From contig PBIO01000021.1 of NCBI GenBank assembly GCA_002720865.1, positions 1 through 34,887 on the forward strand: 34,887 bases of DNA. Reading direction: 5' to 3'. This DNA comes from Halobacteriovorax sp. (GTDB taxonomy: Bacteria; Bdellovibrionota; Bacteriovoracia; Bacteriovoracales; Bacteriovoracaceae). Position 1 is the first letter of the stretch. The number at the start of each line of letters is the position of its first letter. Shown in pieces: positions 1-34,887 of this stretch. The notes beneath the pieces are model-generated. The model did no database searches. It was given only the letters and a program-made list of their open reading frames with translations, and was not told the origin of the DNA. Made by a program: the position numbers and the translations under genes.

Positions 1-107
1 ACCGCGTAGGCTGTCGAGCTGTCAGTAGTAAAATCGTGCCTAGTTCCAGCGATCAGTTCCGCAGATGTAAACTCTTTTAGAAATAATTCTTCTATCCTGT
101 CGGCCAT
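1..107 (-). CDS. Partial gene after the tail fibre, cut by the window edge
   Basis: The first 35 residues of a protein are visible, beginning MADRIEELFLKEF and containing AGTRHDFTTDSS. The start is supported by a purine-rich ribosome site (GAGAGAGG) seven bases upstream. It lies directly downstream of the tail-fibre gene in the same operon, so a virion or fibre-accessory role is likely but not shown. The rest is missing. If the two window ends were joined directly, the frame would continue only 12 more codons across the junction. I do not recognise the family. Confidence 0.6.
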   Translation of the reverse strand, partial: MADRIEELFLKEFTSAELIAGTRHDFTTDSSTAYA

Positions 108-122
108 TTTTAACCTCTCTCT

Positions 123-1595
123 TTATGTATATTTAAATTGTGTGGCGAACCCGCCACCGCTGGATTGATTTACCCACGTTGGCGCTGAAGTTCCGTTGGA
201 CTGTAGTATTTGACCAGCCACGCCAACCGCTAACATCGCTGTGACATTAGCGCTAGTTTGATATGGGATTGTTCCAGCCGAACCGCCTGTAATCATCAAA
301 TGCGTTGGTGTACCCGACACATCTGCATAAGCTCCTGTGCTTGCTACAGTTGCCAAGCCTAGATTAGTTCTGGCTGTTGAGGCCGAGGCTAAATCACTTA
401 AATTACTGCTCTTTAAAAGAAAGTTTCCTGTCGCAGTAACACCGCCCTGCCATGCCGAACCATTGTAAACTTTTAGCTCATTACCTGATGAGTCAAAGAA
501 AAGGTCACCGTCACTAAGTGCATTTCCTCCACCGTCAGTGGTCGGTTCCGTAGCGCTGATTTGATAAAGGTCTGCAAAATTATTTACGTCAGTTATGTTA
601 TCCGCAACAGTTGTTACATTGCTGGAAACACCAGCCACGGTTGTAACATTTGCAGATATACCAGCAACACCAGTTACATCAGAGCTAATCCCTGCTACGG
701 TTGTCACGTTAGAAGAAACCCCAGCAACGGTAGTTACATTTGCAGATATTCCACTCACACTTGTAACATCTGACGCGATAGCATTTACGCCAGTAACATC
801 GCTAGATATGCCAGCCACAGTGGTAACGTCACTAGTTATTCCAGCCACACTATTGATATTGGCAGAATTACTATTTACAGCGTTTATGTTCGTGGCGTTG
901 CCAGACACATTTCCAATGCTTGTCTTCAGTGGGTCTGTATTCACAGCCGTTACGTCTGATGCAATCGCGTTTACACCACTTACATCGCTTGAGATGCCAG
1001 CAACAGCAGTTACGTCTGACGAAACCCCAGCCACAGTGGTTACGTTTGCAGAAATTCCAGAAACAGTAGTTACGTCTGACGATATGCCAGCGACCGTGCC
1101 TAAATTATTTGTCGGGGCAATCTGCCCAGCAACCGTTTGAAGATTGTTGTTAGTTATTTGGGGTGCGACTGTCGCAACGTCTGTGCCTGTCGCTAGGTCG
1201 ATCCCATAAAGTGTGCTACCAGTTTGCCAGATAATCGCTGTGGTAATATTTGCAGCTACACTTACAGTTGACGATCCGTTGCTGAATGTTAATGCGTAAG
1301 TGCCACCTGTTGCGTTATGAATTACATACCATCGCTCTGTTGCTGGCAGTGTAATAGTCGGCTCAGACGCTAAACCGCCGTCTGTAAACCGCAACACCCT
1401 ATTTCTTGACTCATTAGAAACATATTGCGTTGTTGAAAGCGCAACGTTGCCTGTAAGACTTATCTCTTCTACACCCGACACAGCCTCATCTATAAGCGCT
1501 AAAGTATCTGAGTTAAGTTCTGCGCCCCACGTATCTGCGAAATCTCCAGTACCGATTAACCGTAAGGCTAGGCGTTCAGATGGTGTTGAAGCCAT
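123..1595 (-). CDS. Tail fibre protein with decapeptide repeats
   Basis: A 490-aa virion protein, probably the receptor-binding fibre. The N-terminal 100 residues (TWGAELNSDTLALIDEAVSG, then SLTGNVALSTTQY and RVLRF) match the usual N-terminal module of phage fibres that start GTWG..LN..F..IDEA. Residues of about 165-340 are near-perfect ten-residue repeats of the type TVAGISSDVT, varying S/A, D/N and I/V, as expected for a trimeric shaft. The C-terminal part has the fibre motif NLSDLASASTARTNLGL followed by a low-complexity G/S/T tip. The start follows AGGAG. Downstream of the adaptor genes and upstream of the truncated gene at 1-107. The high content of repeats makes it prone to recombination. 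Confidence 0.88.
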   Translation of the reverse strand: MASTPSERLALRLIGTGDFADTWGAELNSDTLALIDEAVSGVEEISLTGNVALSTTQYVSNESRNRVLRFTDGGLASEPTITLPATERWYVIHNATGGTYALTFSNGSSTVSVAANITTAIIWQTGSTLYGIDLATGTDVATVAPQITNNNLQTVAGQIAPTNNLGTVAGISSDVTTVSGISANVTTVAGVSSDVTAVAGISSDVSGVNAIASDVTAVNTDPLKTSIGNVSGNATNINAVNSNSANINSVAGITSDVTTVAGISSDVTGVNAIASDVTSVSGISANVTTVAGVSSNVTTVAGISSDVTGVAGISANVTTVAGVSSNVTTVADNITDVNNFADLYQISATEPTTDGGGNALSDGDLFFDSSGNELKVYNGSAWQGGVTATGNFLLKSSNLSDLASASTARTNLGLATVASTGAYADVSGTPTHLMITGGSAGTIPYQTSANVTAMLAVGVAGQILQSNGTSAPTWVNQSSGGGFATQFKYT

Positions 1596-1604
1596 GTTTT
1601 ACTC

Positions 1605-1964
1605 CTAAATTGTAAACCATTGTTGCGCTGATGGTGCAAAAAACAGTTTGCTTGCAGACGCTGATATTGTTGTTGTGTAACTGCCGTCTATTGTCTCGCC
1701 TGTCTGACAGTAAATTGTGGCGGTGTTAGCGCCGTTATTTCTGATGCACACAAAACTGCCAGCATATGCCAACGGCAATTTTGCTCCTGACCCAGACGCT
1801 ACTGATGTCAGCAAAACTAGTGTCGCATTAATATCTGACGCATCACTTACTGTTGACCCTGCCGTTGCCAGACTTTGCGTAGGCAGGTCACTGACATACG
1901 GCAGTCTGTCACGCTTTCTGTTTTCTAAGTCAGCAACCGCTTGTTCAATCGGCAAATAAGGCAT
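1605..1964 (-). CDS. Small fibre-region protein, unknown
   Basis: A 119-aa protein starting right after the stop of the tail-adaptor gene. Residues 1-35 are charged (PIEQAVADLENRKRDRLPYV) and probably helical. From residue 45 onward the composition (many T, S, G, A, V, then TIDGSYTTTISASASKLFF) looks like beta-strand repeats of phage fibre or decoration proteins. No catalytic motif is seen. Its place between the adaptor and the fibre suggests a fibre connector or a short tail component. This is inference from position and composition. Confidence 0.7.
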   Translation of the reverse strand: MPYLPIEQAVADLENRKRDRLPYVSDLPTQSLATAGSTVSDASDINATLVLLTSVASGSGAKLPLAYAGSFVCIRNNGANTATIYCQTGETIDGSYTTTISASASKLFFAPSAQQWFTI

Positions 1965-1965
1965 A

Positions 1966-2595
1966 TCACGTAACGACTACCGACACGTCTAAATCCCAAC
2001 GCACCTCATCGTCGGCTTTATGCAAAACCTCTATTTCGCCTTCCGCTAAACGCAGCCAATACAGCTTATCGCTGTCGTTCTTTAAAAACTCGTTAGCCAT
2101 TGCCAAGCAGACGCAACGCAATAAGCGTGGGCTGAAGTTTGTCAGAAAGTTAGTCGTGTTGGTTCCCGATAATGCCTCTGGCTGGCAGTAATAGCGCCAG
2201 CGATAAGCGTAGGTCTGATCAGGGGCCGTTGGGAAATACGCTTTGTCAGCGTCAATATAAAACTGTGTCGGCTTGCCTTGGCTTATATTTCCGCTAGTGT
2301 CGTAAGTTCGCGCCGTTTCGACCGCATCCAATGTTGTGTGGTTGACAGCAAGCTTTTCCGTGCCACTGTAAAATAAAGATCGCGACCCAATAAAGTCGCT
2401 TGGCACGTCGATATAATCCTGACCAACAACCATATTGCCAGTTGTTAATTTCAGCATTTCACGCACACGCAAGCGTCGATAAATAAAATCTTCCGCTTCG
2501 CTTAAAATTGTGGTTGCTGAAAAGCTGTCGTTGTTGACCCAGTTTCTAATTGAGCCATCAGTCGCCTTACTTGCAACTAGCGTAGTGTAATCCAT
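1966..2595 (-). CDS. Head-tail adaptor (tail tubular protein A-like)
   Basis: A 209-aa protein with the pattern of podovirus adaptor/gatekeeper proteins (T7 gp11 and the SU10-type adaptor). It has an N-terminal W..ND.....I...AE.FIYRRLRVREML helical segment (about 19-50), a DYIDVPSDFIGSRSL segment (about 59-73), the GKPTQFYIDADKAYFPTAP strand block (about 106-124), the YRWRYYCQPEALS segment and a long C-terminal helix ending near the membrane-distal face. In the virion it would join the portal to the tail nozzle (the 697-aa protein). The 29-base overlap with the upstream glycosyltransferase gene indicates translational coupling. Family from memory, without a database check. Confidence 0.75.
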   Translation of the reverse strand: MDYTTLVASKATDGSIRNWVNNDSFSATTILSEAEDFIYRRLRVREMLKLTTGNMVVGQDYIDVPSDFIGSRSLFYSGTEKLAVNHTTLDAVETARTYDTSGNISQGKPTQFYIDADKAYFPTAPDQTYAYRWRYYCQPEALSGTNTTNFLTNFSPRLLRCVCLAMANEFLKNDSDKLYWLRLAEGEIEVLHKADDEVRWDLDVSVVVT

Positions 2596-3931
2596 TTTTT
2601 ATAGCCTTAATAATTGTTGCTGGCTCTATACTGGCACTGCACCTTGACGCTTTTGTTTGTTCGTCTTGGTCGCAGTGTTCAAAATCAAAATGCAGTCGGT
2701 GACACGGAAAACACGCCGTATTCTGAGGCAAGATTTCTTTTGTGTTTTTCCAGTGTTTTGTTAGCTGTTTTGGCCCACTGTGGCTGACCATTACAACCTT
2801 ATGGTTTTTTTCCATGCAAACGGCGTTCACAAGCCCTGTTTCTGGCCCTACAACAACATCTGACGCTTGCGCCAGCGCCATTGATGCCCTCATTGGCAAC
2901 GTGCCACACTGAGCGCCTATGCGCTCTACAGAGCCATATCGTTTTTCTGTCTCTTCAAGCACAGACTCTTGCAAAACCATTGCTTCTTTATCGCCCATTA
3001 ACATAACGTAGGCATTTGTCTGTTCTAACAGCCCTACAAGCACGTCTGCCATGTGCGGATACCATTTATGTACGCTGGAACCAGCAACAGCCCATGTGAC
3101 TAACGGCGCATCAAACCTTTGCCGTATTTCTTTGGCCTGTTCTTTTTCATCAGCCGTTGCATGGAAAACGCATCCACGAAAATTATACGGCACGTCAGCA
3201 AGATCATGCGTTATCTCCATATAATTCTGGTTAAACAACTTGTGCCTTGCAGATTGTGACCAAAAATACTTTGGGTGTTCGTGGCTTAGTAGTAACTGCC
3301 CTTCTATGCTTGAACTAAGATTAACAACTTTATCATATTCGGTTGCGATAGCTTGCCAGTACGTCACCAAGTCATCGTTATGCACTTGATTGCGGTCTTG
3401 CACCATTAATTCGTCAATGTCAGGGTGCGTTGCGTTTATAACGTGCTGTGGCGCTTGGCAATTTAACGTTACATGGTATCCCTGCTTTTTAAGCAATGGA
3501 AATATGCCAGCGCATATAATCTGATCGCCCCAGGCGCCATATCTTACGACAAGACACGACTTGTCTGGCTTTGGTTTTTGCTTTTCCTTCTTGTTTGGCG
3601 TGACAACCAGCAGCTGATCACGCTGTTTTGCTATCACACAATCTGACCACACACTTAATATGTTTTTTGCTTCTGTTTCGTCTTGGTTGACGAAGATTAT
3701 GTAACCGTCTGGCTTGATTACCCTGCGCCAATCCTCAAACGTGTTGTTTTCTGGTATTTCTGCGCCGTTTATCACCAGCGCATCTAATTTACCGTCTGCA
3801 ATGATTTCTACAGTGTCAGTCAGCAAAAAATGACTGTACAGAGCCTGATCACCGCCTATCTGCATCACCAAACCGCGACTGTAAGGCACGATAAACCATT
3901 TCGGATCAAAAATATTTGGTTTTTTTTGCAT
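2567..3931 (-). CDS. Glycosyltransferase family 9 (heptosyltransferase-like) with extra N-terminal domain
   Basis: A 454-aa protein. The C-terminal two thirds resemble GT9 / ADP-heptose transferases: the glycine-containing first strand LVVRYGAWGDQIICAGIFP (about 127-145), a central VTWAVAGSSVHKWYP segment and the donor-site motif GPETGLVNAV (about 362-371). A cysteine set (C407, C410, C420, C431) lies near the end. The N-terminal 110 residues contain LDALVINGAEIP and WRRVIKPDGYIIFV, which look like the second half of a Rossmann methyltransferase lacking its SAM-binding glycine loop. Likely role: adding sugar to host surface polysaccharide or to a virion protein. The start is preceded by AGGGG. 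It sits between the capsid block and the adaptor, next to the opposite-strand cassette. Confidence 0.8.
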   Translation of the reverse strand: MQKKPNIFDPKWFIVPYSRGLVMQIGGDQALYSHFLLTDTVEIIADGKLDALVINGAEIPENNTFEDWRRVIKPDGYIIFVNQDETEAKNILSVWSDCVIAKQRDQLLVVTPNKKEKQKPKPDKSCLVVRYGAWGDQIICAGIFPLLKKQGYHVTLNCQAPQHVINATHPDIDELMVQDRNQVHNDDLVTYWQAIATEYDKVVNLSSSIEGQLLLSHEHPKYFWSQSARHKLFNQNYMEITHDLADVPYNFRGCVFHATADEKEQAKEIRQRFDAPLVTWAVAGSSVHKWYPHMADVLVGLLEQTNAYVMLMGDKEAMVLQESVLEETEKRYGSVERIGAQCGTLPMRASMALAQASDVVVGPETGLVNAVCMEKNHKVVMVSHSGPKQLTKHWKNTKEILPQNTACFPCHRLHFDFEHCDQDEQTKASRCSASIEPATIIKAIKNGLHYASCK

Positions 3932-3954
3932 TTACCCCTAGAGATATATATAAA
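3926..3954 (+). promoter_or_regulatory. Sigma70-like promoter of the plus-strand cassette
   Basis: TTGCAT at 3926-3931 and TATAAA at 3949-3954 are separated by 17 bases. Transcription would start near 3961, about 40 bases before the ATG at 4000. The -35 box overlaps the first codons of the divergent glycosyltransferase gene. A perfect TATAAT on the opposite strand (3960-3965) could serve that gene, but it has no clear -35. Confidence 0.6.
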
Positions 3955-3999
3955 TGTGTATTATATTACCTTTATTGTTATTTATTTGGAGAAATTAAT

Positions 4000-4335
4000 A
4001 TGTATTGGCAAGTTAAACAACACAAAGAAAACGGCGAAATCGTTATTAAGACTTTTGACGAAATAGATTACCCAAATGATCACCGTAGCAAAGCAAGGAA
4101 TAAAGCATTGTCATATTTTGAAGATGCAAAAAATGAGGCAGAAGCTACTTATCGTATTTTATCAAGAAATAACCGCACTGAAGATGAATTAAAAAAATTC
4201 TACAATGATGCGGTTTGCAGAGTCACACTTTCAAATTGTTTGGATATATTGCTGGCTGAAGCAAGGCTTAAAAAAACAGACACTTCTGGTAACTTCAAAG
4301 CTAGCCTTAAAGGTATTTACAGCTACCCACAGTAA
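4000..4335 (+). CDS. Moron-like small protein, unknown
   Basis: A 111-aa charged, mostly helical protein starting MYWQVKQHKENGEIVIKTFD. The start at 4000 is set by the TTTGGAGAA ribosome site ending seven bases before it; longer upstream reading frames lack such a site. It has no membrane segment or catalytic motif I recognise. The body (KARNKALSYFEDAKNEAEAT) looks like an amphipathic helix or coiled coil. It is one of two plus-strand genes inside the minus-strand structural operon, with its own promoter. That arrangement is typical of morons, which often modify host behaviour or exclude other phages. The function cannot be read from the sequence. Confidence 0.75.
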   Translation: MYWQVKQHKENGEIVIKTFDEIDYPNDHRSKARNKALSYFEDAKNEAEATYRILSRNNRTEDELKKFYNDAVCRVTLSNCLDILLAEARLKKTDTSGNFKASLKGIYSYPQ

Positions 4336-4341
4336 CCAACA

Positions 4342-4355
4342 GGGGCTTCGGCCCC
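4342..4355 (+). terminator. GGGGC-UUCG-GCCCC hairpin between cassette genes
   Basis: A perfect five-pair GC stem closed by a UUCG tetraloop, followed by ACCCCTTTCTTC, a poor U-run. It lies seven bases after the stop of the 111-aa gene and 22 bases before the next start. It may be a weak terminator or attenuator, or an mRNA-stabilising hairpin separating the two genes. Confidence 0.55.
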
Positions 4356-4377
4356 ACCCCTTTCTTCAGAGATTAAT

Positions 4378-4734
4378 ATGACAAAACTTGATTCAAATAA
4401 AAAATTTAAGGTGCTTTATGACTTGCTTGGCATTAGCGAACCAATCCCATCTGATGAGCAGTTAATGGGTTATCGGAGCTTAGACTTTACCGTAGGCCAA
4501 GAGCGCATGGTTAACTTTGTCTCTCAATTTGTTCGTTTTGATGATTTTCTACTGATAATTGGGCAATACAGCAGAAACAACCACCCGTGGGATGCCTCAA
4601 TTGTCTTAGAAGACGTTTTTGATGATCTTACAAACCATCAAACCCTTCAGCCTTGGGAGTACATTGACCCTTATTCTCCACAATCACCGACGATATTAAA
4701 AAAAGTTGGTCGTGATTTCGTTATTTACGAATAA
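4378..4734 (+). CDS. Second moron-like small protein, unknown
   Basis: A 118-aa acidic protein (MTKLDSNKKFKVLYDLLGIS) with aromatic-rich central and C-terminal parts (FDDFLLIIGQYSRNNHPWD, LQPWEYIDPYSPQSPTIL). No signal peptide, membrane segment or known motif is seen. The ribosome site is weak (CAGAG), and the gene has no promoter of its own, so it is probably co-transcribed with the gene at 4000 through the hairpin at 4342. It converges on the capsid-side minus gene ending at 4802. Confidence 0.72.
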   Translation: MTKLDSNKKFKVLYDLLGISEPIPSDEQLMGYRSLDFTVGQERMVNFVSQFVRFDDFLLIIGQYSRNNHPWDASIVLEDVFDDLTNHQTLQPWEYIDPYSPQSPTILKKVGRDFVIYE

Positions 4735-4741
4735 CCGTAAC

Positions 4742-4795
4742 TTAAAGAATAGAGGCTGAAATTAACCCGAGTTCCAGAGATTAAATCCAGCCCCT
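4742..4795. terminator. Possible bidirectional terminator in the convergent gap
   Basis: Between the plus gene ending at 4734 and the minus gene ending at 4802 there is an imperfect inverted repeat. GGCTGAAATTA pairs with TAAATCCAGCC (9 of 11 positions) around a 17-base loop, with T-rich sequence on the plus side. This is where transcripts from both strands would need to stop, but the hairpin is imperfect. Confidence 0.3.
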
Positions 4796-4801
4796 ATCTC
4801 A

Positions 4802-4981
4802 TTATTTACCGCTGTAACTCATAGCAGCTTTCCCCATTTTACCGTATGGGGCTTTGTCAGCCATGCCAGCGTATTTAATGTCCGACTTATCTGGTATAGA
4901 ACCAGCAGTTGAAGCATTTTCTGGTGGGCAAGCTTCCATAATGGACTGATTGCCTCTACCACGACCTCGTAAAATAGCCAT
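4802..4981 (-). CDS. Small protein encoded directly after the capsid gene
   Basis: A 59-aa basic protein starting MAILRGRGRGNQSIMEACPP and ending GKAAMSYSGK. The start follows AAGGAAG at good spacing. It lies 19 bases downstream of the major capsid gene on the same strand. Its G/R/K-rich ends without hydrophobic segments fit a small head-associated protein, perhaps decoration or minor capsid. A competing reading frame over the same DNA (4819-5019) has no ribosome site and overlaps the capsid stop. Function unknown. Confidence 0.75.
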   Translation of the reverse strand: MAILRGRGRGNQSIMEACPPENASTAGSIPDKSDIKYAGMADKAPYGKMGKAAMSYSGK

Positions 4982-5000
4982 TCTACTACTTCCTTTCTAA

Positions 5001-5978
5001 TTAAGCCGCTGAATCCCACTCGACAATACGAGCGTTTGTTGCATCATCGTGAACAAGGCCAAAGCCTTCCAGCGCATACCAAGCCATACCCATTGACCGA
5101 CCATAGTCAGATGGAATACGACCACGAATCTCAGGGGCCATTGCTATGACTTCAGCCACAGTGTCAGCGCCCATAAAATAGCACCAGTCAGATTTGCCGT
5201 TTGTCCACAAGTTTGTGCCATCTCTTGCTGGGGCGGCGTTTACACCACCTGCCAAGATTTGGGTTTGCTCGACAAAACGAACTGCTTCAAATCGACCAAC
5301 CTCGCCATTGGTAATCTTGCGATAACCAGTAGTTGTGTATTGATCAACCGATTCCAACTCATCTTTGAGATCACGAAACGTTGTAGGTCTTGCAATAGCA
5401 ACGTAATCGTCGCTTTCGTAAGCCGGGATGTTTCGTTCCTTCATTAAATCGGAAATCTTCCTAACATGGGCCTTGTTTAGCCCCGTGTCGTTGTTGCCCG
5501 TAGCAGTGCCGTCTGTGTACAACGTACCAGTTGAGGCCGCGGCTCCTGTAGCAACATACTTCAGCGGAGTAAGTCTAAACTTGCTTTCTGCTTCGGTATC
5601 AAGTGCCTCACGACAATCTCTGGACAGAACATTTCTAGTTACGTCCATGACATTGTGCTTGCCAAGCATATCGGTCAAGCTGGTGAACGGAACAGAATTT
5701 CCCCATTCAACAACCGTTGCTGTTGCTTGATCAATAGTGAAGTTGGTTTCTGCAATTGCAGTTCCTTCAGTTAAGGTTGTTCCAGCGGTTGCAATCTTGG
5801 AATAAACGTTCCATGTAACAGTCGAACCGTTGTTAAGACCTTTATCTGCGAAGTCTTTAGCATCGCAGAACTGACGGAATTTAGTAGACGCTCGTACTTC
5901 CATGCGTAAAACTGAGGACAGTTCATCAGCATATAGATAGCCGCCAAGCGTATTGGTAGACCAGAGTTGTCCAGCCAT
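5001..5978 (-). CDS. Major capsid protein (N4 gp56-like, HK97 fold)
   Basis: A 325-aa protein building the capsid shell. The order of elements fits the N4-gp56 family: an N-terminal arm (LSSVLRMEVRASTKFRQFCD, about 20-39), LTEGTAIAETNFTIDQAT with the V.WGNSVPFT strand (about 73-99), a long helical spine through VLSRDCREALDTEAE, and a C-terminal A-domain ending AWYALEGFGLVHDD. The length is usual for phages with 35-45 kb genomes. It has the best ribosome site in the region (AGGAGG). It follows the scaffold gene closely, the standard head-gene order. Confidence 0.88.
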   Translation of the reverse strand: MAGQLWSTNTLGGYLYADELSSVLRMEVRASTKFRQFCDAKDFADKGLNNGSTVTWNVYSKIATAGTTLTEGTAIAETNFTIDQATATVVEWGNSVPFTSLTDMLGKHNVMDVTRNVLSRDCREALDTEAESKFRLTPLKYVATGAAASTGTLYTDGTATGNNDTGLNKAHVRKISDLMKERNIPAYESDDYVAIARPTTFRDLKDELESVDQYTTTGYRKITNGEVGRFEAVRFVEQTQILAGGVNAAPARDGTNLWTNGKSDWCYFMGADTVAEVIAMAPEIRGRIPSDYGRSMGMAWYALEGFGLVHDDATNARIVEWDSAA

Positions 5979-6003
5979 TTATGCCTCCTATTTCTTTTAG
6001 GCG

Positions 6004-7116
6004 TTAATAAATGGGCAAGTTCCTAGCTTCGCGTTCCTCACGAATAATCTCTGATTGAGTTTTAGGACGTGGTGTTCCACGATTAGGAGTTGCCGCGCTC
6101 ACTTTTCGCGGTTGTCTTGCTGTGCCAGCCTTACGGTTTTGCTTGTCAGCTAGACCGTCTGCCTGACTCTCCGAACCCCCATTATACCAAGCGCGAGTCC
6201 TCGCCCCTCCATCCATAAGTAAATCCTGATATGATTTAACACTGTACCCAGCCTGTCGCGCTTCTCTGTGGCGTTGCCACCACGATTGAATCGGCGCGGC
6301 TTGAAGCTGTTGTTCAGTGTAACCCAAGCCCAAAAGATCGTCCTTTAAGCCTTGGTTAACAAAATTCACCGCAATAGATTGAAGGTTTGGGTCTTCCTTG
6401 ATTTCCGGGTATTCAGTTAACGCATTGTTCAGCGCAGTTTGATGCTCTGTTTGCTCACGGACAATAGACGCCGTCATTTGTGCAACCTGATTTGGGTTTA
6501 GTTGCTGTTGACTTTGACCACTGCCTTTAAGCTGTGTGACTGCCTCTCTAACTTGCGATTCATCGCCATACATTAATGCGTTAACAACAGCGTCATCGTC
6601 ATTGGTAGACACTTGTTGTTGCTCTTGTACTGGCGCTTGCGGTTGGGCTTGCATTTGCTGTTGCTGTTCAAACTGTAATTTTAGTTCGTTAGCTTGGCGT
6701 AATGCCACCGCCGCATCTTGAAACCGCTTGTCAGCTGCACGTGACTTTTGCGCTAATTTCAAAACTTCCGCTAATGGCTTACGTTCCTCTTCACCATCAA
6801 TGATAAGAGTATGTAAGTCATCGCCCTTAGAACTAGCTTCAGTTTTAGGCGTGGGTTGTCCAGAAGCCGACCGCCCTTCGGGTGGGCCTGATCTCTGTTG
6901 ACCGTCCTGTTCCTCTGCTTCTTCTTCGGTACTGTCATCAATCGCATCCAATGAGGGTAACGATGATTCGTTGTTTAGTTGTTGGCTTCGGCGTGACGCC
7001 ATTTCATCTTCTATATTATTCCGATGCAAGTCGTTCACGTCATACTCAGGCTTTTCTGCCTGTTCTGCCTCAACATTAACATCCTCATTATCGAGGGTAG
7101 TTTCTGTATCAGACAT
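6004..7116 (-). CDS. Scaffold protein
   Basis: A 370-aa, strongly charged protein. The start at 7116 (MSDTETTLDNED) follows AAGGGAAAG; the open frame extends 30 codons upstream without a ribosome site. The N-terminal third is acidic (DSTEEEAEEQD). The centre is a Q-rich coiled coil (KLQFEQQQQMQAQPQAPVQE). The C-terminus is basic (RKAGTARQPRKVSAA then EIIREEREARNLPIY), as in scaffolds whose basic end docks on the capsid protein. Position immediately upstream of the capsid gene supports the call. It would fill the procapsid and leave before or during packaging. Confidence 0.83.
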   Translation of the reverse strand: MSDTETTLDNEDVNVEAEQAEKPEYDVNDLHRNNIEDEMASRRSQQLNNESSLPSLDAIDDSTEEEAEEQDGQQRSGPPEGRSASGQPTPKTEASSKGDDLHTLIIDGEEERKPLAEVLKLAQKSRAADKRFQDAAVALRQANELKLQFEQQQQMQAQPQAPVQEQQQVSTNDDDAVVNALMYGDESQVREAVTQLKGSGQSQQQLNPNQVAQMTASIVREQTEHQTALNNALTEYPEIKEDPNLQSIAVNFVNQGLKDDLLGLGYTEQQLQAAPIQSWWQRHREARQAGYSVKSYQDLLMDGGARTRAWYNGGSESQADGLADKQNRKAGTARQPRKVSAATPNRGTPRPKTQSEIIREEREARNLPIY

Positions 7117-7150
7117 TTCTTTCCCTTGGTTAAAATTAAAGGCTTTCGCC

Positions 7151-7441
7151 CTACAAGTCCTCGACTTGTTCTGCTTCGACGATCTCACGGTAGGCTTGTC
7201 TGCCATCGTTTATGATCTGCTCGATGTCTTCTTGCATACAATCGAAACGTTTTATTTCGGCTTGTGTGCGTCTAATCTCTGATGCCTGTTGATCTGGGCA
7301 TAGGTCAACCAGCTTTTCCTTTAACTCGTCAACACGCTCTACCATGCGCCCAAGCACATACTTAAATAACGGTGTCTCTAACTCTGCTTCTATATCTGCG
7401 CCTAATCTTGCAAGGCCCAGCACATCTTCGTCTGATGTCAT
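7151..7441 (-). CDS. Small helical head-region protein
   Basis: A 96-aa acidic protein (MTSDEDVLGLARLGADIEAE) that appears helical throughout. It includes a coiled-coil-like stretch (MVERVDELKEKLVDL and IRRTQAEIKRFDCMQEDIEQ). Its ATG overlaps the stop of the upstream 552-aa gene (TGATG), so translation is coupled. Head genes of this size between portal and scaffold are common in podoviruses, but their role is unknown. Confidence 0.72.
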   Translation of the reverse strand: MTSDEDVLGLARLGADIEAELETPLFKYVLGRMVERVDELKEKLVDLCPDQQASEIRRTQAEIKRFDCMQEDIEQIINDGRQAYREIVEAEQVEDL

Positions 7442-9099
7442 CAAACCATATTAGGCGGTATTGATGACAATGGGTTAGCGTCTAACTCTGGCGCCTGTGG
7501 AGTCATATAGTTAGGGTAGCTATTCGGGCGCACGGGAACTGAGGAAAATTCTTCTGGAGGTTCGTACATCGTATATTCATCGCTAGACAACGGGGAATAT
7601 ATAGGTGGGCCACTAACCGCCATCAAGTCACGGTTTTTAATGAAATTTTCTATAACTTCCTGTCGCGTTTTTCCTGTTTTCTTTGCTGTTTCGTCTGCGC
7701 GGTTGCGGAAAAGTTGCATAAATGTGCCTTGGCTCGTATCATCAACGCCAGTTCGTTGCGCCCCACCCATCCAAAGGTTTGCCTGCACTTGTGGCCCCGT
7801 CATTCCTAACTCTGCGCCTATTTCGTTCATTAAATCTTCAAACGCCTTATATTCGGCGTCTGCTGGCATACCAACGTACACCGTAGGCTCATTTTTTATA
7901 TCGTCAAACTTAATATCGCCGCTTTTGATCGCTTTTTTTGCGTTAAATTTTGGCTTGCCTTTTTTGGTGTTTGGCAATGTTATATATTTGTTTACGGTTT
8001 TTGCCCCGTATAGTTTTGTTAACCTGTCAGCTAATTGCTGGCTTATCTCTGAGCCTGTTGACAACCACTCAGGCGAACCGTCTGCCATCGCCATGTAACG
8101 TGTAAAATGCAAATCTGCCGCTATGTTTGTTCCACCCCCTTTTAAGGATTGAGAAAACCCTTTAGGTTTAGGGTTTTGCGTCCAATTCGCTGAAGCTGGA
8201 GACTTGGCGTCTGGCATGGGAACCCATTCGTCTGCCCCAAGCCTTGCAACATTCTTTGCATGGTTTCCTTGCATTTTATGACCATAACCTTCTATTGGTT
8301 TAAGGTCACCACTTACAAGCGCATCGTAATTATCTTTAAACCAATCTTCACCCTTATGCCTATAATAACTTGCCACGCCAATATTTGACGGCACCTTATT
8401 GCCTGTAGACGTTGCGCCCATTAAATCCATAAATTCTGCCCACTGCTTATGGCCTTCTGTCGCTCCATGCGCCTCAATAAACCAATCGCGCAATTCTTCC
8501 GTGTTATACCAATCCGAACCGCCTAGTTCTTGGCCTGCCTTTATGTCTCTAATTAGTTCGTCTTTGACGCCCCCTTTGTTAGCCCTAATGTTGTCAATAG
8601 CGTTTTGGGTTCGCGCCGGAATTTTCTTTGGGGAATACCTCAAATATGTCCACTCAGTGCGGTCAGGAGCCGCGCCTAAATACTCTGGCTTTGACCCTGC
8701 TGGCCCAGTGTAGTCAGGCCGTGAGTTCCTTAGATGGGGCGCTTTAGAAGACGCTTGCCTACGCAAAGCATTCGCGCCTAATGCCCCGGCAGGTATTTTT
8801 GCAAAAGCCCCCGGCCCCACTGCGTCTACCCCCGGAAAGATTGCAAAAAGCCGTTCTAAATTTGACATACTTTGGCTTTCCACTGGGTCTAGCGCCCTTT
8901 CTCGTTGTCTTAACATATATTTAGGATCCATCCCCTGCAACATTCCTTGCCCAACGCCTTGCGCGCCTTGCATAACTGCTTGCAATAATGGCGCTAACTC
9001 ACCACCGCCTTGCGGTTGCGCCACTGGCACTTGCCCAGCGTTGTCATAGGCTACTAATTGTCTTGGTTGCACACTGGCAACAGGAGGTAAATCAACCAT
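7441..9099 (-). CDS. 552-aa protein between portal and scaffold, function unknown
   Basis: The N-terminal 110 residues are P/Q/G-rich and hydrophobic in places (LQAVMQGAQGVGQGMLQGM and IPAGALGANALRRQ). The middle holds a compact conserved-looking domain with WYNTEELRDWFIEAHGATEG and FMDLMGATSTGNKVPSNIG (about 195-245), which I recall in other uncharacterised phage proteins. A lysine-rich domain follows, then a proline-rich C-terminal tail. No toxin or protease motif is evident. The overlap with the portal stop (TAATG) places it in the head operon. A protein carried in the capsid, or ejected with the DNA, is an inference from position and layout. Confidence 0.65.
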   Translation of the reverse strand: MVDLPPVASVQPRQLVAYDNAGQVPVAQPQGGGELAPLLQAVMQGAQGVGQGMLQGMDPKYMLRQRERALDPVESQSMSNLERLFAIFPGVDAVGPGAFAKIPAGALGANALRRQASSKAPHLRNSRPDYTGPAGSKPEYLGAAPDRTEWTYLRYSPKKIPARTQNAIDNIRANKGGVKDELIRDIKAGQELGGSDWYNTEELRDWFIEAHGATEGHKQWAEFMDLMGATSTGNKVPSNIGVASYYRHKGEDWFKDNYDALVSGDLKPIEGYGHKMQGNHAKNVARLGADEWVPMPDAKSPASANWTQNPKPKGFSQSLKGGGTNIAADLHFTRYMAMADGSPEWLSTGSEISQQLADRLTKLYGAKTVNKYITLPNTKKGKPKFNAKKAIKSGDIKFDDIKNEPTVYVGMPADAEYKAFEDLMNEIGAELGMTGPQVQANLWMGGAQRTGVDDTSQGTFMQLFRNRADETAKKTGKTRQEVIENFIKNRDLMAVSGPPIYSPLSSDEYTMYEPPEEFSSVPVRPNSYPNYMTPQAPELDANPLSSIPPNMV

Positions 9100-11222
9100 T
9101 ACATTACATTCACATTGCTTGCATTAGGCATTAATCGCGCTCTGGCTAGATCAAGCTTAAATCCCTGCTCCGCAAGGGCGGCCTTGCCCTCAACATCCAT
9201 TTGCGCTTTCTGTGCGTCCATCTGACCCTTCATCTGCGCTTCTGCAAGTTTAAGCTGTCGGTCTATGTTCTTGTCTTTCACTTGGCCCTGTAGCTGTTGG
9301 ATAATCTGACCCATCTGGCCCAACTGCGCTTGTAGCTGTTGTATGCGTGGGTCTTCGCCCTGACCGTCTTTAAAGTTCAAGAACCGTTGACCGTCTTTGT
9401 ATCCAGCTTTGCCAAATATCTCTGACGCTATTGCTTCCACGCCTGACGTTTCTAACACATTAGGCCCATACAGTTGCACCAGTGGCGATACAAGCTGACC
9501 AAACGTTTGCATAGCAAGCGCAAACTTGCGACCTTGCATTAATGGGTCTGTGCCACCAATGCCTACGTTTACATTTACCGTTAGTTCGCCTTGCAACAAA
9601 TCGTCAGTGATTTGGTTGATGCCATACTTCTGAAACAAGTCTGCCTTTTCAGCCGCCAATGCTAACACAACACTGTCAGTCTCATATGCCTGTTCTAAAT
9701 GCACCATCTGACGCAATACAGGTTCAACAAACGACTCGCTGAATACGCGCAAGTCATATTCCATTAGCGTGTTGCTCTGGCCTGACAGCATTGCCATACC
9801 GCCAACCGTTTCATTCATGCGACGATTAGACTGAATACTGCTGTTGTTAAAGTTGCCAGCCAGTTCGTCAAAATCTAGGTTTATCCTGTCTTGCTCTGCA
9901 TAAGCCTGACTGTTAACTGGCGGTGGAGACATCTCAACCACGTCGGTTCCCGGGTCATCCATTGTGATAACTTTACCCGGTGACCTGTTTACCAATGCCG
10001 GGACAAGCGCCTTGTTGCCTCGCCTCACTTTAACCATTGGCGTTAAGCTGAATTTCAGTGCGTCCATGCGTAGGTTTGCCAAGTCGTTTGACTCTTGCTG
10101 TAGTGGCCCCAGCATTTCCACACGGCTTGATGGATATGGCTTGAACGCTTCAATATTTGAATAACCTACAACCACTGGCCTATTGCCGTTTTTGCAGTGC
10201 AGATACACTTCCCCAACGGGGGTTGGATCAGTTAGCATGGCTGCAGTTGCCAGCGTGTAGTAGTGGTAGTCTTGATCCCCTCGCTTTACAAAGTTTTCGT
10301 GAACAAAAACCACCTCGTAATCATCAATTGGCGCATCTGTGTCACGTCGGCTTGGCCCGTCAAACATATTACGTGCATCGTCTAGGTCGGCGGCGTCTTC
10401 TTCCCTGCCTTGCTGTAGTGTTGCATCGTCAAGCTCTTTCCATGCTGGCTGGCCTGTTTTAGGGTCAGCATCAACCATCATCTGCTTAACGTCAATTGCA
10501 AACATAGGCCGTCTGATTATAAGATACGGACTACTGCCAACAGGGTCTAACCAATCAGCCGCTGGGTCAAATAAAACATTTTCTGGTTCTATTGGCTCGA
10601 TGACAGGCTCATCTTTAATGACTGCCATTTTAGGCTGAACGTCTAAATTGCCGTCCTCTTTAATAATCGGCATATCATTTTCGTCAGTTGCAACTTCTTT
10701 GCCGTCTTCGGCCTCTGCGTAATGCCAATAGATTTTACAAGCGGTTATTCCGTAAATGTCGGCTGTCTGTCTTGCGCCTATTAAAAATCTAAACCAAGGA
10801 ATGGTCTTTTGCAGCCGGTAGTTCAGCAACTCCTGCATAATCCCGGCTGACGCCAACTGGTTAGGGTCATTGTCGTTTTGTGGCGATATATTGACCACGT
10901 CATTGGTGCTGAAAAACGCTTGTGCAGTAACTGCTTCATTCTTCCGCACATAAGACCTGACTTTTGGTCTAAAGAGCCGTGAACGGCGTTTAAATGCGTC
11001 AGAATTGTATTTTGAGCCAGAAGGATGTTCGTTATTAAACAGATTTAGGTTTCGCTCCCAATCATCCCTGTGGGCGGCTTGCACGTAATCAACAGCATTG
11101 TCGTAACACCCACGGCTTAGTTCCAGCCAATCAGTATTGTCTTCTGGCGATACCCCTTCGCCATTATCGTCTACCTCATAATCCATAAGCTTTGAGTCGG
11201 CTGAACCGTCTGTAATACGCAT
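9099..11222 (-). CDS. Portal protein (P22 gp1-like)
   Basis: A 707-aa protein forming the dodecameric DNA-entry ring. The start at 11222 (MRITDGSADS) follows GGGAAG; the frame continues 14 codons upstream without a ribosome site. Typical portal elements are YVRKNEAVTAQAFFSTNDVV near the N-terminus, PENVLFDPAADWLDP in the middle, and SRVEMLGPLQQESNDLANLR with the stem helices after it. The C-terminal coiled coil (LQAQLGQMGQIIQQLQGQ, then KLAEAQMKGQMDAQKAQ) resembles the barrel of P22-type portals, as does the length (P22 has 725 aa). It is preceded by terminase and small genes. Confidence 0.87.
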   Translation of the reverse strand: MRITDGSADSKLMDYEVDDNGEGVSPEDNTDWLELSRGCYDNAVDYVQAAHRDDWERNLNLFNNEHPSGSKYNSDAFKRRSRLFRPKVRSYVRKNEAVTAQAFFSTNDVVNISPQNDNDPNQLASAGIMQELLNYRLQKTIPWFRFLIGARQTADIYGITACKIYWHYAEAEDGKEVATDENDMPIIKEDGNLDVQPKMAVIKDEPVIEPIEPENVLFDPAADWLDPVGSSPYLIIRRPMFAIDVKQMMVDADPKTGQPAWKELDDATLQQGREEDAADLDDARNMFDGPSRRDTDAPIDDYEVVFVHENFVKRGDQDYHYYTLATAAMLTDPTPVGEVYLHCKNGNRPVVVGYSNIEAFKPYPSSRVEMLGPLQQESNDLANLRMDALKFSLTPMVKVRRGNKALVPALVNRSPGKVITMDDPGTDVVEMSPPPVNSQAYAEQDRINLDFDELAGNFNNSSIQSNRRMNETVGGMAMLSGQSNTLMEYDLRVFSESFVEPVLRQMVHLEQAYETDSVVLALAAEKADLFQKYGINQITDDLLQGELTVNVNVGIGGTDPLMQGRKFALAMQTFGQLVSPLVQLYGPNVLETSGVEAIASEIFGKAGYKDGQRFLNFKDGQGEDPRIQQLQAQLGQMGQIIQQLQGQVKDKNIDRQLKLAEAQMKGQMDAQKAQMDVEGKAALAEQGFKLDLARARLMPNASNVNVM

Positions 11223-11232
11223 TTTTTCTTCC

Positions 11233-11565
11233 CTACCAAGGACTCTTGCTGGCTTCTTCAGCATAAGACGTTAAATCTACATTGCCCCGACGCAAATTAT
11301 GGCGCTCTAGTATTTCACCGCCAGCCCTCATAATAGCATCCTCAAATGTGACGCTAGGATCGTTCAAATTTATAAAATAACCCATGTCTGCGCTCAATGC
11401 TGGGTTACGCACGATAGCGACAGCGCCACGCACTGCTACTTGCCATCTGTAGCCCTTATAGTGTTTGTCAAGCTGTGACGCCGCCCTTGACGCCATATTC
11501 ATTTCGGTTGGCGTGGGTACGCCAGCTACATCACGATAAATCGTGACGTTATCATTTCCATCCAT
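11233..11565 (-). CDS. Small protein between terminase and portal
   Basis: A 110-aa protein from MDGNDNVTIYRDVAGVP. The start is chosen for AGGGC upstream; a 27-codon extension lies inside the preceding small gene. It has the segment YKGYRWQVAVRGAVAIVRNPALS, then YFINLNDPSVTFEDAIMRAGGEILERHNL. The alternating hydrophobic strands and terminal helix suggest a compact alpha/beta fold. No enzyme motif is seen. It ends 11 bases before the portal start and overlaps the upstream 59-aa gene by 14 bases. Function unknown. Confidence 0.7.
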   Translation of the reverse strand: MDGNDNVTIYRDVAGVPTPTEMNMASRAASQLDKHYKGYRWQVAVRGAVAIVRNPALSADMGYFINLNDPSVTFEDAIMRAGGEILERHNLRRGNVDLTSYAEEASKSPW

Positions 11566-11731
11566 ACTTTTGCCCTGCACGTGGCTCACCTTGCACAAAA
11601 TAGCGCCCAGATTGATCCGCGCTGAATGTGTCTGACGGCTTGCCAAACTTGTATACCCAAGGGTAGTAAGCTTTTTCGTAGAAATCTCTGTCAGCCTCTA
11701 ACACAAGCGACTTAAATGAAATGGTTGTCAT
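11552..11731 (-). CDS. 59-aa protein, unknown
   Basis: A short coding sequence, MTTISFKSLVLEADRDFYEK, rich in aromatic residues (YEKAYYPWVYKFG), ending GEPRAGQKYGWK. Its ATG overlaps the stop of the 14-codon micro-gene upstream (ATGA), and its end overlaps the next gene, so it fits the tight packing of this operon. No family is recognised. A packaging-related accessory is possible only from position. Confidence 0.62.
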   Translation of the reverse strand: MTTISFKSLVLEADRDFYEKAYYPWVYKFGKPSDTFSADQSGRYFVQGEPRAGQKYGWK

Positions 11732-11772
11732 TTCTTTTTCTTACCTTTGGAGTGTTTTTTCCCATATGCCAT
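11728..11772 (-). CDS. 14-aa lysine-rich micro-gene
   Basis: MAYGKKHSKGKKKK, directly abutting the large-terminase stop (TAAATG) and overlapping the next ATG (ATGA). The GAGGAT inside the terminase end serves as ribosome site. Very short basic peptides at this place occur in related phages as far as I recall. It might be a nucleic-acid-binding peptide, or only a coupling leader for the next gene. Confidence 0.45.
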   Translation of the reverse strand: MAYGKKHSKGKKKK

Positions 11773-13173
11773 TTAACTATCCTCGTAATAGTCGGTTTCG
11801 TAGTAATGATCTTCCGCATGGCGGTGATCAGGCGATGCAAAAGTAAGCAAAAATGCGTCTGCCAAGTCTGGTGAGCCACCCAAACGCTGCTTTGTTTTAT
11901 CTTTGGGTTCGACTTGTATTTTGCCGCTTGCTGTCATTGCATAACGTGGGGCTGTCAGCTCACCAATTAAATCCGGGTCATCGACCATCTTACAGTCTCT
12001 GGCCTCTAACCATTCACGGCCTTTGAACCACAACTCATCACGTAGCCTCATATATCTGGCTCTTACACTTGGGCTTTCTGCCACGTTAATCCCAATAGCT
12101 GGCAAGTCTTCATCTTGCAGTATGTCCACCACGCCACTGCCTACACCTATTGAGTCAATCAATATCTTTGCTGGGCGCTCTGATGACGCCGTTTGCAAGT
12201 ATTCGTCTATCACTATGCCAGCCACTTGTGTAACTGATTTATTGCGCCAGCTTTTAACTGGCTCTAACATTACATTCCTTTGACGCTTTGCTAATGCAGT
12301 TGCGTCATCACCAAACCTTGCCACGTCTAAACCCCATGTAGGCAAGCCCTCTAATGGCTCAACATCTCTTCGTATTGCTGACTCGCACAATGCTAACGAT
12401 ATTATTGCATCATCCGACTGCTCTGGAAAATCGCCCAAAACACGCACAGCAAATATAGCAGAGTCAGCGCCGTATTTGCTCTTCATCTCTTCAATGAATT
12501 TAGGATCAACGCGAGTGCTTTCGGAACAGCTTATGCGCTTTGTCCACCAATTTGCTCGTTGAGAATGAAAAGCGTCAAAAAAATAACCGTCAGTTCTAGT
12601 TGGGTTTCCTACCATTAGCGTCTTGGCACCTTTAGTAGACATAGCGCCTTGACCAACCTCGAAGATAACTTCGTCTACACCTGATGCTTCGTCGATAATA
12701 AAAAGCATATTTTCTGAATGAAAGCCCTGAAACGCCTCTGGTTTTTCTGGACGGCTTACACGTGGCACAGCAAAAGCTAAATCAGGCTTTTCTTTCAGAT
12801 AAAACTTTGTGGCTGTTAGTTCAAATAGGTCTTGTAAAAAATCGGGCATTTTACGATGCCACGTTGCTAATTCAGACCACAAGATGTCTTGCAACTGGTG
12901 AGAGGTTGGAGCAGTCACAGCCACTTTACTAGGGCATTTTGTATACATCCACCATAGTATAGTCCAAGCTGAAAAAGCCGACTTGCCTACTCCATGCCCT
13001 GATCTACAGGCTATTCTATCCTCAGTGCATAGTGCTGTCAGCGCCTCCGCTTGCCACTTTTCCGGTGTTACCTGTAGAGCTTGCTGTACGAACTGAGTCG
13101 GGCTGATCCTCCACTGTTCCCCCAGTTGTTTCCAATGCTCCTGTGATCCATTCATAGATTGAGCTGTTAACAT
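11773..13173 (-). CDS. terL: Terminase large subunit
   Basis: A 466-aa packaging motor. The adenine-binding helix region (WRISPTQFVQQALQVTPEKW, 21-40) precedes Walker A RSGHGVGKS (57-65). Walker B is LFIIDEAS (157-164, D161/E162), and GNPTRTDGYFF (189-199) is the coupling motif. The RNase-H-like nuclease has D283 in GLDVARFGDD, D340 in ILIDSIGVGSG and a final aspartate in GGSPDLADAFLL. ATP hydrolysis pumps DNA through the portal and the nuclease cuts concatemers. The first 50 codons overlap the end of the small-subunit gene. A start at M7 (13155) is possible but lacks a ribosome site, while GAGG precedes 13173. Confidence 0.93.
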   Translation of the reverse strand: MLTAQSMNGSQEHWKQLGEQWRISPTQFVQQALQVTPEKWQAEALTALCTEDRIACRSGHGVGKSAFSAWTILWWMYTKCPSKVAVTAPTSHQLQDILWSELATWHRKMPDFLQDLFELTATKFYLKEKPDLAFAVPRVSRPEKPEAFQGFHSENMLFIIDEASGVDEVIFEVGQGAMSTKGAKTLMVGNPTRTDGYFFDAFHSQRANWWTKRISCSESTRVDPKFIEEMKSKYGADSAIFAVRVLGDFPEQSDDAIISLALCESAIRRDVEPLEGLPTWGLDVARFGDDATALAKRQRNVMLEPVKSWRNKSVTQVAGIVIDEYLQTASSERPAKILIDSIGVGSGVVDILQDEDLPAIGINVAESPSVRARYMRLRDELWFKGREWLEARDCKMVDDPDLIGELTAPRYAMTASGKIQVEPKDKTKQRLGGSPDLADAFLLTFASPDHRHAEDHYYETDYYEDS

Positions 13174-13471
13174 TCGCCTCTATTTCGTGATAGTTAGTTT
13201 CTTTCCATTGTCCTCTTGTTTTCAACCAAAAAATGGCAGCGCTTACTGACTGTGGTCCATCGCCTGTAGCTTTTCTAAAAAGGTTCTCTGCAACTTTTGC
13301 GTTTGCTTTCGCTTTAGCAACAGCTAGTTCTTCTGAGTAATATTTGCGCAGCGTTTTACTGTCTATTCCAATAACGCTTGCAATATCCTCTTGCGGTATT
13401 CCATAAGCAGACATTGCCTCGACTGTTTTTCTTTGTTCAGCCGATGGGGTATGCGCTTTTCTGCCAACCAT
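13022..13471 (-). CDS. terS: Terminase small subunit
   Basis: A 149-aa DNA-recognition subunit. Residues of about 8-45 form a helix-turn-helix (SAEQRKTVEAMSAYGIPQ, EDIASVIGIDSKTLRKYYSE), followed by an oligomerisation helix (KAKANAKVAENLFRKATG) and the motif AAIFWLKTRGQWKET typical of this family. The C-terminal 45 residues are G/S/T-rich and are read in a second frame as the start of terL. It would bind the pac or cos site. The start at 13471 follows AGAGG by eight bases, with an in-frame GTG just before it. Confidence 0.87.
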   Translation of the reverse strand: MVGRKAHTPSAEQRKTVEAMSAYGIPQEDIASVIGIDSKTLRKYYSEELAVAKAKANAKVAENLFRKATGDGPQSVSAAIFWLKTRGQWKETNYHEIEANVNSSIYEWITGALETTGGTVEDQPDSVRTASSTGNTGKVASGGADSTMH

Positions 13472-13489
13472 CACAATTACCTCTTTTCT

Positions 13490-14518
13490 TTAAGCAAGCA
13501 GCCATTGCTCGGCTACAGCCTTCCCCACCCGCTTAGTCATAAATGGCGGAACACTCATTCCCATTACATAGCAAGGATCAGAATTTAAAAAATTATAATC
13601 ATCTGGAAAAGTCTGAAGCCTTGTTATTTCTCCTTGGCTTAACTTTCTACATTCTTCCCAATGACAAAGACCAGATTTTGCAATTACAGTTGGAGATGGC
13701 TTTTTAGGATTTATTTTTGTCCAGGTAAAAAAGTGTCCTTTGTGATGAGCTTTTGCAAAAGAATCTCCCGTTTTCACTTTAGACCACAGCTTTTCTGCTG
13801 CAGGTCCCATCGTGTTAATTACACCGTGATTTTTTATTCCAAGAAAGGCTTCTCCTACTGATATAGGCCGCTCGTTAAATTCTGGCTTTAAAGGCGGAAA
13901 ATCTAAATCATTTCTTCTAGCTATAAAAAAAGTTCTTTCTCTTGCCTGAGGCACCCCCATCTTTGAAGCATTAAAAAGAAAAAGCTGGCAACTATATCCG
14001 GCTTCTCGGAAGTATGTAAAAATCTCTTTAACATAACCCCGAGCATTGCCAGCCAATAAACCTTTTACATTTTCAGCAATAATAACCTTTGGCTGTAATC
14101 TTTTTCCAGCCTCTATAAAGTGATAAAAAAGGTCATCTAATCTTTGTTTCTTTTGGCCCTCTCTAAAAAAATTTTCTTTTCCCCACTTTTTCTCTCTTTT
14201 CCCAGCCATGCTAAAAACTGAGCAGGGAGGTGAGCCATCAAGAATGTCTAATTTTTTAACTTCATCAGGAATTTCTTTTATTGGAAGATTATTAAAATCC
14301 TGAATCCCCATTAAATAGCTGTATTTTGGTTTATGGTTCTCTCTATATAGCTCCATCATTTCTTTATCTATTTCAACGCCACCAAGAACATTGAAGCCAG
14401 CAAGTTTGTATCCCATTGAAGAACCGCCTCCACAATGGAAGCAAGAAAATACATTTAAACCATTTTTCTTAATTCCAGAAATATCGGAAAGATTCCACGG
14501 GATATTATTTTTTGTCAT
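13490..14518 (-). CDS. DNA (cytosine-5) methyltransferase
   Basis: A 342-aa C5-MTase with the ordered motifs I (VFSCFHCGGGSSMGYKLAG, 23-41), IV (DGSPPCS, catalytic C99), VI (AENVKGL, 148-154), VIII (QARERTFFIA, 191-200) and X (GMSVPPFMTKRVGKAVAEQW near the end). Between VIII and X is a short target-recognition region. It transfers methyl from SAM to cytosine, probably to protect phage DNA from restriction or to mark it for packaging. The start overlaps the ParB-like gene by 14 bases. No restriction endonuclease gene lies beside it, so it is an orphan methylase. The stretch 13560-15000 is visibly AT-richer than its neighbours, suggesting separate acquisition. Confidence 0.92.
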   Translation of the reverse strand: MTKNNIPWNLSDISGIKKNGLNVFSCFHCGGGSSMGYKLAGFNVLGGVEIDKEMMELYRENHKPKYSYLMGIQDFNNLPIKEIPDEVKKLDILDGSPPCSVFSMAGKREKKWGKENFFREGQKKQRLDDLFYHFIEAGKRLQPKVIIAENVKGLLAGNARGYVKEIFTYFREAGYSCQLFLFNASKMGVPQARERTFFIARRNDLDFPPLKPEFNERPISVGEAFLGIKNHGVINTMGPAAEKLWSKVKTGDSFAKAHHKGHFFTWTKINPKKPSPTVIAKSGLCHWEECRKLSQGEITRLQTFPDDYNFLNSDPCYVMGMSVPPFMTKRVGKAVAEQWLLA

Positions 14519-15029
14519 CAAATTCAAAGCCGCAGCGAGGACACTTATGATCAAAATTACTAAAATCTTCCTCTTCTAATTCTTTAACCCCCTCCATGTC
14601 AAAATTACTATCTAATCCTTCGGGGTCTAAAAAAATAGAAAGCTCATGTTCACTAAAACCAATTAAATCCAAGTCAAATTCTAATTCTTTTAGCCGCTCT
14701 ATTTCTGTACCTAATAAAGAAAAATCCCAACTAGCGTTTAAAGCTAAGTTGTTATCTATAATAATATATGCTTTCTTTTGCGCCTCTGTAAGCCCCTCTA
14801 GCGTGATCGTAGGCACTGCATCGTAGTTTAATAGTCTTGCGGCCTCTAAACGACCATGACCAGCTATTATACCGCCTTTATCGTCTATCAGGATAGGGTT
14901 GGTAAAGCCGTATTCTGCAATGCTTGAGGCAATCTGTTTTACTTGTGCCTCATTATGTGTTCTAGCGTTATTAACGTATGGAATTAGCTCTGATACATTT
15001 TTCTTTTTTATAGTCGGGAAATTTCTCAT
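14505..15029 (-). CDS. ParB/Srx-like nuclease-domain protein with C-terminal CxxC
   Basis: A 174-aa protein. Residues 1-95 form a ParB-type N-terminal domain: PYVNNARTHNEAQVKQIASS, GFTNPILIDDKGGIIAGHGR, LEAARLL, with the signature AGHGRLEAA at 56-64. An acidic linker leads to HKCPRCGFEF (C163, C166), a half zinc knuckle. Phage ParB-like proteins next to or fused with DNA methylases are common and are thought to bind or nick DNA near the methylase target. Here the two genes overlap and are coupled. Only one CxxC pair is present, so zinc binding would need dimerisation or other ligands. Confidence 0.82.
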   Translation of the reverse strand: MRNFPTIKKKNVSELIPYVNNARTHNEAQVKQIASSIAEYGFTNPILIDDKGGIIAGHGRLEAARLLNYDAVPTITLEGLTEAQKKAYIIIDNNLALNASWDFSLLGTEIERLKELEFDLDLIGFSEHELSIFLDPEGLDSNFDMEGVKELEEEDFSNFDHKCPRCGFEFDDKK

Positions 15030-15232
15030 TAATGCAATGTATACTGAAGCTGATCAGAAATTTGATAGTTTGGGTCACCGGCTAACATGCAAGCATATTG
15101 ACGTGCGGTTTCTTTGTCGTCTGACGCAAAGCGAGTGATTTCTATAACGAAATAGGATCCGTCATGGTGCCTCCATACGGAAACGTTTCCATTGCCTATT
15201 TCTGGTTCTTTAAAATAATCCGCAAATTTCAT
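15029..15232 (-). CDS. 67-aa protein, first gene of the late operon
   Basis: MKFADYFKEPEIGNGNVSVW, with a strand-turn-strand pattern (VSVWRHHDGSYFVIEITRF) and a C-terminal helix (DKETARQYACMLAGD). The start follows AAAGGAC with four-base spacing. It is the first coding sequence after the long structured leader and its stop overlaps the ParB start (TAATG). I do not recognise it. Its place suggests a small accessory of the methylase pair or a late regulator. Confidence 0.72.
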   Translation of the reverse strand: MKFADYFKEPEIGNGNVSVWRHHDGSYFVIEITRFASDDKETARQYACMLAGDPNYQISDQLQYTLH

Positions 15233-15248
15233 AAGTGTCCTTAAAGGT

Positions 15249-15279
15249 GGCGATTGGCAGAGGGTGGCTACCAACCGCC
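15249..15279 (-). promoter_or_regulatory. 9-bp leader hairpin before the first late gene
   Basis: On the minus strand GGCGGTTGG pairs with CCAATCGCC around a 13-base loop, ending 17 bases before the start codon at 15232. One pair is G-U on the minus transcript but A-C on the plus strand, so the fold favours the minus RNA. It may gate ribosome access or be an antitermination or processing site. Confidence 0.5.
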
Positions 15280-15293
15280 TATAGGGAGTGAAT

Positions 15294-15315
15294 ACGGTTA
15301 TGTCAGACCGTTTTT
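15294..15315 (+). terminator. Hairpin with T-run on the plus strand
   Basis: ACGGT (15294-15298) pairs with ACCGT (15307-15311) across an eight-base loop, followed by TTTT. It looks like a short intrinsic terminator for plus-strand transcripts, though no plus-strand gene lies just upstream. On the minus strand the same hairpin lacks a U-run and would be one more leader stem. Confidence 0.35.
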
Positions 15316-15321
15316 GCTTGT

Positions 15322-15465
15322 ACTGTTAGAGCTGCCAAGGGGGAAGGAGAAAAATAACTTTTGGAGAAGTTTTTTATTGCTACTATAGTTTTCCTTGAAA
15401 CTAGCAAAGATAAAGGAAAACTATGTTTTTTGAAAAAAACCCACTTAAGGCAGAACTCTAACAGT
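15322..15465 (-). ncRNA. Structured multi-branched leader RNA candidate with anti-Shine-Dalgarno loop
   Basis: The ends pair over 21 bp: 15322-15331 with 15456-15465 (ten pairs), 15332-15336 with 15449-15453, 15337-15339 with 15444-15446, and 15341-15343 with 15440-15442, separated by two AA bulges and one mismatch. Inside are a perfect 12-bp hairpin (15385-15396 with 15413-15424) and a hairpin AACUU-CUCCAA-AAGUU on the minus RNA (15356-15371). A U/A-run hairpin may form at 15425-15440. A free CUCCUU tract lies at 15344-15349. The promoter at 15473-15501 would start transcription at the base of the stem. No intrinsic terminator follows on the minus strand, so it may be a leader that is processed. 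The plus strand would fold similarly. Confidence 0.55.
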
Positions 15466-15472
15466 GATTTGC

Positions 15473-15501
15473 AGAATAAACTCGACTTTTTAGTACGTCA
15501 A
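15473..15501 (-). promoter_or_regulatory. Sigma70-like promoter, probable late promoter
   Basis: Minus strand: TTGACG (15496-15501), a 17-base spacer and TATTCT (15473-15478). The predicted start is at 15465-15466, the first base of the long leader stem. It is the best-matching minus promoter I found upstream of the methylase, terminase and head genes. The rest of the gap (15233-15567) holds the leader structures and no coding sequence I can support. Confidence 0.65.
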
Positions 15502-15567
15502 CCCACTTTCTGCACTATATGTTGTATGTGTTCGTTAAAGAAATCGTTTGTATAATGGGCGGTAAAT

Positions 15568-15756
15568 TTATTTCTCTTTATCTAGGCTTTTTTCTGCTTC
15601 GCGTTTTGCTCGCGCTACCTCAAGATCATTTAGCTTCGACGCAAATTCTTCTGCCATAGCCAAACACTGTTTAGACTTTTCCTCGGTCGGAGCTGTAACC
15701 GCTAACCTTAAAGCAAGCACCAGCGCTTCATAATCATTCTTTGGCTTTGCTTTCAT
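15568..15756 (-). CDS. 62-aa helical protein, last gene of a small-gene operon
   Basis: MKAKPKNDYEALVLALRLAV, continuing with lysine/glutamate-rich helix (CLAMAEEFASKLNDLEVARA) and ending SLDKEK. It is probably a single long alpha-helical hairpin. It overlaps the upstream 47-aa gene by 23 bases. It resembles the generic small helical proteins found in the early regions of many phages, with no assigned role. Confidence 0.7.
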   Translation of the reverse strand: MKAKPKNDYEALVLALRLAVTAPTEEKSKQCLAMAEEFASKLNDLEVARAKREAEKSLDKEK

Positions 15757-15877
15757 GGCTTTTTATTTCTTCCTCAATCATATCTTCTAAATCCATTTGT
15801 GCAGCAGGATCATTTGCCCACCACGCTTCTTGGTTTCTTCGCATAATTTTATACCAGTGTTTATCTTGCTCATTCAT
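15734..15877 (-). CDS. 47-aa acidic protein, unknown
   Basis: MNEQDKHWYKIMRRNQEAWW, then ANDPAAQMDLEDMIEEEIK. Its ATG overlaps the preceding stop (ATGA) and its 3' end overlaps the next gene, the same coupling seen throughout this operon. The product has a tryptophan-rich amphipathic helix and an acidic second helix. No family is recognised. Confidence 0.62.
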   Translation of the reverse strand: MNEQDKHWYKIMRRNQEAWWANDPAAQMDLEDMIEEEIKSHESKAKE

Positions 15878-16158
15878 TGCTCATACTCCACTAAGCTTGC
15901 TGGTCGTAATTCCAGTACATCACCGTGTCCTGACAAAACTAGGCCGTTAAGAAATCCACACCAGCCATTCAACGTTCTGTTTTCCAACTCATGTTTTCCA
16001 AACATGATGTAGCTGATGTCTTCACCTTCCTGTGCCTCACGCTTCAGCATCTTGAAGTGACGTTGTGCTTTTTTCCTATTTGTGAAGAACGCACGGTTTC
16101 GTTCCATAACTTGATCACTCCACGTAACAGTGTAGATAGTTGCCTTGCCGTAACTCAT
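15874..16158 (-). CDS. 94-aa protein, unknown
   Basis: MSYGKATIYTVTWSDQVMER, with a basic central helix (FTNRKKAQRHFKMLKREAQE) and a C-terminal domain of short strands (LNGWCGFLNGLVLSGHGDVL). The start overlaps the stop of the 77-aa gene (ATGA). The first strand, basic helix and later strands suggest a small alpha/beta fold. I see no catalytic motif. Likely an early host-takeover or accessory protein, by location only. Confidence 0.7.
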   Translation of the reverse strand: MSYGKATIYTVTWSDQVMERNRAFFTNRKKAQRHFKMLKREAQEGEDISYIMFGKHELENRTLNGWCGFLNGLVLSGHGDVLELRPASLVEYEQ

Positions 16159-16388
16159 GTTTCATCCCCCCAATCTAAATATTTTAACTCTTCATATTCA
16201 ATCTCTAGCTCCTGTCGGCTATTAGCTAAATCCTCACGTGCAAAGTTAAAGGCATTGGTTACATTACCGAAATCTTTATCTGCTTCCACAAGGTGATCAC
16301 TTAGCTGCTGCAACAGCGCCAGCGCATCTTCTAATGCCTTGCGCCTTGCATTGTATCGGCAAGTCTGCCGCAATGTTGGGGCGATCAT
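16155..16388 (-). CDS. 77-aa coiled-coil protein, unknown
   Basis: MIAPTLRQTCRYNARRKALE followed by nearly continuous heptad-like helix (DALALLQQLSDHLVEADKDF, FAREDLANSRQELEIEYEEL). Coupled at both ends by ATGA overlaps, upstream to the 35-aa membrane peptide and downstream to the 94-aa gene. A dimeric coiled coil is likely. Function unknown. Confidence 0.68.
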   Translation of the reverse strand: MIAPTLRQTCRYNARRKALEDALALLQQLSDHLVEADKDFGNVTNAFNFAREDLANSRQELEIEYEELKYLDWGDET

Positions 16389-16492
16389 TGCACTAGCCCA
16401 AAAGCTACACCGTAGAAAAACATAAGAGATGGTAGGCCGATCAATACGATCAACCCACCAATGATTTCACTTAATAAACGCCACTTAGCCAT
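16385..16492 (-). CDS. 35-aa single-span membrane peptide
   Basis: MAKWRLLSEIIGGLIVLIGL continues to PSLMFFYGVAFGLVQ. It starts after a clear GGGAG ribosome site and its stop overlaps the next ATG (ATGA). A basic N-terminus is followed by about 25 hydrophobic residues, so one membrane span is expected. Small membrane peptides of early phage operons can alter host membrane proteins or block superinfection. No evidence here distinguishes these. Confidence 0.62.
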   Translation of the reverse strand: MAKWRLLSEIIGGLIVLIGLPSLMFFYGVAFGLVQ

Positions 16493-16503
16493 TATTATTC
16501 TCC

Positions 16504-16728
16504 CTACCTTTTCGCAATTTGGTTAAACTGTGCATTTAGCAACTTCGCTCTGTTGCCCATTGTGTCGCAAATGTGTGTCCATTTCGTTCCGGCTTTGGCC
16601 CAAACAGTGCGATGACCACAACCGATTCGTGGCAGTTCGTCCTGTAAATGTACCCACATAAAGGTTGCGCCTTTTAACGTTTTTGGGGGCTTCTTGCCAT
16701 AAGCGTGTTTTGGCATTTTGAATTTCAT
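16504..16728 (-). CDS. 74-aa basic protein, unknown
   Basis: MKFKMPKHAYGKKPPKTLKG, then WVHLQDELPRIGCGHRTVWA, an HxC-like patch (GCGH, and CDTMGNRAK later) and a basic end. The start overlaps the previous stop (TAATG). The histidines and cysteines could bind a metal, but the spacing matches no known finger. High lysine content suggests nucleic-acid contact. Unknown family. Confidence 0.68.
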   Translation of the reverse strand: MKFKMPKHAYGKKPPKTLKGATFMWVHLQDELPRIGCGHRTVWAKAGTKWTHICDTMGNRAKLLNAQFNQIAKR

Positions 16729-17117
16729 TATACCAACCCCTTTTTTGTAAACGTCACACCCGAATTTATTGCTTGTTGAATAACTTCGTTTGACAGGTGG
16801 TGTTTATATGTTAATTCATTAACAACAGTCATACTGTCGGCCAACGGTTTAATGTTAACGCTCGTAATGTCTTTTTTCGTCGTGTGCGCTCTAAGCAACT
16901 GACGTGACACGTGTTTATGAATCTCTTTGTTATCAACCACTTTGCGTTGGTGGGTGCGCACTTCGATCGTAGCCTTGCTACCAATGATATTTACATCTTT
17001 ACCACGAGCTTTAAATTCAGCGTGTATTTCGCGTTTGCGCTGCACCAGTTTTTTCAAATCTGACTCAATAGCCACTAATTCATTAGCTGATGTAAAAAGA
17101 TCAAATATGTTTTCCAT
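16728..17117 (-). CDS. 129-aa protein, unknown
   Basis: Starts MENIFDLFTSANELVAIESD at 17117 after TTTGGAGAAG. A basic helix (LKKLVQRKREIHAEFKARGK) leads to a strand region (IIGSKATIEVRTHQRKVVDN) and a C-terminal domain (NELTYKHHLSNEVIQQAINS). The layout resembles small phage recombination or regulatory accessory proteins, but no specific match comes to mind. It belongs to the early minus operon that starts at 17343. Confidence 0.72.
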   Translation of the reverse strand: MENIFDLFTSANELVAIESDLKKLVQRKREIHAEFKARGKDVNIIGSKATIEVRTHQRKVVDNKEIHKHVSRQLLRAHTTKKDITSVNIKPLADSMTVVNELTYKHHLSNEVIQQAINSGVTFTKKGLV

Positions 17118-17160
17118 TTTCTTCTCCAAAGATTTGAGGGGGGCATAGCCCCCCCCTTGT

Positions 17161-17343
17161 TTATAAAAGTTCTACTGTCTTTTTGATTTCCTCAATTAAG
17201 TAAGGTGCTATAGCATCGTTGTCGTGTGGGTAAGCTACAAAAATGTCTCTCTTAGCAACCTTACACAAAGCGTCGAGCGCGATTTCTAATTGTGTAAGTT
17301 TTTCTGCGGCGCTTTCACTGGGGTTATATCCTACTGTGTTCAT
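17161..17343 (-). CDS. 60-aa protein, first gene of an early minus operon
   Basis: MNTVGYNPSESAAEKLTQLE begins at 17343 behind TTTGGAGAAG; the frame extends eight codons further without a ribosome site. The product is helical (EIALDALCKVAKRD) with a C-terminal LIEEIKKTVELL helix. It is divergent from the HTH gene at 17474 and would be controlled from the AT-rich gap between them. Function unknown. Confidence 0.68.
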   Translation of the reverse strand: MNTVGYNPSESAAEKLTQLEIALDALCKVAKRDIFVAYPHDNDAIAPYLIEEIKKTVELL

Positions 17344-17374
17344 TATCTTCTCCAAAGTAAGTAACAATTCAAGA

Positions 17375-17403
17375 AGTATAATACACTTTTATACGTATCA
17401 AAA
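17375..17403 (-). promoter_or_regulatory. Likely early minus promoter with TATACGTATC-type half sites
   Basis: On the minus strand TTTTGA (17398-17403) and TATACT (17375-17380) are 17 bases apart; an overlapping TTGATA gives only a 15-base spacer. The region includes the self-complementary ATACGTAT (17391-17398), a possible operator for the nearby HTH protein. Confidence 0.4.
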
Positions 17404-17420
17404 GGTTTTTCTGTACTTTA

Positions 17421-17450
17421 TTGCACTTTTTTTTTATTTTAATCTATAAA
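17421..17450 (+). promoter_or_regulatory. Sigma70-like promoter of the plus HTH gene
   Basis: TTGCAC (17421-17426) and TATAAA (17445-17450) are 18 bases apart, with a T-rich spacer. The start would be near 17457, leaving a leader of under 20 bases that contains the GGAGAG ribosome site. Confidence 0.5.
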
Positions 17451-17473
17451 GATAAAAAACAATGGAGAGTTAA

Positions 17474-17662
17474 ATGCACCAATACGGCAAGAGGTTGCGG
17501 GATATGCAGATTCCGCAAAAAGATTTCAGTGCAAAAATAGGTGTATCGCTACGTGCTTTGCAAAATGGTATGAAGACCGAAAACAAACGATATACAGCGT
17601 TAATTCACGCATTAGAATTAATGAGCGCGGAGAAGCGTGACGAATGGTTAAAGCTTCCATAG
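17474..17662 (+). CDS. Small helix-turn-helix protein
   Basis: A 62-aa protein, MHQYGKRLRDMQIPQKDFSA. It has the pattern of a Cro/XRE-type HTH (RLRDMQIPQKDFSAKIGVSL, then RALQNGMKTENKRYTALIHA), with helix 2-turn-helix 3 at about 14-33. It lacks any C-terminal domain for oligomerisation or cleavage, so it is not a CI-type repressor. It is the only plus gene here, divergent from the early minus operon and convergent with the 165-aa gene, overlapping it by 15 bases. Likely a regulator of the neighbouring promoters. Confidence 0.72.
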   Translation: MHQYGKRLRDMQIPQKDFSAKIGVSLRALQNGMKTENKRYTALIHALELMSAEKRDEWLKLP

Positions 17663-18145
17663 GCTTGCCGCCTCATCTAAAGCCTGACGTAACAATGACA
17701 CTGGCGTTTCTTTCGACGGCGACCAATTAAGCTTATGCGCCCACGTGGTTGCAAACTCCCCATGCCCACACACGCCGATTAGCACAGATGCTTGCCGCAA
17801 AGTTAGACGCCCCAATACGTCACGCACTTGCTCCCTCGAATAGACTTCATCATCTACTCCGCCGCCTACTCCCGCACTTGCGCCATATCTCGCTGTGACC
17901 CTGTTTTGATTTACAGACCTATAATAGTGTTGCCGAAAAAGGTTGCCAGCTTCGTATTGTTTGTCAGTCAGCAAGCTTCGATGCAACATTACATCCAATG
18001 GGTGTTCATACCTCACACGGCGAACAGTCTGCACCGCCTTGCCGCCTTTAGGTTTAAACGCTACATCATCAACTGGACTATGTTGGCTTCTCTCTGGCGT
18101 TTCTCGTAACTCTTGCGGCTCTAATGCTTCTTTCTTTTTACTCAT
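17648..18145 (-). CDS. 165-aa protein at the end of the replication operon
   Basis: Starts MSKKKEALEPQELRETPERS at 18145, chosen because GGAG precedes it and it overlaps the methylase stop by eight bases; an upstream in-frame ATG at 18187 is the alternative. After a disordered basic N-terminus there is a folded part (HPLDVMLHRSLLTDKQYEAG, NLFRQHYYRSVNQNRVTARY). The C-terminus (YSREQVRDVLGRLTLRQASV) with LIGVCGHGE is a helical bundle with an HTH-like feel. It recalls the uncharacterised alphaproteobacterial family DUF6456. A DNA-binding role is only a guess. Confidence 0.68.
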   Translation of the reverse strand: MSKKKEALEPQELRETPERSQHSPVDDVAFKPKGGKAVQTVRRVRYEHPLDVMLHRSLLTDKQYEAGNLFRQHYYRSVNQNRVTARYGASAGVGGGVDDEVYSREQVRDVLGRLTLRQASVLIGVCGHGEFATTWAHKLNWSPSKETPVSLLRQALDEAASLWKL

Positions 18146-18662
18146 TAGTGACTCCGTTGTGGTATCGTACAACGGGTTCTTTTTCATGGGGTATTCTCCT
18201 GTCAAAAATAAGCCATTGGTAATTATGAATAGGGCTTGCCGTGGCTGGTTCTTCTGACCAATAAGGTCGATACTGCAGACGAAGGCTGCAAGCAAAAGGC
18301 CAATGCCAATAGCTGGCTCTGGTCTTGGCACAATCCCAGCTTATACGCATAAGTGCGGCGGCTACTTGTATGTCACCGTCCTTAACTGCATCTATGACGC
18401 CTCTCATTAACTGATCCACTAATTTTTTCTGATATGGTGGATTAGTAATTATGCTTGCAAAACGCCCTTTAACATCCCTAAGTGTGCCGTTTTCCGCTGG
18501 GTATAATCTTGTTGGCTCATTTGCATTGCAGAAAGGGTCAAGGGCTGGCATTGGGATGTCAGGGTAAGCGTCAAGCAAGCTTTTGATACACCTATCATCG
18601 ACTGTGGGGTAATGATCCAATTCTCTTCTGTTGAAATTGCTCGTTGTATACTGGTTACTCAT
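18138..18662 (-). CDS. Phage DNA adenine (N6) methyltransferase-like protein
   Basis: A 174-aa protein with the compact architecture of phage amino-methylases. The SAM-side motif is LDPFCNANEPTRLY (about 41-54, in place of the glycine loop), and motif IV is IITNPPYQKK with NPPY at 74-77. Then come VAAALMRISWDCAKTRASYW and the PIHNYQWLIFDRR strand near the end. It is shorter than full methylases but normal for this phage group. The expected reaction is adenine N6 methylation of phage DNA. It is coupled to the DnaA-domain gene by TAATG. It is the second methylase in the window and lies in the early operon, unlike the late cytosine methylase. Confidence 0.78.
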   Translation of the reverse strand: MSNQYTTSNFNRRELDHYPTVDDRCIKSLLDAYPDIPMPALDPFCNANEPTRLYPAENGTLRDVKGRFASIITNPPYQKKLVDQLMRGVIDAVKDGDIQVAAALMRISWDCAKTRASYWHWPFACSLRLQYRPYWSEEPATASPIHNYQWLIFDRRIPHEKEPVVRYHNGVTNE

Positions 18663-19192
18663 TAGTCATCGTATTTTTCCAGAAAAACACTTTCCCGGCG
18701 AAGCATCCAAGAATGTAAATTTTCTTCAATGATTTCCAAGCGCTCTCCAAAAGCGCTGTCTTGCAGTATTTTATCTTTTACCGCTTTAATCCCGTAAATT
18801 ATAGTCGTGTGGTCTCGCTCTAGCATCCTTCCGATTTGCGACACGCTAAAGCTTCTGCAATGTTTATCCGCTAAATACATAACGACGTGTCGTGGCGTTG
18901 CCACATCACTGGTTCGTTTGCGACCGTTAAAACAATCTGAACCTAAATCAAATTCTTGCGCTACAAATTCTTTGATCTGTGCAAATACGTCAGCATCTTT
19001 GTAACGTGCATTGACAGCTTGATTTAGCGAGGTGTGTGGCTCCAAGGATAATTGTTCCGCTAATTTGCTAACAAGCCACGCCGTCTTTTTATCATCCATC
19101 GCGTAGTCGATCATAGGCTTTACCTGCCCGTGGATAAATATTTGCAGCCGTAACGGTTGACCGCCGTGTTTTGGGAAAATGTTTAATCGCAT
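18662..19192 (-). CDS. Stand-alone DnaA domain IV protein
   Basis: A 176-aa protein whose residues of about 90-145 match the DnaA-box-binding domain: RTSDVATPRHVVMYLADKHC, RSFSVSQIGRMLERDHTTII and YGIKAVKDKI, including the signature RDHTT (126-130). The AAA+ ATPase domain of DnaA is absent. Instead there is an unrelated N-terminal helix region of about 80 residues. It could bind host or phage DnaA boxes to regulate initiation, compete with host DnaA, or assist the phage initiator encoded just upstream (10-base overlap). The domain is clear; the role is inferred. Confidence 0.88.
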   Translation of the reverse strand: MRLNIFPKHGGQPLRLQIFIHGQVKPMIDYAMDDKKTAWLVSKLAEQLSLEPHTSLNQAVNARYKDADVFAQIKEFVAQEFDLGSDCFNGRKRTSDVATPRHVVMYLADKHCRSFSVSQIGRMLERDHTTIIYGIKAVKDKILQDSAFGERLEIIEENLHSWMLRRESVFLEKYDD

Positions 19193-20025
19193 TGCACTAC
19201 CCTCATTTTTGTTTTTGCTTTTATCTGCACGACATTGCCTGGAATTTTTGCGCCTTCTGGTGCTTGGTCTATCAGCATCGTCTTTTCGTTGTCGGTTGCC
19301 TCGTAAAAAGCTTGTTGGATTAGCCGCTCTTCCTGTAATCGTGTCTGATCAGTTGCCCACGGCTGTTTGCCGATATTGCCGTACTTTAACCATTGTGCTT
19401 GCAACCTTTTAACGGCACTCGTCTTTTCAACATTGTCGTAAACGTCATTGCGCCATTTATCGCCGTCCATCATCTGCTTCAGCCATGTTGCACAATGAGC
19501 GAAGCTTTGCCACTCTGGTTTGGTTCTAATATAGGCTTGCAAGTCACCAATAATTTTTTCTGGGGTTGTGCCTTTTTTTCGTGTTTTCACAAACCGTTGT
19601 CTAGCAGAATTTTTGTCCCCCTTTTTGTTGGGGTACTTACTGTAGAATTGCTCAAACTCTTCGTGCATTTTTTCGTTAACACTATTTATATTCTTACTTG
19701 TATTCTTACTTGTATTCTTAGAGTATAGCTGTGACACATCTGTTATCTCACCATGAGACTTCTGATGTCTCACAGTGAGACTTCTACCATCATCCATAGG
19801 CAGGGTAATTGTGTAACTTGAGCTTCGCCCTGTCTTTTCCCAAGCTATATAATTTCGTCTTTTTAAACTTTGTAAACACCTGTGGAGAGTGGCCCGGCTT
19901 AACCCTGTTTCTTCGGTTAGTGTGTCAATCGAAGGGAACACGTTAGGCAGATGGCTTGCCAGAATTAACAGCGTCAACTTTTCGCTCGGTGGCAGCCGTA
20001 AGTCACGAATAGTCGGCAGTATCAT
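19183..20025 (-). CDS. Replication initiator, lambda O-like
   Basis: A 280-aa protein. Residues of about 8-75 form a winged helix-turn-helix (LRLPPSEKLTLLILASHLPN, SIDTLTEETGLSRATLHRCL). Residues of about 123-195 match the C-terminal O-like domain (FEQFYSKYPNKKGDKNSARQ, WQSFAHCATWLKQMMDGDKW), which in lambda recruits the helicase loader. The linker between them contains K-N-T-S repeats and is encoded by the candidate origin. The start at 20025 overlaps the preceding stop (ATGA) behind GGAG. No helicase or loader is encoded in the window, so host DnaB is probably recruited. Confidence 0.82.
   Translation of the reverse strand: MILPTIRDLRLPPSEKLTLLILASHLPNVFPSIDTLTEETGLSRATLHRCLQSLKRRNYIAWEKTGRSSSYTITLPMDDGRSLTVRHQKSHGEITDVSQLYSKNTSKNTSKNINSVNEKMHEEFEQFYSKYPNKKGDKNSARQRFVKTRKKGTTPEKIIGDLQAYIRTKPEWQSFAHCATWLKQMMDGDKWRNDVYDNVEKTSAVKRLQAQWLKYGNIGKQPWATDQTRLQEERLIQQAFYEATDNEKTMLIDQAPEGAKIPGNVVQIKAKTKMRVVQCD
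19689..19780. other. Candidate origin of replication inside the initiator gene
   Basis: Two palindromes, TCTCA-CCA-TGAGA (19746-19758) and TCTCAC-A-GTGAGA (19768-19780), are 22 bp apart and share a following CTTCT. Beside them lies an AT-rich tract with two and two-thirds tandem copies of TATTCTTACTTG (19689-19720). Iterons next to an AT-rich strip inside the initiator gene are how the lambda origin is organised. The 22-bp spacing is not a multiple of three, so it does not reflect a protein repeat. Confidence 0.55.
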
Positions 20026-20342
20026 TTTATTAACTCCCCATGCGTGTCTAAAGTTGAAATAATCAGCGTTGGCTTGTTTGGTTCTGTCACCGTCAGCAAC
20101 GATCCTTCTGGCGCACCCTCTAGCCATTTACGAATAGTTTTAAAACCACCCTTCACACGTTTCTGCTCTAATGGCTTTTCTTTTCCATTGGGATACTTCA
20201 GTAATAAATCGCAAGATTGATCTGCGCCTAATTGACCCAGCCGTCTGTCAACACGAACAGCCTCAATCCCAAATTTAATTAGCTGGTCACGTACCTTCAT
20301 CTCATCAGCGTAGCCAAGTCTTGCGGCGCGACTTTTAACCAT
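20022..20342 (-). CDS. PD-(D/E)XK family protein (resolvase-like)
   Basis: A 106-aa protein from MVKSRAARLGYADEMKVRDQ. The active-site pattern is visible: DRRLGQLGADQSCDLLL with D45, then LEQKRVKGG with E59-Q60-K61. The following GFKTIRKWLEGA and LLTVTEPNKPTLII match small nuclease-fold proteins of alphaproteobacterial phages annotated as Holliday-junction resolvase-like. It would act on replication or recombination intermediates. The start overlaps the Cro-like gene by eight bases. The true substrate is unknown. Confidence 0.68.
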   Translation of the reverse strand: MVKSRAARLGYADEMKVRDQLIKFGIEAVRVDRRLGQLGADQSCDLLLKYPNGKEKPLEQKRVKGGFKTIRKWLEGAPEGSLLTVTEPNKPTLIISTLDTHGELIK

Positions 20343-20544
20343 GCCACAGCTCATCTATATAAGCGTCAGCATCTTTAACTTTTTGCACTAGCAATTTTTC
20401 TAGCCTTTTCCGCGTTCTAATGTTTGTGGGTAAACCGCGATTTTTCCAGTGTGTAACAGCAGAAGGCGTAACGCCTATCATCTCTGCAACTAATGAAACA
20501 CCCCCAAGTGCGTCGATAATTTTTCGGGCCAATTTAATATCCAT
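20335..20544 (-). CDS. Cro/YdaS-like DNA-binding regulator
   Basis: A 69-aa protein with a clear HTH: ARKIIDALGGVSLVAEMIGV, then TPSAVTHWKNRGLP (about 6-39), as in Cro and YdaS-type proteins. It is the first gene of the leftward replication operon and faces the rightward recombination operon. No ribosome site precedes it, and the best -10 (TATAAC) lies six bases before the ATG, so the mRNA may be leaderless. It probably binds the palindrome between the divergent promoters and sets the balance of the two operons. Confidence 0.82.
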   Translation of the reverse strand: MDIKLARKIIDALGGVSLVAEMIGVTPSAVTHWKNRGLPTNIRTRKRLEKLLVQKVKDADAYIDELWHG

Positions 20545-20550
20545 AAAATC

Positions 20551-20587
20551 GTTATAACTTGATATGTTACTAAAAGTAAAGTAAGAT
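20551..20587. promoter_or_regulatory. Overlapping divergent early promoters with a palindromic operator
   Basis: Plus strand: TTGATA (20559-20564), 17 bases, TAAGAT (20582-20587). Minus strand: TTTACT (20575-20580), 18 bases, TATAAC (20551-20556). The perfect inverted repeat TTACT-AAA-AGTAA (20567-20579) lies in the plus spacer and overlaps the minus -35. One bound dimer could block both directions. Confidence 0.58.
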
Positions 20588-20610
20588 GATAAAAAATTTT
20601 GGAGAAAGTT

Positions 20611-20799
20611 ATGTCAGATAAGCAAGCAGGTGAAATGGAATTGCCTCAAACGACTATAGATAAAATCAACAGTAAGCCGTATCCGCTAGGCCATTACGAA
20701 ACAATCACAATGGAATGTTTGAGGCTAGTTGGTTTGAAAAGAGAGTCAAAGCGTTTCAAAAAGCTATGGGGAAAGATAAATGCGCCAACCAAGCGATAG
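20611..20799 (+). CDS. 62-aa protein heading the recombination operon
   Basis: MSDKQAGEMELPQTTIDKIN, then MECLRLVGLKRESKRFKKLW. The ATG at 20611 follows TTTTGGAGAA. The second half is a basic helix likely to contact nucleic acid or a protein partner. It overlaps the exonuclease gene by 20 bases. No family recognised; possibly an accessory of the recombination enzymes. Confidence 0.7.
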   Translation: MSDKQAGEMELPQTTIDKINSKPYPLGHYETITMECLRLVGLKRESKRFKKLWGKINAPTKR

Positions 20800-21649
20800 A
20801 GTAGCGTCAAAAAACAACATCTATCTGGGTGCTTCTCTTGCCTACAAATTGATCAATATGAAAAATGGTTTAATGGAAGCTTGGCTTGAATACACGGGGA
20901 GAAAAGAGCCAGAAGACTTGTCGACCAAACTCAACGTGTTGATGGGTAGCCACACAGAAAGCCTCAATCAACGTTATTATGAAATGATGACAGGGTACGA
21001 ATTTGCTGACAATGACGCGTGGCGTAAAACGTGGCGTGACAAATCCGAATTGGAAACTCAGCACCCTGACTATCCGTGGTTGCTGACCCACCCTGATCAA
21101 TGGCGAATTAGCGAAGCTGGCGCTATTGTGCTGGTTGATTTTAAGCACACAAACGAAAGAAAGTGGAGCAACAAAGAAGAGTTGATTGACACGTATTCTG
21201 CACAGATGCAGATGCAAATGCTTGTGGCGCAAGCCTCTTTCGGAGTGCCAGTGACACAATCAGAACTGTCAGTGTTTTTTGGCAACAACAAATGGGATGT
21301 TATACCTATTCCGGCAGAGCCAGACACACAGCAAAGCTTGCTGTCATTGTACCGAGGGTTTTACCAGCACGTAATAAACGATGAACCGCCAGATGCAGAC
21401 TGGCAGCCGAAAATAAACATCCCTAAAGTTGTGCCTCATCAAACGCGACAGATGCACCAGGACAACGAGTTTTGCGAATTAGCGGCGCAGTGGGTGCGTT
21501 ACAAAGACAGCTATAAGGCTTTCAGCACTATAGATGCGCAGCTTAAAGGTAAATTAAAAGACGATGATAAAGAAATATTTAACGACACCGTAAGGGTGTA
21601 TAGAACCGGGGGCGGTCAACGCCGTGTTAAACTTTTGGAGAACGATTAA
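20780..21649 (+). CDS. YqaJ-like viral recombinase / exonuclease (PD-(D/E)XK)
   Basis: A 289-aa nuclease. Motifs in order: MGSHTESLNQRYYEMMTGYE with E60, LLTHPDQWRI with D106, IVLVDFKHT with D120-F-K122, and the YSAQMQMQMLVAQ helix (about 139-151) with the conserved glutamine. This is the layout of lambda-exonuclease/YqaJ enzymes, which resect dsDNA 5' to 3' to give single strands for annealing. The next gene encodes the likely annealing partner and SSB follows, making a Red-like module. The stop overlaps the next start (TAATG). Confidence 0.85.
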   Translation: MRQPSDRVASKNNIYLGASLAYKLINMKNGLMEAWLEYTGRKEPEDLSTKLNVLMGSHTESLNQRYYEMMTGYEFADNDAWRKTWRDKSELETQHPDYPWLLTHPDQWRISEAGAIVLVDFKHTNERKWSNKEELIDTYSAQMQMQMLVAQASFGVPVTQSELSVFFGNNKWDVIPIPAEPDTQQSLLSLYRGFYQHVINDEPPDADWQPKINIPKVVPHQTRQMHQDNEFCELAAQWVRYKDSYKAFSTIDAQLKGKLKDDDKEIFNDTVRVYRTGGGQRRVKLLEND

Positions 21650-22290
21650 TGGCAAAGAACACACCGTTAGAAAGTAGCGATAAACGGCTACGCGAGTTTT
21701 TACCATCTGACAGCGATTTTAACGACGCTGTATGGCTTCACAAACAAAGTGGCATGAGAATTATCAAGCACAAGTATTTGAAGCAAATTGCTGGTTTGCA
21801 AAAAATTAAACCAAACCCAAGTAGCGTAGATATAAAATTCTACCCAGAATTAAATAAGGCTACGTGTTTTCTGTTTGTAGAAAATGCAGAAGGCCAACAA
21901 TTTTGTAGTTGCGCGGAAGCTGATCCAAAAAATAATAAAAACGCTTATCCCGTAATGATGGCGTACAAAAGGGCTTTGGATCGAGCCATATTAGAAGCAC
22001 TCAATTTGCAGGGGTTTTTCTATGCCGACAGTGAAATACCATTAACAGAAGAACAACCAGAAGCGCCGTCTAGTAATGTCACACCATTGTCTGCAACAAA
22101 AAACAAAGCAAGCAAAAAAATATTAGCTATGCTAGTTAACAAATTAGAAAAAGCAGAAAGCCTTGAAGTCTTAAAAGCAAACAGACAGGCAATTAAACAG
22201 ATGGTGGAATTGGAATCTTTGACGCAAGAAGATAAAGACGAATTAACCGCCGTATATAATACGTTATGGACAAGTAAAAAAAATGAATGA
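21649..22290 (+). CDS. Probable single-strand annealing protein
   Basis: A 213-aa protein. Residues 20-115 contain WLHKQSGMRIIKHKYLKQIA, TCFLFVENAEGQQFCSCAEA and KNAYPVMMAYKRALDRAILE. The last motif (YP..MA.KRA.DRAIL..L) is shared, from memory, with phage proteins placed between YqaJ exonucleases and SSB and thought to belong to Rad52/Erf/Sak-type annealing proteins. A linker follows, then a helical C-terminal domain (ASKKILAMLVNKLEKAE). It would bind resected strands and anneal homologous ends. The call rests mostly on context. Its ribosome site, ACTTTTGGAGAA, is the closest match to the leader RNA loop. Confidence 0.62.
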   Translation: MAKNTPLESSDKRLREFLPSDSDFNDAVWLHKQSGMRIIKHKYLKQIAGLQKIKPNPSSVDIKFYPELNKATCFLFVENAEGQQFCSCAEADPKNNKNAYPVMMAYKRALDRAILEALNLQGFFYADSEIPLTEEQPEAPSSNVTPLSATKNKASKKILAMLVNKLEKAESLEVLKANRQAIKQMVELESLTQEDKDELTAVYNTLWTSKKNE

Positions 22291-22492
22291 CACGCAAGTT
22301 AAAGAATTATTAAAGCTCAAAGGGCAAATTGCTCAAGCAAGCACAATTAAGGGTTTTAATGCTGTGGCTACAGAAGCACTCAAATGGGCTGTAAAAAATC
22401 TGCCTAACGACAAAATAAATAAAGAAGCGCTTATCCGACTTATATCGGAAAGCAGAAACCGAATTTTAACCAAAAAACGAAAGGGTAAATAA
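22283..22492 (+). CDS. 69-aa basic helical protein
   Basis: MNDTQVKELLKLKGQIAQAS, then TEALKWAVKNLPNDKINKEA and a very basic end (RNRILTKKRKGK). It overlaps the annealing-protein gene by eight bases, and its stop abuts the SSB start. It may bind DNA or be a recombination cofactor. No known family. Confidence 0.7.
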   Translation: MNDTQVKELLKLKGQIAQASTIKGFNAVATEALKWAVKNLPNDKINKEALIRLISESRNRILTKKRKGK

Positions 22493-22921
22493 ATGGCAGG
22501 AAGTATCAATAAGGTAATTTTAGTAGGGAATTTGGGACGTGATCCAGAGGTTAGAGAATCAGAATGGGGAAAGGTGTGCAACCTCAACATTGCCACTAGC
22601 GAGTCTTGGAAAGACAAACAATCCGGCGAACGAAAAACAAAAACGGAATGGCATAAAGTTGTTATATATAATGAAGGTCTTGTAGGTGTAGCAGAGAGAT
22701 TTTTGCAAAAAGGCTCAACTGTCTACATCGAGGGCCAACTGCAAACACGCAGTTACGACAAAGACGGCGAGAATCGATACATTACTGAAATAGTCTTGCA
22801 AAAATACAGGGGGGAGTTAACAATGCTTGGGGGCAGAAAAGACTCGCCAGATGGGGAGTATCAAGCGCCAATTGCGCCAAGCATAAAAAAAATAGAAACC
22901 GACGATGATTTCGATTTTTAA
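22493..22921 (+). CDS. ssb: Single-stranded DNA-binding protein
   Basis: A 142-aa bacterial-type SSB. The OB fold starts [20 protein letters not shown] and continues through [60 protein letters not shown] and the closing [20 protein letters not shown] short linker ends in the acidic tip DDDFDF, which in host SSB recruits replication and repair proteins. It protects single strands produced by the exonuclease. No promoter is seen directly before it; it is co-transcribed with the recombination genes. Confidence 0.95.
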
Positions 22922-23081
22922 AATTGTAAAAAACTTGCTACCATTAAACAGAGAGGAGTTAGACGCAGTTAATTATTTTCTTTTAACCTTAAAGAATATG
23001 GAGAGGAGTAAAGAAGATGACAGGGGTTCAACTGCTGGTAATCGTCTGTTTGCTAAGTTTTTTAGGTTTGGCTATCGCTGA
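22905..23081 (+). CDS. 58-aa candidate gene overlapping the SSB end
   Basis: [20 protein letters not shown] continues [19 protein letters not shown] to a basic end. The ATG lies within the last codons of ssb, and the frame covers the otherwise empty gap after it, then overlaps the next small gene. The first half reads like a real helical protein. There is no good ribosome site, only coupling to ssb. Accepted with low confidence. Confidence 0.4.
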
Positions 23082-23112
23082 CGGCCTTGTGCAAATTTCG
23101 GTTGCCTTATGA
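23017..23112 (+). CDS. 31-aa membrane peptide
   Basis: [20 protein letters not shown], ending [11 protein letters not shown], is almost entirely hydrophobic with one membrane span. It has a strong ribosome site (GGAGAGGAG) and its stop is one base before the next ATG, so it sits in the operon like a real gene. It overlaps the 58-aa candidate in another frame. Confidence 0.5.
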   Translation: MTGVQLLVIVCLLSFLGLAIADGLVQISVAL

Positions 23113-23113
23113 T

Positions 23114-23347
23114 ATGAAACAAAACAACGGCTGGGAAATAGTAGCTGACAGTAAAAAAGTGGGAGAGGATGGCTGGCTACCCGAATACAATAGACGGTTG
23201 CAAAAATACCGTGGGTTTAGTGACGCTGGCACACATTTTATGATAACCAAAAGGATGCCAAGGCGCGGTCATTTTCAAATTTGGGGCAAGAAGAAAGTAA
23301 GGCCCAGCAAGCCAGAGCCGTGGTTCAATTTAAGGAGGGTGAAGTAA
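23114..23347 (+). CDS. 77-aa basic protein, unknown
   Basis: MKQNNGWEIVADSKKVGEDG, then LPEYNRRLQKYRGFSDAGTH and a basic aromatic end (HFQIWGKKKVRPSKPEPWFN). The ATG at 23114 is preferred to an upstream TTG because it follows the membrane-peptide stop. High lysine, arginine and tryptophan content suggests RNA or DNA binding. Its stop overlaps the next start (TAATG). Unknown family. Confidence 0.68.
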   Translation: MKQNNGWEIVADSKKVGEDGWLPEYNRRLQKYRGFSDAGTHFMITKRMPRRGHFQIWGKKKVRPSKPEPWFNLRRVK

Positions 23348-23625
23348 TGATTTTGGTGGAAACAACACTTTACAAGGCGGCGGTAATTATCAGCTTTATT
23401 GCAAATATGGCTGTGCCGGAAATCAGAGAAGAAAAGCGCTTTACGCTGGGGGACAGGTTTCTGGATCGTCTGGAATGTGTTGAAAAAATCCAGCATTTTT
23501 TGCAAGCGGTTCCTGACCATGTGATAACAGAGCGCAGTGTGCGAATCGAGGATCAAGCGTGTTATCCGCTAAAAATCAAATATTACGTTTCGCCCCCTAT
23601 TCCTCGTCCACGCCCGTCTGTTTAG
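23347..23625 (+). CDS. 92-aa protein ending the recombination operon
   Basis: MILVETTLYKAAVIISFIAN with a moderately hydrophobic N-terminus, followed by EEKRFTLGDRFLDRLECVEK and a strand-rich end (VRIEDQACYPLKIKYYVSPP). The hydrophobic stretch (about 9-22) is short for a full membrane span. The 3' end overlaps the convergent cysteine-rich gene by 29 bases, and I see no clean terminator between the two operons. Function unknown. Confidence 0.65.
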   Translation: MILVETTLYKAAVIISFIANMAVPEIREEKRFTLGDRFLDRLECVEKIQHFLQAVPDHVITERSVRIEDQACYPLKIKYYVSPPIPRPRPSV

Positions 23626-23707
23626 TGTGGCAGTCGCATCTACAAACTTCTGGATCGCACCCACACTCTACACAGCTATCACACGCACATTTTTTTTCTT
23701 CAGTCAT
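23597..23707 (-). CDS. 36-aa cysteine-dense peptide, metallothionein-like
   Basis: MTEEKKCACDSCVECGCDPE followed by VCRCDCHTK. Eight cysteines (7, 9, 12, 15, 17, 22, 24, 26) and H27 are packed in 21 residues, with a KCACDSC start recalling bacterial SmtA-type metallothioneins. The start at 23707 has AAAGG upstream; a longer form from 23788 (63 aa) lacks a spaced ribosome site. Probably binds zinc or copper. It is the last gene of the lysis/late operon. Whether it is a metal sponge or a folded finger is open. Confidence 0.6.
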   Translation of the reverse strand: MTEEKKCACDSCVECGCDPEVCRCDCHTKQTGVDEE

Positions 23708-23768
23708 TTTATATGCCTTTCTGCCATAATAGCGTCTGTGGTAATTCACGATATAAGATAAACATAAA

Positions 23769-23933
23769 TCATTTTTTATCTCGCTCATTCCAAAGACTAA
23801 ACAAAACTTTCACCTTTTCCTCTAATACGTCCAAGCGGTTAAAAGCCTTGGCAAATAAAACAATTGCCGCCGTCACGGCTACCAACACAGGCCAAATAGC
23901 ATTGAAAATATCTAGTAATGTTGCGTCAGCCAT
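23769..23933 (-). CDS. 54-aa single-span membrane protein of the lysis cassette
   Basis: MADATLLDIFNAIWPVLVAV, with TAAIVLFAKAF completing one membrane span (about 10-30), followed by a short helix RLDVLEEKVKVLFSLWNE and a charged end. The start lies one base after the lysozyme stop. One span plus a coiled coil resembles small holin-like or spanin-like proteins. It is assigned to lysis by position. Confidence 0.65.
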   Translation of the reverse strand: MADATLLDIFNAIWPVLVAVTAAIVLFAKAFNRLDVLEEKVKVLFSLWNERDKK

Positions 23934-23934
23934 T

Positions 23935-24363
23935 TTATCCCTCACGGATTAACTCTGCGTTTCTATTTGCCCTATTGCTAACTTGCTTTGCGTAATTACT
24001 ATCTAATAACTCTATTGCGCTGTTTGCGTAATCACCTTCCTCTAAATACCGCAAACATTTTTTAAACGCTTTTAATTTTGGCATCCCTAAATTAAACGCT
24101 AAATCAGCTAACGCTATTTTCCTGTTTTCGCTTAGATCGTTCCACCAAGGAAAAGCATCGTCTAATTCGGAAATAACAATATTTATATCAGTTTTTAACA
24201 TCGTCAAGGCTTCGGCTTTTGTAATGCCCCTACTTTCTACGTTTCGACCTATGCCTAAAGTTTTGTATCCAGCAGGGCAGTCATATAAAAAAAGTTCGCA
24301 ACCTTCCTCTTGTTCTAAACGCTCAGATAGTCTTTCGATAAAACCGCTTGTTATATCTGTCAT
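23935..24363 (-). CDS. Endolysin, GH24 lysozyme (T4/P22 type)
   Basis: A 142-aa muramidase cleaving the glycan of peptidoglycan. The catalytic region EEGCELFLYDCPAGYKTLGI places E20, C29 and T35 in the E-x8-(D/C)-x5-T arrangement; cysteine in place of T4's aspartate is common in lambdoid enzymes. GIGRN, the ISELDDAFPWWNDLSENRKI region and ALADLAFNLGMPKLKAFKKC follow the family. There is no signal peptide or anchor, so export depends on the holin. The start overlaps the holin stop (ATGA). Confidence 0.93.
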   Translation of the reverse strand: MTDITSGFIERLSERLEQEEGCELFLYDCPAGYKTLGIGRNVESRGITKAEALTMLKTDINIVISELDDAFPWWNDLSENRKIALADLAFNLGMPKLKAFKKCLRYLEEGDYANSAIELLDSNYAKQVSNRANRNAELIREG

Positions 24364-24761
24364 TTAGCAATGCCTTTATATTTCTCGAAACTTCTTAGCG
24401 AACCCAAACCGAGCATACCCATCAAGACGGGCATCATTTCCCCAAGGTCAAGTGCCGGGAGTGCAACAAGGTAATCAAATTGCGCCAACGTAAAAATTAA
24501 AATTGGTTGAACCACATAATTATAGGCCATTGCAACGCCGCAAACCCACCCAATAAATGGCCGCCAGCCAGCAACAAAAACATTTCTGCTTTGCGCTTCT
24601 GCTTTATTTATTTCAAGCTGGCCTTTAGCTAACTCTTGCGCATGGCGTTCAGCCATTGTGCTTATTTCATGCGCCAGTTGGTTTTTCTGGTCTTTGTCTT
24701 CAATAAATTTATCAAGCAATCCTGTTACTGGCTGAACTAATGAGCCTAACAAATTAATCAC
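24360..24761 (-). CDS. Holin of the GTA three-helix family
   Basis: A 133-aa membrane protein. An N-terminal amphipathic coiled coil (LAHEISTMAERHAQELAKGQ) precedes the family hallmark AGWRPFIGWVCG (about 64-75). Hydrophobic segments follow at about 67-92 and 107-120 and the end is basic. This is the GTA_holin_3TM pattern common in alphaproteobacterial phages and gene transfer agents. It forms membrane lesions at lysis time, releasing the lysozyme encoded next. Coupled by ATGA on both sides. Confidence 0.85.
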   Translation of the reverse strand: MINLLGSLVQPVTGLLDKFIEDKDQKNQLAHEISTMAERHAQELAKGQLEINKAEAQSRNVFVAGWRPFIGWVCGVAMAYNYVVQPILIFTLAQFDYLVALPALDLGEMMPVLMGMLGLGSLRSFEKYKGIAK

Positions 24762-25033
24762 TTTTTACTCATCCATCCTGTCATTCCAAAATAAGCACCT
24801 ATAATTCCAGCAAATGCTAGCATTAATGTGCTTAACAATGGATTAAGCGCAGTTATTCTTTGTTCTGGAATTACACCGCTAATAAGAATAGCCGCTACGA
24901 TTACCATGCAAATGAAGCTTGTTACAGTAATGCGGGTCTGTATTTCTATTTTATTATGCTGGTCAACTGCTTCTAATTCTTCTGCTGTTACAATCCCGTC
25001 GTGGTCTAAATCAGCATCCTTAATTGGCGTCAT
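24758..25033 (-). CDS. EF-hand plus two-span membrane protein
   Basis: A 91-aa protein. Residues 8-19 are a complete EF-hand loop (DLDHDGIVTAEE; ligands D8, D10, D12, T16, E19). A polar stretch and two membrane spans follow (about 37-55 and 63-84; TVTSFICMVIVAAILISGVI and STLMLAFAGIIGAYF), ending MTGWMSKK. Position beside the holin suggests a second holin, antiholin or pinholin. A calcium-sensing loop facing the cytoplasm or periplasm is unusual for lysis proteins. Confidence 0.75.
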   Translation of the reverse strand: MTPIKDADLDHDGIVTAEELEAVDQHNKIEIQTRITVTSFICMVIVAAILISGVIPEQRITALNPLLSTLMLAFAGIIGAYFGMTGWMSKK

Positions 25034-25046
25034 ATCCCAAATCCTA

Positions 25047-25178
25047 TTATTTAACTAGTTCGCTTATACCAGCAAGAATCAGAAACCCGGCAACCCCTAT
25101 GCACAGAATTTTGCTTGTTCGTGTTTGACGCTTCCACCAATCCTTCAAATCAAGCCACAAGTTACATATTAAATTCAT
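25047..25178 (-). CDS. 43-aa single-span membrane peptide
   Basis: MNLICNLWLDLKDWWKRQTR, then a hydrophobic span (KILCIGVAGFLILAGI) and the end SELVK. The start overlaps the end of the 71-aa gene by 17 bases. A basic amphipathic helix before the single span fits a small holin or lysis accessory. It fills the gap before the EF-hand gene. Confidence 0.6.
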   Translation of the reverse strand: MNLICNLWLDLKDWWKRQTRTSKILCIGVAGFLILAGISELVK

Positions 25179-25377
25179 TTTTTTTCCTTTTAAGTTTTTT
25201 CAGATTAGCATGAATTACGTGTATTATTTCTTCTGCTTGTCGCTCGTTAAAAACCAACGCACTACTTTCTGTCTTTACAACAACAGTATCGCCGTCAACC
25301 TCAGCCCAGATATTAGTTGTCTTTTGCGGTGTTGGTGGTGACCGATAACTTGGCCCCAGCTTTGCCAGTATGTTCAT
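25162..25377 (-). CDS. 71-aa protein, unknown
   Basis: MNILAKLGPSYRSPPTPQKT, then strands IWAEVDGDTVVVKTESSALV and a basic helix (RQAEEIIHVIHANLKKLKRK). It has an excellent ribosome site (AGGAG, five bases before ATG) inside the end of the PD-(D/E)XK gene, overlapping it by 65 bases. No family recognised. Confidence 0.68.
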   Translation of the reverse strand: MNILAKLGPSYRSPPTPQKTTNIWAEVDGDTVVVKTESSALVFNERQAEEIIHVIHANLKKLKRKKNEFNM

Positions 25378-25732
25378 TTGAACTCCTATTTCTGCCTTTC
25401 GTGTTTAAATCCCATTCGCATACCACAGCGCCGTCAGCTCCGACAACCATCCTCACCACACCTGCTCTAATCTGTTCGTGAGACAGGGGTTTGGGGCCAG
25501 CGCGGTCTAAATCAAGGTTTACGAACTTGACATCTATCAACACAGGGTCGAGCTTCCCAACAGCCCCTCTTCGCTGGAAGGCCACTAGGTCACATATGGA
25601 TTGGCTCCCCGTGTGGATGAAAACTTCAAACTTGCGCCGGATTAAAAAACTAGCGCCTATCAATTCTGCCCAAGTGCCGAGCCTATGGGCTTGAAATGAT
25701 TTTATTTCGTCAGTGTCATCTCCGTTAGACAT
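25313..25732 (-). CDS. Second PD-(D/E)XK nuclease-like protein
   Basis: A 139-aa protein from MSNGDDTDEIKSFQAHRLGT. It shows the fold's pattern: an N-terminal helix with E23 (WAELIGASFLIRRKFEV), a TGSQSICDLVAF strand with D48, and VLIDVKFVNLD with D67-V-K69. This resembles endonuclease or Holliday-junction-resolvase domains. The last 35 residues are hydrophilic and overlap the next gene. Encoded inside the lysis cassette, an odd place for a nuclease. It may act on packaging-stage branched DNA or as a host-DNA endonuclease. A 21-codon longer start exists inside the upstream gene. Confidence 0.68.
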   Translation of the reverse strand: MSNGDDTDEIKSFQAHRLGTWAELIGASFLIRRKFEVFIHTGSQSICDLVAFQRRGAVGKLDPVLIDVKFVNLDLDRAGPKPLSHEQIRAGVVRMVVGADGAVVCEWDLNTKGRNRSSNEHTGKAGAKLSVTTNTAKDN

Positions 25733-25739
25733 TTGCGGA

Positions 25740-25955
25740 TTAGCGCAAGGCTTCCCATAGCCACGCAAGAGCGCCAGCAAAAAGCACAAGAACACCGCCG
25801 AATCTTAACGCTACCCAGAAGCCGCCACGCGACATATTTAAAGCTTTCGTAAGCTGTGTGGTATCCTTTCGTATGGCGGAAATATCCTCTCGCATATCGG
25901 CAATTGCTTGTTCTGCTTTGGATAGCCTGTCGCGCTCTTCGGGAGTCATATTCAT
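25740..25955 (-). CDS. Coiled-coil plus C-terminal membrane-span protein
   Basis: A 71-aa protein, MNMTPEERDRLSKAEQAIAD, with a coiled coil (MREDISAIRKDTTQLTKALN) and one C-terminal span (FWVALRFGGVLVLFAGALAW). This layout resembles the XhlA-like and holin-accessory proteins of other phages. The start overlaps the preceding stop (ATGA); the second ATG at 25949 is equally possible. Likely part of the lysis machinery. Confidence 0.68.
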   Translation of the reverse strand: MNMTPEERDRLSKAEQAIADMREDISAIRKDTTQLTKALNMSRGGFWVALRFGGVLVLFAGALAWLWEALR

Positions 25956-26245
25956 ATTGACGCTTTACCCTGCGGTTGAAATGTGCCTTTTATGCCTTGG
26001 TCTACAACACAGGAATAATTGCTTGGCAAATGAACAACTGCTAGCCATCTAGTATCTTCGCCACGCATGTTCATCCAAATTTCAGTGATGTGTCCTCTAT
26101 CAGACCAACCGCTCCATACACTAACCATGTCAGCGTCTTTCAATGACTGCATTAACATTTCCCTAGGTGGACACCCCACCTTTTTTTGGGCTACGGCATA
26201 ATTTTGAAACAAAAAAAATACCGCTAAAATAGCGGTTAAACGCAT
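25952..26245 (-). CDS. Small secreted protein with signal peptide
   Basis: A 97-aa protein starting MRLTAILAVFFLFQNYAVAQ, a signal peptide with a likely cut after AVA. The mature part has two cysteines (near VGCPPREML and NYSCVVDQG), probably disulfide-linked, and a strand-rich core (ITEIWMNMRGEDTRWLAVVH). It resembles small uncharacterised periplasmic proteins of alphaproteobacteria. The ATG at 26245 is chosen because AAGGAG lies six bases before it. An upstream ATG at 26251 directly abuts that site. Spanin or periplasmic modifier is possible. Confidence 0.7.
   Translation of the reverse strand: MRLTAILAVFFLFQNYAVAQKKVGCPPREMLMQSLKDADMVSVWSGWSDRGHITEIWMNMRGEDTRWLAVVHLPSNYSCVVDQGIKGTFQPQGKASI
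26211..26236 (-). terminator. Intrinsic terminator inside the signal-peptide codons
   Basis: Minus strand: ACCGCTA-TTT-TAGCGGT, a perfect seven-base-pair stem with a three-base loop, then A and eight T. It lies at about codons 4-12 of the secreted-protein gene and 109 bases past the ejection-protein stop. It would cut most transcripts between the virion genes and the lysis cassette unless antitermination or translation intervenes. Confidence 0.55.
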
Positions 26246-26277
26246 TGTCATCTCCTTATTACCTGTTAAGGTTTAAT

Positions 26278-26502
26278 ATGCGTGAATTTATAAAATTATT
26301 TGTATGCTTGTTGGTGCTGGCAATTATTTGCAGCGGTCACTGGTCTACTGTAGTGCTGGCTGTGTACCCATTCCTGTTGGTTGGGCTTGTGGCATTGGCG
26401 TTTGTTGGTTTGTATTTGCTCCTGTTGATTGTGCTGGGATTACCCCTGATGAACCAAGCGCGTCAACATAAGAAGCCAAAGCCAGTTTTACGTCTTCGTT
26501 AA
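26278..26502 (+). CDS. Candidate antisense two-span membrane protein
   Basis: A 74-aa frame, MREFIKLFVCLLVLAIICSG, with spans at about 5-22 and 27-55 and a basic end (ARQHKKPKPVLRLR). AAGG stands six bases before the ATG. The first 22 codons lie in the gap; the rest is antisense to the 3' end of the ejection-protein gene. Antisense of hydrophilic codons often gives hydrophobic frames, so this may be a shadow. The ribosome site and plausible topology keep it as a candidate. Confidence 0.35.
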   Translation: MREFIKLFVCLLVLAIICSGHWSTVVLAVYPFLLVGLVALAFVGLYLLLLIVLGLPLMNQARQHKKPKPVLRLR

Positions 26503-28573
26503 TTTCCTCACCAAGCGCAACTGCTGGCAGTCTATTAATATGTGCAACTAATCTCGTAGGATTGGTCTGCACTATCTCCCCAGCTTTAGCTAACCAGTTA
26601 ATAAATTTAGGCTCGGTTATTAATGTGCCTAACGCTTTGTTGACTCCTAAAGTGCCACCAGCGGTAGCGGCACCTGTAGCAACCGCCGTTCCCAAATCTT
26701 GACCAACTCCGTAACCAAGCAACCCACCAGCGCCTGTTAAGTAATTAAATAAATTATTATAAAATGATGTATTGCTGGTGTTCAGCATATTTTGACTATC
26801 TTTTAAAGAAGCGCCAACCCTCGCCAGTCTGTCTAAAGCTTGCCGACGTGGATCTGCTTTTGTTCCAAACAGCGCATCTTTTGCTCGACGGTTTATATTG
26901 TTCCAATTAGTTAAAAATGTATTAACGCTAAAAGCATCGCCGGCAACATTTTGACCGCCACTTTTAGCTAGGCCCATTTCTCTTATTTTATAACCAGCAA
27001 ACTCATCCCAAACATCGTTAGGAATACCAGCCTTAATTTTGCGAATAGCTATATGCCCATCTTTTGTGCCAGCTAATGCTCGATTAATTATCTCAGCTGG
27101 CCGACTTTCAACGTTAAGCAATGGATCAAGAAATTTTTCATTTCGCTCTGCGTAATTTGACCAATAACGATTAGCCCTGTTAAAAGCAGCGGTTCCTTTT
27201 TCCCCTCCGTATCGTGTTGCGGCCTCACCCATATCATTTGATAAAGCAAAGTATAATTCTTTTAGTTCTGTCGCATTGTCGGGCGGTGGCGATTTGAAAG
27301 CTTTTTTACCTACATCACTTCGCAAATTTTTAATTAAATTATATTGTGTCTCTTCAATAGGACGTGGCGTTTTGATTATTGCTCCACTCTCACTAACCTC
27401 GTCAACGGTTTCTGTCAGCGCTTTTCTAAATCGTGCAACCAATGGGTCTTCTAAAACAGCAACCAATCTTTTTGCTTGTTCTGGATCAGTTGAAGAAGCG
27501 GTTATGCGTTGGTTTAAGTCATTTAAAACCCTCTGCGTATTATTTATGGTTATAGGCGCGTCTGGTTTTACAAACTCATCTAACTTATTAAACAGTTCAT
27601 CACCGCGTTGTTTAAATTTATTTTTGCTTTGCTTAACGCCTCGCAGTAAACTTTGTCCTGTAAGTTCTTTATCAACACCAGCACCGCCCGGAGACCTTTT
27701 AGGTGGGTTGTATACATCAGCAATTTCACCAACTTTACTTTTTAGACCATCAAAGGTTTCTGTTAATGCTTCTCTAACTCTGCCTTCAGAACCGGGTGTT
27801 CTCGACAACAAACTTTCTAAAGCTTGCACCCATTTTTTACCACTTACAGCACCAACAGTTGGTTTCACACCAGCTTTTGTAAAGTCATCAAATACTTCTG
27901 ACGCTTTGCGCCCAGCGGTTGTGTTTTTAAGACCTTGAAAGCCTTTTTTAAGTAATGGAAAAGCCACATCGCCAACCACTTGACCAGCCGCGTCCATCCC
28001 AACACCAGTAACAGTATCAATCATTCTTTGCGGTAGCTGGCGTGAGTCTTGTCTTCCGCGCAACCATTCGCTGAATACATTATACAGCTGCTCACCACCT
28101 TCAGCGCCAAAACCAACCCCCAAAGCTGGCCCTATTGGGCCTGATATTGCCGCGCTGGGCATTGCAGCCACACCGCCAATCACACCGCCAGCACCTCGCG
28201 CTATTTCGGGAGCAAGACTAGCGATATCACCAGCCGTTGGAATAGGAACACCTAACACGGTTGGGTTATCTTCATTATATAATGTAAGCTTGCCTGTTTG
28301 CGGATTTGTAAAAAACAGCTCTCCTTTATTATTTTGCTGTGCGCCTACGTCTTGTCCGTATTCTCTCTTCAGCGCAATTTTTAAGTTAGCTAATCTGTCT
28401 GCTGGATTTGACCCACCAACAAATTCTCTAACGGCTACAGGCGCACCTGTACTGCGGTCTATAAGGCTGTCAAGATTGGGCGCTATGGTAGATGGATCTG
28501 TCCCAACAGGAACGGTTACATCTATTTTTAAACCATCTTTTTCAGCTTCGTAAGTAACTGTTTCTTCGGCCAT
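26345..28573 (-). CDS. Large internal virion / DNA-ejection protein
   Basis: A 742-aa protein. After an N-terminal strand region (LKIDVTVPVGTDPSTIAPNL) comes a domain around LANLKIALKREYGQDVGA. A G/A-rich hydrophobic segment follows (APEIARGAGGVIGGVAAMPS, AISGPIGPALGVGFGAEGGE, about 122-161), as in podovirus ejection proteins that insert into the cell envelope. A long helical middle follows, then a second G/A segment (LLGYGVGQDLGTAVATGAAT) and a disordered Q/P/T C-terminus. Position after the nozzle and two other internal proteins supports the role. Not a transglycosylase: no catalytic motif is seen. Confidence 0.72.
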   Translation of the reverse strand: MAEETVTYEAEKDGLKIDVTVPVGTDPSTIAPNLDSLIDRSTGAPVAVREFVGGSNPADRLANLKIALKREYGQDVGAQQNNKGELFFTNPQTGKLTLYNEDNPTVLGVPIPTAGDIASLAPEIARGAGGVIGGVAAMPSAAISGPIGPALGVGFGAEGGEQLYNVFSEWLRGRQDSRQLPQRMIDTVTGVGMDAAGQVVGDVAFPLLKKGFQGLKNTTAGRKASEVFDDFTKAGVKPTVGAVSGKKWVQALESLLSRTPGSEGRVREALTETFDGLKSKVGEIADVYNPPKRSPGGAGVDKELTGQSLLRGVKQSKNKFKQRGDELFNKLDEFVKPDAPITINNTQRVLNDLNQRITASSTDPEQAKRLVAVLEDPLVARFRKALTETVDEVSESGAIIKTPRPIEETQYNLIKNLRSDVGKKAFKSPPPDNATELKELYFALSNDMGEAATRYGGEKGTAAFNRANRYWSNYAERNEKFLDPLLNVESRPAEIINRALAGTKDGHIAIRKIKAGIPNDVWDEFAGYKIREMGLAKSGGQNVAGDAFSVNTFLTNWNNINRRAKDALFGTKADPRRQALDRLARVGASLKDSQNMLNTSNTSFYNNLFNYLTGAGGLLGYGVGQDLGTAVATGAATAGGTLGVNKALGTLITEPKFINWLAKAGEIVQTNPTRLVAHINRLPAVALGEEINEDVKLALASYVDALGSSGVIPAQSTGANTNQQTPMPQAQPTGMGTQPALQ

Positions 28574-28574
28574 A

Positions 28575-30125
28575 TTATTTATCAGCCTTCTTCAAGTTTA
28601 ATTGCCAACCGCTTGTATCTGCTTTAGCCTTTGGTTTCGGAACATTAACATCTACAGGATTTGTCCGTTGTGCAATCGGCCCAAAATTTTGCTGAAACGC
28701 TTTGTATTTATCTTTTACCACTTTGTCTAATTGATCTAACTGCGATAACATGACTGCCGTTCCATCGTAATTATTAATCCAATCTGGAATAGCATCTTGA
28801 GCGTTCAATGACTTATCATCTGGTGGCGTGATAAGTTTTTCTAGCAAGTCTAAGTCTGGCCCAGCTAACACGCCAAGCTCCATAAGGTCTTTAAGCTTCA
28901 TTATAAGAAACGTATGAGCCTGACTCATTTTTTCCGCTTCTGGCCCAAACATTTGCGGGCCATGTTCTGTAACGAGCGCTCTGTAATCCTTACTTAAACT
29001 GTTTACCTCGTTTACCATTGCCCCAGCATTTTGCATTTTTATTTTATCTTGTTCTGTTTGAACTAAAGGCAATTCTAGTACGGTTATTCCCGATTTAGTA
29101 ATTGGCGCTGTCGCTTGGGCCGAAGATTCTGCAGGCATTTGTCCTTGATTTACTACTGGTTCGCCTACTCCTTGATTTACCATTGGCATATTAGAAGTTG
29201 TTTTGGCTAGGCGCTCTTGTTGCCTAGACGTTGGTAATGGTAGAAAAAACGTATCTGCCACTGGCGGTTTAGTATATGTTATGCCAGCTTTATCAAAAAG
29301 CGATGGCTGTTGAGATTTAAGCTGTGCATTGCCGTAAGCAGTTAGAACGCCTTTACCATATTTTTCAACTAATTGGGGCATTGTCGCACCGCGTTGAATA
29401 TCTGAACTTATCTCGCCAGCTAGAATGTCTGAGATTTTGTCTGGCGGTGCTGACGCTTTCAAATTTGGATTATTGTTTATTTCAGTAGGTGTAGCGTACT
29501 GTTCTTGTTTGGTTATGATATTCCAAGCCTTAACCTTTTTTTCTGGTTTAGGTGTAGAGCTTGGGCCTTTTGCAATAATTTTTCCGTCTTTATCCGTTAC
29601 CACTTGATCTTTACCAAGCGTGTATTCTTTCGGTGCTTTCATAGCAAACGACAAGGCTATTTTATAAGCGTCATCTGTTTGCCCTGCTTTAACTAAATCT
29701 TTAAATATTGCTTTAGCACTGTCAGGCATATTTAGCGCATCTAATGGGCTTTTCTTTGGCGTAGCTGGGCTTATATTTTGTTTTTTTGGTGCTAAAGAGT
29801 CATCTAATTCTGGCCCACTGAAATTTTCCATACCCTGCATTGGCGTAGGTGCTGGGGCGTTAAAAGCGTCACCTTCCCCCATTTCATCCAGCGCCACAAT
29901 GCTTTCAACAACCTTGCGTCTATTTGCTTTCTGTCGACTTTCTTTAATAGTGTCTGCTATTTCACCTAACGACTTGCCAAGCCCTGCCATACCAGCGCCA
30001 ATACCACTCTTAGGAATAGGTGGAGCCGAACTTTGCAGCTGCCGGCCTCTTGCTGTTATCTGCGGAGCCATAGAGCGTTGTTGTAACGCCCCTATTGGCG
30101 GCAGTCTATTAACTTGTACAGCCAT
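28575..30125 (-). CDS. Internal virion protein, 516 aa
   Basis: A hydrophilic, largely disordered and helical protein: MAVQVNRLPPIGALQQRSMA, an early helix GMAGLGKSLGEIADTIKESR, P/K-rich linkers, then helices (SDILAGEISSDIQRGATMPQ) and a C-terminal helical domain (MVNEVNSLSKDYRALVTEHG, TAVMLSQLDQLDKVVKDKYK). It fits the class of podovirus internal core/ejection proteins that sit beside the larger one. It starts after AAGAAGG. The specific part of the injection conduit is unknown. Confidence 0.65.
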   Translation of the reverse strand: MAVQVNRLPPIGALQQRSMAPQITARGRQLQSSAPPIPKSGIGAGMAGLGKSLGEIADTIKESRQKANRRKVVESIVALDEMGEGDAFNAPAPTPMQGMENFSGPELDDSLAPKKQNISPATPKKSPLDALNMPDSAKAIFKDLVKAGQTDDAYKIALSFAMKAPKEYTLGKDQVVTDKDGKIIAKGPSSTPKPEKKVKAWNIITKQEQYATPTEINNNPNLKASAPPDKISDILAGEISSDIQRGATMPQLVEKYGKGVLTAYGNAQLKSQQPSLFDKAGITYTKPPVADTFFLPLPTSRQQERLAKTTSNMPMVNQGVGEPVVNQGQMPAESSAQATAPITKSGITVLELPLVQTEQDKIKMQNAGAMVNEVNSLSKDYRALVTEHGPQMFGPEAEKMSQAHTFLIMKLKDLMELGVLAGPDLDLLEKLITPPDDKSLNAQDAIPDWINNYDGTAVMLSQLDQLDKVVKDKYKAFQQNFGPIAQRTNPVDVNVPKPKAKADTSGWQLNLKKADK

Positions 30126-30141
30126 CTTATATTACCTTCTT

Positions 30142-31137
30142 TTATAACAATAAACTTGCACCGCCTGTTGCTGGTGCGCCAAATAACTTAGCACCGCCTG
30201 ACAATAAGCTTCCAGCGCCAGACATTTTACCGCCCATGTCTCTTGGCGTTTTACCAATCGTAGTCGTTCCTGTAGGTACGCCAGAAGCGAGGCCAGCGCC
30301 AAAGCCAAGCATATCCATTGGATATTGCCATTGCTTAATGAAATCGTCATAGGCAAGGTCTAAGCTTTGCTGGGTTAAGCCCTGTTGTGCGCCACCAATA
30401 TTTAAAAGATTCTGTATATCAGTGTTTTGCATATTTTGCTGGCCTTGGGCGGCGCTGGGCAGAACGCTTGCACCCTGCATCTGTAGTTGTGCGCCCAGCC
30501 CTGTCATATCGTTATATTGCCCCGCATCTGCCAACCCGAATGTGTTTGCAGTGTCAAATCCCTGTTGGAGAAGTCGGCTAATATCATCTCCAAAAGTATT
30601 CATAGCCTGTTCATTTGTTAAGGCGGTGGCCACGCCGTGTCCACTGCCGCCAAATGCCCCTGCACTCGTTGCCAAGGCATTATTTGACAGGTTAGCTCTC
30701 TGCAAAGCGTCACTAAACCGATTCATGTATTGATCAATTACTTCGGTTTGGTACGGGTTAAAATAGCGAGGGGCTAGGTCGGCACCCTCGACCACATTCA
30801 TGTCTATAGGGGTTATTGGCGGTGGAGCCGGGGCGATTGTGTCACTGACAGGCACAGGATCAGGCGAATACACAGGCTGGGGCGCTGAAGGCGTAAAACT
30901 TACTGTTGGCGTTGGGTCTGTAAGCAACGGCGCTGTTCTGCCTTCGCCAAATCCATGAATTAAGTAATGATCAAGCCCAGTTATTACACCATCCCCATCT
31001 ACATCTGCATCAGGCGATATGGTAAAAGGATTTTCTGGGTCTGCAACCGCACTTGCAACATCTTCGTAGAGTCGAAGGTATTCTTGCTCATCGAAGTTCT
31101 GGGTCAAAAAATCCCTATCAAATACATCCATACTCAT
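30142..31137 (-). CDS. Virion protein with YxDVxxAV...HYxxxG.xEGR motif and calcium loop
   Basis: A 331-aa protein. Residues 15-67 match a short repeat found in secreted and surface proteins (FDEQEYLRLYEDVASAV, then GLDHYLIHGFGEGR), into which an EF-hand/dockerin-like loop is inserted (DVDGDGVITGLD, 45-56). A proline-rich linker (about 70-112) leads to a helical region with ANLSNNALATSAGAFGGSGH, then a Q/N-rich segment. The C-terminal KMSGAGSLLSGGAKLFGAPA is a membrane-active-looking tail. It lies in the ejection-protein block and is likely an internal or tail-tip protein that needs calcium. The role is inferred. Confidence 0.65.
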   Translation of the reverse strand: MSMDVFDRDFLTQNFDEQEYLRLYEDVASAVADPENPFTISPDADVDGDGVITGLDHYLIHGFGEGRTAPLLTDPTPTVSFTPSAPQPVYSPDPVPVSDTIAPAPPPITPIDMNVVEGADLAPRYFNPYQTEVIDQYMNRFSDALQRANLSNNALATSAGAFGGSGHGVATALTNEQAMNTFGDDISRLLQQGFDTANTFGLADAGQYNDMTGLGAQLQMQGASVLPSAAQGQQNMQNTDIQNLLNIGGAQQGLTQQSLDLAYDDFIKQWQYPMDMLGFGAGLASGVPTGTTTIGKTPRDMGGKMSGAGSLLSGGAKLFGAPATGGASLLL

Positions 31138-31148
31138 TTCAATTAACC

Positions 31149-31517
31149 TTATACGGTTGTTGTGCTAGGTGGTGGTGGGAGTGTAGGCAATGGTATGCCA
31201 GAAGCGGATATGGTCGGTCTAGGAGCGTTAATAGTGCCGTTTCTAACGCTGGTTCCCTGTATCCGTGGGCCTTGGGCAAATCGTGCAAGCGTGTTGAGAC
31301 TTTGGTTCATGGCTGGCTGAAATGAACCTACATTTGCTCTTGTCATATCGAAGCCCTGCAACTGATCAGGGGTAAAGCTTGCTATTCTTGGCAAATCGTA
31401 TTGAGGAAACGGCCTCTCCATAATTGCCGGAGCATAATCCAGTATGCTGTCAACAAGGCTTTGCAGCCTTGGGTCTAGTTTAACTGTTGAACTTGATGTT
31501 TGTGAACCGCCAGACAT
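31149..31517 (-). CDS. 122-aa virion-region protein
   Basis: MSGGSQTSSSTVKLDPRLQS, then a helix (LVDSILDYAPAIMERPFPQY), the segment LPRIASFTPDQLQGFDMTRA and a proline-rich end (GIPLPTLPPPPSTTT). A strong AGGAG site precedes it. The DPRLQ..VD..L opening and F.P.QL.G...TR segment are common in small podovirus proteins encoded just before the internal proteins. Probably a minor internal or assembly protein. Confidence 0.65.
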   Translation of the reverse strand: MSGGSQTSSSTVKLDPRLQSLVDSILDYAPAIMERPFPQYDLPRIASFTPDQLQGFDMTRANVGSFQPAMNQSLNTLARFAQGPRIQGTSVRNGTINAPRPTISASGIPLPTLPPPPSTTTV

Positions 31518-31922
31518 TTAAAATAACTCCTTTATAAATCGTTTGCTCACTATTTCAGTGCCTTTTAAATATTTCTCAAACGCTCTTGGCGAATGACAGG
31601 TAATACGCTGCGCTTTAATTGATCTGGCTAATTGTTCCAGCCATTCAACATGATTTGCCAATGACGCTGGTCTTTTAAAACACGCCAGCCAGACGTGTAA
31701 CTCCATTTCGCCGAAGTTGTTTACTGGGCGTAAAAACAAAGCACCCTGTATGGTCGCGCCTTCGCCAACTACATAACAAAACGTATCGTTAATCATGCAC
31801 TGGTGGTAAACGTCCTCTACTAAAAATGGGTCAGTGCATTTGCTTTTATTTCGCGCCTGCTCAATCATGTAGCGCAACTGAGGCCATGCCGTCCTCAGTG
31901 CGTCACCCTCTAATCTTAGCAT
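31518..31922 (-). CDS. GNAT-like internal-protein chaperone/acyltransferase-fold protein
   Basis: A 134-aa protein, MLRLEGDALRTAWPQLRYMI. The pattern W..L...I..A.......EDVYHQCM, CYVVGEGATIQGALFLRP, MELHVWLACFKRP and LARSIKAQRITCHS resembles the acetyltransferase-fold proteins found beside internal-protein genes in T7-like and marine podoviruses (T7 gp13 region). Activity is not proven; the acetyl-CoA loop is not clear. It starts directly after the stop of the 199-aa gene (TAAATG). Confidence 0.6.
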   Translation of the reverse strand: MLRLEGDALRTAWPQLRYMIEQARNKSKCTDPFLVEDVYHQCMINDTFCYVVGEGATIQGALFLRPVNNFGEMELHVWLACFKRPASLANHVEWLEQLARSIKAQRITCHSPRAFEKYLKGTEIVSKRFIKELF

Positions 31923-32522
31923 TTATGTAAGTTCGTCAATTTCAGATAATCTATTGCCCCCAACAACTAATGCGCGGTCTATGCCGACTTCCGAACCTTC
32001 TGGGGTTATTTGCTTATGGAGTGGTACGCCTGCTTTATTGTAAAAATATTCACTTCCATAGGCGCCAGTTGACTCATCCGGCAAATAATAAGAGCCATCG
32101 TCATATTTCTTAAATATTTTAAAAATATCTGGCATACCCATGTTGCCGAATATTGGGGGCCGTCCTCTGTCGTTGTTAAACATCATGCGGTTGTAAAGCG
32201 CAAACATCTTTTCTATAGGAACGCCTTGCGGATCGCCTGAGCTTGCAACAGCGTCTTGCACCTCTGGCAAAGACGATGAATTGGGAACGTGGTCGGTTGC
32301 TCCTGTCGGGCCAGTATGAAAAGCGGTTTGACCATACCATAACGGATTATAGCCAGCCCCAGCCTGTGGAACATACACCGCTTCGCCAGCGTTTGTTACG
32401 CCTATAGGCTGGCCCTGATCGTCAAGCCAAAAAGGCTGTCTGCCAGATGCTGGGTTCGCGGTTGGAACCCCACTAGTATTATAGCCCGGTAAACTGTGTA
32501 TAGGGGGCAGTGTAAAAGCCAT
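31923..32522 (-). CDS. 199-aa virion-region protein, unknown
   Basis: MAFTLPPIHSLPGYNTSGVP, a P/G/N-rich N-terminal half (GVTNAGEAVYVPQAGAGYNP), then helices (VPIEKMFALYNRMMFNNDRG) and a strand region (YYLPDESTGAYGSEYFYNKA). No catalytic motif or membrane segment is seen. It overlaps the nozzle-like gene by one base. Position between tail nozzle and internal proteins suggests a tail or core connector. Confidence 0.65.
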   Translation of the reverse strand: MAFTLPPIHSLPGYNTSGVPTANPASGRQPFWLDDQGQPIGVTNAGEAVYVPQAGAGYNPLWYGQTAFHTGPTGATDHVPNSSSLPEVQDAVASSGDPQGVPIEKMFALYNRMMFNNDRGRPPIFGNMGMPDIFKIFKKYDDGSYYLPDESTGAYGSEYFYNKAGVPLHKQITPEGSEVGIDRALVVGGNRLSEIDELT

Positions 32523-34615
32523 TATTCTCTCCGTCCAGCGGTTGCGTTTATATCAAATCTCATTTTTCCAAGTCTCCAAGTGTTAGGTGCGCCAGTGCGA
32601 CTAAATTTCCATCCAAGCTGTCTGCCCTGCACACGAACGTCCACACGCTCTGTGCTGGGGCCAATCGTAAAAGGCCCATTATTAACAGCAGTTGAATTGG
32701 GCTTGTCTTTTGTAACCAGCGTTAAATCTCCACCAGCAGACAGTGATTGAAAATCAGGCACAATGCCTGACACGTCCATCATTACCTCGCCTTCGCCACC
32801 CCCTACATTTAGGTCTACTGGCGATGCCTCTACAAATGCCGTGAACGCATCCCCCTGTGCGCTGTTACCTTTTTCGTGCAGATAAGCTTCCGCATAATTA
32901 CTGCCCTCAGACCAGCTAAACATTATTGGGTAGTTTTCACCTGTTATGCCAAACGTTCTGTCAAACGTGCCAGTAGCAAACACATTTTCCTGTATGCTGA
33001 ATATAATGTACTTATTGCACTCAAGCCCGGACGCTGGGTAGAAAAACCACGCTTCATTAAACTGCGAAATGCCAACACCGCAAATTTTCGCTTGCTGCGA
33101 TCCTGTGACCACTTCATCGCGCATAAAGTCACGAACAGAACAGGGAATTGCCTGCAAGCTCTGGTTTTGAAATTTGTAGAACTGCCAGTTTGATGACAGA
33201 AAAACTAAACCACCTGTCTGCGAGTCCTTTGCAAAAGCTCGCGGTGCTATAATCCCAACATCAGCTACTAAATCTTGGCTGTAAATAAATACTGTATCTT
33301 GCAAGTATCTTAGCTGGTGCATACTAGCGTCTGTAAAAACAACCGTGACAAATGAGCTTGGAACTATGCTGACAATATTAGAGCCAGCGCCCAATCGCAA
33401 AGACCGCGAAGTGTTCGTGGCAGATGTCGTCCAATCTCCTGTGGCAAACCCCTGCGCTTGGGATGCCCATATAACCAGCAAACCATCAAAACCAGAACCT
33501 GTATCGCAACCGCCCAGCACCAAAAACTGCTCTGGTGTAACCGTCATATAATTAATTTGCGTCGGTGCGTCAGTGGCTGGATTTACTACACAGCGCTGGC
33601 TTCTGTTTAACTGCCAACGGTATAAGCTACCGCCTCTTGGAACTGCCACCAAGTTCTCACCGTAGTTTTCCAGCAACCAAATCCTTGCATCATATGATGT
33701 CAGCTGTTCCCCACCAGCCCCATATACGCCCATTCCATATGTGCCAGTGCCGTAACCAGCCTGTGCCGTACTGCTTTCAAGACCAGCTGGTAATTCTATA
33801 ATGATCTCACCGCTGGCTCCACCGCCTGTTGCGCTGGATGATGCTGGGCCACACGCTATAGTAAAAGAGGTTGTATTTAGTACAGTCAAAACTTCAGACT
33901 GCAAAAACAGCACATAATTTATTGCGCCTCCACCAACATCGCCACTAGCATTGGCTGACGTGGTTACCTCAATTAAAAACTCAGACGTGCTTGAAACATA
34001 AACAGAGTGCTGTGCGTTCAGTTCGCTGTCAGGTATTCCGTTTTGCGCGCCACTTACACCGCTGATAACGACGAAATCCCCAGTTTGCAATCCGTGGCTG
34101 GATAAGGTAATCCGAACGATTGTTGAGCCATTGGTTGTTGTTAGTGGGTTGGTGGCAAACGTGCCAGTTCCACCGCCGACTGTAACACCCCCTGTTGCTG
34201 TCAATCCTGTCAAATAAACAAACGAACCGACTGTTAAATTATGAGGCGAACTAGTGGTAATTGTCGCACTTTCTTCGGTATTAACAACAGTAACAGGGTT
34301 GCTAGGCAACAAGGCTATTGGCTCTGCAGGCGTTATGTCCCATAAATTCTCACTGCGCTCGACCATTAACTTACGATGACTGCCAATGGCTAAATATTCA
34401 TTTCCGCTGTTATCGCGCCATTGGTGTGCGCCACGAACCTTGCCAAGCATTGTATCGGTAAATTTTAATTCCCAACCGCCAATGACTTGTGGCTGTGCGC
34501 CAGCGCCTTGAACGGAGCGATAGCGTATTTTGTCGCTGTCGATATAGCTTCCCACCGAATATTCACTGGCATCTTTTACAGTGCCAGCTTGGGGTTGTAC
34601 TGCTACCAAAGGCAT
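32522..34615 (-). CDS. Tail nozzle / stabilisation protein (tail tubular protein B-like)
   Basis: A 697-aa beta-rich protein starting MPLVAVQPQAGTVKDASEYS. The opening is characteristic: YIDSDKIRYRS, IGGWELKF, VRGAHQWRDNSGNEYLAIG, SHRKLMVERSENLWDITP. It matches podovirus proteins annotated as tail tubular B or P22 gp10-like stabilisation proteins. Residues of about 105-290 are T/S/G-rich inserted strands. Later blades include NYGENLVAVPRGGSLYRWQL and LVFLSSNWQFYKFQN, as expected of a propeller. It would form the tail tube below the adaptor. Confidence 0.75.
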   Translation of the reverse strand: MPLVAVQPQAGTVKDASEYSVGSYIDSDKIRYRSVQGAGAQPQVIGGWELKFTDTMLGKVRGAHQWRDNSGNEYLAIGSHRKLMVERSENLWDITPAEPIALLPSNPVTVVNTEESATITTSSPHNLTVGSFVYLTGLTATGGVTVGGGTGTFATNPLTTTNGSTIVRITLSSHGLQTGDFVVISGVSGAQNGIPDSELNAQHSVYVSSTSEFLIEVTTSANASGDVGGGAINYVLFLQSEVLTVLNTTSFTIACGPASSSATGGGASGEIIIELPAGLESSTAQAGYGTGTYGMGVYGAGGEQLTSYDARIWLLENYGENLVAVPRGGSLYRWQLNRSQRCVVNPATDAPTQINYMTVTPEQFLVLGGCDTGSGFDGLLVIWASQAQGFATGDWTTSATNTSRSLRLGAGSNIVSIVPSSFVTVVFTDASMHQLRYLQDTVFIYSQDLVADVGIIAPRAFAKDSQTGGLVFLSSNWQFYKFQNQSLQAIPCSVRDFMRDEVVTGSQQAKICGVGISQFNEAWFFYPASGLECNKYIIFSIQENVFATGTFDRTFGITGENYPIMFSWSEGSNYAEAYLHEKGNSAQGDAFTAFVEASPVDLNVGGGEGEVMMDVSGIVPDFQSLSAGGDLTLVTKDKPNSTAVNNGPFTIGPSTERVDVRVQGRQLGWKFSRTGAPNTWRLGKMRFDINATAGRRE

Positions 34616-34618
34616 TGA

Positions 34619-34864
34619 TTACTCACCGCCCTCTTCTGGTGCTGGCAATGGATCAGGATCTTCATACCAAGCATCCCAATATCTTTCTGGCATTTTTTTG
34701 CAGTAATCCATTCTCGCATCTTCGCTTCCAAAAAAATTTTGAGTTAAAGGATTTTTAACGCCTAAATTTATGCGATATTTTTTTTCGGCTGTTTCACCCT
34801 CTTCTACGATTGTCTGTAGAATAACGGTAGAGTCACCATCGTCTTTAACTTCAAGAACTTTCAT
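34619..34864 (-). CDS. 81-aa protein upstream of the nozzle gene
   Basis: MKVLEVKDDGDSTVILQTIV, an acidic strand-rich N-terminal half (EEGETAEKKYRINLGVKNPL), then DARMDYCKKMPERYWDAWYE and a proline/glutamate tail. It ends three bases before the nozzle gene. Its ATG may overlap an upstream stop (ATGA at 34861-34864), hinting at a gene running past the window edge. Function unknown. Confidence 0.65.
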   Translation of the reverse strand: MKVLEVKDDGDSTVILQTIVEEGETAEKKYRINLGVKNPLTQNFFGSEDARMDYCKKMPERYWDAWYEDPDPLPAPEEGGE

Positions 34865-34887
34865 CTCGTAATCTGTGCCATGTAAAT
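34861..34887 (-). CDS. Possible last codons of a gene beyond the window
   Basis: The frame IYMAQITR-stop ends with a TGA overlapping the ATG of the 81-aa gene, the coupling used throughout this genome. Only nine codons are visible, so this is weak support. Confidence 0.2.
   Translation of the reverse strand: MYMAQITR

Follow-up and report, generated by a model that had tools for sequence, protein, structure and literature searches.

The window analysed here, a stretch of 34,887 bp, covers contig C21, one of 33 in its assembly, from end to end, and an IMG/VR record is equal to it. It is a tailed-phage genome, with genes for a terminase, a portal protein, a P22-like ejection protein, a RecE-like exonuclease, an SSB, a holin and an endolysin. 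Tandem repeats of 30 bp, a multiple of 3, lie at 604-1082 within the tail-fibre gene (123-1595, minus strand), and at 13490-15029 (minus strand) a ParB-like protein adjoins a DNA methyltransferase. The scan of the window proteins, in which several large ORFs had no match, brought up no helicase, primase or DnaC/P-like loader, so the phage would be expected to use the helicase of its host. Where would replication of such a genome start? The initial annotation had placed a candidate origin inside the initiator gene, at 19689-19780. The genes and features at this locus are as follows.

19183-20025, minus strand: initiator gene, 280 aa, with its ATG at 20025 (HTH_36 and phrog_270 matches, alignment with relatives)
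19846-19998, minus strand: winged helix-turn-helix (HTH_36), codons 10-60, recognition helix about LSRATLHRCLQSLKRRNYI
19764-19785, minus strand: iteron 1, AGAAGTCTCACTGTGAGACATC, with a perfect 15-bp dyad inside (7/7 arm pairs)
19742-19763, minus strand: iteron 2, AGAAGTCTCATGGTGAGATAAC, with an imperfect dyad (5/7)
19729-19741, minus strand: partial iteron 3, AGATGTGTCACAG, without the right half of the dyad
19683-19728, minus strand: AT-rich putative unwinding element, 46 bp, 78% A+T, -46.6 kcal/mol
19444-19656, minus strand: C-terminal phage-initiator domain (FEQFYSKYPNKKG...ATWLKQ), from alignment with the MW202738 and BK5-T initiators
18662-19192, minus strand: stand-alone DnaA domain IV protein, 176 aa (PF08299, 1e-18), overlapping the 3' end of the initiator gene by 10 bp

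The site is present where it was proposed, and lies on the minus strand, but the true extent is 19683-19785, in linker DNA of the initiator gene. Just upstream of this gene lies a Cro-like HTH gene (20335-20544), with a divergent intergenic region at about 20544-20599. After the DnaA domain IV gene there is a second, short methyltransferase-like gene (18138-18662, minus strand), which was not seen in locus L004.

An ORF of 314 aa reaching 20127 can also be read for the initiator, but it is probably over-extended, because similarity to relatives starts at the ATG at 20025. The protein matches Pfam HTH_36 (PF13730, 5.7e-9) over residues 10-60, and in PHROGs it matches phrog_270, replication initiation protein (E 2.3e-22), over residues 7-219, covering the HTH and the C-terminal domain. 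Its C-terminal region also matches phrog_9327, 'primosomal protein', and this domain is the predicted part for contact with the helicase or primosome. Phage_rep_O of Pfam (PF04492) gives no match to the initiator at E up to 0.1, while the lambda O control matches it at 5.7e-36. The repeats do lie in a linker behind the DNA-binding domain as first described, but the name 'O-like' for the domain on the other side was loose. Two AlphaFold models have mean pLDDT of 52 and 57, and the HTH part alone is usable. The winged HTH is the best-modelled part of the initiator (block pLDDT 69-84); the interdomain linker, which consists of KNTSKNTSKNIN and a duplicated stretch, is of low complexity and modelled with low confidence. 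A Foldseek search with the second model gave no match at E 0.001; its weak matches were of HTH type, the DnaD N-domain among them. In a PDB sequence search with the initiator alignment, the best hit was a MarR-type HTH at E 0.0088.

The iteron array (19729-19785, codons 81-99) is a 22-bp direct repeat of 2.6 copies, which read in the order iteron 1, iteron 2, partial iteron 3 on the coding strand, 5' to 3' from 19785 to 19729. Both full copies hold the dyad GTCTCA...TGAGAY. What had been taken for two palindromes 22 bp apart keeps its spacing, but the second palindrome is imperfect, the unit is a direct repeat, and a third half-copy follows. The AT-rich stretch adjoins the iterons on their 3' side. 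It is the least stable 46 bp in the initiator gene by nearest-neighbour energy, and in the window as a whole it belongs to the least stable 0.07%. The AT-rich 12-bp tandem repeat reported next to the palindromes is indeed there, at 19689-19720, with 2.7 copies that are 100% identical. The density of palindrome centres reaches its peak for the whole window (4) in 60-nt windows starting at 19716-19731. The repeat period had been called out of frame with the codons. This holds for the period of 22, by which each copy codes for a different peptide, but the period of 12 is exactly four codons and encodes in frame KNTS twice plus KN.

Do these repeats have any role as DNA? One may suppose that they are a by-product of the low-complexity flexible linker. 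The in-frame 12-bp repeat, the loss of its sequence in relatives and the low-confidence modelling of the linker would all suit this explanation, but the 22-bp repeat does not follow from it. We searched for the best 36-nt self-match at periods not divisible by 3, by which codon repetition is excluded. The initiator gene has a self-match of 27/36 at period 22, a value reached by none of 3000 synonymous permutations and by one of 3000 codon-usage recodings. It ranks first among 34 window ORFs, with the next best at 21/36. The palindrome motif GTCTCAYNRTGAGAY, which was fitted to the two iteron sites, has 2 matches in the window against 0.16 expected; elsewhere in the 4.9-Mb assembly neither the motif nor its reversed control was found. 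Note that a lone perfect dyad with 7-bp arms appears in about one fifth of the recodings. It is the tandem array that is remarkable, and not a single perfect dyad of this size by itself.

The iterons are also better kept than the remaining gene. Four other viral contigs, very similar to one another, have initiators 91-92% identical to that of the window, and the 22-bp iterons are retained in all four. Each relative differs from the window at 3-5 of 63 nt in the iteron block, compared with 98-104 of 843 nt in the whole gene and 8-10 of 42 nt in the 12-bp-repeat stretch after the iterons. In three relatives the change T84M alters the protein at the dyad centre, with both arms of GTCTCA..TGAGAC kept. 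The third half-site is AGATGTCTCACAG in the four relatives, and is improved there by GTC at codon 97, which brings it nearer the consensus. Loss of the palindromes in close relatives, which would have spoken against the initial annotation, was not seen, except that in L005 a base change damages the second one and brings its dyad down to 4/7. Conservation at synonymous sites gives a mixed answer. Among four sequences, with L009/L024 (contig 3300020410) left out, synonymous identity is found at 16/17 informative codons in the iterons compared with 150/223 elsewhere (Fisher p 0.026), but a permutation test on the length of the longest synonymously identical run in the same four sequences is not significant (p 0.33). 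The 12-bp repeat is exact in the window alone and its sequence is not conserved. What the relatives share at the AT-rich stretch is the weak duplex (-46.1 to -46.9 kcal/mol). The retention of the iterons and the synonymous null fit the suggested selection at the DNA level, but the 12-bp repeat shows no visible conservation of this kind. We consider the by-product explanation very unlikely.

Another explanation is that the dyads are operator sites, used by the Cro-like protein or by the initiator acting as an autorepressor only. The dyads are of operator size, the Cro-like HTH gene lies close by, and there is one weak promoter-like match at 19751-19722. However, no iteron copy is found near the divergent intergenic region or anywhere else, and the sites lie more than 240 bp inside the gene, beside its weakest duplex and in the order that is common to the lambda origin. 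This makes the operator explanation a very improbable one as well. Least credible of all is that the inverted repeats form a structure in the initiator mRNA, since, despite the folding energies of the window (z -2.3) and L003 (z -2.5), these two fold differently, MW202738 is ordinary (z -0.8) and no Rfam family matches.

Very probably the site is an in-gene iteron origin of the lambda type. By far the best explanation, which we hold with high confidence, is that the phage carries its origin in its own initiator gene, where the initiator binds the iterons, the AT stretch melts and the helicase follows. In such a scenario initiator molecules, probably paired as dimers, would occupy the 22-bp iterons on one helix face through their winged HTH. 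The protein-DNA assembly would then strain the adjoining AT-rich 46 bp and lead to melting, and the C-terminal domain together with accessory factors would load the host helicase onto the opened strand. That the initiator binds and the tract melts, that helicase is brought in and that replication starts here is what we infer from this arrangement. GC skew was tried as further evidence for an origin and was set aside, as its sign change near 20.5 kb coincides with gene direction.

How does the locus compare with known systems? The design is known from lambda, and that the window provides a further example in a marine phage is well supported. In lambda the origin lies in the middle of the O gene and consists of iterons and an AT-rich tract, according to PMC7466680, which also gives two iterons plus the AT-rich tract as the minimal unit competent for unwinding. 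The window, with just over two iterons, is close to this minimum, while lambda has four annotated iterons. As in the window, the lambda iterons are tandem dyads of about 20 bp between the DNA-binding N-part and the C-part of O, and the least stable 46 bp lie on their 3' side. They are bound by O dimers, as stated in PMC5043065. The position within the gene, the repeat type, the weak duplex and the order at our site all match the lambda O control, which upholds the candidate origin. The differences are that the window initiator stands outside Phage_rep_O, having only the remote phrog_678 and phrog_391 in common with lambda O, and that the gene after the initiator is P in lambda and the DnaA domain IV gene in the window.

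Phage initiators homologous to this one have other iterons of their own at this position, in agreement with the lambda-like placement first proposed. The replication protein of BK5-T (ORF49), with an annotated repeat_region, is of the same family as the window initiator (phrog_270, at 1.3e-62 for BK5-T, and HTH_36) and 31% identical to it over the alignment. It has repeats in the same linker followed by an AT-rich stretch, but its iterons are 45 bp, in frame and of other sequence, and its hosts are Gram-positive. TP901-1 ORF13 and Tuc2009 Rep2009 bind repeats within their own genes, and these repeats are the ori, as PMC8965321 reports; their best families are phrog_186 and phrog_5708, unlike the phrog_270 of the window. 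Gene 18 of P22 and of phage L has different iterons inside each initiator gene, inferred in the case of L, and the other replication gene of these phages is gene 12, a DnaB-type helicase gene (both from PMC8022706). The gene 18 iterons are unrelated in sequence to those of the window. The nearest phage by terminase (53%), C72C1 (OQ984150), has a gene order resembling that of the window, and 24-bp dyad iterons in the linker with the weakest duplex just 3'. Its initiator differs, however, with phrog_1032 as the best family, and the window protein does not find it at E 1e-3. This locus of C72C1 (L110:13561-14388), with its 24-bp iterons, holds a probable unannotated origin.

Is the order of these elements general? 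The window gene, three relatives, nine other initiator genes and C72C1 were put through one scan for repeats and for the weakest 46 bp; with the window family counted once, this gives 11 distinct families. The scan recovers the annotated iterons in the lambda O control and puts the weakest duplex immediately on their 3' side. The order of HTH, repeats and weakest duplex is found in 9/11 families (window, lambda, BK5-T, MW202738, G164, G167, L047, C72C1 and TP901-1), with the weakest duplex beginning at most some 60 nt beyond the repeats on their 3' side. Tuc2009 and G286 are the two in which it does not follow the repeats. A synonymous null, which covered the scanned initiators other than C72C1, is not strongly exceeded by the repeats of four of them, being as good in 225/300 for TP901-1, 9/300 for Tuc2009, 17/300 for BK5-T and 48/300 for L047, partly because most periods of these four are in frame. 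Twelve further loci with phrog_270 hits were taken up, of which L036 and L037 duplicate G167 and the window, and ten (L035, L038-L046) were read together with L047. Eight of the ten (L039-L046), most of them short HTH proteins and L045 with its initiator gene not located, show no repeat above background and were for this reason kept out of the order test.

A related family offers one more line of evidence. At 41 lactococcal BK5-T-family loci, many of them near-copies, four recognition-helix classes, named after the sequences were seen, match four iteron classes in 41/41 cases; 40 were classed by helix match, and L083, without a helix match, was placed by eye from its protein. This co-variation fits cognate recognition of iterons by the helix. 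The nucleotide divergence between classes is 0.26-0.38 over about codons 51-125, and nearly all other stretches are close to the within-class level. In these initiator genes (L048-L088) head and iterons make up a single sharply bordered block, which exists in four interchangeable versions, and vary together, while the AT-rich stretch and the C-domain are common to the classes. As independent proof of binding the coupling is weakened by this linkage, since helix and iterons travel in one block. Block exchange of head and iterons would let phages swap their origin identity with lock and key intact.

The most unusual part of the locus is the DnaA domain IV neighbour, which takes the position of P in lambda and of a helicase loader in other phages. 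PF08299 is the sole DnaA-domain match in its product, with no AAA+ domain. The protein matches DnaA chains in the PDB, is 73% identical in three aligned relatives, and carries the stretch RDHTT, which we take to be the DnaA box-reading motif. Resembling stretches occur in 17 phage records, so stand-alone DnaA domain IV proteins are not new. The DnaA box TTATNCACA is absent from the window, where 1.8 are expected, and one-mismatch matches number 8 against 7.9 expected. In the 3.2 kb around the host dnaA, by contrast, there are seven TTWTNCACA. Could the O-like iteron binder and the stand-alone DnaA domain IV protein run the origin together, as a two-part machine not described before? We regard this as unlikely. 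If true, the domain IV protein would bind DnaA-type boxes without an ATPase domain and recruit to the phage origin either the DnaA or the helicase of the host; alternatively, it would occupy the host oriC, so that host initiation stops during phage replication.

The assembly also bears on the host of the phage. Its DnaA shares 97% identity with the DnaA of a Halobacteriovorax MAG. Among 19 sampled stretches, 12 are host-like, including L109 and L108. These have a GC content of 0.35-0.40 compared with 0.44 in the phage, and their tetranucleotide correlation with the phage is 0.57-0.73. Given this difference in composition and an assembly contamination of 4.36%, the phage may come from prey of this predator. 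Another contig of the assembly (C22, loci L128 and L129), phage-like and 38,856 bp long, has a composition correlation of 0.90 with the window over its first 10 kb, and the two have an SSB-like match and part of a tail fibre (62% over 86 aa) in common. C22 may represent another phage that infects this host.

A genome-collection scan for relatives confirmed none, and plasmids gave none. In the family one of 129 genomes was hit, namely the window's own, with the same result for the class, which comprises the same 129; at the phylum level the scan gave 2/368 genomes. Our literature searches found no paper on the origin of this phage and no replication work on its group, for which the site now provides a precise and testable origin. 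Initiators that do not belong to the lambda O family of Pfam show the lambda arrangement too. This suggests a rule, by which reading head, iterons and melting site stand in a fixed order within the gene.
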